64,000 bases of DNA from Poseidonibacter lekithochrous (GTDB taxonomy: Bacteria > Campylobacterota > Campylobacteria > Campylobacterales > Arcobacteraceae): contig NZ_CP054052.1 in NCBI RefSeq assembly GCF_013283835.1, positions 1 through 64,000 of the forward strand. The letters run 5' to 3'. Numbering within the stretch: position 1 is the stretch's first letter; every line of letters starts with the position of its first letter. Both the position numbers and the translations under genes were made by a program. The notes below the pieces were generated by a model, which ran no database searches, was not told the DNA's origin, and was given only the letters and a program-made list of their open reading frames with translations. Of the stretch, positions 1 to 64,000 are shown piece after piece.

Positions 1-1317
1 ATGACACACAAAGATTTTTTAGCACTTATTCAAAAAGAAGCCACTTCTATAGATTATGATAGATACCTAAAGCAGCTTACATACAAAAAAATCTCATCTG
101 ATGAGAATCTAGCTGTATTCGAAGTATCTAATAAATATATAGCTTCATGGATAAAGAGCAAATACACAGGAGTAATCCAACAATGTTTTGAGCAATACGA
201 TGGTACTAAACCAAAAGTAGAAATCAAGATTGCCGGTGAAAAAAAATCGAAAAAAGAAATAATCCAAGAACAAGTTAAAAACGAAACTGCTGAAAGTACG
301 ATACTAAATCCATCATATACTTTCAATTCGTTTGTTGTTGGACCTTCTAACCAAATGGCCTATAATGCGTCACTTGCAGTATCAAATAAACCTGGAACTC
401 AGTATAACCCACTATTTATTTACGGTGGTACTGGTCTTGGTAAAACTCACCTTTTACAAGCAGTTGGAAATGCTGCAATTGAAAAAGGTCAAACAGTAAT
501 TTACGTAACAATTGAGCAGTTTATGAATGACTTTACATTCTCAATTAAAAATAAAAATATGGAACACTTTAGATCTAAGTATAGAAAGTGTGATGTTTTA
601 TTAATTGATGATATACAGTTCCTTTCAGGGAAAGAACAAACTCAAGAAGAGTTCTTCCATACCTTTAATGAACTTCATAATGCAAAAAAACAAATTGTTA
701 TGACATCAGATAGACTTCCTTCTCAAATAGCAGGACTTGTAGATAGGCTAAAATCGCGGTTTGAGTGGGGTTTAACGGCTGATATTCAACTTCCAGGGTT
801 AGAGACAAAAATTGCTATTATAGAGAAAAAGTCTGATTTAAATGGTATTGCTCTTACAAGAGAAATCATTAATTTCATTGCAACAAACCTTGATAATTCT
901 ATTAGAGAAATAGAAGGTGTACTAATTAGAATTAATGCATCAGCTTCTTTATTAAATCAAGAAATTAGTTTAGATATGGTTCAAAACCTATTAAAAGAGC
1001 AAATAAAAGAAACAAAAGAAAACATCAAATTACCCGATGTTATCGATATTGTAGCACGTGAGCTTAATATCAAACCAAGTGATATCAAATCTAAGAAAAG
1101 AACAGCAACAGTAGCTAATGCTAGAAGAGTTGTAATATATTTAGCAAGAGAATTAACACATAATTCTATGCCTGATATTGCTAAGTTCTTAGGTATGAAA
1201 GATCACTCATCAATTTCTCATAATATTAAAAAAGCAAATGAGTTAATTGAGAAAGATGAAAACTTTAAATTAATTATTGAAAATTTAAAGAATAAAATTA
1301 TAAATAAGGAGTGGTAA
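1..1317 (+). CDS. dnaA: Chromosomal replication initiator DnaA
   Basis: AAA+ ATPase that binds DnaA boxes and opens the origin. Domain I is residues 1-75. The Walker A motif GGTGLGKTH lies at about 142-150 and Walker B (LLIDDIQF) near 200-207. The C-terminal domain IV carries the DnaA signature KDHSSISHNIKKA near residue 400, which reads the DnaA box. At 438 residues it is normal length for Campylobacterota. The window begins at its ATG, so its promoter and any upstream origin half lie at the other end of the replicon. dnaN follows after 168 bp holding TTCAC-core boxes. Identification is certain. Confidence 0.98.
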   Translation: MTHKDFLALIQKEATSIDYDRYLKQLTYKKISSDENLAVFEVSNKYIASWIKSKYTGVIQQCFEQYDGTKPKVEIKIAGEKKSKKEIIQEQVKNETAESTILNPSYTFNSFVVGPSNQMAYNASLAVSNKPGTQYNPLFIYGGTGLGKTHLLQAVGNAAIEKGQTVIYVTIEQFMNDFTFSIKNKNMEHFRSKYRKCDVLLIDDIQFLSGKEQTQEEFFHTFNELHNAKKQIVMTSDRLPSQIAGLVDRLKSRFEWGLTADIQLPGLETKIAIIEKKSDLNGIALTREIINFIATNLDNSIREIEGVLIRINASASLLNQEISLDMVQNLLKEQIKETKENIKLPDVIDIVARELNIKPSDIKSKKRTATVANARRVVIYLARELTHNSMPDIAKFLGMKDHSSISHNIKKANELIEKDENFKLIIENLKNKIINKEW

Positions 1318-1349
1318 CAGTATCTTTTAAAAATAAGTTTAAAAGAGAT

Positions 1350-1440
1350 GTGTGAAAAGGTGTGAATATTTCATTTCGTTATATCACATGAAAGTCTTTC
1401 GATACAGACGGGATTACAGATGTATTTTCATCTTTTCACA
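1350..1440. other. Candidate origin segment: cluster of DnaA-box-like TTCAC cores
   Basis: The dnaA-dnaN gap has three TTCAC cores: two on the minus strand (GTGAA at 1352-1356 and 1362-1366) and one on the plus strand (1435-1439, within TTTTCACA). TTCAC is, to my knowledge, the core of DnaA boxes described for Campylobacterota. No perfect E. coli type TTATCCACA box is present. The inverted spacing around an AT-rich middle fits a small oriC or the downstream half of a bipartite origin. Function is inferred from position and motif only. Confidence 0.45.
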
Positions 1441-1485
1441 TGTACTACTACCGCTACTAAAATATATAAATAAATAGGAGATAGA

Positions 1486-2556
1486 ATGAGGTTTATAATT
1501 ACGAAGAATATCATTGAAAATGTTATAGCTTCAATGCAACCTTTTTTAGAGAAAAAAGATGCAAGTGCAATAACATCGCATATATATTTAGAGATTAATA
1601 ATACTGGTCTAATTTTAAAAGCAACAGATTATGAAATTGGCTTAGAGTCTCATATCGATAATGTAAATGAAAGTGAAGATGGAAAAGCAACAGTTAATGG
1701 ATCTAACTTACTTGGTATTATTAAAAGATTAAAAAATGAAGATATTACTTTTGAAACTGCTACTAACAATTTAGTAATCAGACAAAATAAATCTATTTTT
1801 AAATTACCTATGTATGATGCTAATGAATATCCAACTATAATTAATAATGCAAATTTAAAATCTTTAGATATTTCAACATTAAATTTTATTAATTCTATTA
1901 GAAAGATTACTCCAGCAGTAGATAACAATAATCCTAAATTTGAATTAAATGGAGCATTAATAGATATTAAAAGTTCTAAAACAAATTTTGTAGCTACTGA
2001 TACTAGAAGATTAGCTATTTCTCATTTAGAAAATATGTCTAATGATGAATCTCAATTTATTATTCCTAAGAAAGCAATTATTGAAATTCAAAAATTATTC
2101 TTAGATGATGCTAAGATTACTTATGATGATACAAACCTAGTCATTTCGAATGACAAAATGAAATTCTTTACAAAACTAATTAATGGAAAATTTCCTGATT
2201 ATGAAAGAATTATTCCAAGTAATTTAAAACATACTTTATCTTTACCTAAAAATATTTTAGTTGAGTCTATTAAGCTAGTTACTTCTTTATTCTCAAATAT
2301 TAAAATTACATTTAAATCAAATGCAATAGTATTTGAATCTTTAGATGAAGATAGTGAATCACAAACGCAAATTGATTTAAATTTAGAAATAGAAGAAGAA
2401 TTCTATTTAGCTGTAAATGCTAAATATTTATTAGATTTTTTATCTATGACGAATAATGAAAATGTAACTGTTGGATTTAATGAATCTAATCTTCCATTCT
2501 ACCTAGAAGATGAAAGATTTTTTACAATTGTAATGCCAATAGTTTTAGAAAAATAG
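1486..2556 (+). CDS. dnaN: DNA polymerase III beta subunit (sliding clamp)
   Basis: Ring-shaped processivity clamp that tethers the replicative polymerase and other DNA-handling proteins. The 356 residues cover the three repeated clamp domains, and the C-terminus ends in the typical hydrophobic strand (FFTIVMPIVLEK) that forms part of the partner-binding pocket. The start has a clear AGGAG-type site (AGGAGATAG) just upstream. It lies between dnaA and gyrB in the usual order, 21 bp before gyrB, so dnaN and gyrB are probably co-transcribed. Nothing unusual seen. Confidence 0.97.
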   Translation: MRFIITKNIIENVIASMQPFLEKKDASAITSHIYLEINNTGLILKATDYEIGLESHIDNVNESEDGKATVNGSNLLGIIKRLKNEDITFETATNNLVIRQNKSIFKLPMYDANEYPTIINNANLKSLDISTLNFINSIRKITPAVDNNNPKFELNGALIDIKSSKTNFVATDTRRLAISHLENMSNDESQFIIPKKAIIEIQKLFLDDAKITYDDTNLVISNDKMKFFTKLINGKFPDYERIIPSNLKHTLSLPKNILVESIKLVTSLFSNIKITFKSNAIVFESLDEDSESQTQIDLNLEIEEEFYLAVNAKYLLDFLSMTNNENVTVGFNESNLPFYLEDERFFTIVMPIVLEK

Positions 2557-4893
<2,337 letters not shown>

Positions 4894-4910
4894 TCTAAAG
4901 AAACTTTTTG

Positions 4911-4930
4911 GAGACTTTTTAAAAAGTCTC
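4911..4930. terminator. Bidirectional terminator between gyrB and the LysE exporter
   Basis: A perfect 20-base palindrome (GAGACTTTTT and its complement AAAAAGTCTC) sits between the convergent gyrB and LysE-family genes. It has T-rich DNA inside and after it on both strands, so it can serve either gene. Confidence 0.75.
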
Positions 4931-4940
4931 TATTTAGTCT

Positions 4941-5579
4941 CTAAAAAATATTATAAATAATTGCACTTGCAATTATAAAAAGAATCCCTCCAGAGACTTT
5001 TTCGAGACTATTTGAATATTTCTGCATAAAACCTTTTGCATTTTCATGATTTACTAAATAAACTATAAAAATATCCCATAATAAAACAGCTAAAAACATC
5101 CATAATGCATAAAAACTTTGTATTTCAATTGGTGTATGGGTTTGAATGGATATAGAAAACATCGTAAAATAGAAGATTGAGTTCTTTGGATTTAAAATTG
5201 CAGACAAAAAACCTTGCATAAAATACCCTAGAAGCTGTTTTTTATGATTTGTGTATAGATTATCGTTTTTTTGAAATAAATCTCTTCTAGGAGCTAATAT
5301 AAGTAAATAAGCTATATAAAATAGATAAAGAGAACCTATAATCTTAATACTCACAAAGACAAGTTCATTATCCTTGATTAGAGTAATACCAAATAGTGCA
5401 AGTAATATATAAACTAAATTAGCTATTGCTATACCAAAAGCAGTTAATATTCCAGAAATTTTTCCATGTTTACTAGAGTTAGTAATAATTATAAAAAAAT
5501 CAACACCAGGACTTAGAAGTGCAACAAAATGTGCAAAAGCCAAAGTTAGAAAGTCGTAAAAATAAATTGAAAGTTCCAT
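4941..5579 (-). CDS. LysE/RhtB family amino-acid exporter
   Basis: Inner-membrane exporter of the LysE/RhtB superfamily, usually exporting amino acids or small metabolites. The 212 residues contain about six hydrophobic segments and the family motif near the first helix (ALLSPGVDFFIIITNS), plus the NPKNSIFYF motif in the middle (family: N-P-K-x2-x-F-F). It is one of three LysE-type genes in the window. It converges on gyrB and diverges from the repeat-protein gene at 5807. Substrate cannot be told from the sequence. Confidence 0.85.
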   Translation of the reverse strand: MELSIYFYDFLTLAFAHFVALLSPGVDFFIIITNSSKHGKISGILTAFGIAIANLVYILLALFGITLIKDNELVFVSIKIIGSLYLFYIAYLLILAPRRDLFQKNDNLYTNHKKQLLGYFMQGFLSAILNPKNSIFYFTMFSISIQTHTPIEIQSFYALWMFLAVLLWDIFIVYLVNHENAKGFMQKYSNSLEKVSGGILFIIASAIIYNIF

Positions 5580-5806
5580 AGTTCTCCTAAAAAAGAAAAT
5601 TATATATGAATGAAAAATTTATTTATTGTATAAAATTGATGAGTTAGGTATTTTGTGAAGTTTTAGTCAAAAATGAAATTTTTAAGAGATATTACTAATA
5701 TTTTTGCTAAATTTAAGAATTTGTTAAAATATATACTAAAAATGACTTTACTTACAATATAAAAGTTGCTAGAATCTTTTTTATCAGAACTATTTTAGGA
5801 GTTTTA

Positions 5807-6127
5807 ATGAATATTCGTACTTTGGGGGTAGAAGACCTCATTGAGTTGGCACTACGTACAAAAGATGTAAAAGAGATGTCATATTTACAAAGAAATCCAT
5901 CTATGAATGTTAGACGAGCACTAGCTAGAAATATTAATATTGCAGATGAGGTTTTAAAAAAATTAGCATACGACCCAGTACAGAATGTTGCCTATATGGC
6001 TACCAAAAATCCAAAATCTAGAATCAAAAGAGATTTTCCTAATGCAAGAGCTTGTGTTACTTGTCAAAAAGATGAGAGAGGTTTAAACTGCACAGGATGT
6101 CCAGAATTACTAGAGTATAGTGCTTAA
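5807..6127 (+). CDS. Small LRV-repeat protein with a C-terminal Cys4 motif
   Basis: 106 residues with no assigned function. Residues 28-70 look like leucine-rich-variant (LRV) repeats: RNPSMNVRRALARN and DPVQNVAYMATKNP fit the N-P-x2-x-V-R-x2-A-x-A-x-N-P pattern. The tail has C83-x2-C86 and C95-x2-C98, suited to a zinc or Fe-S site. In the Azotobacter LRV protein, as I recall, a cysteine cluster precedes the repeats; here it follows them. A strong site (TTTTAGGAG) precedes the ATG. It converges with fqrB, from which it is separated by a hairpin. A metal-binding scaffold or regulator is inferred; no signal peptide is seen. Confidence 0.6.
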   Translation: MNIRTLGVEDLIELALRTKDVKEMSYLQRNPSMNVRRALARNINIADEVLKKLAYDPVQNVAYMATKNPKSRIKRDFPNARACVTCQKDERGLNCTGCPELLEYSA

Positions 6128-6137
6128 CTATACTCTA
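6111..6137. terminator. Hairpin between the LRV gene and fqrB
   Basis: A 10-bp stem, TAGAGTATAG and CTATACTCTA, overlaps the stop codon of the LRV-repeat gene. It is AT-rich with only a weak T tract on the plus strand. It probably ends transcription between two convergent genes. Confidence 0.5.
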
Positions 6138-6146
6138 AAATTTATA

Positions 6147-7145
6147 TTATAAGCTAGCTGTTTTTTCTGTATGAGAGAAAATTTGCCCTCTTTTTCTAAT
6201 AATATTATTTACAATGTGGTAACCATGATTTAATGCAATGGCAATAGAACCACCTGATTTAAATGCAATATCTCCAGCTACATAAACACATTTTGCAGAA
6301 GTTTCTTGATGCTCATCGAAAGTAGGTTGATTATTTTCGTTCACATCCACCCCACATGATTTTAAGAAATCAACAGGAGTAGTTCCACCAATTGCATAAA
6401 TTACTCTGTCATATAGTACTGAGAATCCATCATTATAGTTTACTTTTACTTTTCCACCGTCATTTTCTAGTGAATCAATATCTGTATTCATTCTAAGTCT
6501 TAGTTTTTCTTCACCATGATATTTATTTAACATTTCTTCATTTATTTCATTTAATCTTGAAAAAGAAGCTTTTCTATAAACCATAGTTACATTATTGTTC
6601 TGATCAGCTAAATCATAAGCATACTCAGCAGCAGAGTTTCCACCACCAACAACTAGGACTTTTTCGTTTGTAGAACATTTATCAAGGTTAAAATTCACCT
6701 GAGCTTTAATTGATGGTGGAATTTTATATGCTGGTTTATTTGGTTTACCCATTTTACCAATAGAAATTACTGCATTTCTACTTTTAATTAATCCAGCACT
6801 TGTATGAATTTCTAATAAATCCCCTACTCTTACCATTTTTTCAACTTCTGTATTGAAAGAAGAATCAATTTTGTCAGAATCTAATAAGTCATCAAAGTAA
6901 TCTAATGTAGTCTCTTTAGTTCCATCATAAAACTCAACATTCCCTTGTAATGTTGTAACTTGCCCTTTATAATCTTTATCAACTCTTTTGTTATCTTTAT
7001 AGAATTTTCTAATAGTATTTGAGTGATTGTCCGTTTTCTCAATTAATAGAATTTCTCCAACTTTGTGCGCTGAAGCTTCGATTGCAGTACCAATACCACC
7101 TGGTCCACCACCGATAATTACGATATCATATATTTTATTTGTCAT
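6147..7145 (-). CDS. fqrB: FqrB-like flavodoxin:quinone reductase (FAD/NAD(P) oxidoreductase)
   Basis: Flavoprotein of the thioredoxin-reductase-like fold, 332 residues. The FAD-binding motif IIGGGPGGIGTA is at residues 10-21, and a second dinucleotide motif VVGGGNSAAEYA at mid-protein binds NAD(P)H. The segment H-S-x4-F-Y-K-x2-K-R-V-D-K-D-Y-K-x-Q matches what I recall of Helicobacter pylori FqrB, which passes electrons from NADPH to flavodoxin and couples to pyruvate and 2-oxoglutarate oxidoreductases. No redox-active CxxC is present, so it is not a thioredoxin reductase. YpdA/Bdr-type bacillithiol reductase is a structural relative but a less likely call. It is transcribed alone, divergent from queF. 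Confidence 0.7.
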   Translation of the reverse strand: MTNKIYDIVIIGGGPGGIGTAIEASAHKVGEILLIEKTDNHSNTIRKFYKDNKRVDKDYKGQVTTLQGNVEFYDGTKETTLDYFDDLLDSDKIDSSFNTEVEKMVRVGDLLEIHTSAGLIKSRNAVISIGKMGKPNKPAYKIPPSIKAQVNFNLDKCSTNEKVLVVGGGNSAAEYAYDLADQNNNVTMVYRKASFSRLNEINEEMLNKYHGEEKLRLRMNTDIDSLENDGGKVKVNYNDGFSVLYDRVIYAIGGTTPVDFLKSCGVDVNENNQPTFDEHQETSAKCVYVAGDIAFKSGGSIAIALNHGYHIVNNIIRKRGQIFSHTEKTASL

Positions 7146-7279
7146 AATACTCTCTTATATTTGTTTACTTATAGAAGGGGATTATACTAAAAATTTAGTT
7201 TTTTTTCAATTAGTAACATATATAAGTAAGATTTTGATAAAATTGCCTAAAATTAATTATTATAAAGGTTATAAAAGAT

Positions 7280-7663
7280 ATGGAAATGAAATACGGTGAA
7301 AAAGAGATACTTGAATTCGATATTAACAATGATGAAAACTATTGGCCAAATACGAATAAAAAGAATTATATCATTGATATTGAATTACCAGAGTTCATGG
7401 CAAAATGTCCAAGAAGTGGATACCCTGACTTTGCAACAATCAAAATTCAATACACTCCAGATGAGAAAGTAATTGAATTAAAAGCACTTAAAATTTATAT
7501 CAATACTTTTATGTATAGAGAAGTTTCTCATGAAAATTCAGCAAATGAAATTTTTGACGTTTTATTTGAAAAATTACAACCAAGATGGTTAAAAGTAATT
7601 GCTGATTTCAAACCAAGAGGAAATGTACATACTGTTATTGAAATAGATAGTGCAAAAATGTAG
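7280..7663 (+). CDS. queF: NADPH-dependent 7-cyano-7-deazaguanine reductase QueF
   Basis: Reduces preQ0 to preQ1 in queuosine synthesis, in the cytoplasm. The 127-residue protein is of the short (single-domain, YkvM) type. Catalytic Cys43 lies in MAKCPRSGYPD and the proton donor Asp50 follows it. The NADPH motif E-x-K-A-L-K-x-Y-x-N-T-F-x-Y-R is at about 66-80. Two start codons are possible (7280 or two codons later); both keep the whole domain. No preQ1 riboswitch was found upstream. The next gene starts 10 bp downstream. Confidence 0.92.
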   Translation: MEMKYGEKEILEFDINNDENYWPNTNKKNYIIDIELPEFMAKCPRSGYPDFATIKIQYTPDEKVIELKALKIYINTFMYREVSHENSANEIFDVLFEKLQPRWLKVIADFKPRGNVHTVIEIDSAKM

Positions 7664-7673
7664 GTAATAAGCC

Positions 7674-8297
7674 TTGGAAAGATTAGTTACGACTTCACAA
7701 GCTGCTCATATACTTGGGCTCTCTTTACAAGGTATACACTACAGAATTAAAAAAAATCAATTAAAATCTATCAAAAAATCTGGTAAGACTTTTGTTTATG
7801 TGTCTGAAGAAATGGAAAAAAACGCTTCTTCAAACCATAATACAAAAGTTGAAGCTATAAAAGCAGACACTTCAAATCAAGAACAATCCCAAGCTATCAT
7901 TGATGTAAAAAATGAACAAATTATTTTATTAAAAGACTCAATGAAATGGATGAAAAAACAGTATAAATCAGAAATCTCAAGATTAGAAAAAAATCAAAAG
8001 AAAATCATTAATGTTTTTAACTCGGAGATAAAACTTCTTCAAAGTGCATTTAATGAAATGAGAACTATTTATAAAACTCAACCACAAATTGAATCAAATC
8101 CTATTAATACTCAGAGTACTACAGAGTTTATGACTTTAAAAGACTTTTTTGTAATTATGAAAAGGTTTAATAAAACGGAAAAAGAGATTAAATATATTAT
8201 ATTTCAAGCAATTCAAAAAAAAGATAGTAGATTTATTTATAATAAAAAAGAGAAAAAATTACTGATTTTAAAATCAGATTTTGAAGATTTAGCCTAA
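7674..8297 (+). CDS. HTH protein with a central coiled coil
   Basis: 207-residue protein of unknown function starting with TTG. Residues 4-45 form a MerR/excisionase-like helix-turn-helix (TTSQAAHILGLSLQGIHYRI followed by a wing). Residues 70-130 are a long charged helix rich in K, E and Q, probably a coiled coil for oligomerisation. The C-terminal 50 residues form a second small domain. The gene lies 10 bp after queF and is likely in its operon. A DNA-binding structural or regulatory protein is inferred; no exact family is recognised. Confidence 0.6.
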   Translation: MERLVTTSQAAHILGLSLQGIHYRIKKNQLKSIKKSGKTFVYVSEEMEKNASSNHNTKVEAIKADTSNQEQSQAIIDVKNEQIILLKDSMKWMKKQYKSEISRLEKNQKKIINVFNSEIKLLQSAFNEMRTIYKTQPQIESNPINTQSTTEFMTLKDFFVIMKRFNKTEKEIKYIIFQAIQKKDSRFIYNKKEKKLLILKSDFEDLA

Positions 8298-8306
8298 AAA
8301 TTGGGC

Positions 8307-8335
8307 AAAAAAAAAGAGTACTTATAAAAGTACTC
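8307..8335 (-). terminator. Rho-independent terminator of the SRP RNA gene
   Basis: Read on the minus strand, an 8-bp stem (GAGTACTT with AAGTACTC, 4-base loop) is followed by nine T. It directly follows the last paired base of the SRP RNA. Confidence 0.85.
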
Positions 8336-8436
8336 CTCTCCAGATACCTAAACACACCACTAAGAGAGGTGCCTTGCTATGTTCCCATCCTGGGGCAGTG
8401 TCTCAACATAATGATTGTAAAGGTCTAAAGAAGAGC
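8336..8436 (-). ncRNA. ffs: Signal recognition particle RNA (4.5S type)
   Basis: RNA scaffold of the signal recognition particle, which binds Ffh to target nascent membrane proteins. On the minus strand, domain IV reads CAGG-AUG-GGAA-CAU-AGCA (8375-8392). This is the conserved symmetric loop (CAGG opposite AGCA) closed by a three-pair stem and a GGAA tetraloop. The ends pair as CUCUUC (8430-8435) with GGAGAG (8336-8341), giving a mature RNA of about 100 nt. A terminator follows at once. A TATAAT box lies upstream at 8484-8489, so the primary transcript may carry a 5' extension that is trimmed. Exact ends are inferred. Confidence 0.88.
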
Positions 8437-8483
8437 AATCAAAATACCTAGATATTCTCATTGTTCTTCTTTTTCGAGCTGAA

Positions 8484-8489
8484 ATTATA
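8484..8489 (-). promoter_or_regulatory. -10 box of the SRP RNA gene
   Basis: A perfect TATAAT on the minus strand, which places the transcription start near 8477, about 40 bases before the mature SRP RNA. Campylobacterota housekeeping promoters usually lack a clear -35 box, and none is obvious here. Confidence 0.55.
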
Positions 8490-8579
8490 GCCAAGAAATC
8501 TTAAAGTTTAAATAAATTAATTGCAAATAGAGTTTGAAAAGGTATAATTCATAAAAATTTCATAAAAAAAGTATATAAA

Positions 8580-9482
8580 TTGACAAAAAATTTTAATTTA
8601 ATTGGTATTTCCTCTTTAATCTTCGCAATGTTTATTTGGGGAAGTTCTTTTATTGGTCTAAAAGCCGCAATGGTTGACCTAGGACCATACACAGTAATAT
8701 TTTTAAGAATGATTATTGCATCTTTCATTTTTGTATTTTTCATAAAACAGTTTCTAAAATACGAATTTACAAAAAAAGATTTAAAATATATTTTATTGCT
8801 AGCTATTTTTGAGCCTTGTTTGTATTTTCTATTCGAAGCTAAAGCTTTACAATACACTTCTGCATCACAAGCTGGAATGATTACATCTTTAATGCCTCTA
8901 ATTACTGCTATTGCTGCAGGATACTTTCTACAAGAGATTATTTCTAGAAAACTTATATTAGGTTCTGCTCTAGCTATGATTGGTGCTGTTTGGTTAAGTG
9001 TACAAGCTACAACAACGCAAAGTGCGCCAGATCCTCTATTAGGTAACTTCTTGGAGTTTCTAGCCATGATTTGTGCTGCTGGTTATACTATTGTTGCAAA
9101 ATATCTAACACATAAGTACTCTGCTTTGTTTATTACAGCAGCTCAAGCCTTTATTGGAGCAGTATTTTTCTTACCATTTTTTATATATGAGTATTTTACA
9201 TTGGAAATGAATTTTACAGTTGAAGCGGTTTCTTGGGTATTTTATTTAGGTATTGTTGTAACTATTGGTGGATATGGATTATATAATTATGCTCTTACAA
9301 AAATTGATGCTTCAAAAGCTGCTATTTTTGTAAACTTAATACCTGTATCAACATTGATATTGGCATACTTTATTTTAAATGAGAAATTAACTTCTGTTGA
9401 ATTAATTGCTTCTGCAACTATTTTAGGTGGAGTATTCTTATCTCAAATGCCTATGGAAAAACTAAAACGTAAGAAAAAATAG
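8580..9482 (+). CDS. EamA/DMT-family transporter
   Basis: Inner-membrane transporter of the drug/metabolite superfamily, 300 residues with about ten hydrophobic segments. Two EamA repeats are visible: WGSSFIGLKAA near residue 20 in the first half, and in the second half from about residue 150 the IVAKYLTHKY and LIPVSTLILAYFILNEKLT segments (the L-x-E-x-L motif). The start is a TTG at 8580; no strong ribosome binding site is visible, but the protein begins normally for the family. It lies just behind the divergent ffs promoter and converges with the kinase gene. Substrate unknown. Confidence 0.85.
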   Translation: MTKNFNLIGISSLIFAMFIWGSSFIGLKAAMVDLGPYTVIFLRMIIASFIFVFFIKQFLKYEFTKKDLKYILLLAIFEPCLYFLFEAKALQYTSASQAGMITSLMPLITAIAAGYFLQEIISRKLILGSALAMIGAVWLSVQATTTQSAPDPLLGNFLEFLAMICAAGYTIVAKYLTHKYSALFITAAQAFIGAVFFLPFFIYEYFTLEMNFTVEAVSWVFYLGIVVTIGGYGLYNYALTKIDASKAAIFVNLIPVSTLILAYFILNEKLTSVELIASATILGGVFLSQMPMEKLKRKKK

Positions 9483-9574
9483 AAAAAACAAAAAAGTATT
9501 TTGATAAATATGGAAGTATATGTATTCTGTTTTTATTGCTAAGTTTTTAAGGTATTTATTTTTAGCTATTGTTG

Positions 9575-11479
9575 TTAGTATGAGTCTATAGTAATTGTAA
9601 ATTTAGCACCATTAAATTTTTGATTATTATAAGTGTATTCACTATTGTAGGCTTCTATAGTTCCTTCCATATGCTTTTTAATAATCTCTTGACTCATATA
9701 TAATCCAATACCAGTTCCTTGACTTTGATGTTTCGTTGTAAAGTATGGTTCAAAAACTCTACCCATTATATGTGCAGGGATTCCTCCGGCATTATCTTTA
9801 ATATGAATATATAGTTTTTCTGCTTCTTCTTTAATATCTACAAAGATAAAGTTTTCTTTTAAATCTTTTTTATCAAACTCATCTCTTGCATTATTTAATA
9901 GATTTAGTATTACTTGAATTAATTCATTCTCTAATAAATAGATTGCTTTTTCTTCAATATCTGTAATAATATTAATATTTTTTGTTATGTATTGATCTTT
10001 AATAAGATTATATGTTTTATTCCAAACTTCAGAAGTAGTAGTTTTAGTATTCTCTTTATTTGGTTTAAAAAAGTTTCTAAAATCATCAATTGTTTTAGAT
10101 AAATGCTGAGTTGTTGTAGTAATAGTATCAGAGGTTTTAGTGATGTCATCTTCTGTAATAAGATTAAGTTCTTGTTTTAACTTTAAACTTGAAGAAGAAG
10201 TAGAAATCAATGATAATGGTTGTCTCCACTGATGGGCAATATTCCCTATCATCTCTCCCATTGCCGCCATTTTTGATTGTTGAGCTAATAAGGTATCTTT
10301 TTTTCTATTATTCTCTATTTCTTTATAGATTTTATTTCTATAACCCATAAATTTCTTTTGAACTAGATTTGAAAAATATATAGAAGCAATCAATAGTGCA
10401 GTCGTTATTATTATAATAATTAGAAATACGTTAAATAAATACTCTTTTTTATAAGAGTCAAGTTCTTCTTTTTTCTTTTTAATTGCTAGTTCTAGTTTAT
10501 CTGTATAAAAACCGCTTCCTATAATCCATTGCCAGTCATTAAAGTTTTTAATAAATGCAGTTTTTTCTATATTATCTGTCTTTTTATTATGGTAAATAGT
10601 ATTATATTTTACAAAACCATCACCCTTTTTTGCGCTTTGAACAATTAGTTTAGTAATTGAACTATTCTTATCAATTTGTGGAAGTGTTTTACCTCTTAAA
10701 TCTTTATTTATATGTGCTAATATTTTTTCTTTTCTATCTACAATATAAACATAACCATCATTTGAATATTTTACTGTTGAAATATAATCTAAAATTTCTT
10801 TTTTCAAAGAGTCTTCATAGTCTTTTATATACTCACCCGTACCTATAGATACATTCAAAGGTTCAAAATATTTATAAAAAGCAATTTTTTTAAATATTCG
10901 AGAACCCTCATTTGTTGGTTTACTCCAGTAGTATGTATCAAAATTTTCTGTTTTATTTTTGATTGTTTCTTTGATTTTTTGCACAAAGAAATAGCCATTT
11001 TTATCTTGTAAGTTAGAATAATCAATATTTTCAAGTTTGATATCTAAAGGATATAATATATTATATCCTTGGGGGTTATGCATAAAATAATAACCTCTAC
11101 CATTATTAAATCTTATATTTCTTAAAGCATCTTGTATAAGTTTAAGTATTTCTTCTTTACTTTTTTCTTGATTTTCTGCATATATATTTGAAGCAATACT
11201 ATGGGCTTCATAGATTCTTTCTTTTAGTTCTTTTTTTAGATTAGTTTCACTTTGTGTTTTGTGGTAAGAAATGTAGTCATATATTCTTTGAACTTCCGTA
11301 GTTACGGTACTTTTACTTGATTCAAAGTACTCTTCTTCTAGTGTTTTAATATCTCTTTTTAAATTATTATTGTTCTCTAAAATAAATGAGTATGTAATAA
11401 GAAAGGACAATAAAATGATGAATACAATAGGTGCGAACCTAATAAACTTTAAAATATTTTTTTCACTGTGATTTAACAT
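9575..11479 (-). CDS. Cache-domain sensor histidine kinase
   Basis: Membrane histidine kinase of 634 residues. A first membrane helix is at 12-31. A large periplasmic sensor at about 60-340 holds two Cache-type modules (YYFMHNPQGYNILYP near 130 and GYVYIVDRKEKILAH near 245). A second helix is at 345-370. The phospho-acceptor His416 lies in NIAHQWRQPLSLIS, and the ATPase domain has N (NLLNNARDE), G1 (DNAGGIP) and G2 (GTGIGLYMS) boxes. Cache sensors usually bind small organic acids or amino acids. No response regulator gene is next to it, so its partner is elsewhere. Confidence 0.88.
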   Translation of the reverse strand: MLNHSEKNILKFIRFAPIVFIILLSFLITYSFILENNNNLKRDIKTLEEEYFESSKSTVTTEVQRIYDYISYHKTQSETNLKKELKERIYEAHSIASNIYAENQEKSKEEILKLIQDALRNIRFNNGRGYYFMHNPQGYNILYPLDIKLENIDYSNLQDKNGYFFVQKIKETIKNKTENFDTYYWSKPTNEGSRIFKKIAFYKYFEPLNVSIGTGEYIKDYEDSLKKEILDYISTVKYSNDGYVYIVDRKEKILAHINKDLRGKTLPQIDKNSSITKLIVQSAKKGDGFVKYNTIYHNKKTDNIEKTAFIKNFNDWQWIIGSGFYTDKLELAIKKKKEELDSYKKEYLFNVFLIIIIITTALLIASIYFSNLVQKKFMGYRNKIYKEIENNRKKDTLLAQQSKMAAMGEMIGNIAHQWRQPLSLISTSSSSLKLKQELNLITEDDITKTSDTITTTTQHLSKTIDDFRNFFKPNKENTKTTTSEVWNKTYNLIKDQYITKNINIITDIEEKAIYLLENELIQVILNLLNNARDEFDKKDLKENFIFVDIKEEAEKLYIHIKDNAGGIPAHIMGRVFEPYFTTKHQSQGTGIGLYMSQEIIKKHMEGTIEAYNSEYTYNNQKFNGAKFTITIDSY

Positions 11480-11546
11480 GAATAAATTATATTATTTTAA
11501 AGTTTAAAAATAAATTATTATTTTGCTGATTTGTAAAATATAATTT

Positions 11547-12443
11547 TTATGAGTTCAATTCTTTGATAATTTCATTGTTTTTTGATTTTATTTTATATGT
11601 AATACCTTTGAATGTAAATTCTAAATAATTTGCATGTAACCATAATCTAGAACTTCCAGTCTCATCGAATCTCCTATCTTTACTTAGGGTTTTATTTAGA
11701 TATTCTTCTGCAATATCGTCATGAATTCCATAAATTGGGTCCCCAACAATTCTATGTCCAATTGAATATAAATGAACTCTAATTTGATGTTGTCTTCCTG
11801 TAACTGGCAAGGCTTCCACTAAAGTTATGTTTTTTTCTTCATTGTATATCATTGGTTTGATTGTTGTACAGGATTCTTTTCCAGTATCCCCTGCTTTCAT
11901 TCTCACGCCAATATTTTTGCCTTCTTTTTCAAGTTTACTATCAATCACAACTTCTTTTTCAAGTTTTCCATCAACTAGAGCTAAATATGATTTATAATAT
12001 TTTTTTTCTTCAAACATATCTTTTAGGATTTTTTCACTTTTTTTATTTTTACCTACTATTACTAATCCTGATGTTTCTGCATCAATTCTATGAATTAAGT
12101 TGGCATTTTCTCCAAAATGAAAGCGAATTTCGTCTAATAACGAGTATTCAGTATTTTTTGAAATTGGATGAACCATAAGGTGTGTTGGTTTATCAAAAAT
12201 AGCAAACTCTTCAAATTCTAGTATAGGTCTTAACCCCCTAGAAACTCCCTCAAAAACAGCCATGTATATATATTCATCAGGTATTAAGTCTCCTGGCTTG
12301 ATAGCTGTCATGCTTTCATCGAAAATTCTACCTCTAGAGGCGTATCTTTGGGCGTTACGGTGGTTTATTTTTAAATCTTGTAGCAAAAATAAACTTAATT
12401 TTTTATCTTTTATAGCTTTAATTTTCTTTAAAGTAAACGGCAA
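11547..12443 (-). CDS. RluA-family 23S rRNA/tRNA pseudouridine synthase
   Basis: Converts specific uridines in RNA to pseudouridine. Of 298 residues, the N-terminal 65 form an S4-like RNA-binding region and the rest is the RluA catalytic domain. The catalytic Asp121 lies in HRIDAETSG, and the GRQHQIRVHLYSIGHRIVGDPIYG segment contains the conserved R-x-H-Q-I-R-x-H motif. Which uridine it modifies cannot be decided between RluC, RluD and relatives. The gene stands alone on the minus strand, divergent from purB. Confidence 0.85.
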   Translation of the reverse strand: MPFTLKKIKAIKDKKLSLFLLQDLKINHRNAQRYASRGRIFDESMTAIKPGDLIPDEYIYMAVFEGVSRGLRPILEFEEFAIFDKPTHLMVHPISKNTEYSLLDEIRFHFGENANLIHRIDAETSGLVIVGKNKKSEKILKDMFEEKKYYKSYLALVDGKLEKEVVIDSKLEKEGKNIGVRMKAGDTGKESCTTIKPMIYNEEKNITLVEALPVTGRQHQIRVHLYSIGHRIVGDPIYGIHDDIAEEYLNKTLSKDRRFDETGSSRLWLHANYLEFTFKGITYKIKSKNNEIIKELNS

Positions 12444-12591
12444 TATTTTTTCCTAAAGTTTTTTTACAAAATTGGTCAAATTTTATCTTATTTTTTATCT
12501 TGTTTTGATAACATATCATACAAAAATTAACAAAAGATTTTGATAAAAGTTTTTTGTTAATTTTAAAATACTACAAATAGGGGTTTTATAG

Positions 12592-13920
12592 ATGGTTGAA
12601 AGATATGCTAGAGAAGAGATGAGCTCAAAGTGGACACAACAAGCTAGATATGCAGCATGGCTAGAAGTTGAAAAAGCAGCTGTAAAAGCTTGGAATAAAA
12701 TCGGGTTAATTCCAGATGAAGATGCAGAGAAGATTGTTAAGAATGCAACTTTTTCAGTTGAAAGAATTGAAGAAATCGAAGCTGTTACTAAACACGATTT
12801 AATTGCATTTAATACAAGTGTTTCAGAATCATTAGGTGAAGAATCAAGATGGTTCCACTACGGTATGACTTCTTCTGATGCAGTTGATACTGGTGTTGCA
12901 ATCCAAATGAGAGATTCATTAAAGCTAATTATCAAAGATGTTAAAATGCTTATGAAATCTATCAAAAAAAGAGCTAAAGAGCACAAATATACTCTTATGG
13001 TAGGAAGATCTCATGGTATTCATGGAGAACCTATTACTTTTGGTTTAACTCTTGCTGTTTGGTATGATGAAATGAAAAGACACTTAGAGAACTTAAAACA
13101 AACTCTTAAAGTTATCTCTGTTGGTCAAATCTCTGGTGCAATGGGTAACTTCGCACACGCTCCTTTAGAATTAGAAGAGTATGCAATGAAAGAATTAGGT
13201 TTAAAACCTGAGCCTTGTTCAAACCAAGTTGTACATAGAGATAGATATGCAAGACTTGCAACTGCTTTAGCTTCTATGGCTTCAACTATTGAAAAATTCG
13301 CTGTTCAAGTAAGACACTTACAAAGAACAGAAGTTTACGAATGTGAAGAGTATTTTGCAAAAGGTCAAAAAGGTTCTTCTGCAATGCCTCACAAAAGAAA
13401 TCCAATCTTAACTGAGAATATTACAGGACTTGCTAGATCTATTAGAGCTCACGCAGTACCAGCAATGGAAAATGTAGCTTTATGGCATGAAAGAGATATT
13501 TCTCACTCATCAAGCGAAAGATTCTGGTTACCAGATGCATTTATTACATCTGATTTCATGTTACACAGAATGAACAATGTTATTGCAAACTTAACTGTAA
13601 TGCCTGAAAACATGATGAAAAACTTAAACTTAACTGGTGGATTAGTATTCTCTCAAAGAGTATTATTAGAGTTACCACTTCAAGGTGTTTCAAGAGAAGA
13701 TGCATATAGAATCGTTCAAAGAAATGCAATGAAAGTTTGGGGAGAAATCCAACAAGGTAAAGCAACAACAAACAAAAAAGGTGAATCTTTATACTTAGGT
13801 CACTTATTAGCTGACGATGAATTAAGAAAATCATTATCAGAAGAACAAATTAGAGAATGTTTTAATTTTGAATATTACACTAAAAACGTAAGTGCAATTT
13901 TCAAAAGAGTTTTTAAATAA
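12592..13920 (+). CDS. purB: Adenylosuccinate lyase
   Basis: Catalyses two fumarate-releasing steps of purine synthesis: SAICAR to AICAR and adenylosuccinate to AMP. The 442 residues contain the fumarase/aspartase signature SSAMPHKRNP near 261-270, with its mobile catalytic serine, and the TSSDAVDTG and GRSHGIHGEP motifs near 92-100 and 139-148. The start follows an AGGGG-like site (ATAGGGGTTTTATAG). It precedes nrdA by 62 bp. The purB-nrdA order is, to my recollection, common in Campylobacterota. Confidence 0.96.
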   Translation: MVERYAREEMSSKWTQQARYAAWLEVEKAAVKAWNKIGLIPDEDAEKIVKNATFSVERIEEIEAVTKHDLIAFNTSVSESLGEESRWFHYGMTSSDAVDTGVAIQMRDSLKLIIKDVKMLMKSIKKRAKEHKYTLMVGRSHGIHGEPITFGLTLAVWYDEMKRHLENLKQTLKVISVGQISGAMGNFAHAPLELEEYAMKELGLKPEPCSNQVVHRDRYARLATALASMASTIEKFAVQVRHLQRTEVYECEEYFAKGQKGSSAMPHKRNPILTENITGLARSIRAHAVPAMENVALWHERDISHSSSERFWLPDAFITSDFMLHRMNNVIANLTVMPENMMKNLNLTGGLVFSQRVLLELPLQGVSREDAYRIVQRNAMKVWGEIQQGKATTNKKGESLYLGHLLADDELRKSLSEEQIRECFNFEYYTKNVSAIFKRVFK

Positions 13921-13982
13921 TATTAGTAACTAAAAAATTTTAATAAATACAACAAAATATAAATAATAGAAGGTAATATAAT

Positions 13983-16367
13983 ATGGCAATTATGATCGAA
14001 AAAAGAAATGGTCGAAAAGAAGTTTTAGATATCACTAAAATTCAAAAGATGACTATTGAAGCTACAGAGGGTTTATCTGGGGTATCTCAAAGTGAATTAG
14101 AACTTGATTCACAAATCAAATTTATTGATGGTATGAAAAGTGCAGATGTTCAAGATGCATTAATTAAAACAGCAGTAGAAAAAATTGATATCGATGTTCC
14201 AAATTGGACTTTTGCTGCAGCTAGATTATATTTATTCGACCTTTATCATAGAGTTGGAAAAGAAACTCATGGTATCAAAGGCGAGCCATATTGCCATCTA
14301 AAAGATTATTTAAAGTATGGAAAAGATGCAGGAAGATTAATTCCTAATCTTGGAGAAGGATACGATCTTGACGAGCTTAATGATCATATGGATCCTTCAA
14401 GAGATTATCTTTTCAATTACTTAGGAATCAAAACTTTATACGATAGATACCTAATCAAAAATAAAGCTGGTAACCCTATTGAGTTACCACAGCAAATGTT
14501 CATGGCTATTGCTATGTTCCTTGCACAGGATGAAGAAGATAAACAAACAAGAGCAAAAGAGTTCTATGATGTAGTTTCTAAATTTGAAGTAATGTTAGCA
14601 ACGCCTACATTATCAAATGCTAGAACTAATAGACACCAATTATCATCTTGTTATATTGGATCTACTCCTGATAATATTGAAGGTATTTTCGATTCTTACC
14701 ATGAGATGGCTTTATTATCTAAATATGGTGGAGGAATTGGTTGGGATTGGAACCAAGTTAGAGCTTTAGGTGGTGTTATTGATGACCATAAAAGTGCTGC
14801 TGGTGGAACAGTTCCATTCTTAAAAATCACAAATGATGTTGCTTTAGCAGTTGACCAACTAGGTACTAGAAAAGGTGCAATTGCAGTTTACGTTGAGCCA
14901 TGGCATATGGATATCGTTGACTTTATCGACCTTAAGAAGAACTCTGGGGAAGAAAGACGTAGAGCACATGATTTATTCCCTTCATTATGGATTACAGACC
15001 TTTTCATGGAAAGAATCTTAAGCGATTCTCACTGGACTTTATTTGACCCTTATGAAGTAAAAGATTTATCTGAACTTCACGGTGATGCATTTAGAGCTAG
15101 ATATGAAGAATACGAAAGAGATGACTCTGTAAGTAAAGACAGAATCAAAGCAAAAGATTTATGGAAGAAAATATTAACATCATATTTTGAATCTGGAAGT
15201 CCATTCCTATGTTTCAAAGATAATGCAAATAGAGCTAATCCAAACTCTCATGTAGGGCATATTAGATCTTCAAACCTTTGTACTGAGATTTTCCAAAATA
15301 CAAACCCTAACCACTACAAAATCAAATTAGAATTTGTTGATGGTTCATTCAAAACTTATGAAGAGACTGAACTAATAGTAGTTGACGGTGGTATTACGAA
15401 AAAAGCAAACAAAGTAACTGCTTTAGATTCTATTGGTGGAAAGAAAGTATTCATCGTAGAAAAAGAGAAAATTGATGGAGATACGGCAGTTTGTAACTTA
15501 GCTTCTGTAAACTTATCTAGAATTAGCTCAAAAGAGGATATTGAAAGAGTAGTTCCAATTGCAGTTAGAATGCTTGACAATGTAATTGATTTAAACTTCT
15601 ACCCTCTTAGAAAAGTAAAAGCTACAAACTTAAAATCAAGATCAATTGGTCTTGGTGTTATGGGTGAAGCTCAAATGTTAGCGGAACAACAAATTCACTG
15701 GGGAAGCCAAGAGCACTTCAAGAAGATTGACCAAGTAATGGAAGCGATTTCATACAATGCGATTAATTCATCTTCTGATTTAGCTGTTGAAAAAGGTATT
15801 TACCCAACATTTGATGGTTCTAAATGGTCTGAGGGTATTATGCCTCACGATCACGCACCTCAAGCTGTAAATGCATTATTAAATAAAGACTTATTTGATG
15901 GTGGATATGACTGGGATGTATTAAGAGCTAAAGTAAAAGAAAATGGTATGAGAAATGGTTACTTAATGGCTGTTGCTCCTACTTCATCTATCTCTATTCT
16001 TGTTGGTACTACTCAAGCAATTGAGCCAGTATATAAAAGAAAATGGTTTGAAGAGAACTTATCAGGATTAATTCCTGTTGTTGTTCCTAACTTAAGCCCA
16101 GAGACTTGGTCTTATTATAAACCATCTTTTGAGGTTGACCAATTAGACTTAATTAAAGCGGCTTCAATTAGACAAAAATGGATTGACCAAGGTCAGTCTA
16201 CAAATATCTTCATGAGCTTAGATAAAGCAAGTGGTAAACACTTACATGAAATCTATACATTAGCATGGCAACTGGGATTAAAATCGACTTATTACCTAAG
16301 ATCACAATCTCCAGAAGCTAATAATGATGTAGAAGATAGAAGTATGGAATGTTCAGGTTGTCAGTAA
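13983..16367 (+). CDS. nrdA: Class Ia ribonucleoside-diphosphate reductase, alpha subunit
   Basis: Catalytic subunit that reduces ribonucleoside diphosphates to deoxy forms. An N-terminal ATP cone (residues 3-90, starting IEKRNGRKEVLDITKIQKM) provides overall activity control. The catalytic barrel includes SSCYIGSTPDN, the NLCTEIFQNT motif and PTSSISILVGTT. The C-terminal tail ends ECSGCQ, whose two cysteines shuttle electrons from thioredoxin or glutaredoxin. At 794 residues it is full length. It has a GAAGG ribosome site and is followed after 70 bp by nrdB. Confidence 0.97.
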   Translation: MAIMIEKRNGRKEVLDITKIQKMTIEATEGLSGVSQSELELDSQIKFIDGMKSADVQDALIKTAVEKIDIDVPNWTFAAARLYLFDLYHRVGKETHGIKGEPYCHLKDYLKYGKDAGRLIPNLGEGYDLDELNDHMDPSRDYLFNYLGIKTLYDRYLIKNKAGNPIELPQQMFMAIAMFLAQDEEDKQTRAKEFYDVVSKFEVMLATPTLSNARTNRHQLSSCYIGSTPDNIEGIFDSYHEMALLSKYGGGIGWDWNQVRALGGVIDDHKSAAGGTVPFLKITNDVALAVDQLGTRKGAIAVYVEPWHMDIVDFIDLKKNSGEERRRAHDLFPSLWITDLFMERILSDSHWTLFDPYEVKDLSELHGDAFRARYEEYERDDSVSKDRIKAKDLWKKILTSYFESGSPFLCFKDNANRANPNSHVGHIRSSNLCTEIFQNTNPNHYKIKLEFVDGSFKTYEETELIVVDGGITKKANKVTALDSIGGKKVFIVEKEKIDGDTAVCNLASVNLSRISSKEDIERVVPIAVRMLDNVIDLNFYPLRKVKATNLKSRSIGLGVMGEAQMLAEQQIHWGSQEHFKKIDQVMEAISYNAINSSSDLAVEKGIYPTFDGSKWSEGIMPHDHAPQAVNALLNKDLFDGGYDWDVLRAKVKENGMRNGYLMAVAPTSSISILVGTTQAIEPVYKRKWFEENLSGLIPVVVPNLSPETWSYYKPSFEVDQLDLIKAASIRQKWIDQGQSTNIFMSLDKASGKHLHEIYTLAWQLGLKSTYYLRSQSPEANNDVEDRSMECSGCQ

Positions 16368-16437
16368 GACAGCTTGTATTCCAATACAAACAATCAAAAA
16401 ATACTAATAAAATATATAAATAAACAGAGGAAATCCC

Positions 16438-17457
16438 ATGGATAGAAAAGAAATATACAACCCCGACTCACAAGAATCATTAAACGATAGAAGAATCTTT
16501 GGTGGAGACAGTGATGGAATGATTAACTTCACTAGAATGAAGTACCAGTGGGCCTTAAATTTATGGGATACAATGGAAGCTAATACTTGGTTCCCTAAAG
16601 AAGTACAAATGACTGGTGATGCAAAAGATTACAAATTCTTAACTGCACCAGAGAAAAGAATGTATGACTTAGTTTTATCTCAATTAATTTTCATGGATTC
16701 ATTACAAACAAACAACTTAATGGATAACATCAACCCATATATCACAGCTCCTGAAGTAAATGCTTGTTTATCAAGACAATCCTACGAAGAAGCTAACCAC
16801 TCTAAATCATACGCTGTTATGGTAGAGTCAATCTCTGATAACACAGATGAAATCTACGATATGTGGAAAACAGATGCTCAATTAAGAGAAAAAAACAACT
16901 ATATTGCAGATGTATATAAAAACCTTGCAGGTGATATTACAGATGAAAAAATTGTTCTTGCATTATTTGCTAACCAAATCTTAGAGGGATTATACTTCTA
17001 TGCTGGTTTTGCTGCTATGTATGCACTTGGAAAATCAGGGAAAATGCTTGGTTCTTCTCAAATGATTAGATTTATTCAAAGAGATGAAGTAACTCACTTA
17101 CTTTTATTCCAAAACATGATTAACTCTACTAGAAAAGAGAGACCAGAATTATTTACTCCTGAGTTAGAAGCAACTGTAAGAGGTATGTTTAGAAAAGCTG
17201 TAGATATGGAAGCTTCATGGGGAGCATATATTACTCAGGGTCAAATCCTTGGATTTACAGATGCAATTATTAGACAATATATTGAATACCTAGCAGATAG
17301 AAGACTTGAAGCAGTAGGATATAAACCAGAATATAATGTAAAACACCCTATTCCATGGGTTGATGGTTATAGTTCATTCAATGACCAAAGAACAAACTTC
17401 TTCGAAGGTAACGTAGTAAACTATTCAAAAGGTTCAATCGACTTCGACGATTTCTAA
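16438..17457 (+). CDS. nrdB: Class Ia ribonucleoside-diphosphate reductase, beta subunit
   Basis: Di-iron radical subunit partnered with NrdA. Metal ligands are visible as D87 (MDSLQ), E118 and H121 in [11 protein letters not shown], and later ligands in [10 protein letters not shown] and [11 protein letters not shown]125, four residues after H121, is the site of the stable tyrosyl radical; its presence argues for class Ia, not the tyrosine-lacking class Ic. The C-terminus (SIDFDDF) is the usual NrdA-docking tail. At 339 residues it is normal. A strong AGAGGAAAT site precedes it. A terminator and then a palindromic repeat follow at once. Confidence 0.97.
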
Positions 17458-17485
17458 AAAAGAGTTTTTCTAACAGCTCTTTTTC
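17456..17485 (+). terminator. Terminator of the purB-nrdAB unit
   Basis: AAAAAGAG and CTCTTTTT form an 8-bp stem around a T-rich loop, starting within the nrdB stop codon and ending in a run of T. Confidence 0.7.
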
Positions 17486-17624
17486 TCAAAGAGAGTGTAA
17501 ACACAGGGAAATTTCTGCGTTATCTCAGAAATTTTCATACTCATCTACTCCAGTAGGCTCCTATAAAAATTTCCACTCTTGCCTTGAACTTCCTCAAAAA
17601 TACCTATTATAAAAACTCTTTTTT
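17456..17624. repeat. Palindromic intergenic element bounded by a 14-bp perfect inverted repeat
   Basis: The 169-bp block is bounded by AAAAAAGAGTTTTT (17456-17469) and its exact complement (17611-17624). Inside are three related A/T-rich arms (17507-17514, 17527-17535, 17565-17574, all around AAATTT) and a central dyad CTACTCCAGTAG (17545-17556), so the whole can fold into nested hairpins. No reading frame of note is present. The structure is like a REP or MITE-type repeat, or a complex bidirectional terminator. Copy number in the rest of the genome is unknown. Confidence 0.55.
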
Positions 17625-17805
17625 AATTCCTATATACAAAATGAAATAAAAATAAGGTTAAATTTATATACAAAATGAAATAAATATTTAAATTTAAATA
17701 AAAGGTAACATAATTTGAATTTATGAAGTATTTTTTAGATATAATATCACTAATATTTAATTGTTGAGTGTAACTTTTAGATATAAATAAAAATAAGGAG
17801 TTTTG

Positions 17806-17847
17806 ATGTTTTCTATTAAAATTAAAGTAATTATAAATAAAAAGTAG
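17806..17847 (+). CDS. 13-codon micro-ORF with strong ribosome site
   Basis: An ATG at 17806 follows a near-perfect site (AATAAGGAGTTTTG) and opens a frame of 13 codons, MFSIKIKVIINKK. The first nine residues look like the beginning of methyl-accepting chemotaxis proteins or other membrane sensors. The stop codon runs straight into a terminator-like hairpin. It may be a real peptide, or what is left of a sensor gene after internal deletion. Nothing proves expression. Confidence 0.3.
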   Translation: MFSIKIKVIINKK

Positions 17848-17891
17848 CACTTTAATAAATATTTGAAATTAATTATTAAGGTGCACTTCTT
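17847..17891 (+). terminator. Hairpin and T-rich tail after the 13-codon ORF
   Basis: GCACTTTAATAA (17847-17858) pairs with TTATTAAGGTGC (17873-17884) with one G-T pair, followed by ACTTCTTTTG. It acts as a terminator for the micro-ORF transcript. Confidence 0.5.
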
Positions 17892-18027
17892 TTGTAGTTA
17901 CTGGAATTATGCCATTCTTAATATTAAAACTTCGAATATTTAAAAAACTATTTTTTTCTTTTTAGTGTTGTTATTGCATTATATTGTAAGAACTAATCTA
18001 TGTTAGTCAATGTATGAAACAGTAACA
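17892..18027. other. AT-rich stretch with no gene recognised
   Basis: No reading frame with a credible ribosome site on either strand. A TATATT-like -10 near 17979 could start a short plus-strand RNA that would end at the hairpin at 18028-18050, but this is weak. Confidence 0.3.
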
Positions 18028-18050
18028 GGGGAGTGATTAATTCCCCCTTT
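18028..18050 (+). terminator. Plus-strand hairpin terminator
   Basis: GGGGA (18028-18032) pairs with TCCCC (18042-18046) around a loop containing AGTGATTAA, followed by CTTTTATT. The same 10 bases GGAGTGATTA occur inverted at 18213-18222, inside the small-RNA gene described below. Confidence 0.5.
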
Positions 18051-18052
18051 TA

Positions 18053-18115
18053 TTAATATAGCTTAGTCGCAAAGACTAGGCATATTAAAAGTAATACTGT
18101 TAACTTAAAATACAT
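18053..18115 (-). CDS. 20-residue hydrophobic peptide, Ibs-like (putative type I toxin)
   Basis: The frame encodes MYFKLTVLLLICLVFATKLY: a positively charged end, a single membrane-spanning run of about 13 residues and a lysine near the C-terminus. An AAAGGA site lies five bases before the ATG. Length and style resemble the Ibs family of type I toxins (18-19 residues, one helix), though no homology is claimed. Its ribosome site and start are almost fully complementary to the 5' end of a putative small RNA encoded just upstream (18161-18250). Membrane insertion is predicted; toxicity is inference. Confidence 0.4.
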   Translation of the reverse strand: MYFKLTVLLLICLVFATKLY

Positions 18116-18249
18116 GTCATTCCTTTTATTGACACTCCCACCCATCACTACCCACAAGCTAAAAAAAAAGGCAAGAGGAAAAACCTCTTGCCTTCGGTGT
18201 CATTTTTTCAGGTAATCACTCCTGATAGAATGAACATGTATTTAAGTTA
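18101..18249. repeat. 22-bp inverted repeat pair linking the peptide start to the small-RNA 5' end
   Basis: Arms 18101-18122 and 18228-18249 are inverted copies, matching at 21 positions with one single-base gap in each. The first arm covers the ribosome site and start of the 20-residue peptide (minus strand); the second covers the expected 5' end of the small RNA. A further 10-bp inverted repeat, GGAGTGATTA, joins 18030-18039 with 18213-18222. Confidence 0.75.
18130..18208 (+). terminator. Long stem plus T tract on the plus strand
   Basis: TGACAC (18130-18135) can pair with GTGTCA (18197-18202), enclosing the inner 9-bp hairpin (18170-18192), and six T follow at 18203-18208. A plus-strand RNA opposite the peptide gene could end here, so this interval may be transcribed on both strands. 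Confidence 0.4.
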
Positions 18250-18250
18250 G
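18161..18250 (-). ncRNA. Putative small RNA, about 90 nt (candidate antitoxin RNA)
   Basis: Read on the minus strand, a promoter (18255-18283) would start transcription near 18249. The RNA would hold a 5' segment complementary to the start of the 20-residue peptide mRNA, a hairpin UCAGG-AGUGAUUA-CCUGA (18208-18225) and a strong terminator: GGCAAGAGG pairing with CCTCTTGCC, then nine T (18161-18192). No reading frame is present. The loop AGUGAUUA is complementary to the sequence behind the peptide stop codon. An antisense regulator of the peptide is inferred from these pairings. Confidence 0.5.
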
Positions 18251-18254
18251 TGTA

Positions 18255-18283
18255 ATGTTAACAGAAAAATAAAACTTTGTCAA
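18255..18283 (-). promoter_or_regulatory. Promoter of the putative small RNA
   Basis: On the minus strand TTGACA (18278-18283) and TAACAT (18255-18260) are separated by exactly 17 bp. A consensus -35 box is unusual in this lineage and marks a strong promoter. Confidence 0.6.
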
Positions 18284-18341
18284 TAAGTAATTTTAAATAT
18301 TATTAAAATATTACAAAATCTAAAAGTAATTATAAATTCTA

Positions 18342-18347
18342 TATAAT
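18342..18347 (+). promoter_or_regulatory. -10 box upstream of the 39-residue membrane protein
   Basis: A perfect TATAAT about 38 bases before the GTG start at 18386, giving an expected start near 18354. Confidence 0.5.
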
Positions 18348-18385
18348 CATCACAACATAATTAATTATCTAACTTAGGAGAGAGA

Positions 18386-18505
18386 GTGAGAAATATATTT
18401 ATTATAGGAATAATAGTAGTAGCTTTAGGCTATATGGTTGTAATTCAAGTAGATAAATACAACAGTATAAAAGAACAAAACAAAAAAGTCCAACAACAAA
18501 AATAG
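18386..18505 (+). CDS. 39-residue single-span membrane protein
   Basis: The frame starts with GTG after a strong site (TTAGGAGAGA). Residues 4-21 are a hydrophobic helix (IFIIGIIVVALGYMVVIQ), followed by a polar tail of K, Q, N and E. The tail codons run into a terminator. It has its own TATAAT box and terminator, so it is a complete small gene. Small membrane modulators of kinases or transporters have this form, but no family is recognised. Confidence 0.5.
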   Translation: MRNIFIIGIIVVALGYMVVIQVDKYNSIKEQNKKVQQQK

Positions 18506-18518
18506 TGTTGTACTTTTT
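18488..18518 (+). terminator. Terminator of the 39-residue gene
   Basis: GTCCAACA (18488-18495) pairs with TGTTGTAC with one mismatch and is followed by six T, overlapping the end of the coding region. Confidence 0.6.
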
Positions 18519-18527
18519 TACTTCTAT

Positions 18528-18884
18528 TTAAAACTTATATACAAACTCATCGCTAGAATAGCCATGCACTGAATCATGTGCTTTTATAATCACCCTATCC
18601 AATTCCTTTGGTATTTTAACTCCTGATAGACTTCTTGTAAAAGGCTGTTCCTTTACATGTGGATGATGTAGAGTTCTTTTTGCTATTAGTTTATTATTTG
18701 GTGTATAGATTTCCCATTTATTTGCAAAATGATCCCATCCTGTATCTTTATGTTTTAGTGTCACATTAAAGCTACATACTCTTTGTTCAGAGCAATTTGC
18801 TTTTACTTTGATGATTTGTACTTCATTTGCAAAAAGAGTGCTTATAGAAGCTAGTAGGCTTATTAACAGTACATTTTTTATCAT
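18528..18884 (-). CDS. Conserved secreted protein of unknown function
   Basis: 118 residues with a signal peptide of about 19 residues (MIKNVLLISLLASISTLFA, cleavage before NE). The mature domain has a C-x5-C pair (CSEQRVC) that could form a disulfide, and a histidine-rich stretch THTLHHPHVKEQPF-like near residues 70-85, followed by a beta-rich end. Similar small periplasmic proteins occur widely in proteobacteria but without known function. It lies 23 bp after the 26-residue membrane peptide and is likely co-transcribed with it. Confidence 0.6.
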   Translation of the reverse strand: MIKNVLLISLLASISTLFANEVQIIKVKANCSEQRVCSFNVTLKHKDTGWDHFANKWEIYTPNNKLIAKRTLHHPHVKEQPFTRSLSGVKIPKELDRVIIKAHDSVHGYSSDEFVYKF

Positions 18885-18907
18885 CTGTTTATCCTTATAT
18901 ATTATTT

Positions 18908-18988
18908 TTATTGAAAGTATTGATAAATAGAAAAAACTAAAACTAGTCCTACTACTAACATACCTTTCATAATCAGTTGATCTCTCAA
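18908..18988 (-). CDS. 26-residue single-span membrane peptide
   Basis: Starts with TTG, five bases after AAGGAT, and encodes a peptide with core GMLVVGLVLVFSIYQYFQ. An internal ATG would give 20 residues. One membrane helix is predicted. It is directly upstream of the secreted-protein gene in the same direction, so it may be a leader peptide, a helper of that protein or an independent micro-protein. Confidence 0.4.
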   Translation of the reverse strand: MRDQLIMKGMLVVGLVLVFSIYQYFQ

Positions 18989-19034
18989 TTTTTATCCTTT
19001 TTATATCTGCATTATATATAAAAAAGATATGTGT

Positions 19035-19526
19035 TTATTTAAACTCCAAGTCTTCGTTGTGGTAGTACTCATTTATTCCATTAAAACCTTGTAAAAAATA
19101 TAAGAAATGATTTACTTCTATTATTTCTTCTTCGCTTATTTTGCCTTTCATACTAGGCATTGTGTCAAAATGTCTTATTACACCTTCTAGGCAGATTGTT
19201 TTGCTTTTGTCAGGATTATATAAATAGTCTATTAAAAAATCAGCAGTTTCTTCTATTTGGAATTCTATATCGTCTATATTTCCTATTTGACTTTTTAGTC
19301 TATATGATATTTCATTTCCAGTCGGGGCTTTTAGATTTAGTAGTTTATTGTCTTTTTCTATGAAGTTATGCATTAGTAAGCCTATATCCATAGACTTTTC
19401 ATGACAGGAACTACATTTATTATCAAAAACCATTTCCCCTATTTTATATTTTTCTTTTTCAAATTCTACGGGAGGTTCGGCAAACAAAGCGCTAATACAG
19501 GCAATTATCAAAATTATCGTTTTCAT
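19035..19526 (-). CDS. Periplasmic c-type cytochrome
   Basis: Mature heme protein of the electron transport system. Starting at the ATG behind AAGGAGATAGT gives 163 residues with a signal peptide (MKTIILIIACISALFA). The heme-binding motif CSSCH lies at about residues 38-42, and a likely axial methionine is in the DTMPSMKG motif near 120. A longer upstream frame with 31 extra hydrophobic residues exists but lacks a ribosome site and would mask the signal peptide. It stands alone, between micro-proteins and an uncharacterised gene. Redox partner unknown. Confidence 0.75.
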   Translation of the reverse strand: MKTIILIIACISALFAEPPVEFEKEKYKIGEMVFDNKCSSCHEKSMDIGLLMHNFIEKDNKLLNLKAPTGNEISYRLKSQIGNIDDIEFQIEETADFLIDYLYNPDKSKTICLEGVIRHFDTMPSMKGKISEEEIIEVNHFLYFLQGFNGINEYYHNEDLEFK

Positions 19527-19666
19527 ACTATCTCCTTTATAAAATTCTAGCACAAAAATAATGTATATAAGTATTAATTCTTTTAAATACAAGTAAATTA
19601 CTATATTATGAATAATCAAGCATGAAAAACTTACAATACATTTTTATATAAAAATTAGGATTTATT

Positions 19667-19924
19667 ATGACATTACAAGAACAAGTTAAAGATTTTTTAG
19701 ACAAGCAATTAGTTGATTTTACAAACTTTAGATATGAAATAGAAGTAGATGGCGAGGATTTATACGTAAATTTTAGTGAAATCTTAGGGGAACAAGTAGA
19801 AAAAGAGTGTGCTTTCAAAATTATTAAAGATACTTTATATTTTCACTCAACTACTTATGGTTGGAAAGCCGTTACAAAAGGCAGTGCAAACAAGTTTTTC
19901 TGGATAGATATAATATCTCAATAA
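19667..19924 (+). CDS. Small protein of unknown function
   Basis: 85 residues, probably cytoplasmic, with no signal peptide, membrane span or cysteine pair. An N-terminal amphipathic helix (LQEQVKDFLDKQLVDF) is followed by alternating hydrophobic strands. The start has an AGGA site eight bases upstream. Codon use is like its neighbours. No family recognised. Confidence 0.5.
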   Translation: MTLQEQVKDFLDKQLVDFTNFRYEIEVDGEDLYVNFSEILGEQVEKECAFKIIKDTLYFHSTTYGWKAVTKGSANKFFWIDIISQ

Positions 19925-20000
19925 AAGACTATAAAAACATTGTAATCAATTTGAAATGAACTATTTTTATAATACTTCAATCACTTCAAAAGGATAATTA

Positions 20001-20090
20001 ATGTTTGATTTAGAAAATATCAAGTTTATAGGTCTTTGTGCAGGTATTTATTCTCTAGGCACTGCTGCTTCGTTTTTAGTTATTATCTAA
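20001..20090 (+). CDS. 29-residue single-span membrane peptide
   Basis: The ATG at 20001 follows AAAAGGATAATTA, and a TATAAT box lies at about 19967. Residues 7-28 are one hydrophobic helix with small residues (FIGLCAGIYSLGTAASFLVI). The stop is followed within seven bases by a strong terminator, so promoter, ribosome site, frame and terminator are all present. This is the most complete micro-gene of the region. Function unknown. Confidence 0.5.
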   Translation: MFDLENIKFIGLCAGIYSLGTAASFLVII

Positions 20091-20096
20091 AAACCC

Positions 20097-20117
20097 AAAA
20101 GAGCTTCGGCTCTTTTG
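20097..20117 (+). terminator. Terminator with TTCG tetraloop
   Basis: AAAAGAGC, loop TTCG, GCTCTTTT: an 8-bp stem closed by an extra-stable tetraloop, directly after the 29-residue peptide. Confidence 0.8.
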
Positions 20118-20170
20118 TAATTATTTTGAAACCAAAGCAAAATATAATTCTTCCTAGAAAAAGGAAGTAT

Positions 20171-20263
20171 ATGACAACAAATCAATTTTTTAAACAACTA
20201 TCTTTATATATTGCAATCTGCACACTTAATATCTTATCTCTTACAATAATCGTATTAAATTAA
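20171..20263 (+). CDS. 30-residue single-span membrane peptide
   Basis: ATG at 20171 with an AAAAAGGAAG site. A short polar N-terminus (MTTNQFFKQL) is followed by a hydrophobic helix (SLYIAICTLNILSLTIIVL). A longer in-frame version reaches back to 20036 but overlaps the previous peptide and its terminator, so the short form is preferred. Function unknown. Confidence 0.45.
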   Translation: MTTNQFFKQLSLYIAICTLNILSLTIIVLN

Positions 20264-20327
20264 CTTCGTTATAACTAAAAACAATAGTATTTTCTAGTTT
20301 TTTGATAAAATATTTCAAAGGAAAACC

Positions 20328-20711
20328 ATGATTACTATAAATAGATTAGACCATTTAGTTTTGACTGTAAAAGACTTAGATAAAACTATTGATTTTTATA
20401 CAAGAGTTTTAGGAATGGAAAAAGAGATTTTCAAAGGCTCTAGAATTGCCCTAAAATATGGAAATCAAAAAATTAATCTACATGAATTAGGCAATGAATT
20501 TGAACCAAAAGCTTACAAAGTTCAAGCAGGAAGTGCCGATTTGTGTTTTATTATAAACACAGATATTAATAAAGCAAAAACTTACATAGAATCACTTGGA
20601 ATAAAAATAGAAGAAGGAATAGTAGCCCGAACTGGCACTATGGGTGAGATAGAATCTCTTTATCTTCGAGATCCTGATATGAATTTGATTGAGCTTTCAA
20701 ACTACAAATAA
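20328..20711 (+). CDS. VOC-family (glyoxalase-like) protein
   Basis: 127 residues of the vicinal-oxygen-chelate fold: two beta-alpha-beta-beta-beta modules. Metal-ligand positions are seen as H9 (RLDHLVLTV), H52 (INLHELG) and E123 in the terminal MNLIELSNY segment. The family includes glyoxalase I, dioxygenases and antibiotic-resistance proteins; this short form is often listed as a virulence-associated or YaeR-like protein. It has an AAAGGAAAA site. Not in an obvious operon; the convergent LysE gene lies 19 bp away. Confidence 0.8.
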   Translation: MITINRLDHLVLTVKDLDKTIDFYTRVLGMEKEIFKGSRIALKYGNQKINLHELGNEFEPKAYKVQAGSADLCFIINTDINKAKTYIESLGIKIEEGIVARTGTMGEIESLYLRDPDMNLIELSNYK

Positions 20712-20730
20712 ATCAAAGAAATTCTTTGAT

Positions 20731-21348
20731 TTATTCAAAAATTATTGGTAATACTGAAGCTATTAATAAAACTGCCATAATGATATTTAGTTTTTTTACT
20801 GAACTTTCATTTTTTATAAACTTTTTTAAAACTACTCCCCCAAATGCCCACGAATTAGCTGAGATAATAGATGATAAGAAATATATAAAAGCTATAGTAA
20901 TTACTTGCAAGTAGCTGTTTTCATTTGCTGTTACAAAAATAGAAATAGCTGTAATTGCCATAATCCAAGCTTTTGGATTTACCCATTGGAATATTGCTGC
21001 TTGAAAAAAAGTAAAAGGTTCACTTTTTTGACCTTTATTTACTTCATAAGCACTAGTATTATTTGCAATTTTAAAAGCCATCCAAAATAGATATAAAATA
21101 CCTACAATTTTTAATATAGATAAAATAACTGGAAACTTCTCAAAAATTACGCCCATTCCTAAACCAACAAGAACAACCATAAAGGGAAAACCAACTATTA
21201 TACCGCTCATGTGGGGAATTGTCTTTTTATAACCAAAGGTAAGACCAGAAGATAAAAGCATAATATTATTAGGTCCTGGTGTTGTTACAGTTGATATAGT
21301 AAAAGTAGCAATTGATATTATCATTGCCACAGTATAAAACTCTTCCAT
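20731..21348 (-). CDS. LysE-family exporter, divergent from an AraC regulator
   Basis: 205 residues, six hydrophobic segments, with the family start motif STVTTPGPNNIMLLSSGLTFG (T-P-G-P-N-N) near residues 20-40 and NPKAWIMAI in the middle. It is transcribed away from the AraC-type gene at 21487 across a 138-bp region, the usual arrangement of an exporter and its regulator. Regulation by that protein is inferred. Probable export of an amino acid or a small toxic compound. Confidence 0.88.
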   Translation of the reverse strand: MEEFYTVAMIISIATFTISTVTTPGPNNIMLLSSGLTFGYKKTIPHMSGIIVGFPFMVVLVGLGMGVIFEKFPVILSILKIVGILYLFWMAFKIANNTSAYEVNKGQKSEPFTFFQAAIFQWVNPKAWIMAITAISIFVTANENSYLQVITIAFIYFLSSIISANSWAFGGVVLKKFIKNESSVKKLNIIMAVLLIASVLPIIFE

Positions 21349-21407
21349 TTTTTCTCCTTTTTTAATATTTGACCAATTTTATCAATAAAGAAATATTTAT
21401 TCTTCAC

Positions 21408-21422
21408 TTATAGTGTCTATAA
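21408..21422. promoter_or_regulatory. Candidate operator between LysE and AraC genes
   Basis: TTATAG-TGT-CTATAA, a perfect 6-bp dyad in the middle of the divergent promoter region. Candidate binding site of the neighbouring AraC-type regulator, though AraC proteins more often use direct repeats. Confidence 0.35.
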
Positions 21423-21486
21423 AGTTATCTATTTTTGTTAATTCTATTTACTTTTTATGTTAATATTATTGTCATAAAGGAAGATT

Positions 21487-22371
21487 ATGCAAAAAAAATC
21501 TACTCATAACTTACATATGCAAATAGCAAATGATACGATGTATTATATTTATGAACATATTGATACAGATATAAATATTGATGATTTAGCTTTGAAATTT
21601 AATATTAGTAAACACCATTTTCATAAGATATTTAAAGAGCAGATGGGCATTAATATTTATGAAACTATAAAATCAAATAGATTGCAAAAAGCTTCAAATT
21701 TACTACTTACAAATAAATTCTCAACAATTACACAAATTGCTAATATGTGTGGATATAGCTCTCAAACTTCTTTTATTAGAGCTTTTAAACATAGATTTAA
21801 TCAAACCCCAAAGCAGTGGAGAAATGGTGGATATAAAGAATATTCAACACAGATTTTAAGAAACTCGGAATTATCTTTTTATGAAAAACCAAACTTTGAT
21901 GATATTGATGTAAAAATTGTAAAAACAAAAGCAAGACCTGCTTATTATATTAGACATAAAGGTTACAAAGTTAAAGAAGCCAAAAAAATTTGGCAAAAAT
22001 TACAAGCTTGGAAATATACCAATAATATCAATGACTATGAGGAAATTGGTATTTATCATGACAACCCTGCTATTACACCCCATGATGAATGTTTTTATGT
22101 GGCAGCAGTAATTCCTAAAGATGATTCAGGTTTAGAAAATACTAATCTTCCTCATTTTTATATGCCAGAATCTTTATATGCAACTTTTGATATTACGGGA
22201 AAGATTGGAGATGTATTGAGGTTCATACAATGGGCATATCATGAGTGGTTACCAAGTAGTGGTTTTGAAACTACAACAAACCCTTCTTATGCAATATTCT
22301 CAAAAAACCAATTTTTAGAGGAAGATGAGCAGTTTAAAGCTACATATTATTTACCAATTAGATATACCTAA
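21487..22371 (+). CDS. AraC-family regulator with GyrI-like effector domain (paralogue 1)
   Basis: 294 residues. Two AraC helix-turn-helix motifs occupy about 12-115 (INIDDLALKFNISKHHFHKIF and ITQIANMCGYSSQTSFIRAFK). The C-terminal half (about 135-294) is a GyrI-like ligand-binding domain: it opens with ARPAYYIRHKGY and includes IGIYHDNPAITP and CFYVAAVIP. Rob and related drug-sensing regulators share this plan. An AAAGGAAG site supports the start. It is closely similar to the regulator at 34085. It faces the LysE gene and precedes an AEC transporter, either of which may be its target. Confidence 0.88.
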   Translation: MQKKSTHNLHMQIANDTMYYIYEHIDTDINIDDLALKFNISKHHFHKIFKEQMGINIYETIKSNRLQKASNLLLTNKFSTITQIANMCGYSSQTSFIRAFKHRFNQTPKQWRNGGYKEYSTQILRNSELSFYEKPNFDDIDVKIVKTKARPAYYIRHKGYKVKEAKKIWQKLQAWKYTNNINDYEEIGIYHDNPAITPHDECFYVAAVIPKDDSGLENTNLPHFYMPESLYATFDITGKIGDVLRFIQWAYHEWLPSSGFETTTNPSYAIFSKNQFLEEDEQFKATYYLPIRYT

Positions 22372-22401
22372 GATAGTGTAAGTAATCTTGCTATAAAAAC
22401 C

Positions 22402-22430
22402 TTGACTTATGAATAATAAATGTGTTATAT
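22402..22430 (+). promoter_or_regulatory. Promoter of the AEC transporter
   Basis: TTGACT (22402-22407) and TTATAT (22425-22430) are separated by 17 bp. A 14-bp dyad, TGACTA-TT-TAGTCA (22439-22452), lies at the expected transcription start and could bind a repressor. Confidence 0.6.
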
Positions 22431-22470
22431 TCTTCTCTTGACTATTTAGTCAGCTAAGAGGGAGAGCAAG

Positions 22471-23397
22471 ATGTCACTATTTTTTATAATATTATTAAAA
22501 ATATTTCCATTGTATATAAATATTGTTTTAGGGTATTTATCAACTAAGTTTTTAGATGTAAAACGAGAATCAATTGCAAGTATTTTAATATATATACTTG
22601 GGCCAATTGTAGTATTCTCTGCAACACTTAATGTTAAGATTGATTTATCTATTCTTTTTTTACCTGTATTTTTATATATATTTGGTTCAATTGTTGCTTT
22701 TTTAGCTCTATTTATATTTGGAAAATCATGGAATGACCCTACGGGAAATATTCTAGCCTTTAGTGCAGGAACTGGAAATACGGGGTATTTTGGTATTCCT
22801 TTGGCGATTATATTTTTTCCACCTTATTTAGCTGATATTTATATTTTTACAGTTTTAGCTTCATTACTTTATGAAAGTACAACTGGTTTTTATGTTACTG
22901 CAAAAGGAAACTTTACAGTAAAACAATCAATTCAAAAGATGTTAAAACTACCAATTTTATATGCCTTTATCTTAGGAGTTATTTGTAACTTAATAGGTGT
23001 TCAGATTCCAGAGGCTATTGCTGCTTATACAGGGCAGTTCAAAGGTGCTTATGGAATTCTAGGAATGATGATGCTTGGAATGGGACTTATTGGTTTACAA
23101 AAAGGTAGTGATTTAGATGCTAAATTTATCTCTATTACTTTTATCTTGAAGTTTATTTTCTGGCCATTGGCAATACTTGCTGTAATTTACGCAGATAAAG
23201 AGTACTTTATGTTCTTAAATGAAGATTTATATAAAGTTTTATTCTTATTCTCAATTGTACCACTTGCCGGAAATATGGTAACTTTAGCAGTTTTATTAAA
23301 TGCAAAACCTGAAAAGGCCAGCTTTACTGTAATACTTAGTACTATAGTTTCTGTTATTTATATTCCAGTAGTTTTAGCTTTATATGGAGGCTTTTAA
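22471..23397 (+). CDS. AEC-family permease (auxin-efflux-carrier type)
   Basis: 308-residue inner-membrane carrier with about ten hydrophobic segments in two five-helix halves. The SAGTGNTGYFGIPLA segment near residues 98-112 matches the conserved N-x-G-x2-G-x-P motif of the family, and the second half holds VPLAGNMVTLAVLL. Bacterial members carry malonate, malate or other organic acids. It has its own promoter with a dyad and a shared terminator with the convergent MarR gene. Substrate not determinable. Confidence 0.85.
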   Translation: MSLFFIILLKIFPLYINIVLGYLSTKFLDVKRESIASILIYILGPIVVFSATLNVKIDLSILFLPVFLYIFGSIVAFLALFIFGKSWNDPTGNILAFSAGTGNTGYFGIPLAIIFFPPYLADIYIFTVLASLLYESTTGFYVTAKGNFTVKQSIQKMLKLPILYAFILGVICNLIGVQIPEAIAAYTGQFKGAYGILGMMMLGMGLIGLQKGSDLDAKFISITFILKFIFWPLAILAVIYADKEYFMFLNEDLYKVLFLFSIVPLAGNMVTLAVLLNAKPEKASFTVILSTIVSVIYIPVVLALYGGF

Positions 23398-23421
23398 CTT
23401 GAGTAAATTTACTCAAGTTAA
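23394..23421. terminator. Bidirectional terminator between AEC and MarR genes
   Basis: A perfect 28-bp palindrome (arms TTAACTTGAGTAAA and complement) overlaps the end of both convergent genes, with T-rich flanks. Confidence 0.75.
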
Positions 23422-23852
23422 TTAAAATTATCTTTGATTTTCTCTAGTAATTTACATACTAGTTCTTTTTCTTTTTTTGTGAAGTTTTCATAAGTAATAT
23501 CTAGAAGTTTTTTTGAGATATTTCCCATTACTATTGGTTTAGTATCTAAACCTTTTTGTGTTAGTTTTACCATAGTACTTCTACTATCATTTTCATTTTT
23601 GAACTTTTCTAATAACTCTAACTTTTCTAGTTTATTTACTAAAGCAGTTACTGTTGACTTATCTTTGTTTATTGAAGCTGTTATTTTATTCATAGGAACA
23701 CCATCTTCATGTTCGTATAAATGTACTAAAATATCACCATGAGAAGGGGCTAGCCCTTCTAAGTTGTGTTTTTTTAACTCTTCAACAATAAGTTTGTTAG
23801 AACTATTATGAATACTTGCTATTGTTGCAATTATTGCATTTGTATTTGGCAT
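23418..23852 (-). CDS. MarR-family transcription regulator
   Basis: 144 residues with the winged-helix core: GVPMNKITASINKDKSTVTALVNKLEKL is the recognition region, followed by the wing LLEKFKNENDSRSTMVKLTQKG, with the D-x-R-S motif near residue 92. Dimerisation helices are at both ends. Members respond to phenolic compounds, oxidants or drugs. It is read toward the AEC gene and away from nothing obvious; the SnoaL-like gene lies upstream in the same direction, 69 bp away. Targets unknown. Confidence 0.88.
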   Translation of the reverse strand: MPNTNAIIATIASIHNSSNKLIVEELKKHNLEGLAPSHGDILVHLYEHEDGVPMNKITASINKDKSTVTALVNKLEKLELLEKFKNENDSRSTMVKLTQKGLDTKPIVMGNISKKLLDITYENFTKKEKELVCKLLEKIKDNFN

Positions 23853-23921
23853 AAATATCTATTCCTCTTCAAATCATTGCTAAAATCATAACCACTCTTT
23901 GATTAAAGTGTATTTTACTAC

Positions 23922-24782
23922 CTAAAACTTACCATTAGAATTTTGTCTTTTTTCTTCTACTAGAATCTCTTCGATTGTATCCCAATGCTCAACAATTTTG
24001 CCATTTTCAACTCTAAATAGATCATAGAATGAATGGTCTTTACCATGCCATTTACCTTGGCTTACTGTTAATACAAAATTACCCTCACCTAATACTTTAT
24101 GAGTTTTTTCATAAACAAACATATCATTGATTGATATTAGATATTTGATTGCTTCTCCTAAGCCATCTAATCCATCTTTCACAAAAGGATTGTGTTGATT
24201 GTATTTCTCACTTGAAATATATTCAGTGATTTTACTTGGGTTTTTACCATGTAATACGTCATTTACGAAGTTAGTAACTAATTCTTTGTTCTCTTTAGTT
24301 TTATCTAAATCTTTTACTTCAATAGCTCCATCAATTTGTGATCTTCCGCTTGCTGTTTTTTCTACAATTTCTTGTAAGTTATCCCAATGCTCAACGATTT
24401 TGCCATCTTCAAATCTAAAAATATCAAAACCAATTTTAGGTCCAAAGAAATTATATTTTGTATGTGCAAAGACGAAATCTCCATCTTTGAATACTCTTAC
24501 TACTTTAGCTTTTGCACTTCCCTTTGGTAATGTTTGCATAAGTTCACCAAATCCTGCTAGGCCATCTTTTACGTGTAGATTGTGTTGGATATATTTATTT
24601 GGGTTTATGTAAGACACTGGTTTTGGGTCACCTGATTCTATTGAGTGTAATAACTCAACTACTTTTTGTTTTTCTGTATTCATACTATTCTCCTGTACTT
24701 GTTTGTTAGCTAATGCGCATCCTGAAAAAACAGTAGCAGCTAAAATAGATGCTAAAAGTGTTTTTGTATTTATAAGTTTCAT
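23922..24782 (-). CDS. Lipoprotein with two tandem SnoaL-like domains
   Basis: 286 residues with a lipoprotein signal (LAATVFSGC, cysteine at 22), so probably anchored in the envelope. Two homologous SnoaL/NTF2-like repeats follow, about 38-150 and 168-278. Both carry NKYIQHN or EKYNQHN, VKDGL, and FR-E-(D/N)-GKIVEHWD. SnoaL-type folds act as cyclases, isomerases or small-molecule binders; the conserved H and D residues are present in each repeat, which suggests internal duplication. It is divergent from an ArsR gene across two perfect palindromes, so it is likely in that regulon. Confidence 0.78.
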   Translation of the reverse strand: MKLINTKTLLASILAATVFSGCALANKQVQENSMNTEKQKVVELLHSIESGDPKPVSYINPNKYIQHNLHVKDGLAGFGELMQTLPKGSAKAKVVRVFKDGDFVFAHTKYNFFGPKIGFDIFRFEDGKIVEHWDNLQEIVEKTASGRSQIDGAIEVKDLDKTKENKELVTNFVNDVLHGKNPSKITEYISSEKYNQHNPFVKDGLDGLGEAIKYLISINDMFVYEKTHKVLGEGNFVLTVSQGKWHGKDHSFYDLFRVENGKIVEHWDTIEEILVEEKRQNSNGKF

Positions 24783-24803
24783 AATTAACCTTTTTGTTTA
24801 TTA

Positions 24804-24821
24804 TAGTTTGATATCAAACTA
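24804..24821. promoter_or_regulatory. Operator 1, perfect 18-bp palindrome
   Basis: TAGTTTGATATCAAACTA, next to the start of the SnoaL-like gene. An identical copy lies 16 bp further on. Probable ArsR-family binding site. Confidence 0.75.
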
Positions 24822-24837
24822 AATATATGAAGAATTA

Positions 24838-24855
24838 TAGTTTGATATCAAACTA
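24838..24855. promoter_or_regulatory. Operator 2, perfect 18-bp palindrome
   Basis: Second identical TAGTTTGATATCAAACTA; centre-to-centre distance to operator 1 is 34 bp, about three helical turns. A half-site ATCAAACTA recurs at 24931-24939 just before the ArsR start, and a related box lies at 25280-25297 before the next gene. Confidence 0.75.
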
Positions 24856-24891
24856 ATGTCAAGGGCTTTTAAAATAAATTTTCAAAATTTC

Positions 24892-24921
24892 TTGACAAAA
24901 ACATATTTTTTATATTATACT
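24892..24921 (+). promoter_or_regulatory. Promoter of the ArsR gene
   Basis: TTGACA (24892-24897) and TATACT (24916-24921), 18 bp apart. The half-site ATCAAACTA (24931-24939) lies at the start of the transcript, fitting autorepression. Confidence 0.6.
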
Positions 24922-24951
24922 TCGACAAGTATCAAACTATAAAAGAGTAAT

Positions 24952-25242
24952 ATGGATTCAAAAGAATTAGCAAAAATATTCAAAGCCTTATCAAATGAAA
25001 ATAGACTTGAAATATATAAAGAGATAGCAAAATTAGAAAATGTAGACTATGAACAAAAATGTGAATGTTCTATTTCTGAACTGTTATCATGCCTAAAAAT
25101 AGGCGCTCCAACTATTTCTCACCATTTAAAAGAGTTGTCAAATGCAGATTTGATTACTACTGAAAAAAATGGTAAATTTTTAATGGCTCATATAAATAAA
25201 GAGACTTTAGAAAAAATAAAAAGTTTTATTGATTTAGACTAA
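24952..25242 (+). CDS. ArsR-family transcription repressor
   Basis: 96-residue winged-helix protein. The recognition helix is in KIGAPTISHHLKELSNADLI (about 49-68), preceded by C37-E-C39 and C47 around ISELLSCL. The CxC is near where the metal site of ArsR/SmtB sensors lies (ELCVC in the classic form), so a thiol or metal signal is possible but not shown. It has a consensus promoter with operator half-sites and its own terminator. It is placed between a divergent SnoaL-like lipoprotein and a downstream metallo-beta-lactamase-fold gene, both with matching boxes. Confidence 0.88.
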   Translation: MDSKELAKIFKALSNENRLEIYKEIAKLENVDYEQKCECSISELLSCLKIGAPTISHHLKELSNADLITTEKNGKFLMAHINKETLEKIKSFIDLD

Positions 25243-25249
25243 AAAATTG

Positions 25250-25272
25250 AGCCAAGAAACTTGGCTTTTTTT
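25250..25272 (+). terminator. Terminator of the ArsR gene
   Basis: AGCCAAG, loop AAA, CTTGGCT, followed by seven T. Confidence 0.85.
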
Positions 25273-25314
25273 GTTTATACACTTCGATACTTATCAAAAT
25301 GTAAAAGGAATAAC

Positions 25315-26283
25315 TTGAAAACAAAATATAAAAATTCTCATATAGAATATAAAGTAAAATTTAAAGAAGGTCTATCAATAATAGCTTCTATGATAAAAGA
25401 AAAATCAAAAGAATCAAAACCAAAACAAAAGAACTCAATTCCTGTAAAAGCTTTAAATAAAGCAGATATAGAAAATATGAAAGATTATAGTGTTGTTCGT
25501 TTTGGGCACTCTACTTTGCTTTTTAAAATAGAAAATGAGTTTATATTAACAGACCCCGTATTTTCAAAAAGAGCTTCACCTTTTTCTTTTATGGGACCAA
25601 AAAGATTCCATGAAACACCTATTAATATTGAAGATTTACCAAATATCAAATCAGTGATAATTTCCCATGACCATTATGATCACTTAGATAAACAAAGTAT
25701 TATCAAACTAAGAGACAAAGTAGAGACTTTTTATACAACTTTAGAAGTTGGACAACATCTTATGAGATTTGGAGTTCCTAGACGTAAAATAGTAGAGCTT
25801 GATTGGTGGGAGAGTAAAGAAAAAGATTCAATAGAATTTGTTTGTACTCCTGCTCAACACTTCTCTGGAAGGAGTTTATTTGATAGGGATAAAACACTTT
25901 GGTCTTCATGGGTTATAAAAGCACCAAAAGGAAAGTTTTATTTTGGTGCTGATGGGGGATATTTTGAGGGTTTCAAAGAAATAGCTTTTAATCATGGGCC
26001 TTTTGATATGACTTTTCTAGAAGTTGGAGCTTATAATGATAAGTGGAGAGATATTCATATGATGCCAGAAGATGGAATACAAGCCCATGAGGACTTAAAA
26101 GGAAAAGTATTATTCCCAATTCATAATGGTACTTTTGATTTGTCCCTACATGCTTGGTATGAACCATTTGATAGAATCAGTGACTTAGCAAAACAAAAAG
26201 AAGTAGATATTAGGTTTCCAATAATGGGAGAGGCTATTTCATTGTTAGAATATAGTCCTACTTCTAAATGGTGGGAGAAATAA
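25315..26283 (+). CDS. Metallo-beta-lactamase-fold hydrolase (NAPE-PLD/UlaG-like)
   Basis: 322 residues from the TTG at 25315, which has an AAGGA site five bases upstream; a longer frame reaches into the preceding terminator and is unlikely. The metal-binding motif SHDHYDHLD (H-x-H-x-D-H) is near residue 120, with further ligands in PAQHFSGR, GADGGYFE and IHNGTF. The plan matches the Lactamase_B_2 group that includes NAPE-phospholipase D and UlaG-type lactonases. No signal peptide, but a basic N-terminus. An operator-like box precedes it, so it probably responds to the same signal as the ArsR gene. Confidence 0.82.
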   Translation: MKTKYKNSHIEYKVKFKEGLSIIASMIKEKSKESKPKQKNSIPVKALNKADIENMKDYSVVRFGHSTLLFKIENEFILTDPVFSKRASPFSFMGPKRFHETPINIEDLPNIKSVIISHDHYDHLDKQSIIKLRDKVETFYTTLEVGQHLMRFGVPRRKIVELDWWESKEKDSIEFVCTPAQHFSGRSLFDRDKTLWSSWVIKAPKGKFYFGADGGYFEGFKEIAFNHGPFDMTFLEVGAYNDKWRDIHMMPEDGIQAHEDLKGKVLFPIHNGTFDLSLHAWYEPFDRISDLAKQKEVDIRFPIMGEAISLLEYSPTSKWWEK

Positions 26284-26284
26284 A

Positions 26285-26307
26285 AATAAGGCTTAAGAAG
26301 CCTTATT
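26285..26307. terminator. Bidirectional terminator
   Basis: AATAAGGCTT, loop AAG, AAGCCTTATT between convergent genes. Confidence 0.75.
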
Positions 26308-27513
26308 CTTTGGTGGTAAAGTGTCTATATACTCTTCAATAGCTACTGCTACTTTTTTAGAGAAGTTTACTGCTTCTACAACAGTTCTAGCACCTGTTAC
26401 AACATCTCCTGAGGCAAATACCCCTTCTCTTGCTGTTCGTCCATCTTTATCACTCTCTAAAAGACCATTTTCTCCTAGACTTAATCCTGCATTGTTTTTT
26501 ACGATTAAATCTCTTGCTGTTTGAGAAATAGCAATTAGTATTGAATCAGCATCTTCAAAGCCTTGAGTTTTTTCTTCATCAGGATTAGTTGTTTCGTACT
26601 TAATACCTTCTTCTGTGAACTCTAAAGGAGATTTAAATAGATTGAACTTTACACCATCAATTTTGGCATGTTCTTTCTCTATTCTCTCTGCTGGCATTTG
26701 TTCTTCATCTTTTCTATACATTACTTGAACTTCATGTGCTCCGCTTCTTATAGCAGTTCTAGCAACATCCATAGCAACATTTCCAGCCCCAACAACAACA
26801 ACTTTTTTACCTAAGTTATATGATTTTGGAGTTTTTAGATAATCAATAGCAAAATGTACATTTCCTAAACTCTCACCTTTAATTCCAAGTTTTTTAGGTC
26901 TCCAAACACCAGTTCCAATAAATATTGCATCAAAACCATCTCTTTGAAGATCACATAGAGTAATGTTTTTTCCAATCATGCTATTTTTTTTGATTTTTAC
27001 GCCGATTTTTAAAAGCTTTTCTTCAATAGTATCTAGAATAGTTTTATCAAGTCTAAAATCAGGAATACCAAATCTTAATACTCCCCCTATTTTTTCTTGA
27101 GCTTCAAACATAGTTACATTGTAACCTTTCATTGCCATAATCATTGCAAGTGAAATTCCAGCAGGCCCTGAACCAATAATGGCAATATTTCTTCCATTTT
27201 GTTCTGGTTTTTCAAATTCTTTGTAATTCATGTAATAAGTTGAGATGTAATTTTCAATTCCACCAACATTTACGGGAGTATGTTTTTTGTTTAAAACACA
27301 GTGACCCTCACAATGTTTTTCATGTGGACAAACAAGAGAACAAATAATAGATAATGGATTATTATTAAAAACTTTTTCACCAGCTTCTTTGATGTCCCCT
27401 GCTAAGAAAAGACGTATCATCTCCGCAATAGGGGTATTTACTGGACACCATTTTTGACATTTTGGCTTCTTACAGTCTAGACAAGTTTGTGCAGAATTTA
27501 TAATATGTTGCAT
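26293..27513 (-). CDS. GltD-like NAD(P)H flavoprotein with N-terminal Fe-S domain
   Basis: 406 residues. The N-terminal Fer4_20 domain holds C-x2-C-x3-C-x3-CP (CLDCKKPKCQKWCP) and a second set (CSLVCPHEKHCEGHC) for two 4Fe-4S clusters. A FAD motif (IIGSGPAGISLAM) is near residue 110 and an NAD(P) motif (VVGAGNVAMDVARTA) near 243. This is the electron-input subunit fold of glutamate synthase, also used by NfnB, dihydropyrimidine dehydrogenase PreT and others. No gltB or large partner is adjacent, so the electron acceptor is unknown. Confidence 0.82.
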   Translation of the reverse strand: MQHIINSAQTCLDCKKPKCQKWCPVNTPIAEMIRLFLAGDIKEAGEKVFNNNPLSIICSLVCPHEKHCEGHCVLNKKHTPVNVGGIENYISTYYMNYKEFEKPEQNGRNIAIIGSGPAGISLAMIMAMKGYNVTMFEAQEKIGGVLRFGIPDFRLDKTILDTIEEKLLKIGVKIKKNSMIGKNITLCDLQRDGFDAIFIGTGVWRPKKLGIKGESLGNVHFAIDYLKTPKSYNLGKKVVVVGAGNVAMDVARTAIRSGAHEVQVMYRKDEEQMPAERIEKEHAKIDGVKFNLFKSPLEFTEEGIKYETTNPDEEKTQGFEDADSILIAISQTARDLIVKNNAGLSLGENGLLESDKDGRTAREGVFASGDVVTGARTVVEAVNFSKKVAVAIEEYIDTLPPKNKAS

Positions 27514-27714
27514 TAAAAACCTTTAATAAATGAATTTTTATTCACTATTATAACAAGTTTTTAAAACTATTATATTAACTTGAATCAATAAAATTAAAGT
27601 TTTAATTTAAGTTGAAATTAATAAATTTCATTATTTGTACATGTTACAGTCATTTTTTATGTTATTTATATATAATACTAGCTTTAATATACATATTAAT
27701 TACAAGGGGTTAAA

Positions 27715-28548
27715 ATGTCTTTAGGTAAGAAGATTTTATTTTTGTTTATTTTATTAATTTCTTTAATTATTTACACCCTTATGAACTTTGATTATAAAAA
27801 TAACATCACCCCAAATACAAACGAAGATAGCTTCTCTTTTGATGCTTCTCATATTACAAAATATACAAATGAAATATTAGTTAAATTTAACTCTATGAAA
27901 GAAGAACTATTAAAATCTTCAGGAATGGAAGAAGAGCAAAAAACTCTTGAAGAACCTCTTGAAATTGTTACAGAAGTAGTAGAAAAACCTCAAGCTTCAA
28001 AAACAGAAGATTTAAGTGATAACTTAGATGAAGTAAAAGAAATTCAAAAAATAGAAGTAGAAAATCCACAAAAAATACTAGAAAGTAGTGAAAATACTCT
28101 AGAATCTAGTACAAATGAAGAAATAGTAGAAGAAAGTGAAATAATTGAACCTATAACTAATTCAATTGAAAACACAAAGAAGCTACAATCTATGATAAAT
28201 GACGTTTTAAATGAGAACAAAATCATATTTAAAAGACGAAGTGTTAAAGTTACAGATGCCTCAAATATTGCTTTAAAAAAAGTAGCACAAATTCTAAAAG
28301 ATAATGACTTCTTAAATATTGAAGTTGCAGGACATACAGATTCAAGAGGTAAAGCATCTTTAAATAAAAGATTATCTCAACAAAGAGCAAATAGTGTAAG
28401 AGCTATTCTTATATCTTTAGGTATAGATAAAAACAGATTAAAAGCTGTTGGTTATGGTGAAAAGTTCCCAATTGCAAAAGATGATAAAGATGGTTTATCA
28501 GAAATAAATAGACGAGTTGAAATTAATATTATTGAGGAGAAGAAGTAA
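27715..28548 (+). CDS. OmpA-family peptidoglycan-binding protein with N-terminal anchor
   Basis: 277 residues. Residues 5-24 are an uncleaved inner-membrane anchor (or signal), followed by an acidic, low-complexity linker (about 60-150, rich in E, S, V). The OmpA C-terminal domain at about 160-275 includes the peptidoglycan-contact motif AGHTDSRGKASLNKRLSQQRA, and NRRVEINI ends it. MotB-like tethers share this plan, but the membrane helix lacks the MotB aspartate. It overlaps the next gene by one base (TAATG), implying coupled translation. Confidence 0.85.
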   Translation: MSLGKKILFLFILLISLIIYTLMNFDYKNNITPNTNEDSFSFDASHITKYTNEILVKFNSMKEELLKSSGMEEEQKTLEEPLEIVTEVVEKPQASKTEDLSDNLDEVKEIQKIEVENPQKILESSENTLESSTNEEIVEESEIIEPITNSIENTKKLQSMINDVLNENKIIFKRRSVKVTDASNIALKKVAQILKDNDFLNIEVAGHTDSRGKASLNKRLSQQRANSVRAILISLGIDKNRLKAVGYGEKFPIAKDDKDGLSEINRRVEINIIEEKK

Positions 28549-29051
28549 TGATTGAAGTAGCTTCACTTATTGTTGTAAATTTGCTAATAGCAGCCTTTAT
28601 AGGGATCTTAATAGGTTTCTTTTTAGGGAGAGCTACAAAAGTATCATATACTCCTCCTGTAGATAATACAGACTCAATGGACGAATCTAAGATACCAACT
28701 TCAAATGCTAGAAAAAATAGTATAAACCCAATTTTTAGAAAGAATTCAAGTGTAGACAATAAACCACTTATTCTAAGTAGCCCTAGACAATCAGGTAAAG
28801 ATAACTTGAAAAAGATCAAAGGTATTAACGAGCAAACAGAAATTGATTTAAATGCATTAGGAATCTTTCATTTTGATCAGATTTCAAAATGGACAAATAA
28901 GAATGCAGATTGGATTGAAGAGTTTCTTCAGATATCAGGTTGTATCAAAAAATTTCAGTGGATTGATCAAGCTAGAATTTTAGAGTCGGGAAAAGAGACT
29001 GTATACAGTCAAAAAATTGAAAATAATGAAATTATTGGAGATGAAAACTAG
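28548..29051 (+). CDS. Membrane-anchored helix-hairpin-helix protein
   Basis: 167 residues: a membrane helix (about 4-27, LIVVNLLIAAFIGILIGFFLGRA), a polar linker, then from about 83 a domain DNLKKIKGINEQTEIDLNALGIFHFDQIS followed by W-T and WIDQARIL. This pattern (L-x2-I-x-G-I ... L-x2-L-G-I-x-x-F-x-Q-I-x-x-W) is the helix-hairpin-helix module found fused to various respiratory and envelope proteins. It is translationally coupled to the OmpA-like gene, suggesting an envelope complex. Role unknown. Confidence 0.65.
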   Translation: MIEVASLIVVNLLIAAFIGILIGFFLGRATKVSYTPPVDNTDSMDESKIPTSNARKNSINPIFRKNSSVDNKPLILSSPRQSGKDNLKKIKGINEQTEIDLNALGIFHFDQISKWTNKNADWIEEFLQISGCIKKFQWIDQARILESGKETVYSQKIENNEIIGDEN

Positions 29052-29067
29052 GATAAATCCTAGTTTT
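29044..29067. terminator. Bidirectional terminator
   Basis: AAAACTAGGAT, AA, ATCCTAGTTTT: an 11-bp stem between the HHH-protein gene and the convergent transglycosylase gene. Confidence 0.8.
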
Positions 29068-29073
29068 AAAAGA

Positions 29074-29571
29074 TTAAACTTCTACTTGTTTTAATCTTCT
29101 AATAATTGTTGCTATATCTCTTGAGTATTTTCTAGCTCTTTTACTATTATATTTCCAACCACCATTGTAACTACTCCACACTTTTCTCCAATCATTATTA
29201 TGGATTTTTCTCCAGTATGTAAGTTCAGCAATAGCATTTTTTGTTGCGAATTTAAAGTCAGATATTAATCTCATAGCATATCTATTTCTATTCCATGATG
29301 TATCTTTTACTTTATGTCTACTTATAACAGTTTTAATATTAGCTTGATATAAACCAAAATCTCTACTATCTACGTTAACTAGGTATTTCCCAATTGAAGA
29401 TTCTTTGATTGCAATTGCCATTAAAGAATAACTTAAACCGTGTTTTTTACCTTGTTTTTTTATCAATTTTAGAGTTTCAATATCTTTTTTTGATAGGTGA
29501 CTAGGGTTAAAATTTACTGCAAATATATTTGTTATAAACAGAGAAATAAATAGAATTAATTTCAAATTCAT
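29074..29571 (-). CDS. Lytic transglycosylase-like periplasmic protein (SLT fold)
   Basis: 165 residues with a signal peptide of 18 (ending FA before VNFNPS). The SLT lysozyme-like core shows the catalytic glutamate in MAIAIKESSIGKYL (about residue 58) and the DFGLYQANIKTV motif (G-L-x-Q), then YNGGW near 140, matching A-Y-N-x-G. Cleaves glycan strands of peptidoglycan, or acts as a wall-remodelling accessory factor. Short compared with housekeeping MltC/Slt, closer to VirB1-type enzymes, but no secretion genes are nearby. Confidence 0.78.
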   Translation of the reverse strand: MNLKLILFISLFITNIFAVNFNPSHLSKKDIETLKLIKKQGKKHGLSYSLMAIAIKESSIGKYLVNVDSRDFGLYQANIKTVISRHKVKDTSWNRNRYAMRLISDFKFATKNAIAELTYWRKIHNNDWRKVWSSYNGGWKYNSKRARKYSRDIATIIRRLKQVEV

Positions 29572-29736
29572 TAAAGAGCTCCTTTATTTTCACTTAAATT
29601 AAAGCGCGAATTATATATAAAAATTGAAATTTTGTCAAATTTTAGCTAGAAATTACTTGTTTTGGGATTTGATTTAATCTCAAATTTAGATTTTAAGACT
29701 ATAATTCCGAAAAAATTTTTATGAGATATTGGTACC

Positions 29737-29946
29737 TTGGAAAAGAAAGAATTTAAAAAAATAATTAAAGAGATTGGTTTCTCTTCGCAAAGAAGTTTTG
29801 CAGAAAATATAGGTGTAAAAGCTACGACTTTTACAACATACAAAAGTATCCCGAGTCATATCGTTAGAATTGTGAACATGGGACTAATGGCTAGAAGAAG
29901 CGGAATATCATTTGATGATATTCAAGAAGCTATGAAAATAGATTAG
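29737..29946 (+). CDS. Small HTH protein
   Basis: 69 residues beginning with TTG. The N-terminal half (KEFKKIIKEIGFSSQRSFAENIGVKATTFTTYKSIPSH) reads as a Cro/CI-like helix-turn-helix with a weak second half. There is a TATAAT about 35 bases before the start but no good ribosome site, so translation may be weak or begin otherwise. Not next to phage genes. Regulatory function inferred only from fold. Confidence 0.5.
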   Translation: MEKKEFKKIIKEIGFSSQRSFAENIGVKATTFTTYKSIPSHIVRIVNMGLMARRSGISFDDIQEAMKID

Positions 29947-29960
29947 ATTTAATCTATTTT
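29935..29960. terminator. Bidirectional terminator
   Basis: AAAATAGATTA, loop GATT, TAATCTATTTT, overlapping the stop of the small HTH gene and facing the LMW phosphatase gene. Confidence 0.75.
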
Positions 29961-29961
29961 C

Positions 29962-30411
29962 CTAACACTTTTCATTTATTAGATTTTTAACACAAATCTC
30001 AATCATTTCGAAAACTTTATCAAAACCTTCAAATCCATCAAAAAAGAATGGATCCGGAACATCAGCACCCTCAAAACCATAATTTCCTAATTTTAAAATA
30101 TTTGTAGCACCTAGTTTTTTTAGATTTTCTACATTTGAATCATCAAGTCCTACTACTAAATCATAATTTGAGAAATCAGACTTTTGTACTTGTTGAGCTT
30201 TTTGTTTTGAAATATCCACATCATTCATAGCTGCAACTTTTATTGAATGTTCACATGGAGCTTCTCCAATATGCCAATCTCCTGTTCCTGCACTTGCTAT
30301 TTTAATATCTAAATTTTTCTCTTTTATATATTTTTGAGCAACACCTTGAGCTATTGGTGATCTACAAATATTTCCTAAACATACAAATATTATTGATTTT
30401 GCTTTACTCAT
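29962..30411 (-). CDS. Low-molecular-weight protein-tyrosine phosphatase
   Basis: 149 residues. The P-loop CLGNICRSP (C-x5-R, nucleophile Cys11) is at the N-terminus, and the general-acid Asp is in VPDPFFF near residue 120. Removes phosphate from tyrosine in proteins; in some bacteria the partner of an exopolysaccharide tyrosine kinase, which is not seen here. It overlaps the upstream nitrilase gene by 8 bp and ends a four-gene minus-strand run. Confidence 0.88.
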   Translation of the reverse strand: MSKAKSIIFVCLGNICRSPIAQGVAQKYIKEKNLDIKIASAGTGDWHIGEAPCEHSIKVAAMNDVDISKQKAQQVQKSDFSNYDLVVGLDDSNVENLKKLGATNILKLGNYGFEGADVPDPFFFDGFEGFDKVFEMIEICVKNLINEKC

Positions 30412-31126
30412 TGTCTAATCCTATATTGATATATTTTCTTACTTTTTTAATTTCTTCTAAATCTATTTTTTCTATAACAATTTCTTTATTATCATCTCTT
30501 GTAACATTTCCAAAAGGAGAAATAATTCCACTTCCTTTTGCCATATTATCATCAGCACTATTTGTTGCTATTACAAAACATTGATTTACTAAAGCTAATG
30601 ACTTAGAAATAGTTTCATAATGGTCTTTTCTTTTTAATCCCCACATTGCAGGATTTAAAATAATATCAGCACCTTTTACTTTTTCCCATAATCTTGGGAA
30701 TCTTAATTCAAAACAAATTAGTGTTGCAATTTTTACCCCATTAATCTCAATGATTTTAATATCATCTTCATTTCCAGCTGTAAAATACTCTAATTCATTC
30801 CCTAAAGGAAATAGTTGCATTTTTGATTGAGTATGAATTGATTCTTGATTATGAAAGATATGTAAAGTATTATAATACTTCTCATTTTCCTTTGTTATGA
30901 ATGTTAGAGCAATTGTTTTATTAATAGAGAGCATTTTAAGCTCTTCTATGGCTTTAATACTAAACTGGGCTGCTTCTTCCATTCTGTCATAACAAAAACC
31001 GCTCAGGGCAATTTCTGGGGCTAATATGATGGAATCATTTTCACATTCTAAAATTAACTCTTTTAAGTGTTCTAAATTTTTTTGAAAGTCATCGCTTGTT
31101 TTAACTTGAAGTGCTATTAAGTTCAT
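30404..31126 (-). CDS. Carbon-nitrogen hydrolase (nitrilase superfamily)
   Basis: 240 residues with the Glu-Lys-Cys triad: E in ILAPEIALSGF (about 42), K in SKMQLFP (about 103) and C in IATLICFELRFPRLW (about 137). Such enzymes hydrolyse nitriles or amides, including omega-amidases; the C-x-E-x-R-F-P context is omega-amidase-like but not decisive. The start lies inside the end of the preceding hexomutase gene (26-bp overlap) with an AAAAGG site. Cytoplasmic. Confidence 0.82.
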   Translation of the reverse strand: MNLIALQVKTSDDFQKNLEHLKELILECENDSIILAPEIALSGFCYDRMEEAAQFSIKAIEELKMLSINKTIALTFITKENEKYYNTLHIFHNQESIHTQSKMQLFPLGNELEYFTAGNEDDIKIIEINGVKIATLICFELRFPRLWEKVKGADIILNPAMWGLKRKDHYETISKSLALVNQCFVIATNSADDNMAKGSGIISPFGNVTRDDNKEIVIEKIDLEEIKKVRKYINIGLDNE

Positions 31127-32510
31127 CTATTGCCTTTTGTATTAAATTTTCTACTGCTCTTTGATATGAAACTGCTGTTGCGTGTGAACTTGCTTCATAT
31201 TTTGTTACTAAAATAGGATTGGTATTAGAAGCTCTAACTAATGCCCAACCATGTTCAAATACAATTCTTATTCCATCTACTTTGATAATATCTTTGATTA
31301 CAGGAAACCCTCTTTGAGGCTCTTTTATTAACTTTTTAATATTATCCATGATTTTAAACTTCTCATTTTCATTTACTGAAATCTCAATGTTCGAGCTTGT
31401 ATAAACTTTTGGAAGTTTTTTTATCTCTTTATCCAAATTCATACCAGAAGATACTAACTCTAATACTCTAAGAGTTGCATAAATAGCATCATCATAACCA
31501 TAATATCTATCATTAAAAAATATATGCCCAGATACTTCTGCTGCTAGGTCTGCATTTAACTCTTTTAGTTTAAGTCTTAGGTTTGAATATCCTGTTTTAT
31601 CCATTATAGATTTTCCATGAGTATTAATCTCATCAAAAATATTTTGAGAATAAGTAACCTCTCCGATAATCACTGGATTTTTCATGGTTTTTGAGAACAA
31701 ATATGCCAAAGTATCACCTTTGATATTATGTTTTTTTGTTAAAACTGCGATTCTATCTGCATCTCCATCATAAGCAAAACCTAAATCTCTTTTTCCTTTT
31801 AGTAGAAGTTTTAGCTCTTTTAGATTTTTCTTCACTGATGGGTCTGGGTGATGATTAGGAAACTTTCCATCTGGTTTAGGATGTAAGGCTTTATAGTTTA
31901 ACTCTAATTTATCTAGAATTTTCGTAAGAACCGTATCTGCAACACCGTTACCACAATCAATTACAAACTTTTGATTAAGACCTTTTAGGTGGGCAAACTG
32001 TTTTAACATATATTTGATATATGGTTTTTTTGCATTAATTTTTGTAAAACTTACATCTTTTGGGATTTTTATCTCTTTTGAATTTATGATATTTTCATAA
32101 ACATTCATTAAATCTTGATCAAAAAAAGGTTCATTATTTACAGTAATTTTAAAGCCATTATATTTTTTTGCATTATGGCTACCTGTAATCATAATAGAAG
32201 CATTTGGCTTGATTTTTTTGTTATTAATTTCAAACTTTTGGTATGAAGCAAAATAGTTAACCCCAGTTGCAACAAGGCCAATATTTAGTACTCTACACCC
32301 TGCTTTATTTAGTCCTGAAACTAAAGCTTCAAATAACATCTTTGAGTGTTTTCTAATATCATATCCAACTACTACATAGGCATTTTTTTTACTTTTTTCT
32401 TGTATTGCTTTTCCTAAGTGATAAGCAATAAGTTTTGTATTTTTCTTATTTAGTTGAGTATCTACTACTCCCCTAATATCATACTGTCTAAAAATATTTT
32501 TATCTATCAA
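31101..32510 (-). CDS. Phosphomannomutase/phosphoglucomutase (AlgC-like)
   Basis: 469 residues of the alpha-D-phosphohexomutase family. The phosphoserine loop is ITGSHN (about residue 107), the metal loop is DGDADRI (about 247), the sugar loop GEVSGH-like (AEVSGHIFF, about 320) and the phosphate loop RASNTNP (about 430). Interconverts hexose 1- and 6-phosphates for surface polysaccharide and LPS. It is in an overlapping run with the nitrilase and phosphatase genes. The SGH sugar loop fits dual mannose/glucose use. Confidence 0.88.
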   Translation of the reverse strand: MIDKNIFRQYDIRGVVDTQLNKKNTKLIAYHLGKAIQEKSKKNAYVVVGYDIRKHSKMLFEALVSGLNKAGCRVLNIGLVATGVNYFASYQKFEINNKKIKPNASIMITGSHNAKKYNGFKITVNNEPFFDQDLMNVYENIINSKEIKIPKDVSFTKINAKKPYIKYMLKQFAHLKGLNQKFVIDCGNGVADTVLTKILDKLELNYKALHPKPDGKFPNHHPDPSVKKNLKELKLLLKGKRDLGFAYDGDADRIAVLTKKHNIKGDTLAYLFSKTMKNPVIIGEVTYSQNIFDEINTHGKSIMDKTGYSNLRLKLKELNADLAAEVSGHIFFNDRYYGYDDAIYATLRVLELVSSGMNLDKEIKKLPKVYTSSNIEISVNENEKFKIMDNIKKLIKEPQRGFPVIKDIIKVDGIRIVFEHGWALVRASNTNPILVTKYEASSHATAVSYQRAVENLIQKAIDELNSTSS

Positions 32511-32522
32511 TTTCTTTCTTTA

Positions 32523-33050
32523 TTATTTAGATTCTAAGTTTAATAAAAACTCTTTTTTCTCTTCTCCACCTGCATATACATTATGAATATTCTCTTCTTT
32601 CATAACTCTATGACAAGGTACAATTATATTTAGCATATTCTGTGCACATGGGCTTTCTAAGGCTTTTTTTGATTTTAAACCATCAATTCTTTCAGCTACT
32701 TGGGAAAAGGTTTGTGTTTGTCCATAAGGTATTTTTAGTAACTCTTTCCAAACTTGTACTTGAAAAGATGAACCAATTAATTGCATTGGTAATTCAAATG
32801 TTGTTCTTTGTTTATTAAAATACTCTTCTAGTTGAGTTCTTAAAGTATCAAAATATTCACATTCAGAAGGAACAATATCCACTTCTAAACTGTTTTTTAA
32901 AATCTCGATTCTAGCTTCAATATTAAAAGGTGTAAAGTAACATAACATGATGATACCCTTCTTTGAAGCAGCAGCAAACATTTGACCTAGTGGTGTTTCT
33001 ATTATAGTTGTTAGAACTATCTCTTTTGATTCTGATTTATATTCTCTCAT
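32523..33050 (-). CDS. ogt: Methylated-DNA--protein-cysteine methyltransferase
   Basis: 175 residues. It repairs O6-alkylguanine by taking the alkyl group onto a cysteine; the active site is PCHRV in the IIVPCHRVM segment near residue 147. The DNA-binding helix is in SSFQVQVWKELLKIPYGQTQ. The C-terminal half holds the catalytic domain and the N-terminal 75 residues are the usual ribonuclease-like fold. Ogt/AdaB type, without the Ada regulatory part. First gene of the minus-strand run, 12 bp before the hexomutase. Confidence 0.92.
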   Translation of the reverse strand: MREYKSESKEIVLTTIIETPLGQMFAAASKKGIIMLCYFTPFNIEARIEILKNSLEVDIVPSECEYFDTLRTQLEEYFNKQRTTFELPMQLIGSSFQVQVWKELLKIPYGQTQTFSQVAERIDGLKSKKALESPCAQNMLNIIVPCHRVMKEENIHNVYAGGEEKKEFLLNLESK

Positions 33051-33071
33051 AAAGGGATTTTATCATATTTA

Positions 33072-33947
33072 TTATTTGGTTTTAATACTTTTTAATTTAT
33101 TGCCAAAGGTATTTATTGATAATCCTAAAATAATTAAAAAGCAGGCTATTAATTTTATAAAACCAAGGTTTTCATCAAAGATTACAAATGAGCCAAGTAA
33201 GCCAAAAATAGGAACTAGTAAACCTAATGGAGCTACGCTTGATACTGGATATTTATTAATAAGTGAGTTCCAAACCCAATATCCAAATAACGTTGTTGGA
33301 TAAACTTGAAACAAAATAGAAAAAATTGCTTTATTATCTAGGTTCTCAAAAAAATGTATAAATACATGATCTCCTTGAGTTATAAAAGCAAGAATAAATA
33401 AAGGAATTGGAGCAAATAAACTTGACCAGATTATAAAACTAAGAACTTCTTTTGTTTTAGATTTTTTTACAATAATATTTGAAATAGCCATAAATAGTGA
33501 AGATATTAATACTAAGAATAGACCTATTAAAGTAACCGAACCATCTGTAACATTTAAAATAAGAAGTAAACCAAAAAGAGCAAAAGCAAACCCTAATTTT
33601 TTATGAAAAGTAATTTCTTCATCAAAATAGACGTAAGCTAAAATAATAGTGAAAAATACACCCATTTGTAGTATCAATGATGATATACCTGCTGATATAC
33701 CAAAATATATTGCTAAGTAAGTTATTCCCCAAAGCCCTACTCCAAATGTTAAACCATAATAAGCTAAATATGAAATAGGAACATTAGGTCTTTTAATAAA
33801 AAATATTAAGGGTATTGCACATAATAAAAATCTAAGTGCTGATAAAATAAATGGGTCAAGGGAATTAAGTCCAATTTTTATAATTGAGAAATTAATTCCC
33901 CAAATAAATGTAACAAATACTCCAAGTATAAAATCTTTTGTTTTCAT
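33072..33947 (-). CDS. EamA-family transporter, divergent from an AraC regulator
   Basis: 291 residues from the ATG at 33947 (KTKDFILGVFVTFIWGINFSIIK), as in other family members; an ATG 18 codons upstream lacks a ribosome site. About ten hydrophobic segments in two EamA halves, with YVYFDEEITFHKK in the first half and FGLLGSFVIFDENLG in the second. It faces the AraC/GyrI-like gene at 34085, mirroring the exporter-regulator pair at 20.7-22.4 kb. It may export a compound sensed by that regulator (inferred). Confidence 0.86.
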   Translation of the reverse strand: MKTKDFILGVFVTFIWGINFSIIKIGLNSLDPFILSALRFLLCAIPLIFFIKRPNVPISYLAYYGLTFGVGLWGITYLAIYFGISAGISSLILQMGVFFTIILAYVYFDEEITFHKKLGFAFALFGLLLILNVTDGSVTLIGLFLVLISSLFMAISNIIVKKSKTKEVLSFIIWSSLFAPIPLFILAFITQGDHVFIHFFENLDNKAIFSILFQVYPTTLFGYWVWNSLINKYPVSSVAPLGLLVPIFGLLGSFVIFDENLGFIKLIACFLIILGLSINTFGNKLKSIKTK

Positions 33948-34084
33948 ATAAAACTCTTTTTCTATTATATTAACAAGTATAAGAGATTTAATCTCACTCA
34001 TTTTTGCTAGAATTATTATCTATAATTGCTAATTTTACTTACATTTTTTGCTAGTATATATAAAATTATATGCAAAGAGCCCAT

Positions 34085-34966
34085 ATGAAAAAGAAAGAAA
34101 CAAATTTTATACATAATAAAATATCAAATGACATGATGAATTATATTAATAATCATATTGATACAGATATAAATATTGATGATTTAGCTTATGAATTTAA
34201 TATAAGTAAGTACCATTTTCATAGAATATTCAAAGAACAAATGGGTGCAAATATATATGAAACTATTAAATCAATAAGATTACAAAAAGCCTCAAATCTC
34301 TTAATAACTAATAAGTACTCAACTATTACTAAAATAGCTAATATGTGTGGTTACAGCTCTCAAACATCTTTTATTAGAGCTTTTAAAGAAAGGTTTGAAC
34401 AAACTCCAAAACAGTGGAGAAATGGCGGATATAGTCAATATTCGAATAAAATACTTAGTATTTGTAATACAGTTTCTCTAGTTGGAGAAAATTATGAATG
34501 TTTTGAACCTCAAATTGTAAAAACAGAAAAAAAAGTTGCTTATTATATAAGAGAAAAAGGTTATGGAACTAGATCAAAAAAGCTATGGCAAAAAATGAAA
34601 GCATGGCTTTATACAAATGATATAGAAAATTACGAACAAATAGGTATATATCATGATAATCCAATAATTACAGAACATAGTGATTGTTATTATGTAGTTG
34701 CTATAGTTCCTAATTCAAAAATTGACCTTAGTAATACGAACTTGCCTTCTTTTGATATTCATGCAGGTTTATGTGCTTGTTTTAGTTTTGAAGGGCAGTA
34801 TATAGATATCTTAAAATTAATTCAGTGGGCTTATCATCACTGGCTTCCTGAAAGTGGTTATGAGGCTACAACTATACCTTCTTATACTATTTTTGAGAAG
34901 AATGACTTCTTAGATTCAAGTGGTGTATTTAAAGGTAAATATTATGTGCCTATAAAATTCACATAA
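34085..34966 (+). CDS. AraC-family regulator with GyrI-like effector domain (paralogue 2)
   Basis: 293 residues from the ATG at 34085, chosen because it aligns with the start of paralogue 1 and has an AAAGAG site; an ATG five codons earlier is possible. HTH motifs INIDDLAYEFNISKYHFHRIF and ITKIANMCGYSSQTSFIRAFK are nearly identical to those at 21487. The effector domain is more divergent (KKVAYYIREKGYG, IGIYHDNPIITE), suggesting a different ligand. Divergent from the EamA exporter at 33947. Confidence 0.87.
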   Translation: MKKKETNFIHNKISNDMMNYINNHIDTDINIDDLAYEFNISKYHFHRIFKEQMGANIYETIKSIRLQKASNLLITNKYSTITKIANMCGYSSQTSFIRAFKERFEQTPKQWRNGGYSQYSNKILSICNTVSLVGENYECFEPQIVKTEKKVAYYIREKGYGTRSKKLWQKMKAWLYTNDIENYEQIGIYHDNPIITEHSDCYYVVAIVPNSKIDLSNTNLPSFDIHAGLCACFSFEGQYIDILKLIQWAYHHWLPESGYEATTIPSYTIFEKNDFLDSSGVFKGKYYVPIKFT

Positions 34967-35002
34967 TAAATACTGTATAAAGAAAATAAGATATAATTTA
35001 GT

Positions 35003-35683
35003 ATGAAAAAAGATGATAATAAAAATATAAAAATATTATATGTAGAAGATGATGATGTCGCTAGAGAAAATGGTGTGGAGTACTTAGAAAACTACTTTGA
35101 TAATATATATGAAGCTCCTGATGCTCTTAGTGCTTTAAAACTATATGAGAAACATCATCCACATATTATTGTTACAGATATTCAAATGCCAAAATTAAAT
35201 GGTTTGGAGTTTGTACGTAGAATTAGAGAAAATGATAAAAAAGTACAAGTTATTGTAATTACAGCTTTTTCAGATAAAGACTATTTGTTTAAAGCAATAG
35301 AGTTACAACTAGTTAAGTACTTGGTAAAACCTGTTAAAGAAGAAGAGTTTGAAGATGCCCTATTCTCTTGTGTTGAGAGTATAAAAGATGATAGTTCAAA
35401 CATAGTTAAATTTGATGAAGGTATTTTCTTTGATATGTTTAATCATATTCTTCTTCATAATGAGGAGATAATTAAACTAAGAACAAAAGAGATTGATTTT
35501 TTAACAATACTTATTAAAAATAAAGATAGGTATGTAACATATATAGAAATAGAAAACTATGTATGGAAAGACTCAAGTATGAGTAAAGATGCTTTAAAAA
35601 CTTTGGTTAAAAATACTAAATCAAAAATACCAAAAGATATGATTTTAAATCTATCTGGAACAGGATATAAAATTGCATTATGA
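35003..35683 (+). CDS. OmpR/PhoB-type response regulator
   Basis: 226 residues. The receiver domain (8-125) has acidic residues EDDD near 15-18, phospho-acceptor Asp59 in IIVTDIQMPK and a conserved lysine in KYLVKPVKEEE. The C-terminal part (140-226) is a winged helix with the LRTKEIDFLTILIKN and KDALKTLVKNTKSKIPKDMILNLSGTGYKI features. It overlaps the kinase gene by 11 bp. Likely controls transcription in response to that kinase. Confidence 0.9.
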   Translation: MKKDDNKNIKILYVEDDDVARENGVEYLENYFDNIYEAPDALSALKLYEKHHPHIIVTDIQMPKLNGLEFVRRIRENDKKVQVIVITAFSDKDYLFKAIELQLVKYLVKPVKEEEFEDALFSCVESIKDDSSNIVKFDEGIFFDMFNHILLHNEEIIKLRTKEIDFLTILIKNKDRYVTYIEIENYVWKDSSMSKDALKTLVKNTKSKIPKDMILNLSGTGYKIAL

Positions 35684-36986
35684 TATGAGTATGGTACTTA
35701 GTTACGGTATTACTTTTGGAATAGTTCTTATGACAATAGTATATACATTAATTAGGTATATATATTCAAAAGAGATATTTTATATCTCATACTGCTTTAT
35801 GCAAGTATTCTCACTTGTTTTTATTACAGCTTATAGTAAGTTATTTGATATAAGTATGTTTATACAAGAGTTATCACTTGTAGCTGCAAGTTTAAGTGCC
35901 GTAGTCTTTGCTATTAACTTCTATGAGGGTAAGTTCTTCCCTAAAATAACTAATTATAAAGAACTAATTATAAATACCATACTTTTTAATGTAGCAATCC
36001 TTACGGCTTTTTATCACTATATGTTATTTGAGTATATACCTTATACGATTATATATATGATTCTGTTTGTATCTGTGATATTTAATCTAAAGTTTGAATT
36101 TAAACCTACGGTTATTTATGTACTGGGTTGGTCTATTTTTTGTTTTGTACTATTTGTTTTAGATTTTAAGACGTATTATTTACAACAAGGATATATGGAT
36201 TTAGTATTAAGTGCCTTTGCTATAGAAGCTATGTTGTTTACTCTCTCTGTTGCTTATAGATACAATAGTTTACAAAACCAAACAGATAGTTATGAACATA
36301 TGCTTTTACAACAATCAAGACTGGCAAAATCTGGGGAAATGATTGCAAATATTACACATCAGTTTAGACAACCATTAAATAATATTTCATATATTCTAAT
36401 AAATCTAAAGAAAAAATATAAAAATCAAAAACTCGATGAGGTTTATTTTGATAAAAAAGTATTACAAGCAAATGAACAATTAGAATTTCTTTCAAAAACA
36501 ATTGATGATTTCAAAGAATTTTATGCCCCATCAAAAGTAAAAGAAAACTTTTTGGTAAAAGAGGCTATAAACAATTCCATTTCTATTTTGAAAGCAGATT
36601 TGAAAAAAAATAATATTAAATTAGAACTAAGTTTTTCTACCCATGATAATGTAAAAATCTATGGTATAAAAAATGAATTATCACAAGTAGTTCTAGCCTT
36701 GCTTTCTAATGCAAATGATGCTCTAAAGAGCTGTGAAAGTCCATATATAAATGTTAATGTTTCATCCACGAACGCTGAGGTAGTACTTAGTATTGAAGAT
36801 AATGCAGGTGGAATAAAAAAGAAAAACCTAGATAAAGTATTTGAACCTTATTTTTCAACAAAAGAAGAAGGTACTGGAATAGGACTTTATTTAGTGAAAT
36901 TGATAGTAGAAAAAAGTTTTGATGGAAGGTTAGAGTTGAAAAATAATGAAGCTGGGGCTTGTTTTACTCTATACTTCGAAAAATAA
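35673..36986 (+). CDS. Histidine kinase with multi-span membrane sensor
   Basis: 437 residues. The first 200 contain about seven membrane helices and little periplasmic mass, so it may sense within the membrane (7TMR-like). The phospho-acceptor histidine is in NITHQFRQPLNNISYILINL near residue 228, followed by N (LLSNANDAL), G1 (DNAGGIK) and G2 (GTGIGLYLVK) boxes. H-Q-F-R-Q-P-L is typical of this lineage. Co-transcribed with the response regulator and the diguanylate cyclase. Confidence 0.87.
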   Translation: MHYDMSMVLSYGITFGIVLMTIVYTLIRYIYSKEIFYISYCFMQVFSLVFITAYSKLFDISMFIQELSLVAASLSAVVFAINFYEGKFFPKITNYKELIINTILFNVAILTAFYHYMLFEYIPYTIIYMILFVSVIFNLKFEFKPTVIYVLGWSIFCFVLFVLDFKTYYLQQGYMDLVLSAFAIEAMLFTLSVAYRYNSLQNQTDSYEHMLLQQSRLAKSGEMIANITHQFRQPLNNISYILINLKKKYKNQKLDEVYFDKKVLQANEQLEFLSKTIDDFKEFYAPSKVKENFLVKEAINNSISILKADLKKNNIKLELSFSTHDNVKIYGIKNELSQVVLALLSNANDALKSCESPYINVNVSSTNAEVVLSIEDNAGGIKKKNLDKVFEPYFSTKEEGTGIGLYLVKLIVEKSFDGRLELKNNEAGACFTLYFEK

Positions 36987-37001
36987 AAAAAGAAGGGTTT
37001 T

Positions 37002-38393
37002 ATGAAAGTTAGTAATAAAATTGGTTTATTTTTTATTATAGTAGCTATTCTTTTAGTTATTGTAATTATTACCTTATCAACAATGTTTACTGATGCAAAA
37101 AAAGCAGAATTAATCCAAGAAGAGAGATTCAAATTTTATGAATTAGTAGTACAACATAAACAAAACACTGATTATTTTACAGATATTTTTATTACATATA
37201 TAAATACAAATGATCAAAAATATAGACAAAAATTAGATAATGTTTTAAATAAAGAAGATTACTCAAATAAAAAAATTAGAGATTATAGAAATGATATTTT
37301 AAAAGCTTTTAAATATCCAGTTGTTTCATCAATTTCTGATGTTAGAAAACTAGAACTAAAAATATTTTTACAAAAGATAAAAGTTCCACAAAGTAAGTTT
37401 GATAAGTTATTTGAAGTTGATGATAAAATTAAAGAACTACTTTCTTTAGAGTTCGAAGCTATTAATGCACTACGTGGTTATGCCATGGATAAAAATGGTG
37501 ATTTTACTGTTAAAGTTCCAGCTAGTGATAAATATGCAAGTGCTTTACTTCTAAGTGAAGAGTATAGGAATCTGAAAAAAGAGATTAATGGAAGTATTGA
37601 TTACTTATTTGGTGAGATAGATCTTTATGTAGAGATGTATATTAAACAATTAGAAAGAGAAGAAAATATTGCTTACAAGTTCTCTATAGTAATTACTATG
37701 ATTCTTTTACTAGTTGTATTTATTAGTTATTTTAACTTTAAAAATTCTATTGTAAATCCTTTGGAGAAATTAGCCTTATGGATTGAACAAATGAAAGAGA
37801 ATAAAACTATTGAAAAAGAGATATCTTTTCAAAAAGATGAAATTGGAATAGTTATGAACTCTTTTATTAATATGGCTGATACAATCAAAAAAGATATGGA
37901 AGAGTTAGAGTCTTTATCTACAACTGATATTCTTACAAAACTTAAGAATAGAGTTACTTTAGATAAGGTTCTAGGAGAAGCTCATTATAATGTAAATAGG
38001 TACTTAACACCTTATTCTGTGATTATGATTGATATTGATTATTTTAAAGAAGTAAATGATAAATATGGTCATATTATTGGGGATGTAATACTAAAAGAGT
38101 TTGCATCTATTCTTTCAAAAGAAGTTAGAATGTCTGATACTCTTGGACGTTGGGGTGGAGAAGAATTCTTAATTATTTGTGCAAATACAAATATTAACGG
38201 AGCTTGTATTTTAGCTGAGAAGTTACGTAAGTGTGTAGAGGATTTCGAGTTTACAAGAGTTGAGCATAAGACAGCTAGTTTTGGTGTTGCGGACTTTGAG
38301 TATGCTGATACTATTGAAGAGGTTTTAGAGAAAGCAGATCAGGCTTTATATGAAGCCAAAGAGAATGGAAGAAATCTTGTAAAGTTTAAATAA
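37002..38393 (+). CDS. Membrane diguanylate cyclase (GGDEF)
   Basis: 463 residues. One membrane helix near the N-terminus (7-28) and a second at about 226-247 enclose a helical periplasmic sensor. A HAMP-like segment follows and the GGDEF domain runs from about 300. The active-site loop is RWGGEEF, with substrate-binding D in MIDIDYFKEVNDKYGHIIGD. An RxxD inhibitory site is not clear. Makes cyclic di-GMP from two GTP. It is 15 bp after the kinase gene, so two-component signalling and c-di-GMP are linked here. Confidence 0.9.
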   Translation: MKVSNKIGLFFIIVAILLVIVIITLSTMFTDAKKAELIQEERFKFYELVVQHKQNTDYFTDIFITYINTNDQKYRQKLDNVLNKEDYSNKKIRDYRNDILKAFKYPVVSSISDVRKLELKIFLQKIKVPQSKFDKLFEVDDKIKELLSLEFEAINALRGYAMDKNGDFTVKVPASDKYASALLLSEEYRNLKKEINGSIDYLFGEIDLYVEMYIKQLEREENIAYKFSIVITMILLLVVFISYFNFKNSIVNPLEKLALWIEQMKENKTIEKEISFQKDEIGIVMNSFINMADTIKKDMEELESLSTTDILTKLKNRVTLDKVLGEAHYNVNRYLTPYSVIMIDIDYFKEVNDKYGHIIGDVILKEFASILSKEVRMSDTLGRWGGEEFLIICANTNINGACILAEKLRKCVEDFEFTRVEHKTASFGVADFEYADTIEEVLEKADQALYEAKENGRNLVKFK

Positions 38394-38413
38394 AAGAGAA
38401 AACTCTTTTATTT
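38388..38413. terminator. Bidirectional terminator
   Basis: AAATAAAAGAG, loop AAAA, CTCTTTTATTT between the cyclase and ccoG. Confidence 0.75.
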
Positions 38414-39751
38414 AAATAGATCGTTTCTAGGATAGATGAAAGATAACTCTTTTATCTGTTTTGTTTTTAAATCTTGTGTTGCAAAAGCTTCTAGTTTAAT
38501 TCTTAGAGCTGTATCTTTCTTATCTGAAAGGAAAAGTCTCTCTTTAGTTTCTAGAATAAATATCTTTTTAATTCTTTGCCCTGCTTTTAATGTAAAGGGT
38601 TTAAACCTTTTGATTCTAAATTTTTCATTATCTAACAGTTTCAAATTATAAGTCTGACTTTTATCTTGAGTATTATGGAATGTCAAGATATAGTTGTTCG
38701 TAACTTTTTGATCTTCTTTAATACTATATAGTTTAGTTGTCTTATTTACATTTAGTAAAAAATACTCTTTTTGTGCGCCAAATACACCTGCTAAAACTAT
38801 ACACATTACTAAAGATGCAAAATAAGTTAAGTTTCTTTTTGTAAATACTGTTTGAAGTTTTTTATTAATTACTGTGTTTGTACTTCCCCAGTTAATTAAA
38901 GATTTCTTTCCAAGTTTCCCCATTACTGTACTACAAGCGTCTGAACACTCTAAACAGTTAATACATTCTACTTGTAAACCTTTTCTAATATCAATATGAG
39001 TAGGACATACTTTTACACAAGCTTCACAAGTAGTACACTCTTCATTGCTATTCCATTCTTTCATATTAAAAATAGATTTTTCTCTATTTTCATATATATT
39101 TCCACCTCTATTTGTATCATAAACAACTTGTTTCGTGTCATTGTCATATAAAACAGACTGAATTCTTGAATAAGGACAGATATAAACACAGAAGTTTTCT
39201 TTCATAAATACAATGTCATATACTAAAAACATTGCAATAGATAAGATAAACATAATCATAAACATATGATTTGCTGGGTCTCTTAAGTACATAAAGAAAT
39301 CTTGAGGTGGTACAAAATACCACATGAAGTTTACTGATATAATTAAGGAGATAAGGCTCCACAGACTAATAGCAATAATTTTTTTAATTTGATTGCTTCT
39401 TTTCGAGTAATTAATATCTTTTTGTTTGTTTTTAATTCTTCGAAGATCTAAAAGTGTGCCCTCAATTAAATCTCTGTAGATTACTCTAAAGATAGTCTGT
39501 GGACAGGCCCATCCACACCAAACTCTACCAAAGATTGTTGTTACTGCAAAAATCCCAATAAAAAGAAACATCAATAAAAAAGGCATAACATATAATTCAT
39601 TCATATTAAATACAAAGCCAATAAAGTGAAACTGTAATTTATCAAAAGATAAAAGCAATAGGTGTTTACCATCAATTGTTATAAATGGTATACAAAATAT
39701 TAAAAGGGTAGTGATTAGATAAGTGTAGTATCGTTTGTGTGTATATTTCAT
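38408..39751 (-). CDS. ccoG: Cytochrome c oxidase accessory protein CcoG
   Basis: 447 residues; polyferredoxin-type membrane protein that reduces copper for cbb3 oxidase assembly. Five or so membrane helices, the GRVWCGWACPQTIFR motif near residue 75 and CVYICPYSRIQSVLY near 190, then a two-cluster ferredoxin domain (CTTCEACVKVCP ... CINCLECSDAC) near 240-270. The C-terminal 110 residues form an Ig-like domain (FixG C-term). No ccoNOPQ genes are in the window. A dyad overlaps its ribosome site. Confidence 0.9.
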   Translation of the reverse strand: MKYTHKRYYTYLITTLLIFCIPFITIDGKHLLLLSFDKLQFHFIGFVFNMNELYVMPFLLMFLFIGIFAVTTIFGRVWCGWACPQTIFRVIYRDLIEGTLLDLRRIKNKQKDINYSKRSNQIKKIIAISLWSLISLIISVNFMWYFVPPQDFFMYLRDPANHMFMIMFILSIAMFLVYDIVFMKENFCVYICPYSRIQSVLYDNDTKQVVYDTNRGGNIYENREKSIFNMKEWNSNEECTTCEACVKVCPTHIDIRKGLQVECINCLECSDACSTVMGKLGKKSLINWGSTNTVINKKLQTVFTKRNLTYFASLVMCIVLAGVFGAQKEYFLLNVNKTTKLYSIKEDQKVTNNYILTFHNTQDKSQTYNLKLLDNEKFRIKRFKPFTLKAGQRIKKIFILETKERLFLSDKKDTALRIKLEAFATQDLKTKQIKELSFIYPRNDLFK

Positions 39752-39760
39752 AGTAATCTC

Positions 39761-39778
39761 CTTAACTATATTGTTAAG
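39761..39778 (-). promoter_or_regulatory. Dyad adjoining the ccoG ribosome binding site
   Basis: On the minus strand CTTAAC-AATATA-GTTAAG runs into the AAGGAG site 5' of the ccoG ATG. A regulator bound here, or an RNA hairpin, would block translation or transcription. The CRP/FNR-like TTAAC-GTTAA halves are six bases apart, not the usual four. Confidence 0.4.
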
Positions 39779-39872
39779 TTTATATATAAAGGGTGTCCAT
39801 TTGGTGGTCTAACATTTCTTTTTCTAAAAATTTGCTATAATTCATAATCAAAAAATTATTTCAAGGTTACAA

Positions 39873-40502
39873 ATGATTGAATTAACGAATCTTTATATGT
39901 TCATTGCGGCATCATTTTTATTATGCTTAGCTCCTGGTCCAGATAATATTTATGTATTAACTCAAGGAATGACAAAAAGTAAAAAAGCGGCAATAGTTAC
40001 GACATTAGGTCTTACAACTGGACTTATTATTCATACTAGTGCTGCGGCATTTGGTATTTCTGTAATTTTCCAAACATCTGAAATTGCTTTTAATATTGTT
40101 AAATATGTAGGTGCTGCATATTTATTATATATTGCATATCAATCATTTAAATATAGAAATGAGAAATTAGATTTATCTGTTCAAAACTCAAGTTCTGAGT
40201 TAAAGAAACTTTATTTTAAAGGATTTATTATGAATATCCTTAATCCTAAAGTATCTATTTTCTTCTTAGCATTTCTTCCTCAGTTTGTAAATACAGCAAG
40301 TGGAAATGTTCCTATGCAAATGATTACACTAGGTGGAGTTTTCATGGTCTTAACAGTAGTTGTGTTCTCATCTATTGGAGTTGCAGGAAATCTTCTTAGT
40401 TCAAAATTATTAGAAAAACCAAATATTGTAAAATATATGAATGTATTAACTTCATTTGTATTAGTAAGTTTAGGAATTAAATTAGCTTTATCACAAAGGT
40501 AA
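39873..40502 (+). CDS. LysE-family exporter
   Basis: 209 residues, six hydrophobic segments, with LAPGPDNIYVLTQGMTKS (P-G-P-D-N) near residues 20-37 and the NPKVSIFFLAF motif in the middle, both typical. It has an AAGG site and precedes a small cytochrome gene by three bases, an odd combination that may simply be shared transcription. Third LysE-type gene of the window; substrate unknown. Confidence 0.88.
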   Translation: MIELTNLYMFIAASFLLCLAPGPDNIYVLTQGMTKSKKAAIVTTLGLTTGLIIHTSAAAFGISVIFQTSEIAFNIVKYVGAAYLLYIAYQSFKYRNEKLDLSVQNSSSELKKLYFKGFIMNILNPKVSIFFLAFLPQFVNTASGNVPMQMITLGGVFMVLTVVVFSSIGVAGNLLSSKLLEKPNIVKYMNVLTSFVLVSLGIKLALSQR

Positions 40503-40505
40503 ATA

Positions 40506-40805
40506 ATGAAAGTTTTAATCTGCATATTTTTATTTGTTTCAACTCTTTTTTCAATGGATAAGTCTATGAAAGAAGAGTTAGCTAGTGCTTGTGCTAATTG
40601 TCATGGTGTTTCATGGGAATTATCAACTAATGGAGAGCGATTGGTTTCAGATATGAATGAGTATGAGATTTTAGTCTCATTACTTGCTTACAAAAATAAA
40701 AAGATTAAATCTACTGTTATGAATTTTTATATGGCTAAATATAGCGATGAAGAGATTGAGCAGATGGCTAAATATATTAGCCATCAAGAAAAGTCAAAAG
40801 ATTAA
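40506..40805 (+). CDS. Small periplasmic cytochrome c
   Basis: 99 residues with a signal peptide of about 16 (MKVLICIFLFVSTLFS). The heme motif CANCH is at about 33-37 and the distal ligand Met is in KSTVMNFYMAKYSDEEIEQMAKYI, the usual M-x-F-x-x-A-x-x-S-D-E pattern of cytochrome c553. It ends four bases into the tail of the convergent chrA. Electron carrier, partner unknown. Confidence 0.8.
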   Translation: MKVLICIFLFVSTLFSMDKSMKEELASACANCHGVSWELSTNGERLVSDMNEYEILVSLLAYKNKKIKSTVMNFYMAKYSDEEIEQMAKYISHQEKSKD

Positions 40806-41956
40806 AAAAAAGACTTTATAAGACCTATTACTATAAATATTAATATAATAATAAGAATGGGAAGTTTTATACTTCTTATTAGTATTAATCCACTTATTAC
40901 TATTATTAGATCAAATAAAGAATGAACTGCATTTGGTCCGACACTTACTATTAAAACAGAAACTAATAAACCCACAACTGCCGCATTAATACCAGCCAAT
41001 GCACTTAAAACTGTTTTCTTTTTTGAATAACTTTCAAAACTTTCACTAAATGCCAATATTAATAATAAGCCCGGTAAAAATATTGATACAGTAGCTATTA
41101 ATGCACCATACAAGGCACTTTCGTTCATAATATCTGCACCTAAATAGGAAGCAATTGTAAACATAGGTCCCGGAACTGCTTGTGCAAGAGAATATGCTAA
41201 TAAGAAGTTGTCTTTTGAAACTAAAGTATTTAGATTCTCTTCTAATAAAGGAAGTACAACATGCCCTCCCCCAAATACTAGACTTCCTACTTCATAAAAA
41301 GATGAAATTAGTTTTAATTCTAAACTTTCATTTGCTAAAAATGGTAAAGTTAATAATAAAACAAAGAAAATAAGTAGCGGAAGTTTTTTTGTTTTTTTAC
41401 TCTCTTTTATTTCTTCATCTTGCTTTGTTTTAATAAATACTCTTCCTAATATCGCACTTAAGATTAATACTGCAATTTGTATAAAAGTTGATGAAATAAA
41501 AATAAGTAAAATTGTAGCTAGGGTAAATATACCAATTGTAATTTTATCTTTACAAAAACTTTTGAACATAGTAATACTTGCATCACTCACTATAACAACT
41601 GCAAAAAGTTTAAGTCCTAATATAATCCCAGCAATAAAGCTATTTTGAGCCTCTCCTAGAGAGAAAGTAGCTAATATATACAAAATGATAAAGGAAGGAA
41701 AAGTAAAGGCTATAAAGGCTGTAATAGCACCTATTAAGCCACCTCTTTTAAGTCCAATGGCAAAACCTACTTGTGAAGAATTAGGTCCTGGAAGAAATTG
41801 GCTTAAGGCTAGAAGTTTTGAATACGATTGTTCATCTAACCATTTTAATTGTTCAACAAATCTTTTCTGAAAGTAGGCAATATGTGCCATTGGTCCACCA
41901 AAACTAATTAGTCCTAAGGAGAAGAATTTTATAAATATATCAAATATGTTTTTCAT
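40802..41956 (-). CDS. chrA: ChrA-family chromate/anion transporter
   Basis: 384 residues from the ATG at 41956, which has AAAGAGTG upstream; a longer frame adds 31 residues without a ribosome site. Two homologous CHR domains are present: LGLISFGGPMAHIAYFQKRFV with LSQFLPGPNSSQVGFAIGL in the first half, and VGSLVFGGGHVVLPLLEENL with LAQAVPGPMFTIASYLG in the second. About ten to twelve membrane helices. Exports chromate by exchange; sulfate or other anions are also possible. Confidence 0.88.
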   Translation of the reverse strand: MKNIFDIFIKFFSLGLISFGGPMAHIAYFQKRFVEQLKWLDEQSYSKLLALSQFLPGPNSSQVGFAIGLKRGGLIGAITAFIAFTFPSFIILYILATFSLGEAQNSFIAGIILGLKLFAVVIVSDASITMFKSFCKDKITIGIFTLATILLIFISSTFIQIAVLILSAILGRVFIKTKQDEEIKESKKTKKLPLLIFFVLLLTLPFLANESLELKLISSFYEVGSLVFGGGHVVLPLLEENLNTLVSKDNFLLAYSLAQAVPGPMFTIASYLGADIMNESALYGALIATVSIFLPGLLLILAFSESFESYSKKKTVLSALAGINAAVVGLLVSVLIVSVGPNAVHSLFDLIIVISGLILIRSIKLPILIIILIFIVIGLIKSFF

Positions 41957-42036
41957 AGTCACTCTTTTTGAAGTAAATGAAATTATATCTTTTGAAGCTT
42001 TGTTTTTTGAGAAAAGTGTGTAATCGAGTTGTAACA

Positions 42037-42062
42037 ATAAGATAAGCAAGAGCTTATCTTAT
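42037..42062 (-). terminator. Hairpin between the ABM-protein gene and chrA
   Basis: An 11-bp stem, ATAAGATAAGC and its complement, with a four-base loop. Probably ends the proA-ABM transcript on the minus strand, though the T tract is short. Confidence 0.6.
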
Positions 42063-42073
42063 ATTTGATTGTT

Positions 42074-42400
42074 CTAGTTAATTTCGTCTGTGTAAACACA
42101 AACATTAAAATCTTCCACTAAACCATCTTCTTTAACACAATGTGTTTCAAAGAAGTCAGTAATATATGGTTGATTACAATGAGATTCAAAATCTTCTTTA
42201 GATTCAAAAATTTCATTAAATACAATAGGATATGATTTTCCCATTGCATTTGGATGTTCATAATGTTTTGTAACAATATATTGAATACATCCTTTTTCTG
42301 CATTTGTTATTGGCTCTAATGCTCTTAGTGTTTCTAATAACTCTTGCTCTTTACCTTCTTTTGCTCTAAATGAAGCAATACAATATAGTCTATTTGACAT
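42074..42400 (-). CDS. ABM-domain protein (putative quinol monooxygenase-like)
   Basis: 108 residues of the ferredoxin-like antibiotic-biosynthesis-monooxygenase fold: YCIASFRAKEGKEQELLETLRAL at the start, then CIQYIVTKHYEHP and FNEIFESKEDFESHCNQPYITDF, typical of YgiN-like dimers. These act on quinols, aldehydes or as stress proteins. Its ATG overlaps the proA stop by one base (TAATG), so translation is coupled to proA, an unusual partner. Function unproven. Confidence 0.75.
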   Translation of the reverse strand: MSNRLYCIASFRAKEGKEQELLETLRALEPITNAEKGCIQYIVTKHYEHPNAMGKSYPIVFNEIFESKEDFESHCNQPYITDFFETHCVKEDGLVEDFNVCVYTDEIN

Positions 42401-43632
42401 TATCTTGTTTGTCCTTGTCCATAAATTTTGAATTTGAATGTAGTAAGGTCATTAATTCCCATAGGTCCTCTTGAGTGTAGCTTATTAGTTGAAATTCCAA
42501 CTTCTGCTCCTAATCCAAAGGCTCCCCCATCTGTAAATCTAGTACTTGCATTTGCATATACACAAGCTGCATCTACTTGATCTAAGAATTTATTTACTAC
42601 AGTATAGTTCTCACTTAAAATTGCTTCTGAGTGTCCTGAACCATATTTTGCGATATGAGAAATTGCTTCATCTACATTTTTTACAACTTTAATATTTAGG
42701 ATATTTGCTAAATACTCAGTATCATAATCTTCATGTGTTGCACATTGAATATCTAAATGTTTTGTTGTTTCTTCACAACCTTTTAATTCAGTTCCATGTT
42801 CTATAAATGCATCATAAAGTCCTGGTAAAATATAAGGTGCAATATCTTGGTGAACTAATAAAGTCTCCATTGCATTACAAACACCTGGTCTTTGAACTTT
42901 TGCATTAACTGCAATATCAATAACTCTATTATGTGCTGCGTCTTTATCAACATAAGTATGACAAAGTCCTTTATCATGTTTGATAACAGGAACTGATGAA
43001 TTTTCACTAACATATCTAATTAGCGCTTCTCCACCTCTTGGAACAATAAGGTCTACATATTTATCTTGTTTAATAAGTTTTGCTACACCTTCTCTACTTG
43101 AATCAGGTAATAAAGAAATTGCTTGTTCTGGTAGTTTATTTTTTGCAAGTACTTGTTTTAGTACATTTGCAATAGCTTTGTTTGAAAACTCAGCTTCTTT
43201 TCCACCTTTTAAAACACAAACATTTCCACTTTTGAAACACAATGCTGCAGTATCTGATGTTACATTCGGTCTACTTTCATAGATAATACCAATTACTCCA
43301 ATAGGAACTGATACTTTTTGTATATTTAGTCCATCTTCAGTAACCCATCCATCAAGGATTTTACCAACAGGTTCTGTTTGATCAGCAATTTGTCTAATTG
43401 CTTTCGCCATTGCCTCAATTCTATCACCAGTTAAAAGTAGTCTATCAAGAAGTGCATCACTTAGGTCATTTAATCGACCTTGACTCATATCTTTAATGTT
43501 ATGATCAATAATATAATCACAGTGTGCCATTAAAGCATCAGCCATTTCATTTAACACTTTATTTTTTGTTTTAGTACTTAGGTTAGCAATAGTTCGGCTA
43601 GTTTTTTTAGCTTCTTCTAAAAATTGTTGCAT
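42400..43632 (-). CDS. proA: Gamma-glutamyl phosphate reductase
   Basis: 410 residues. Reduces glutamate 5-phosphate to the semialdehyde in proline synthesis. The catalytic cysteine is in RPGVCNAMETLLVH near residue 252. The NADP motif region GVIGIIYESRPNVTSDTAALCFKSGN is clear, as is the C-terminal FTDGGAFGLGAEVGISTNKLHSRGPMG. No proB is next to it. A hairpin lies upstream, and the ABM-domain gene overlaps its end. Confidence 0.95.
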   Translation of the reverse strand: MQQFLEEAKKTSRTIANLSTKTKNKVLNEMADALMAHCDYIIDHNIKDMSQGRLNDLSDALLDRLLLTGDRIEAMAKAIRQIADQTEPVGKILDGWVTEDGLNIQKVSVPIGVIGIIYESRPNVTSDTAALCFKSGNVCVLKGGKEAEFSNKAIANVLKQVLAKNKLPEQAISLLPDSSREGVAKLIKQDKYVDLIVPRGGEALIRYVSENSSVPVIKHDKGLCHTYVDKDAAHNRVIDIAVNAKVQRPGVCNAMETLLVHQDIAPYILPGLYDAFIEHGTELKGCEETTKHLDIQCATHEDYDTEYLANILNIKVVKNVDEAISHIAKYGSGHSEAILSENYTVVNKFLDQVDAACVYANASTRFTDGGAFGLGAEVGISTNKLHSRGPMGINDLTTFKFKIYGQGQTR

Positions 43633-43734
43633 AATTTTTTCCTATACTTGTTAATTATTGCTATTATAGCAAATTTATTTTAATTAATAATATTTATTTC
43701 GTTATGTAAAGGGTGAGTTTTAGGATATTTGGGC

Positions 43735-43763
43735 AAATTAATGTCACATAGTGAAATTAATTT
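43735..43763. terminator. Long hairpin between the AcuI-like gene and proA
   Basis: AAATTAAT-x-TCAC, loop ATA, GTGA-x-ATTAATTT: 12 paired bases with one mismatch. On the minus strand it lies after the AcuI-like gene and before proA, so it may end the former or regulate the latter. Confidence 0.5.
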
Positions 43764-43812
43764 ACCACAATTGTGTTTTTTGAGTTTAAATGAGTTGTTC
43801 TAGAAGTTATTT

Positions 43813-44793
43813 TTAGATTTTAACTACATATCTTCCAACAGCTCGACCTGCTAATAATAAATCGTAAGCTTTTTTGATTTCATCTAATGAAATTTCATTT
43901 GTAATACTATCTAAAGTATCAACTTTCCATTTACTAGCTACTTTTTCCCATGCGGCTTGTTTTTTTTCTAATTTACACTCAACAGAATCAATACCAATTA
44001 ATCTTACACCTCTTAAAATAAAAGGGAATACATTTGTATTTAATTCATGAGAAGATGTTAATCCACAACAAGTTGCAACACCATCATATTTGATATATTT
44101 TAAAGCATTTGCTAAAACTTCTCCACCAACTGTATCAACTACACCTGCATATTTTTCACCCATCATAGGTTTTTTAGCACCTTCATTGAAGTCGTTTCTT
44201 AATACAACATCTTTAGCACCAATCTCTTTTAAGTAATCAATTCTTTCTGCTTTTCCAGAAATTGCTACTACTTGGTATCCAATCTTACTTAAAATAGATA
44301 CAGCAATTGATCCCACACCACCAGTTGCACCTGTTACTAAGATTTCACCATCTTCTGGTTTTACATCATTTTCTATTAATTCATTTACAGATAATGCTGC
44401 TGTTAATCCAGCTGTACCGAATGTCATGATTTCTTTATCAGTAATTGCATCTGGTGTTCTAGCTACCCATGATGCTGGTACTTTTACATATTCACAATGT
44501 CCACCATCTGTATTCATTCCCATATCATAACCAGTTACTAATACTCTCTCACCTGTTTTAAATATAGATGATGTTGATTCATGAATTGTTCCTGCAACAT
44601 CAATACCTGTTACATGGGGGAAGTTTCTAGTAACTCCAGGATTTCCTACAGAACTTAAGGCATCTTTATAGTTTAAAGAAGAGTAAGTTACTTTAATTAC
44701 TACTTCATCTTCTCCACAAACTGGAACTGATACTTCTCTAACATCTGCTGAAAATTCTTTATCTGCTATTTTTTCTACTACAAAAGCTCTCAT
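43813..44793 (-). CDS. AcuI/YhdH-family acrylyl-CoA reductase-like oxidoreductase
   Basis: 326-residue medium-chain dehydrogenase without zinc. The SSLNYKDALSSVGNPGVTRNFPHVTGIDVAGT segment at about 40-70 and VTGATGGVGSIAVSILSKIGY (NADPH motif, near 150) match the YhdH/AcuI group, which reduces acrylyl-CoA to propionyl-CoA with NADPH. In DMSP-using marine bacteria this detoxifies acrylate. A general quinone-reductase-like role is the alternative. Divergent from an HxlR regulator, which probably senses the substrate or electrophile. Confidence 0.8.
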   Translation of the reverse strand: MRAFVVEKIADKEFSADVREVSVPVCGEDEVVIKVTYSSLNYKDALSSVGNPGVTRNFPHVTGIDVAGTIHESTSSIFKTGERVLVTGYDMGMNTDGGHCEYVKVPASWVARTPDAITDKEIMTFGTAGLTAALSVNELIENDVKPEDGEILVTGATGGVGSIAVSILSKIGYQVVAISGKAERIDYLKEIGAKDVVLRNDFNEGAKKPMMGEKYAGVVDTVGGEVLANALKYIKYDGVATCCGLTSSHELNTNVFPFILRGVRLIGIDSVECKLEKKQAAWEKVASKWKVDTLDSITNEISLDEIKKAYDLLLAGRAVGRYVVKI

Positions 44794-44874
44794 TTTTATC
44801 CTTTTATTTTGTTTATTCTAAAAGTTTAGCTAAAATATAACTAAACAGCAAGAACTGACAAAAAAGAAAGGTAC

Positions 44875-44888
44875 TATCTAAAAAGATA
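44875..44888. promoter_or_regulatory. Candidate HxlR operator
   Basis: TATCT-AAAA-AGATA dyad just before the HxlR gene, flanked by a repeated TACTAT. A second dyad, GTTTAG (44824-44829) and CTAAAC (44841-44846), lies nearer the AcuI-like gene. HxlR-type proteins often bind such sites in divergent regions. Confidence 0.45.
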
Positions 44889-44903
44889 CTATAGGAGTAC
44901 AAA

Positions 44904-45254
44904 ATGACAAAAAAGATTGATAATAAAATAGATGAAGTAATAGAGAAATGTCCAGTTGAGACGGCATTAGATGTATTAGCAGGAAAATGGAAAATTTTAA
45001 TTTTATGGTACTTAAGAGCTGAAACAAAAAGATTTAATGAATTACAAAAATTACTTCCAAGAACAACTCAAAAGATGTTAATACAAAAATTAAGAGAGTT
45101 AGAACAAGATGGAATTGTACATAGAGAAGTGTATCCAGTAGTACCTCCCAAAGTAGAATACTCATTAACAGAATATGGAAAAAGTTTAAAACCTATTATC
45201 AAGTCTTTATATTTATGGGGTGAAATTCACAAAGAGAGAAACTCTAATAATTAA
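44904..45254 (+). CDS. HxlR-family transcription regulator
   Basis: 116-residue winged-helix protein. The signature [22 protein letters not shown] is at residues 15-36, with the cysteine that in related electrophile sensors (such as the quinone-responsive ones) is modified. Helix-turn-helix [32 protein letters not shown] follows. Divergent from the AcuI-like gene; likely its repressor or activator in response to reactive electrophiles (inferred). Confidence 0.9.
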
Positions 45255-45264
45255 GAGTTTTTTC
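45239..45264. terminator. Bidirectional terminator after HxlR and fetB
   Basis: AAACTCT, loop of eight, AGAGTTT then TTTC; the convergent genes overlap here by 11 bp. Confidence 0.65.
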
Positions 45265-45942
45265 TTTTAGAATAAAGTATGTAATTATACTTATTCCTGC
45301 ACTTGAGAGTAACATAGCCATTATCATTATTTGATATCTTACGGCTATTAGAGGATCAACTCCTGATAGGATTTGTCCTGTCATCATTCCTGGTAGTGAT
45401 ACTAATCCTACTGCTAATAGTGAGTTGATTTGAGGTATCATACAGGCTTTAATTGATATAGCTCTAGCACTTACAAAATCTTTACTATGATTATACTCAT
45501 TTTCAAAGCGTTCAATACCTAAAGATAGAGCATTCATAATATTTGCAAATATCATACCTGCAATTGGTATTACATACTGTGGTTCGTATAAATATTCTAA
45601 ATCTAGTACTAAATATGTTGATATAAATAGATGTATTAGTCCTGATACGGCTAAGGATATAACTATAAGTGAATATTCGTATTTTGTTTTGTTTTTTATA
45701 TTGCGTAGACTTATCCAAGCAGATACAAGAATCATAAATAAAAGAATTATTCCACCTAAATATATATTCTTATTTTCAAAAAGATATAAAAGTAAATAAC
45801 CTATAAGAAGTAGTTGTATTATCATTCTACTTGTTGCATAGATTATCTCTTTTTGATTCCCTACCCATGTTTTATAGAAGTACCAAACAACTATAAGAGG
45901 TAGTATTAAATATAATAAATTTATTAATGGAATAGTTTGCAT
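45244..45942 (-). CDS. FetB-like ABC permease (iron export, UPF0014)
   Basis: 232 residues, seven hydrophobic segments; the central motif [23 protein letters not shown] and the C-terminal [34 protein letters not shown] are distinctive of the FetB/YbbM family. With the ATPase FetA it exports iron and protects from oxidative stress. No fetA gene is next to it. Last gene of the operon tonB-exbB-exbD, 18 bp after exbD, which links it to iron. Confidence 0.8.
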
Positions 45943-45960
45943 AAACTATTGTATCTTGTT

Positions 45961-46359
45961 TTACTTTTTGTTTTCTTTCGTAATTAACAGTAAGTTACTA
46001 AGCTGTAATTCATTTAAAATATCAAATAATTTAACTACTCTTTCGTATTTAACTTCTTTATCAATTTTTACTGTAATAGCTGAGTCTTTTTTTATTAATG
46101 TTAATTTTGTTTTTAGTTCTTCAAAAGTAATTTTCTCAGATTTATATGCTATTTCCTCTTTAGATATTTCAATTTGAATATCTTTTTTATCAAGAACTTT
46201 TTGTGTAGATGCTGAATTTGGAAGAGATAAATTTAATATACTTTCGTTCTTTTTAAACTCACTTGTTACTATAAAAAAGATCAATAATAAAAACACCACA
46301 TCAATAAGCGGTGTTAAATCCATTGAAATTAATTCTCTTTTTTTAACTAGCCGTCTCAC
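45961..46359 (-). CDS. exbD: Biopolymer transport protein ExbD
   Basis: 132 residues. One N-terminal membrane helix, with the proton-handling aspartate in LTPLIDVVFLLLIFFIVTS (about residue 20), then a periplasmic domain. Works with ExbB to energise TonB. Overlaps exbB by 17 bp. Confidence 0.9.
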   Translation of the reverse strand: MRRLVKKRELISMDLTPLIDVVFLLLIFFIVTSEFKKNESILNLSLPNSASTQKVLDKKDIQIEISKEEIAYKSEKITFEELKTKLTLIKKDSAITVKIDKEVKYERVVKLFDILNELQLSNLLLITKENKK

Positions 46360-46882
46360 GAGTCATCCTATTTACAATTAATTGCTCAAACTTTGCCTCT
46401 AAACGTGTAAAAGAACCAGAAAGGTAGTTATATCCTACATAATGTGGAAGTGCAACTATAAGCCCTCCTACAGTTGTTATAAGTGCTAAAGAAATACCAG
46501 ATGCAAAAGAGTTAGCTCCACTTGCAAAACCAGCTGCTGCTATTGTCTCAAAAGATGATAATACTCCAATTACAGTTCCTAATAATCCAAGTATTGGAGC
46601 AATAGTTGCAATAATTTTAATAGTATTCATTCCAGACTCACAAGATAATAAATATCTAGTAGCTTTATTATATATTTCATCTTCAAGGTTTTTAAATGAT
46701 GTTGAGTGTTCTTTTTGTACTTCATTGAAAATATTAGTTACTATTTTTTGAGCTCTTTTATTTTCAATTTGAATTTGTATGAACTTCCATAATAATATGC
46801 TAAGTCCAATAACATTTAGAAATACTAGAATATACATAACATAACCACCTAGATGTATGTACTCTATTAATGAATGTTTCAC
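46343..46882 (-). CDS. exbB: Biopolymer transport protein ExbB
   Basis: 179 residues of the MotA/TolQ/ExbB family with three membrane helices: the first at 15-32, and two more in the conserved region TIKIIATIAPILGLLGTVIGVLSSFE and SLALITTVGGLIVALPHYVGYNYL. This short form is usual in Campylobacterota. Forms the proton channel with ExbD. Ten bases after tonB. Confidence 0.9.
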   Translation of the reverse strand: MKHSLIEYIHLGGYVMYILVFLNVIGLSILLWKFIQIQIENKRAQKIVTNIFNEVQKEHSTSFKNLEDEIYNKATRYLLSCESGMNTIKIIATIAPILGLLGTVIGVLSSFETIAAAGFASGANSFASGISLALITTVGGLIVALPHYVGYNYLSGSFTRLEAKFEQLIVNRMTRETAS

Positions 46883-46892
46883 TTTTTTCCTT

Positions 46893-47654
46893 TTATTTTA
46901 ATTTAAACGCAATTTGTACAGTAATATCTAAAAAATCATCTTTTATTTCTTTTGGGAAGGTTCCAAAATGATTAGTTTGTTCCAAGGCTTTTATAGCTGC
47001 TTTATCTAATCTTCTTTTTCCACTTCCTTTAGATACTTTGATATTTTCAAATAAACCATTTTTTAGAACTCTAAAAGATACACTTACTACGCCTTGCTCT
47101 TTTAGTCTTCTTGAGATATTTGGATATTTTTTGTTTCTATCAATCTTTGCTCGAAGTTTCGTAAGATATGTTTGTTTATGTTGTTTGTATTTTTGTAAAG
47201 ATTGAGCTTTATTAATAGCATTTACTTTTTTTATTTCTTTTTTCTCTATTTTTTTAACAATAGGTTTAACGACTGGTTTTTCAATAGGTTTTTTGATTAT
47301 CTTTTTTTCTATTTTTTTAGGTTTTACTTTTTTTGTTTTTTTTATAACTTTAGGTTTCTTGATAATTTTTTTAACAGGCTTTTTTTTAACGACTTTTTTA
47401 ATAACTTTTTTCTTGATAATAGGCTTTTTAATTACTTCTTTTATCTCTTCAATTTTTTTAGGTTCTGGTTTTATTTCTTTTGGTTTTTCTATTATAGGTT
47501 CTTTGTAAGTTGCCATTTGAAGACTTACTTTTTGATACTTTGGTTTATGAATTGGTTTAGGTTCTTTATTTATTACTTGAGCAAATAAGAAATAATGGGC
47601 AGTACTAATAGATATAAAGCATAATACTAAGAGTTTAAAATTCATCGGAGCCAT
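46893..47654 (-). CDS. tonB: TonB energy-transducing protein
   Basis: 253 residues. N-terminal membrane helix (about 6-25), then a long lysine- and proline-rich linker (about 30-150, repeated K-K-P and I-K-K) that spans the periplasm, and the C-terminal TonB domain with YPNISRRLKEQGVVSVSFRV and GSGKRRLDKAAIKALEQT. Couples inner-membrane energy to outer-membrane receptors. Two ATG starts three codons apart are possible. First of tonB-exbB-exbD-fetB and 46 bp after gpsA. Confidence 0.9.
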   Translation of the reverse strand: MAPMNFKLLVLCFISISTAHYFLFAQVINKEPKPIHKPKYQKVSLQMATYKEPIIEKPKEIKPEPKKIEEIKEVIKKPIIKKKVIKKVVKKKPVKKIIKKPKVIKKTKKVKPKKIEKKIIKKPIEKPVVKPIVKKIEKKEIKKVNAINKAQSLQKYKQHKQTYLTKLRAKIDRNKKYPNISRRLKEQGVVSVSFRVLKNGLFENIKVSKGSGKRRLDKAAIKALEQTNHFGTFPKEIKDDFLDITVQIAFKLK

Positions 47655-47700
47655 TTTTATTGATTTAAATGAATTTTAGTATGTATGTGTTAAAAAACTA

Positions 47701-48597
47701 TTAATTTCTTAATAGATCTTTTAAAGAATCCTGGGGACTCTTACCATCAAGAATAAGTTTTACTTCATTAGCAATTGGTGAATAAATATCATGTTCTTTA
47801 GATAAGTTATAAATAGCCTCACTTGTTTTTACACCCTCAGCTACTTCTCCTAATTCTTCTAGGATATCTTCTAAACTTTTATTAGCTGCTAATCCAAGTC
47901 CTACTCTAAAGTTTCTACTCATTGTTGAGCTTGCAGTTAAAAATAGATCACCTGCTCCGCTTAAGCCTACAAATGATGATTTTTTTGCACCAAATTTTTT
48001 ACCAAATCTTTGCATTTCTACAAGACCTCTTGAGATTAATGAAGCTTGAGCATTTTTACCAAGTTTTAGTCCTTCACAAATACCTGAAGCAATTGCTAAT
48101 ACATTTTTATATGCACCGGCAACTTCTGCACCAATTACATCAGCGCTATAGTATGTTTTGATAAAGTTTGGAAAAAATGGTTTAAATCCATCAAAGATTT
48201 TTTTTGAAGTTGAGTTTAAAACTAAAGCACAAGGTAAACCTTGAATAACTTCCGCTGCAAAAGAAGGTCCAGAAATAAATCCAATATTTGATTCTGGTAC
48301 AAATTCTGAGTAGATTTCATTTAAGAACTCCCCAGATTTTGCTTCAATGCCCTTAGAAGCTACAAGTACTTTTTGTCCTTGATACTTGAAGTTTTCTTTT
48401 AACCAAGCTCTTATTTGTTGAGCTGGGATGGCTATTACTAAATATTCACAAGCCATTGCAGTTTCTAAATCAACGAAGTTTTCTATATCTCTTGTTGTTC
48501 TAGATGTAATTAAACATTTTTGTTTTTGGCTTAGGGCAAAATGAAGTGCTTGACCCCATTTACCTGCTCCAATTACTGCAATAGTGTTTTTATTCAT
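47701..48597 (-). CDS. gpsA: Glycerol-3-phosphate dehydrogenase [NAD(P)+]
   Basis: 298 residues. Makes sn-glycerol 3-phosphate for membrane lipids. The NAD(P) motif is IGAGKWGQALHF at the N-terminus, unusual only in having K in place of the common A/S. The catalytic lysine region AGAYKNVLAIASGICEGLKLG is near 170, and SFVGLSGAGDLFLTASS follows. Shorter than E. coli GpsA (339) as usual here. 14 bp after gatB. Confidence 0.93.
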   Translation of the reverse strand: MNKNTIAVIGAGKWGQALHFALSQKQKCLITSRTTRDIENFVDLETAMACEYLVIAIPAQQIRAWLKENFKYQGQKVLVASKGIEAKSGEFLNEIYSEFVPESNIGFISGPSFAAEVIQGLPCALVLNSTSKKIFDGFKPFFPNFIKTYYSADVIGAEVAGAYKNVLAIASGICEGLKLGKNAQASLISRGLVEMQRFGKKFGAKKSSFVGLSGAGDLFLTASSTMSRNFRVGLGLAANKSLEDILEELGEVAEGVKTSEAIYNLSKEHDIYSPIANEVKLILDGKSPQDSLKDLLRN

Positions 48598-48611
48598 AAT
48601 GCCTCTTTAAA

Positions 48612-50048
48612 TTAAGATAGTCTTTGTTTTAGTAATTCATTTACTTTAGCAGGATTTGCAGCACCTTTTGATGCTTTCATAGTTTGACCTACGAAGAAAC
48701 CAATAAGTTTCTCTTTACCTGCTTTATATTGCTCTACTTTATCTTGATTTGCTGCAAGGATTCCATCAATGATTTCTAAGATAGCACCATCATCAGATAC
48801 TTGTTTTAATCCAAGTTCATCAATTACTGCATCTACTTCAGTCTCTGGTTTTTCCATTAAGTAATCAAGTACTTCTTTTGCTGCTTTTCCTGAGATTGTT
48901 CCATCTTCAATAGCTTTAATCATTGTTGCTAATTTTTTAGCCCCAACTGGTGAGTTTTCAATAGAAACACCCTCTGCAAATCTAGATGGTAATTCAACAG
49001 TTAGCCATGTAGTAGCATTTTTACCTGTAATTCCCTCACTCATCATTTCATCAAAGAAGTTTGCAGTTTCTAAGTTTGCTGTAATAACTGATGCATCATA
49101 TTCTTTGATACCGTAGTCTTTTACAAATCTTTCTTTTTTCTCATCTGGAAGTTCAGGAATTTTAGAGTATTTCTCCATCATTTCATCTGTAATAATAACT
49201 GGTAGTAAATCTGGATCTGGGAAGTATCTGTAATCAGCAGCATCTTCTTTCCCTCTCATAGATCTAGTTTCACCTTTTTCAGGATTAAATAGTCTTGTTT
49301 CTTGAACGATTTCAGTATCATGGATACCATCTTCCCAAGCTTCAATATGTCTATTTACTTCGTAGTGAATTGCTTTTTCGATGAACTTAAATGAGTTCAT
49401 GTTTTTTATTTCACATCTTGTATTTAGGTTTGTAGCCCCATGAGGTCTAATAGATACGTTAACATCACATCTAAATGAGCCTTCTTGCATGTTAGCATCA
49501 GAAATACCTAAGTATCTTACAATTGAGTGAAGTTTTTTAAGATATAAAACAGCTTCTTCAGCAGATCTCATATCTGGTTCAGATACGATTTCTAAAAGAG
49601 GAGTTCCCGCTCTATTTAAATCAACTTGAGATCCTGAAGCACCATGTTTACTTTTACCAGCGTCATTCTCTAAGTGTGCTCTTGTTACACCAATTGTTTT
49701 TTGCTTTCCATCTGGGAAATCAATAGTTAATTCACCAAGACCAACAACAGGTACTTCGAATTGAGAGATTTGGTATCCATTAGGTAAATCAGGGTAGAAG
49801 TAATTTTTTCTATTAAATATAGATTTTTGGTTAATTTCTGATTTTAATGCAGTACCTAACATAATTGCTTTATGAACTGCTTCTTTATTTAATACAGGAA
49901 GTGCTCCTGGTAATCCTAAACAAGTTGGACATACATTCGTATTTGGTTCTTCCCCAAAACTTGTTGCACAAGAACAAAAAAGTTTAGAATTTGTATTTAA
50001 TTGAACGTGAACTTCTAATCCAATAATTACTTCAAACATATCTGACAT
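48612..50048 (-). CDS. gatB: Aspartyl/glutamyl-tRNA amidotransferase subunit B
   Basis: 478 residues. With GatA and GatC it amidates Glu-tRNA(Gln) and Asp-tRNA(Asn). Signature [18 protein letters not shown] at the N-terminus, [15 protein letters not shown] (zinc cysteines), [15 protein letters not shown] and the C-terminal Yqey-like tail [25 protein letters not shown] are all present. Ten bases after the PPIase gene. Complete. Confidence 0.96.
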
Positions 50049-50058
50049 TTATTTCCTT

Positions 50059-50883
50059 TTATCTTACTATTTTTATATCTGCTGTTAATTTTTCTTTTTC
50101 GAAATAATCTTTAAGATATTTCTTTTCTCTTACACTCATAATATCAGTGAAAATTTTAGATTTAACTGTTTCATAATCTAAAATTGAAGTACCTTCTTTT
50201 TTGATGATGTATAAAGCGTTATAAGCTCTACTTGCTGTGAATACAGGAGTGAAACTTCCTACTTTTGTATTATTTAAAAGATATTGTAACTGAGGGTCTA
50301 AATCTTTCATTGTTAATGATAAAGTAGTTCTTTTTACATCTGCTGGTACTAATAAAGGATTTTTGATAGTATTTAATAATACACCTTTATTTCTTGCTGC
50401 ATATTGTACTAACTCAACTGTTTTAGCTGTTGCAAATTTCTTTTGATTATTTTCATAATAAATCTTCATATCATCGTCATTTGCAATTTTTAATTGACCT
50501 TTTACTATTTTTGTTAATAGTTTTTGTCTAATTACTGCGCTTTTTGCTTCTTTTTCAAATATTGAATAATCTGAATATCTTTGTTTAATGATTGATTTGA
50601 ATGCGTATACATCCATTCCATTACTAGCTGCTAGTTTTTCAATATATGCGTTTACATCGAAAACATCTGCTGTGATATTATTCTTTTTAACTAATTGTTT
50701 ATAAAGAACTTTGTCTACTAATAAACTAATTGCTTGGTTTTTATTTACTTTATTTTCAACCATTGCATTGTCTATATCAAAAAGTGTGATTGGGTCGTCA
50801 TTTACCACTATTGCTACACCATTAACTAAGCCAGCTAATGAGAAAGTAGAAGCTAAAATCAGAGATAATAAAAGTTTATACAT
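50059..50883 (-). CDS. SurA-like periplasmic chaperone / peptidyl-prolyl isomerase
   Basis: 274 residues with a signal peptide of about 18. A SurA-like N-terminal helical domain (VNDDPITLFDIDNAMVENKVNKNQAISLLVDKVLYKQL) is followed by a parvulin-like region (about 130-230), whose usual G-G-x-L-G-W signature is weak, so isomerase activity is uncertain. Likely helps outer-membrane proteins fold. Leads the operon with gatB and gpsA. Confidence 0.75.
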   Translation of the reverse strand: MYKLLLSLILASTFSLAGLVNGVAIVVNDDPITLFDIDNAMVENKVNKNQAISLLVDKVLYKQLVKKNNITADVFDVNAYIEKLAASNGMDVYAFKSIIKQRYSDYSIFEKEAKSAVIRQKLLTKIVKGQLKIANDDDMKIYYENNQKKFATAKTVELVQYAARNKGVLLNTIKNPLLVPADVKRTTLSLTMKDLDPQLQYLLNNTKVGSFTPVFTASRAYNALYIIKKEGTSILDYETVKSKIFTDIMSVREKKYLKDYFEKEKLTADIKIVR

Positions 50884-50901
50884 TAATAATCCTTATTTAT
50901 A

Positions 50902-50940
50902 AAACAGACATTTTACCAAAAAAATGGTAAATATCTGTTT
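50902..50940 (-). terminator. Terminator after the D-lactate-dehydrogenase-type gene
   Basis: AAACAGA and TTTACCA arms pair with TGGTAAA and TCTGTTT (14 pairs, small internal loop); on the minus strand it ends in TTTTAT. Separates this gene from the PPIase operon. Confidence 0.75.
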
Positions 50941-50953
50941 GTACTAAAAAAGA

Positions 50954-53794
50954 TTATGAATTTTTAGGGCTTGTAACTTGATTTATAAGATAGAAAATAG
51001 AGTTATAATCTAATCCTGATTCAGCACTTAATCCAATTTCACAAGTTTTAGAAGTTGAAAATGCCATTTTCGCACCACTTGTTTGAGTCTTTAAATTTCT
51101 TAGTGCTGACTTGTTTAATTCAGGGAAATTAAATCCTCTATCCCCTGCAAATCCACAACATTTTACATCTGCTGGGATAATTACATTTGATGAACACATT
51201 GATGCTAATTGTCTAAACTTATCATCTAGTCCCATTTTTCTTGATGAACAAGTTGTATGAATTGTAATTGGTTCATTTATTTGTTCAAAATCTAGGTCTT
51301 TACTTAGGTATTCCATAGCAAATTCAATTGGTTCATAAATATCCATATCACTTGCAAAGGCTTCCATCATTTTTTTAGTACATGGACTTGTATCACATAA
51401 TATTGGATAAGCACCAAATTCACTAGCTTCTAATAAAGCTTTTTCTAATTGAGTTGATTTTCTCTTAGATGCTTCATTGAATCCTTTTGAAGAGAATGGC
51501 ATACCACAACATAAGTCTCCTAAGTTTTCAGGGAAAACAATTTGGTAACCAGCTTTTTGTAATAATTCAACTGTTACCTCAAATAATTGTTTCTCTTCCT
51601 TACTCATTGAGCTAAGACCCATTGATCTATTGATACATGATGGGAAGTAAACAACTTTTTTATCACTTACTTTTTGCTCAAATTTTGTACTAATATTAAT
51701 AGCTTTTGGCATAGCTGGTGTCCATTTAGCTGTACTTCCATTTGTCCAAGATCTAACTGTATCAGCTACACTTTCCATACTGCCAGTACCAAGAAGTTTG
51801 TGGGCTATATTTGCTCCACCTAAACCAAATCTAACACCACTTAATGTTGTAGAGAAGTTTTTGGCTACAAAATTAGCAACTCCCTTTGCACTAGAACTAT
51901 TTTGTTCTGCTCTTAGGTGTTTAGTTAATGAACCTGTATCAATTTTAACTGGACAGGCACTTGAACATAAAGAACATGTTGCACATGTTTCAATACCATC
52001 GTATTGGTATAAATCTCTGTACTCTTTTGCTTCATCAAACTCGCCAGCTCGCTCAAGTCTTGAAATCTCTCTATTGATTACAATTCTTTGTCTAGGAGTT
52101 AAAGTAATGTCATTTGATGGACATGTAGGCTCACAGAATCCACACTCAATACATTTATCAACAATTTCATTTGTTGCTGGCATTGATTTTAAATTTTTAA
52201 GATGAGCTTCTGCGTCATCATTGATTATAACACCTGGGTTTAATAAACCTTTTGGATCGAATAAACATTTGATTCTTTGCATCATTGAATAAGCAGTTTT
52301 ACCCCACTCTACTTCAATAAACGCAGCCATATTTCTACCAGTTCCATGTTCAGCTTTTAATGAACCTTGATACTTAACAGCTACAGAATTTACAACATCA
52401 TTCATAAATTCATCATATCTTTTAACTTCACTTTCAATTGAGAAGTCTTGTGTAAATACAAAGTGGAAGTTTCCTTCTAGCGCATGTCCAAAGATTAATG
52501 CTTCTGAATAATCATGTTTTTTAAATAACTCTTGAAGCTCTAATGTGGCTTCTGCAAGAACTTCAATAGGATAAGCAACATCTTCAATAATAACTGTTGT
52601 TCCTACTTCTCTAACTGCTCCTACTGCTGGGAATAAACCTTTTCTAATTTTCCAGTATAAAGTATATTCAGCAATATTTTTTGTAAAGTAAATATCTCTT
52701 ACAACATCAAATTCTTCTAATAATTCTTCAAGCTCTGAAATTTGAGTATCTAAGGCATTTTGATCTTTTGCTCTTGTTTCAACTAATAAAGCTGTTACGT
52801 TTTTATCAAATGATTTAATAAAATCAGGCATTGCAGGATCGTTTTCAATAGAAGCTAATCCTGCTCTATCCATTAATTCAACTGCATCAACAGTAATTTT
52901 TCCTGCTTCTTTTGCAAGTTTTAATTTTGTAACTGCATTACAGGCTTCTTTTACGTCTTTGAAATACATAAGTGCTGAGGCTTTATCTTTTAAATCTTCA
53001 ACTGTATAATAAGTAATTTCTTCAATAAAGGCTAAAGTTCCCTCAGAACCTATAATTAAGTGTTGTAAAATATCAAATTCATCATCAAAATCAATTAATG
53101 AATTTAATGAGTAACCACATGTATTTTTGATTTTGAATTTTCGCTCAATTTTTGCTCTTAATTCTTCATCATTTACTGTTTCACTAGCAATTTGTTTTAA
53201 GTCAGATAAAAAGTCTTTATGAGTTAATCTAAACTCTTTTTTACTATTCTCGCAACCTGTATCAAGTTTTGTTCCATCGCTGAAAATTAACTTCATAGAT
53301 TTTAATGTTTTATATGAATTTTGAGAAATACCACAACACATACCCGAGGCATTATTTGCAGCAATTCCACCAATCATAGCAGCATTAATACTTGCTGGAT
53401 CTGGACCAATTTTTTTCCCATAAGGGGCTAATAAATTATTTGTTTGAGCACCGGTTAGTGCTGGTTCTAATGAAATTTCACTTTTATCATCAGAAATTCT
53501 AAAATTAGAGAATTTTCTTGAAGTGATAATTAAAATTGAATCACTAATAGCTTGCCCTGAAAGTGAAGTTCCAGCAGCTCTAAAAGTAATACTTAATTCC
53601 ATTTCATTTGCTAATTCAATAATAGTTTGAACTTCGCTAGCGTTATCAGTTTTGATAACTATCTTAGGAATTAACCTATAAAAAGAGGCATCTGTTCCAT
53701 ACGCTAATGTATGTAACTTGTCTGTAAAAATATTCTCAGGAGATATTTTTGTACTAATTTGATCATGAAATTTCTGATACTTAGCTTCTAACAT
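50954..53794 (-). CDS. FAD/Fe-S D-lactate (2-hydroxyacid) dehydrogenase
   Basis: 946 residues. FAD-binding PCMH domain (about 35-220, including TFRAAGTSLSGQAISDSI and AMIGGIAANNASGMCCG), FAD-oxidase C-domain (about 260-530, HALEGNFHFVF and GTGRN), then two 4Fe-4S motifs (CIECGFCEPTCP near 548, CATCSLCSSACP near 608) and two CCG domains (near 761 and 881). This is the plan of the quinone-linked D-lactate dehydrogenase of Campylobacter and Helicobacter; glycolate or another 2-hydroxyacid is possible. Next to a TRAP transporter of the organic-acid type. Confidence 0.82.
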   Translation of the reverse strand: MLEAKYQKFHDQISTKISPENIFTDKLHTLAYGTDASFYRLIPKIVIKTDNASEVQTIIELANEMELSITFRAAGTSLSGQAISDSILIITSRKFSNFRISDDKSEISLEPALTGAQTNNLLAPYGKKIGPDPASINAAMIGGIAANNASGMCCGISQNSYKTLKSMKLIFSDGTKLDTGCENSKKEFRLTHKDFLSDLKQIASETVNDEELRAKIERKFKIKNTCGYSLNSLIDFDDEFDILQHLIIGSEGTLAFIEEITYYTVEDLKDKASALMYFKDVKEACNAVTKLKLAKEAGKITVDAVELMDRAGLASIENDPAMPDFIKSFDKNVTALLVETRAKDQNALDTQISELEELLEEFDVVRDIYFTKNIAEYTLYWKIRKGLFPAVGAVREVGTTVIIEDVAYPIEVLAEATLELQELFKKHDYSEALIFGHALEGNFHFVFTQDFSIESEVKRYDEFMNDVVNSVAVKYQGSLKAEHGTGRNMAAFIEVEWGKTAYSMMQRIKCLFDPKGLLNPGVIINDDAEAHLKNLKSMPATNEIVDKCIECGFCEPTCPSNDITLTPRQRIVINREISRLERAGEFDEAKEYRDLYQYDGIETCATCSLCSSACPVKIDTGSLTKHLRAEQNSSSAKGVANFVAKNFSTTLSGVRFGLGGANIAHKLLGTGSMESVADTVRSWTNGSTAKWTPAMPKAINISTKFEQKVSDKKVVYFPSCINRSMGLSSMSKEEKQLFEVTVELLQKAGYQIVFPENLGDLCCGMPFSSKGFNEASKRKSTQLEKALLEASEFGAYPILCDTSPCTKKMMEAFASDMDIYEPIEFAMEYLSKDLDFEQINEPITIHTTCSSRKMGLDDKFRQLASMCSSNVIIPADVKCCGFAGDRGFNFPELNKSALRNLKTQTSGAKMAFSTSKTCEIGLSAESGLDYNSIFYLINQVTSPKNS

Positions 53795-53843
53795 TTGTAA
53801 TCCTTTTGGTAATTATATTATATATTTAAAAAAAAGATATCCA

Positions 53844-53960
53844 CTATTCTAGTCTAGGTACTGTATAAATTCTTTGTTGAGGATCATAAATAAATGCAAA
53901 CATTTTATCGCTTGCTTTATATATAATTGTTGATATTAGTTTTTGTAAGTCTTTTTTCAT
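53844..53960 (-). CDS. 38-residue protein in the TRAP/D-lactate region
   Basis: The ATG follows AGGAGTTAACC, a strong site. The peptide is polar and not membrane-spanning: MKKDLQKLISTIIYKASDKM, then FAFIYDPQQRIYTVPRLE. It starts 20 bases after the dctM terminator and stops 49 bp before the dehydrogenase gene, all in one direction. Hypothetical. A small regulator or subunit of the neighbours is possible; no family recognised. Confidence 0.5.
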   Translation of the reverse strand: MKKDLQKLISTIIYKASDKMFAFIYDPQQRIYTVPRLE

Positions 53961-53979
53961 AGGTTAACTCCTATATAAA

Positions 53980-54007
53980 AAGTAAAAGAAGAAGCCTTCT
54001 TTTACTT
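53980..54007 (-). terminator. Terminator after dctM
   Basis: AAGTAAAAGAAG pairs perfectly with CTTCTTTTACTT around AAGC; on the minus strand it is followed by TTTTTATAT. Partial read-through could feed the 38-residue gene and the dehydrogenase. Confidence 0.8.
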
Positions 54008-54014
54008 AATATTT

Positions 54015-55382
54015 CTATCCCGAAGCGCTTGGATTAATTCCGAAGAATTCTGGATAGAATGCTATTAACATTAATACTACAATCTGAATTGCAATAAATG
54101 GAATAACACCTTTATAGATTTGTATTGTTCTAACAGTTGCTGGAACTACCCCTTTTAAGTAGAATAGGGAGAATCCAAACGGCGGTGTTAAGAACGATGT
54201 TTGTAAGTTCATTGCAATTAAAATTGCGAACCATACAGGGTTAATATCTAAGTTTGCTGCAATTGGAACTAAGATAGGAACGATAATATATGAAATCTCA
54301 ACGAAGTCAATAAAGAATCCTAAAACTAAAATTGCTAACATTGTGAAGATAATGAATCCCCATTTCTCATCACCAGGTAAGCTTAACATGAAGTGTTCAA
54401 CTAACTCTTCTCCACCAGTATAAGTAAATACCATTGAGAATGCAGTCGCACCAATTAAGATACCAAATACCATAGATGTAATTTTTACAGATTCTAATGC
54501 TGCATCTTTAACCATTCCAATATTGAATGATTTATAAAGAATTGCTAATCCAATTGCACCTAAACAACCAACTGCTGAAGACTCAGTAGGAGTTGCAATA
54601 CCTGCAAAAATTGAACCTAAAACACAAAGAATTAGTGCTAATGATGGAATAATATCAATTAAAGCTCTTAATACTTGTTTACCTTTTGAACCTCTTGAAG
54701 GATCAGCAGGAATTGCAGGAGCCATATCTTTATTTAAATATGAAACAATAACAATATATAAAATATATGCACCAACTAAGGCTAAACCTGGCCAGATTGC
54801 TGCTTTAAATAAATCACCTACTGGAACTTGGAAAACATCACCTAAGATAATTAAAACAATCGAAGGAGGAATAATTTGACCTAATGTTCCAGAAGCACAG
54901 ATCGTACCTGTTGCTAATTGTGTATTATATTTGTACTTCATCATTACTGGAAGTGAAATAACACCCATTGCAACAACAGAAGCTCCAACAACACCAGTTG
55001 ATGCTGCTAATAATGAACCAACAAGTACAGTTGAAATTGCAACTCCACCTCTGATTTCACCAAATAAGAATCCCATTGATTCTAATAATCTCTCAGCTAA
55101 ACCTGTTTTTTGTAAAACAATACCCATAAAAATGAACATTGGAACTGCCATAAGAATTGTATTTTGCATAATTGACATGATTCTAAAAGGCATGAAGTCA
55201 AACATTGCTACACCTTCTTCGATTCCTTCGAATAAGGCAACTTCTATACCATCGTCAAAACCAATTTCAACAATTCCTGCTATAAGACCGAATAATACTG
55301 ATACTGCTGCAAATGTAAATGCTACTGGAAAACCAAATAATAGCATTATAAGCGCAGTAAAGAACATAATTATACCAATCAT
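54015..55382 (-). CDS. dctM: TRAP transporter large permease, DctM type
   Basis: 455 residues with about twelve membrane helices. The start MIGIIMFFTALIMLLFGFPVAFTFA and motifs AVPMFIFMGIVLQKTGLAERLLE and TPTESSAVGCLGAI are characteristic. Uses the sodium or proton gradient to take up organic acids. Overlaps dctQ by four bases. It belongs to the operon dctP-dctQ-dctM, read on the minus strand. Confidence 0.93.
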   Translation of the reverse strand: MIGIIMFFTALIMLLFGFPVAFTFAAVSVLFGLIAGIVEIGFDDGIEVALFEGIEEGVAMFDFMPFRIMSIMQNTILMAVPMFIFMGIVLQKTGLAERLLESMGFLFGEIRGGVAISTVLVGSLLAASTGVVGASVVAMGVISLPVMMKYKYNTQLATGTICASGTLGQIIPPSIVLIILGDVFQVPVGDLFKAAIWPGLALVGAYILYIVIVSYLNKDMAPAIPADPSRGSKGKQVLRALIDIIPSLALILCVLGSIFAGIATPTESSAVGCLGAIGLAILYKSFNIGMVKDAALESVKITSMVFGILIGATAFSMVFTYTGGEELVEHFMLSLPGDEKWGFIIFTMLAILVLGFFIDFVEISYIIVPILVPIAANLDINPVWFAILIAMNLQTSFLTPPFGFSLFYLKGVVPATVRTIQIYKGVIPFIAIQIVVLMLIAFYPEFFGINPSASG

Positions 55383-55975
55383 TTGTTTTCTCCTTCTTCA
55401 ATATTATTTTTGTGATCTGCAATATCTTTTCTTAAATGCTCGATCTCGTGATCTAGGTCATTTCCACCATATGAATGTAAACCTTTATATACATTTAGGT
55501 TCTTAATAAAGAAACCAATTGATGTAATAATAAGTAAGAAAAATGATAATGGAATTAATGATTTAACTAACCATCTATTTGTTAACCCACCTGGATCACC
55601 ACTTTGTTCACCTGATTCAAATGCTTCAATTACATAATCAATTGAACCCGTACCAATTAATAAAGAAATTGGTAAAATAAATAAAACTACACCAACCATG
55701 TTGATAACAGCTTTTTTCTTATCATTTAATGTATCGTAGATTAAATCCACTCTAACGTGACCATCTTCTTTTAATGTATATGCTATACCTAAAAGAATAA
55801 TTACAGAGAATAAGTGCCACTCCATCTCTTGCATTGCAATACTTCCTGATCTGAAGAAGTATCTCATGATTACATCGTAAAAAACATTTAAAATCATTAG
55901 CACCATTGTAAATGCAGTAATGTATCCTATGATGTCGGCGAATCTATCGAAACCCTTTTCTAGTTTTAACAACAT
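55379..55975 (-). CDS. dctQ: TRAP transporter small permease, DctQ type
   Basis: 198 residues with four membrane helices; the conserved MRYFFRSGSIAMQEMEWHLFSVIILLGIAYTLKEDGHVRVDL segment matches DctQ (E-W and G-H-V-R-V-D). The C-terminal tail is charged. Longer than many DctQ proteins (about 160-190) but normal for the 2-oxo-acid type. Sits between dctP and dctM. Confidence 0.92.
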   Translation of the reverse strand: MLLKLEKGFDRFADIIGYITAFTMVLMILNVFYDVIMRYFFRSGSIAMQEMEWHLFSVIILLGIAYTLKEDGHVRVDLIYDTLNDKKKAVINMVGVVLFILPISLLIGTGSIDYVIEAFESGEQSGDPGGLTNRWLVKSLIPLSFFLLIITSIGFFIKNLNVYKGLHSYGGNDLDHEIEHLRKDIADHKNNIEEGENK

Positions 55976-56063
55976 GAAAATCCTTTTGAAATTATGAATA
56001 AGTCAAATAAACATAGAGTCATTTTTATATTTACTAAACCTATTATACTGTATGTATGAGTTT

Positions 56064-56088
56064 CTAACTCCCAAGAAGTGGGAGTTAG
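56064..56088 (-). promoter_or_regulatory. Intergenic hairpin between dctP and dctQ
   Basis: CTAACTCCC, seven-base loop, GGGAGTTAG: a perfect 9-bp stem with no T tract. In TRAP and ABC operons such hairpins protect the 3' end of the binding-protein message, so more binding protein is made than permease (inferred). Confidence 0.6.
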
Positions 56089-56111
56089 AGTTTACTTATT
56101 AGAATTATATC

Positions 56112-57185
56112 TTATAAGTTATCTTTTAAGTATAAGTAGTCAGACATTTTAGTCCACTCTCTAGCTTTCTTTTGGTAAGCTGATTGAGAATCTAAAATTT
56201 CTTTTAATAATGGTTGACCTTTTGTTTTTTCAACTAATAATTCACTATTAGCTTTTTTCATAGCGTCCATTACTGGTTTTGGGAAAGTTTTGATTTTGAT
56301 ATTTGGGTAATCAGTTTCAATTTTCGACCAAGCGTTAGCACTCATATGGTAATTTTGAATATACATATCATATGCAGATACTCTCATAGCTGTAACTAAG
56401 ATTTTTTGTAAATCTTTTGGTAATTTCTTATATTTTCTTTCGTTAACTAAGAATTGTAACTCTGTACCTGGTTCGTGCCATCCAGTATAGTAGTATGGTG
56501 CAATTTTATTGAATCCCATTTTGATGTCCATTCCAGGTCCAACCCATTCAAGTGCATCAATAGTACCTCTTTCTAGTGATGTATATAACTCACCAGATGC
56601 GATATTAGTAACTGTTAATCCTAATGAAGCCATAACTTCACCAGCAAATCCAGGAATTCTCATTTTAAGACCTTTTAAATCATCAACAGTCTTAATTTCT
56701 TTTCTGAACCATCCACCCATTTGATTTCCAGTGTTTCCACCAGGGAATGATAATACTTTATGTTTCTTGTATGCTTTTTTCATTAAGTCCATACCACCAC
56801 CGTAGTAGAACCATGCGTATTGCTCAGGAGCTGTCATACCAAATGGCATAGTTGTAAATGGTAAAGTATTAATGTCTTTACCTTTCCAGTAATATGATGC
56901 AGAGTGACCCATATCATATTGACCACCTTTAACCATATCTAAAATACCAAGTGCAGCTTTGTGTTTGTTTGAAGCATCAACTCTGATTTTTAATCTTCCA
57001 TCAGACATCTCTTCTACCATTTTAGCCATATTTCTTGGCGCATCAATAAACGGTGTTAGAGTTGAACCCCATGTAGTAGCAAGTTTCCATTTATAAACTT
57101 TATCTTTTGCCATTGCCGAAGTAGCTAATCCAGCAACAAGTGCAGAAGTTACAAGTAACTTTGTAGTTGTTTTTAACATCATCAT
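56112..57185 (-). CDS. dctP: TRAP transporter substrate-binding protein, DctP type
   Basis: 357 residues from the first of three ATGs at 57185, next to AGGAGAGA; the longer frame has no ribosome site. A signal peptide ends in LATSAMA. The fold shows WKLATTWGSTLTPF, LKGLKMRIPGFAGEVMASLG and the ligand motif ALEWVGPGMDIKMGF. The WHEPGTELQFLVN segment is like TakP and other 2-oxo-acid or lactate-binding members. Substrate likely a monocarboxylate such as pyruvate, lactate or a 2-oxo acid (inferred). Divergent from the NDH-2-like gene. Confidence 0.88.
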   Translation of the reverse strand: MMMLKTTTKLLVTSALVAGLATSAMAKDKVYKWKLATTWGSTLTPFIDAPRNMAKMVEEMSDGRLKIRVDASNKHKAALGILDMVKGGQYDMGHSASYYWKGKDINTLPFTTMPFGMTAPEQYAWFYYGGGMDLMKKAYKKHKVLSFPGGNTGNQMGGWFRKEIKTVDDLKGLKMRIPGFAGEVMASLGLTVTNIASGELYTSLERGTIDALEWVGPGMDIKMGFNKIAPYYYTGWHEPGTELQFLVNERKYKKLPKDLQKILVTAMRVSAYDMYIQNYHMSANAWSKIETDYPNIKIKTFPKPVMDAMKKANSELLVEKTKGQPLLKEILDSQSAYQKKAREWTKMSDYLYLKDNL

Positions 57186-57292
57186 TCTCTCCTTTGATTT
57201 GTTATATTTCAATTCTAACGACAAGAAATGATATTGATATGATATTTTTATCATATAAATACATAATATTCTATATTAATATTATTGGTTAC

Positions 57293-57310
57293 ATGACATC
57301 TTTTTATCAT
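57293..57310. promoter_or_regulatory. Regulon operator, site A
   Basis: ATGACAT-CTTT-TTATCAT in the divergent region between dctP and the NDH-2-like gene. It fits the consensus W-T-G-N-C-A-T, four bases, W-T-G-T-C-A-T shared with sites B, C and D, with a weaker right arm. Confidence 0.5.
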
Positions 57311-57350
57311 TATTTATAAGTACTATTTGATAAATATAAGAAGGTTAAAT

Positions 57351-58526
57351 ATGAAAAGAGTTATTATTATCGGTGCTAGTTATGCAGGACTTTATGCCTT
57401 AAAAGAATTATCGAAGAATAAAAATATAGAAATTTTGTTGTTTGATAAAAAGGATTATCATTATATACAAGTTGAGTCTTATGGCTTTGTAGCTACAAAA
57501 TATAGTATTTCAGATGTAACAATAAATATTAACAAGTATATAGATGATCTAAATTCAGATATTGAATTTTATCAAGAAGAAATTATATCTTTCAATTCAG
57601 ACACAAAAGAAGTTGTTTCTTCTAATGATATAACTTATAAGTACGATGAGTTAATTATTGCTACTGGATCTCTAACTAACTTTCCTCCTCAAGTTCCTAG
57701 TATTCAAAAGTATTCAAAAGGAATTAAAACACTTCAAAAAGCCTGTATGGTTAATCAATCTTTTGATTCTATTATTAATAGTTCTGTTTTAAAAGAAAAG
57801 AATATGAATAATATGCCTTATAATATTGTTATTGGAGGAGCAGGTCTTTCTGGTGTTGAAGTAGCAGCTGAAATGGCAGCACTTCTAAAAGACAAATATG
57901 CTTTTTTAAATAATGACTCTTCTAATATAAATGTATTCATTGTAGATGGTATGAAAACTGTTCTACCTAATATGGATGAAAGATTAATTGATGCTTGTGA
58001 AAAAAGACTAGATAATTTAAATATTAAAACTTATCTAGGATCTTTTATTAATAATGTAGATGAAAACTCAATTTATCTAAATGATGGAACTATAATAGAT
58101 TATGATTCTTTTATTTTTACTGGTGGAATTAAAGCAGTTACTATTAATTCAAATAAAGAGTATAAAGTTAATAAACTAAATCAATATCTTGTAAATAAAT
58201 ATCTACAATTAAAAGGTGAAAAAAATATCTTTGTAATTGGAGATGCTGCAGAAGTAATACATGACAATAAATATGTTGCTCCAACAGCACAACTTGCAAT
58301 CCAAGCAGGAATATATGTTGCAAAGTTTATAAAAAATGATTTATCATATAAATATAATGAAGCCTTTATTCCTAAATCGAATGGTGTATTAATATCATTA
58401 GGTGGATCTTATGCAATTGGATTAGTCTTTAATAAACTATTTATCAAAGGTTATATGGCACATAAATTAAAACATTTTGTTACTTACATGCATAAGTCAA
58501 AGTTTAAAAAAATTAGAGCAAGTTAG
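57351..58526 (+). CDS. NDH-2-like FAD/NAD(P) oxidoreductase
   Basis: 391 residues from the ATG behind AAGAAGG; an upstream TTG frame is not favoured. Two dinucleotide folds: VIIIGASYAGLYALKEL at residues 3-19 binds FAD, and VIGGAGLSGVEVAAEMAAL near 157 binds NAD(P)H. IFVIGDAAEV is the second FAD motif. The C-terminus is basic and amphipathic, as in membrane-bound NADH dehydrogenases of type 2. Sulfide:quinone reductase relatives are an alternative, but their catalytic cysteines are absent. Site A lies in its promoter. Confidence 0.78.
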   Translation: MKRVIIIGASYAGLYALKELSKNKNIEILLFDKKDYHYIQVESYGFVATKYSISDVTININKYIDDLNSDIEFYQEEIISFNSDTKEVVSSNDITYKYDELIIATGSLTNFPPQVPSIQKYSKGIKTLQKACMVNQSFDSIINSSVLKEKNMNNMPYNIVIGGAGLSGVEVAAEMAALLKDKYAFLNNDSSNINVFIVDGMKTVLPNMDERLIDACEKRLDNLNIKTYLGSFINNVDENSIYLNDGTIIDYDSFIFTGGIKAVTINSNKEYKVNKLNQYLVNKYLQLKGEKNIFVIGDAAEVIHDNKYVAPTAQLAIQAGIYVAKFIKNDLSYKYNEAFIPKSNGVLISLGGSYAIGLVFNKLFIKGYMAHKLKHFVTYMHKSKFKKIRAS

Positions 58527-58533
58527 GTTTTTA

Positions 58534-58551
58534 TTGCCATGATTTTGTCAT
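58534..58551. promoter_or_regulatory. Regulon operator, site B
   Basis: TTGCCAT-GATT-TTGTCAT, 46 bp before the MaoC start; TATACT follows 15 bases later. Confidence 0.55.
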
Positions 58552-58596
58552 CTTATACATATATACTAATTTAAATAAAAAATTGGAGAGAAGAAA

Positions 58597-59031
58597 ATGT
58601 CTAAATTAATTGCCTTTGATACACTATTGTTAGAAGATATAAAAAGAGGAATGGAAGTTAGTTATACTCAAACTATAACAGACTGTGATATTAAAACTTT
58701 TGCAGGTCTTTCAGGAGATCATAACCCTGTTCATATTAGTGATGAATATGCAAAAAATACTAGATGGGAAAGAAGAATTGCCCATGGATTAATATCTGTA
58801 TCTTTCTTTTCTGGTTTAATGGGTACAAAACTTCCAGGTATTGGTTGTGTTTGGGTTTCTCAAACTATAAAATTTTTAAAGCCTGTATATATTGGAGATA
58901 CTGTTACTGCAAAATTAATAGTAACTGATATTGATATTGAAAGAAGAAGAGTCTTTTTACAATCTATTTGTATAGTAAAAGGTGAAATCGTTATTGATGG
59001 TGAATCAGAAGCCTTTGTTCCAAAACAGTAA
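58597..59031 (+). CDS. MaoC-family (R)-specific enoyl-CoA hydratase
   Basis: 144 residues, hot-dog fold. The hydratase-2 motif FAGLSGDHNPVHISDEYA (D47-x4-H52) gives the catalytic Asp and His of PhaJ-type enzymes, followed by RIAHGLISVSFFSGLM. Adds water to 2-enoyl-CoA giving the (R)-3-hydroxy form. With the acyl-CoA dehydrogenase downstream it fits acyl-CoA breakdown. Site B precedes it and a terminator follows. Confidence 0.88.
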   Translation: MSKLIAFDTLLLEDIKRGMEVSYTQTITDCDIKTFAGLSGDHNPVHISDEYAKNTRWERRIAHGLISVSFFSGLMGTKLPGIGCVWVSQTIKFLKPVYIGDTVTAKLIVTDIDIERRRVFLQSICIVKGEIVIDGESEAFVPKQ

Positions 59032-59057
59032 AATATAATTTATTATCTTTTTATAAA

Positions 59058-59089
59058 AAAGCTATAAATTTTAAAGTATTTATAGCTTT
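59058..59089. terminator. Terminator after the MaoC gene
   Basis: AAAGCTATAAA pairs with TTTATAGCTTT around a ten-base loop. Confidence 0.7.
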
Positions 59090-59178
59090 ACCTCCCTATA
59101 TATCACCCTGTTTAACTTTTTTAAAACTTATTTTTATTATAAAAAAGAATTATATCCTTTATTAAAAAAAAACTTTCA

Positions 59179-59196
59179 TTATCATTAAATTGTCAT
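59179..59196. promoter_or_regulatory. Regulon operator, site C
   Basis: TTATCAT-TAAA-TTGTCAT upstream of the permease; its last bases begin a 22-base block (59191-59212, TGTCATCTTTTCC then AAATATACT) found identically at site D. Confidence 0.55.
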
Positions 59197-59237
59197 CTTT
59201 TCCAAATATACTTTTTTAAATTAATAAGGAGAGAGAT

Positions 59238-59294
59238 ATGAATATTAATTTAATTATTACAGCTACGAAAAGGATTTTTTATGCCAATGTATAA
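59238..59294 (+). CDS. 18-residue leader peptide overlapping the permease start
   Basis: ATG at 59238 follows AAGGAGAGAGAT, the strongest ribosome site in this interval, and the frame (MNINLIITATKRIFYANV) ends 14 bases inside the permease gene. Such an overlap allows coupled translation of the permease. Expression is not shown. Confidence 0.4.
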   Translation: MNINLIITATKRIFYANV

Positions 59295-60699
59295 GAGAAA
59301 AGATGGTGAAGAACAACCTTGTTGGCCTTTAGGTCCTTTTAAAATTAGACTTCCTTTTGTACATTATAAATGGGAAGTACCTGAGATGATGCAGGGATTT
59401 TTTATGTTCGTTGTAAGTTTAGCAATGATTCCATTGTTAGAAACTTATTTAGGTATGCCTTATGAAGCAGCACTAGCATTTACCTTTATTGCAGGAATTG
59501 GATATATCCTTCCTTCTCTTTTAGGAGTTCCATTAGTTCCGGGTTGGATTACCCCAGCTATTCCAGTTGTTTTACTTTATTTAAAAGGTTTTGAACCAGG
59601 ACCTGAAGCTATTAAGGCTATGTTTGCTTTACAAATTGAAGTAACACTTATCTTTTTAATTTTAGGAGTTACTAGACTTGGAAGTAAATTAGTTAATGCA
59701 ATTCCAAACTCATTAAAATCTGGAGTAATTATTGGAGCGGGTATTGCAGCACTTATGGGTGAATTAAAAGTTGGTGGAAGAATTGATGTAACACCTATTT
59801 CAATTATAATAGGTTCATTAGTTTCTGCATATGTATTATTTTCATTATCATTTAAAAATGTAATCCAAAATAATCCTTTTGCAAAACAAATTGCAAACTT
59901 TGGATTAGTATCTGGAATGATTATTGCTATTTTTGTTGGTTGGGCAGTTGGTGAATATCCATTACCTAATATTGAAATGGGAATTACTCAACCTGATTTT
60001 GCATTAATGTGGAACTATTTAGTATTTGCAAATGGTTTACCATCATATGATATTTTCTTATTAGCAATTCCTACAGCTTTAATTGCTTATGTAATAGCAT
60101 TTGGTGATATTATCATTGGATTTACTTTAGTTAAAAGAGTAGATCATATTAGACAAGATGAAAAAATTGAAGAAAATGTTGATAGAGTTCATTTAGTTAC
60201 AGCTATTAGAAATGGACTACATGCTTTCTTTGCTCCTTGGCCTGGATTATCGGGACCATTATTTACAGCAGCTCATGCAACAGTAGCTGAGCGATATGCA
60301 ATGGGTAAAAAATCTATGGATTCTATTTATAGTGGTGGAGGAACGTTCTGGATTAGTGGAATGTTAGCTTTATTTATGTTGCCACTAGTGACTTTCTTTA
60401 AACCAGTACTTCCTATTGCTTTATCACTTACTTTAATTCTTACAGCATATATTTGTATTTTAGTTGGGATGGAGCAGTTAAAGAACTCTACTGAGAGAGG
60501 AGTTGCGGGTATTGTTGCAATTACTTTATCTATGCCTGATCCAAAATCTACTTTATATGCCGTAGTTATTGGACTAATATTATATTTCTTATTAGAGAGA
60601 CCAAAACTTTTAGGAAAACATGACAATGGTGAAAGTATTCTTTTAGGAGATGATCCTGAACCAGAAGTAGCACCTATTAAAGTTAAAAATAATTCTTAA
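59281..60699 (+). CDS. SLC23/NCS2-like permease
   Basis: 472 residues with about twelve to fourteen membrane helices. SLKSGVIIGAGIAALMGEL and the glycine-rich AFFAPWPGLSGPLFTAAHATVAERYAMG segment resemble the xanthine/uracil permease family, but the classical Q-N-x-G-x3-T motif is missing, so it may carry a different substrate, for instance the acid degraded by the neighbouring enzymes. N- and C-termini are cytoplasmic and polar. Site C and a leader peptide precede it. Confidence 0.65.
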   Translation: MPMYKRKDGEEQPCWPLGPFKIRLPFVHYKWEVPEMMQGFFMFVVSLAMIPLLETYLGMPYEAALAFTFIAGIGYILPSLLGVPLVPGWITPAIPVVLLYLKGFEPGPEAIKAMFALQIEVTLIFLILGVTRLGSKLVNAIPNSLKSGVIIGAGIAALMGELKVGGRIDVTPISIIIGSLVSAYVLFSLSFKNVIQNNPFAKQIANFGLVSGMIIAIFVGWAVGEYPLPNIEMGITQPDFALMWNYLVFANGLPSYDIFLLAIPTALIAYVIAFGDIIIGFTLVKRVDHIRQDEKIEENVDRVHLVTAIRNGLHAFFAPWPGLSGPLFTAAHATVAERYAMGKKSMDSIYSGGGTFWISGMLALFMLPLVTFFKPVLPIALSLTLILTAYICILVGMEQLKNSTERGVAGIVAITLSMPDPKSTLYAVVIGLILYFLLERPKLLGKHDNGESILLGDDPEPEVAPIKVKNNS

Positions 60700-60710
60700 C
60701 AAATATTAAA

Positions 60711-60733
60711 AGAGTACCTATCTTAGGTACTCT
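60711..60733 (+). terminator. Terminator after the permease
   Basis: AGAGTACCTA pairs perfectly with TAGGTACTCT around a three-base loop, then TTTATAG. Confidence 0.8.
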
Positions 60734-60809
60734 TTATAGCTCAATTCTTTTTTTTATTAAAAAATTCTCTTTTTATTTTATACCTTTTTATTTTCTAATT
60801 ATTCCCCTT

Positions 60810-60829
60810 GATGACATTTTTATGTCATC
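60810..60829. promoter_or_regulatory. Regulon operator, site D (perfect dyad)
   Basis: GATGACAT, TTTT, ATGTCATC: perfect 8-bp arms 42 bp before the acyl-CoA dehydrogenase start. TATACT (60839-60844) follows, so the site covers the -35 region, as expected for a repressor. Confidence 0.65.
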
Positions 60830-60870
60830 TTTTCCAAATATACTATTTTATATTAAACAACTAGGAGCGA

Positions 60871-62013
60871 ATGATGAATTTTGAATTAAGTGAGGATCAC
60901 AACGTATTAATAGACAGTCTTAAAGACTTTGTTGATAATGAGATAAAACCTATTGCGGTAGAGATTGATGAGAAACACGAAATCCCTTCATCTTTAATTT
61001 CACAAATGAGTGAACTAGGATTTATGGGTACTTATATTCCTGAAGAGTATGGTGGTGCTGGAATGGATTACTTCTCTTATATTTTAACAGTTGCAGAAGT
61101 ATCAAAAGCTTGTGCTTCAACAGGCGTTTTAATTGCTGCTCATACTTCATTATGTTGTGGACCAATTTTATCTTATGGAACACAAGAGCAAAAGAAGAAA
61201 TATCTTCCAGACTTAGCAAGTGGTGAAAAAATTGGTTGTTTCTTACAAACTGAACCAAATGCTGGTAGTGATGTATCTAATATTGATACTAAATATAAAG
61301 AAGAAGATGATTGTTATGTAATCACTGGATCAAAAATCTTTATTACAAATGGTGCATATAAAGGTACTGGAATTGTAATTGCTACAAAAGACAAAACTTT
61401 AGGACATAAAGGTTTATCTGCTTTTATTGTTGATTTATCAACTCCTGGTGTAGAAGTTACTAAAAATGAAGTAAAAATGGGAATTAGAGGAAGTTACACA
61501 ACAGCTTTTGGTCTTGATGGTGTAAAAGTTCCTAAAGAAAATATGTTAGGAAAAGAAGGTGATGGTTTTAAAATTGCTATGGAAACTCTAAATGCTGGAA
61601 GAATCAGTATTGGAGCACAAGCCTTAGGTATTGCAGAAGGTGCATTAGAAAAATCAGTGGAATATACACTAGAGAGAAAACAATTTAATAAACCTCTTGC
61701 AGCATTTCAAGCAGTATCTATGAAACTAGCAGAAATGAAACTAAGAATTGAGCAAAGTAAAATTTTAATTTATAAAGCTGCTTGGTTAAAAGAGAATAAC
61801 AAACCTTATATTATGGAATCAGCAATGGCAAAACTATCTGCCTCTGAAACAGCAACATTTGTTACTAAAGATGCAATTCAAGTTCATGGTGGATATGGAT
61901 TTATTTGTGAATATGAAGTTGAGAGAATGTATAGAGATGCAAAAATTACAGAGATATATGAAGGTACTAGTGAAATACAACGTGTGATTATTGGAAAAAT
62001 GTTGTTTAACTAG
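60871..62013 (+). CDS. Acyl-CoA dehydrogenase
   Basis: 380 residues. Oxidises acyl-CoA to 2-enoyl-CoA with FAD, passing electrons to ETF. N-terminal helical domain, middle beta-domain with CFLQTEPNAGSDVSNIDT, and C-terminal domain with QVHGGYGFICEYEVERMYRDAKITEIYEGTSEIQ; the Glu of IYEGTSEIQ is the catalytic base of short- and medium-chain types (butyryl-CoA-like). Two ATG starts adjoin, with AGGAG. Site D controls it. Followed after 49 bp by the membrane Fe-S protein. Confidence 0.93.
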   Translation: MMNFELSEDHNVLIDSLKDFVDNEIKPIAVEIDEKHEIPSSLISQMSELGFMGTYIPEEYGGAGMDYFSYILTVAEVSKACASTGVLIAAHTSLCCGPILSYGTQEQKKKYLPDLASGEKIGCFLQTEPNAGSDVSNIDTKYKEEDDCYVITGSKIFITNGAYKGTGIVIATKDKTLGHKGLSAFIVDLSTPGVEVTKNEVKMGIRGSYTTAFGLDGVKVPKENMLGKEGDGFKIAMETLNAGRISIGAQALGIAEGALEKSVEYTLERKQFNKPLAAFQAVSMKLAEMKLRIEQSKILIYKAAWLKENNKPYIMESAMAKLSASETATFVTKDAIQVHGGYGFICEYEVERMYRDAKITEIYEGTSEIQRVIIGKMLFN

Positions 62014-62062
62014 AAAAAATAAAAATAAAAGATTTAATGAATAGATTTACGTGGGGAGAATT

Positions 62063-64000
62063 ATGGAAAATACTAATGAAATAACTAGAGAAGTATATTG
62101 GAATGTGGGGAATAATGCCACTACTATTGGACTAATGTATTTTTTTACTTTTTTATCAATGGGATTACTAGTATATCTTTTTTACAAAAGATACAAGGTA
62201 TACCAATTAGGAAGACCTTTAAATAGAACAGACAATATGGGTCAAAGAGTTAAGTATATGCTTACAAATATGATGGGTCAAATAAGAGTTAAAAGAAATA
62301 GTAGACCTGGAATTGCTCATAGTATATTCTTTTGGTCGTTTATAGTTTTATTTATTGGAACATTTTTAGTATTTATCCAAGCAGACATAACAAATCTTTT
62401 ATTTGATTATGTTTTTCTAAAAGGTGATTTCTACAAAATTTATTCATTGTCTTTAGATATTGCAGGTTTTGTTGGAATTATTATGATGACAGCATTATTT
62501 GTAAGAAGATTTGTTTTTAGACCTAAAAATCTAATTACTTCAAGAGATGACACAATTATTCATATTCTTTTATATGTAATCTTAATCACTGGATTTCTAA
62601 TTGAAGGTGTGAGAATGGCTGCTACGGAGCTTATAACTAATCCTGAATGGATGATTTTCTCACCAATTGGTATGATTATTGCAAATATGCTTTCAGAAGT
62701 AGCTTCATCTACTTTATTACTTTCTCACAAAATATTATGGTGGTTTCATCTTTTTATTGTTCTTGCCTTTTTTGTGGTAATTCCTTTAACAAAATTAAGA
62801 CATATGTTTACAATTACTGCAAACTATGTATTTAAAGATAATGGTCCTACTGGAAAATTAGTAACTTTAGATATGGAAGATGAAAATGTTGAGTCTTTTG
62901 GAGCTTCAACTGTAAAAGATCTTACATGGAAAGATATCTTCGATGTAGACGCATGTATTAGTTGTAACAGATGTGAAGATATCTGTCCTGCTAATGCTAC
63001 TGGTAAACCTTTATCTCCTATGAGTGTAATTCATAAAATAGGGGATGCTGCTTTTAATGATCCAGATAGAAATTTAGTTGAAGATATTGGACAAGATGCT
63101 ATTTGGTCATGTACAACATGTAGAGCATGTGAGGACATCTGTCCTTCAGGAAATGAGCATGTAAGTAAAATCGTAGATATTAGAAGAAACCTTGTTTTAA
63201 TGGAAGGTGAATTTGCTGGTGAAGAAGTAATGAAAGCTATGGACAATGTTGAAGTAAACGGAAATCCTATGGGATTAGCCCTAGCTTCAAGAGGAGATTG
63301 GACTGAGGGATTAGATGTTGTAATTATGGGTGATTCAACAGATGTTTTAATAAATCCAGTTGATGTTCTTTATTATGTTGGTTGTTATGCTTCATTTGAT
63401 GCAAGAAACCAAAAGATTGCAAGAAACTTTGTTGAAATTTGTAATGCTTCAGGTATTAAAGTAGGAATTTTAGGAAAAGAAGAAAAATGTTGTGGTGAGC
63501 CTATTCGTAAGATGGGTAATGAATATTTATACCAAGAATTAGCAAAAGAAAATATTGAAAATCTTCATAAATATAATGTTTTAAAAATCGTAACTACTTG
63601 TCCACATTGTTTTAATACTTTGAATAAAGATTATAGGGATTTAGGTTTAGAAACAGAAGTAGAACACTATACCGTTTTCCTTGATAGATTAGAAAAGCAA
63701 AAACGTATTCCAATGGAAGAAAAAGAGTTTGATTGTACGTATCATGACTCTTGTTATTTAGTTAGACACAATGATATTGATTCAGAACCTAGATCTCTTT
63801 TAGACTCAGCTGGGGCAAATATCATTGAAATGGCAAAAAGTAAAAAAGATACTTCTTGTTGTGGTGCTGGTGGAGGAAGAATCCTTGCCGAAGAACACCT
63901 AGGAAATAAGAAAATCAATGTTGATAGAGTGAATATGGCACAAGAAACAGGTGCTCCTACTTTAATTTCTAACTGTCCTTTCTGTCTTACAATGTTTGAA
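62063..64000 (+). CDS. Membrane Fe-S oxidoreductase, ETF:quinone-type (HdrDE-like), partial
   Basis: The frame is open to the window end (646 codons seen, no stop). The N-terminal 260 residues hold about six membrane helices of a NarI/HdrE-like heme or quinone domain (LLSHKILWWFHLFIVLAFF). Then come two 4Fe-4S motifs (CISCNRCEDICP near 297, CTTCRACEDICP near 350) and two CCG domains (EKCCGEPIRKMG near 476, CCGAGGG near 599). This plan, next to an acyl-CoA dehydrogenase, is that of the membrane enzymes that take electrons from ETF and reduce menaquinone. etfAB would be expected just downstream. GlpC-like roles are the alternative. Confidence 0.85.
   Translation, partial: MENTNEITREVYWNVGNNATTIGLMYFFTFLSMGLLVYLFYKRYKVYQLGRPLNRTDNMGQRVKYMLTNMMGQIRVKRNSRPGIAHSIFFWSFIVLFIGTFLVFIQADITNLLFDYVFLKGDFYKIYSLSLDIAGFVGIIMMTALFVRRFVFRPKNLITSRDDTIIHILLYVILITGFLIEGVRMAATELITNPEWMIFSPIGMIIANMLSEVASSTLLLSHKILWWFHLFIVLAFFVVIPLTKLRHMFTITANYVFKDNGPTGKLVTLDMEDENVESFGASTVKDLTWKDIFDVDACISCNRCEDICPANATGKPLSPMSVIHKIGDAAFNDPDRNLVEDIGQDAIWSCTTCRACEDICPSGNEHVSKIVDIRRNLVLMEGEFAGEEVMKAMDNVEVNGNPMGLALASRGDWTEGLDVVIMGDSTDVLINPVDVLYYVGCYASFDARNQKIARNFVEICNASGIKVGILGKEEKCCGEPIRKMGNEYLYQELAKENIENLHKYNVLKIVTTCPHCFNTLNKDYRDLGLETEVEHYTVFLDRLEKQKRIPMEEKEFDCTYHDSCYLVRHNDIDSEPRSLLDSAGANIIEMAKSKKDTSCCGAGGGRILAEEHLGNKKINVDRVNMAQETGAPTLISNCPFCLTMFE

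Follow-up and report, generated by a model that had tools for sequence, protein, structure and literature searches.

In the par(pAD1) system (fst/RNA II) of Enterococcus, the antitoxin meets the toxin mRNA at two separate sites, a 3' kissing loop and a region that spans both ribosome site and start codon (PMC7472228). The Sib antitoxins of Escherichia coli type I systems are encoded on the opposite strand and overlap the entire ibs ORF (PMC4147584). In Helicobacter pylori, the aapA message carries 5'-3' self-inhibiting folds and its antitoxin IsoA is encoded on the opposite strand (PMC6733600). The pairs tisB/istR-1, shoB/ohsC, zor/orz, dinQ/agrB and timP/timR are divergently transcribed (PMC4147584, PMC7667032). 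Type III systems (toxIN and its relatives) consist of one promoter, an antitoxin RNA, a Rho-independent terminator and a toxin, and the terminator between the genes was called unique to type III (PMC5086642).

The locus described here lies on the minus strand of the window, i.e. the whole stretch of 64,000 nucleotides that was analysed (positions 1 to 64,000 of the Poseidonibacter lekithochrous contig NZ_CP054052.1). It is probably a type I-like toxin-antitoxin module organized as a single-promoter operon, with a promoter, a small RNA (RNA1), a terminator, a toxin ORF and a 3' kissing hairpin on one strand. Its predicted chemistry is of type I (an antisense RNA acting on the mRNA of a hydrophobic peptide), its operon layout of type III and its putative two-site kissing contact reminiscent of par(pAD1). 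This layout is undescribed in the literature searched: neither the arrangement nor anything relevant on type I systems in Arcobacter was found, most subscription journals and preprints being outside the scope of the search. A tandem layout would be missed because the type I antitoxins reviewed lie opposite the toxin gene or diverge from it, and at least one search pipeline in the literature scans the antisense strand only (PMC12390103). The module would extend type I-like control across Campylobacterales.

Comparison with described systems

The hydrophobic small protein expected of a type I system is present; the pairing RNA, and likewise the type III-like order of promoter, RNA gene, intrinsic terminator and toxin, are met by sequence only. 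The RNA of type III systems is a repeat array binding an endoribonuclease protein, whereas RNA1 is an antisense RNA directed at the message for a hydrophobic peptide of 20 residues. The type III criterion of a tandem-repeat RNA associated with a ToxN/TenpN/CptN-type RNase toxin is not met (no repeat array; 20-residue peptide).

The module shares with par(pAD1) two separated contact sites, namely a kissing contact between loops and a duplex that covers both ribosome site and start codon. However, the par(pAD1) RNAs are convergent, share a bidirectional terminator and contain direct repeats; these par/fst family criteria are not met at the module, which is in tandem on one strand. In RNA1, unlike in par(pAD1), kissing hairpin and terminator are separate elements. 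The peptide has 20 residues versus 33 for the par(pAD1) fst product, and no sequence relation between them was detected.

The ibs/Sib systems resemble the module by their hydrophobic peptide of about 20 residues, an antitoxin covering the ribosome site and start codon, and the occurrence of multiple divergent copies in a genome. They differ from it by their opposite-strand antitoxin, and here plus-strand promoters do not exceed chance. The Ibs_toxin model (PF13956) had no match above cut-off in 104 Arcobacteraceae genomes and none in the genome of the window; one control genome was above cut-off. The likeness to Ibs peptides suggested in the preliminary description is therefore valid for size and composition but does not extend to the Ibs Pfam model. 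The aapA/IsoA systems share with the module the bacterial order, a module-specific RNA control and 5'-3' self-inhibiting message folds. In contrast, IsoA is on the opposite strand, AapA is cationic with about 30 residues and the AapA mRNA is activated by 3' trimming. Finally, the tisB/istR-1, shoB/ohsC, zor/orz, dinQ/agrB and timP/timR pairs also have an adjacent, non-overlapping antitoxin gene with limited complementarity. Their two genes have separate promoters and the target is in the 5'UTR upstream of the start codon, whereas the genes are here in tandem behind one promoter and the start codon is covered.

Organization of the locus

The window locus begins, on the minus strand, with a sigma-70-type promoter recognized by its sequence (TTGACA, 17 nt, TAACAT; 18255-18283), the sole promoter of this type in the module. 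RNA1, the proposed antitoxin RNA delineated by the covariance models R1 and R2, extends over about 85 nt from its start point, inferred from the promoter position, to the terminator T-run (18161-18249). Its 5' tail (segment a, 18226-18249), identified from duplex energies and sister pairs, is antisense to the toxin start region. It is followed by the K hairpin UCAGG-AGUGAUUA-CCUGA (18208-18225), whose stem covaries and whose loop, proposed as the first contact site, covaries with a second loop, K'. The linker UGACAC (segment b, 18197-18202) precedes an intrinsic terminator (18161-18195), recognized by sequence and helix covariation and composed of a 12-pair stem (18195-18167) and the T-run.

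The toxin ORF is on the same strand, 46 nt downstream of RNA1, and encodes the 20-residue hydrophobic peptide MYFKLTVLLLICLVFATKLY, the proposed toxin (18053-18115); a peptide HMM finds the same places. Four segments of the message, a', b', c and c', were delimited, like segment b, by covariation and the predicted fold. Segment b' (GUGUCA, 18130-18135) is the partner of b upstream of the ribosome site. Segment a' (18101-18122), the partner of a, comprises the end of the ribosome site, the start codon and the first codons, and the arms 18101-18122 and 18228-18249 form a duplex of -22.7 kcal/mol. Early codons (segment c, AACAGUA, 18087-18101) have their partner c' (UUACUGUU..., 18008-18025) beyond the K' hairpin. 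The latter (AGGGGG-AAUUAAUCAC-UCCCCU, 18027-18048), supported by the repeat and by covariation, directly follows the stop codon and its loop is complementary to the K loop. Homolog comparison also revealed a conserved G-rich 5'UTR segment GUGGGUAGUGAUGGGUGGGAGUG (18133-18155), for which the 3' hairpin arm CACUCCCC is a possible partner in a leaderless mRNA; the energy of this pairing is better than shuffled but no covariation was seen.

The repeats of the preliminary description are exact (AAATACATGT/ACATGTATTT, TAACTTAAA/TTTAAGTTA and GGAGTGATTA/TAATCACTCC). The exact 10-bp inverted repeat is at 18030-18039 and 18213-18222. The promoter, terminator, 20-residue frame, complementary arms and 10-bp repeat reported in the preliminary description are all present. 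In contrast, its RNA "without a frame" has to be amended since RNA1 holds a 14-codon ATG frame, which is not conserved (ATA in the G011 copy). The module is present in one copy in the 3.57-Mb genome of the window.

Homologs and distribution

A BLAST DNA search of 60 relatives identified 8 further copies in 6 other genomes. They have in common the promoter, the leader, the loop hairpin, the terminator, the G-rich 5'UTR, the ribosome site, the 20-codon ORF and a hairpin just past the stop codon. The covariance model R1 of RNA1, built from 9 sequences, has matches in 38 of 104 Arcobacteraceae genomes, belonging to 14 of 20 genera and often carrying several copies. The peptide HMM, blind to RNA1, lands on the same places in six genomes (G084, G063, G073, G062, G067 and G080). 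The second model R2, built from 52 sequences, matches in 29 of 399 genomes of the order Campylobacterales, and copies of the whole architecture, as read from the loci, occur in at least six families beyond Arcobacteraceae. BLAST, the two covariance models and the peptide HMM yielded about 50 related loci in Arcobacteraceae and others in further Campylobacterales families. Arcobacter caeni and Arcobacter sp. UBA7394 are among the named holders. With R1, the locus is absent from eight of nine congeners; it is dispensable, since the closest relatives are often without it. The BLAST matches from G012 and most weak BLAST matches were false, as were the model matches in G011 (2180212, in a tRNA array), G078, G074 and G364.

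No module match was found in phage records, and IMG/VR contained no match to the exact 3'-hairpin pattern. No Rfam family related to RNA1, Sib included, was recovered at gathering or permissive thresholds. The sole Rfam match in the window at the gathering threshold is the small signal recognition particle RNA (RF00169) at 8334-8431 on the minus strand. Two copies have an unusual composition. L052 (G082:C26) has no usable start codon for the peptide frame and is otherwise intact; it is probably an inactivated toxin with RNA1 retained. L064 (G079:C13, 1074-1312) has two tandem RNA1 units ahead of one toxin ORF.

Covarying pairings

Duplex energies were calculated for every RNA1 segment against every mRNA segment of 36 copies, with 5000 permutations. 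The 5' tail and start region (a:a') have a mean of -20.8 kcal/mol for cognate versus -8.3 kcal/mol for non-cognate partners. The corresponding means are -6.2 versus -3.9 for the loops (K:K'), -9.9 versus -6.1 for the linker and 5'UTR (b:b') and -11.4 versus -6.9 for the early ORF and the sequence after K' (c:c'). For each of the four pairings, none of the 5000 permutations reached the observed mean, and three control pairings showed no cognate effect in the same 36 copies. To reduce the effect of shared ancestry, partners were exchanged within 18 disjoint closest pairs. Cognate partners were then better in 18 pairs and worse in none for a:a', with 8 and 0 for K:K', 15 and 2 for b:b' and 12 and 3 for c:c'; the controls in this swap (9/9, 8/10 and 9/8) had no effect. 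The tail and start pairing was also found in nine copies from six other families that were not used in discovering the pairings (-20.1 versus -9.4; 0 of 20,000 permutations).

The K and K' loops change in step, with at least five classes: GTGATTA/TAATCAC, GTGACTA/TAGTCAC, GTGATGA/TCATCAC, GTGGTTA/TAACCAC and TGATAA/TTATCA. In the K stem, 98.7% of cells are paired and all five pairs show two-sided changes; the terminator helix has two-sided changes at 10 of 11 pairs, in an alignment that was fitted to the structure in both cases. Given the AT-richness of the window and the abundance of short frames, the arms might be chance inverted repeats around a random short frame. This can practically be dismissed: it is refuted by the permutation, sister-swap and held-out tests, and chance origin is ruled out because homologs rebuild the arms with different sequences copy after copy. 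The anatomy of the module and its covarying pairings are demonstrated.

Putative base-pairing between RNA1 and the mRNA is supported at three sites by these comparisons, without any measurement of physical binding; b:b' and c:c' could be partly structural only. It had been proposed that the locus is a new type I toxin-antitoxin system whose upstream RNA pairs with the ribosome site of the peptide and, by a loop, behind its stop codon. Both proposals are supported by the covariation of about 45 homologous copies, the toxicity of the peptide being still inferred. The compensating arm changes to be sought in Arcobacteraceae relatives were also found. Such dozens of natural RNA/target pairs with private codes would be material for the study of pairing specificity.

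Transcription

The RNA1 promoter scores at least 9/12 in all 38 copies, partly by selection because the promoter was itself included in the search model. From the RNA1 start to the toxin start, none of the 38 copies has a sense promoter of at least 9/12, which is fewer than in shuffled sequences, and -10-like hexamers are also less frequent there than in shuffles. In the absence of a sigma-70-type toxin promoter above chance, the toxin is probably expressed from the single RNA1 promoter by readthrough of the terminator. This is the simplest reading of the sequences; the readthrough itself is inferred, and the toxin could still have a promoter recognized by a different type of sigma factor. The preliminary description did not include the single promoter with its probable terminator readthrough, two additional covarying pairings or the order-wide spread.

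The window also has a plus-strand terminator-like stem at 18028-18046, from which antisense transcription had been thought possible. Past this stem, about 20 of 38 copies have at least five T within 8 nt. The true antitoxin might then be of the Sib/Ibs type: an RNA transcribed from the plus strand that overlaps the ORF and terminates at the K' stem. We regard this as very unlikely. The stem does exist, but many copies lack the T-run, which for the most part merely mirrors the Tyr and stop codons on the other strand. Plus-strand promoters occur only as often as in shuffled sequences, and both covarying partners belong to the minus strand.

Predicted folds and proposed mechanism

RNA1 alone is predicted to fold into the K hairpin and the terminator. 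The unconstrained fold of a 240-nt readthrough RNA (-77.8 kcal/mol) contains a:a', b:b', c:c', the terminator, K and K', and the start codon is fully paired in it. In cis, the terminator is enclosed by the nested pairings a:a' and b:b', and K:K' crosses both. In trans, a and b are in the correct antiparallel order for b' and a', and folding of the two transcripts, suggested previously as a check, predicts a gain of about 17 kcal/mol for RNA1 with the mRNA part over the separate RNAs.

In the mechanism that we infer, most transcripts would end at the terminator, giving RNA1, and a minority would read through and carry the toxin ORF. The readthrough leader would fold onto the start codon in cis by a:a' and b:b'; the start codon being masked, the nascent message would remain untranslated. 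Since this message carries the antitoxin in cis, a cleavage or refolding step is required, of which none was identified. RNA1 would capture in trans those toxin messages that are processed or have no leader. Contact would begin with kissing between the K loop and the K' loop behind the stop codon; the tail would then zip over ribosome site and start codon, and the linker would pair with the 5'UTR. This pairing would block initiation and offer a substrate for double-strand RNases, and c:c' may act as an extra self-inhibiting fold. If RNA1 drops, by shut-off or locus loss, and toxin message survives, the 20-residue single-helix membrane peptide would be made. Growth arrest by the peptide and a lowering of toxin mRNA translation or stability by RNA1 are inferences. 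The module would give a testable answer to how a toxin is co-transcribed with its antisense repressor and yet untranslated on the nascent RNA.

As all partners are within one potential transcript, a:a' and b:b' nest around the terminator and no separate toxin promoter was found, the leader could also be a purely cis-acting attenuator controlling its own readthrough by start masking and termination, RNA1 having no role in trans. However, the crossing of a:a' by K:K' suits a kissing contact between two molecules, and one toxin is preceded by a doubled RNA1 (G079). In addition, RNA1 genes that have a promoter and a terminator yet are not followed by a toxin occur at G102:C4:131373, G117:C13:18863 (G117a), G125:C1:2445 (G125d), G126:C71:2540, G084:C1:496917 (G084a) and G079:C17:47534 (G079a). 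For two of them, pairing is good with toxins encoded in different genomes (G102 with G026a, -23.9; G084a with G073b, -21.6). The toxin-free genes favour a role of RNA1 in trans; an attenuator acting only in cis is distinctly unlikely. These toxin-free genes are possibly anti-addiction RNAs or remnants; that they confer immunity against incoming copies is speculation. We are evenly divided as to whether the type I-like module represents a new class of RNA-antitoxin operons. In such a class, a type III-like promoter and terminator would set the antitoxin to toxin ratio, a type I-like antisense control would act in cis on the nascent readthrough RNA and then in trans by kissing, each copy would have a private code and toxin-free RNA1 would provide immunity to incoming copies.

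The peptide and its genomic context

The frame has 20 codons in 38 of 39 copies and 19 in the remaining one, and 38 of the 39 peptides have a C-terminal Tyr. These figures are partly obtained by construction because a length of 19-20 and a final Tyr entered the frame selection rule; the first nine copies, found by DNA alone, all encode 20 residues. Start codons are ATG (23 copies), TTG (12) and GTG (4), and the terminator T-run is 41-65 nt from the toxin start. Among homologous copies, the second codon position varies least and the third varies most. The sole Pfam match of five peptides was a weak and spurious one to a conotoxin precursor.

The window locus adjoins nrdB, as do the syntenic copies of G011 and G063. 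Other copies adjoin integrase, Fic, mobilisation and HTH genes, the neighbour proteins being judged by eye. A leader peptide of the downstream gene was ruled out, since the neighbours vary between copies. An intact unannotated copy (L134) is carried by the mobilizable plasmid pACIB (237.5 kb) of Aliarcobacter cibarius H743 (NZ_CP043858.1, 91359-91569). Its peptide and RNA1 are identical to those of the chromosomal G064 copy and both adjoin a Fic gene, which indicates recent horizontal movement. The plasmid copy suggests a role in the maintenance of mobile DNA.

The 20-residue peptide repressed by RNA1 might instead have a physiological function in the envelope. The toxicity of the peptide is without test, some known antisense-controlled small hydrophobic proteins are modulators and the synteny beside nrdB in the window, G011 and G063 indicates that the locus can be a stable resident. 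Nevertheless, an addiction module is the better fit for the patchy distribution, the several divergent copies per genome with private specificity, the plasmid copy and the mobile neighbours. The peptides are also similar to known toxins in their size, their hydrophobicity and their single helix. A riboregulated non-toxin is thus unlikely, although it has to be kept in mind.

Beside the module, the plus strand of the window contains a 39-residue frame with a GTG start and one membrane helix (18386-18505). A stretch 63% identical to it is found at the syntenic place in G011, and the frame likely corresponds to an unannotated small membrane protein.
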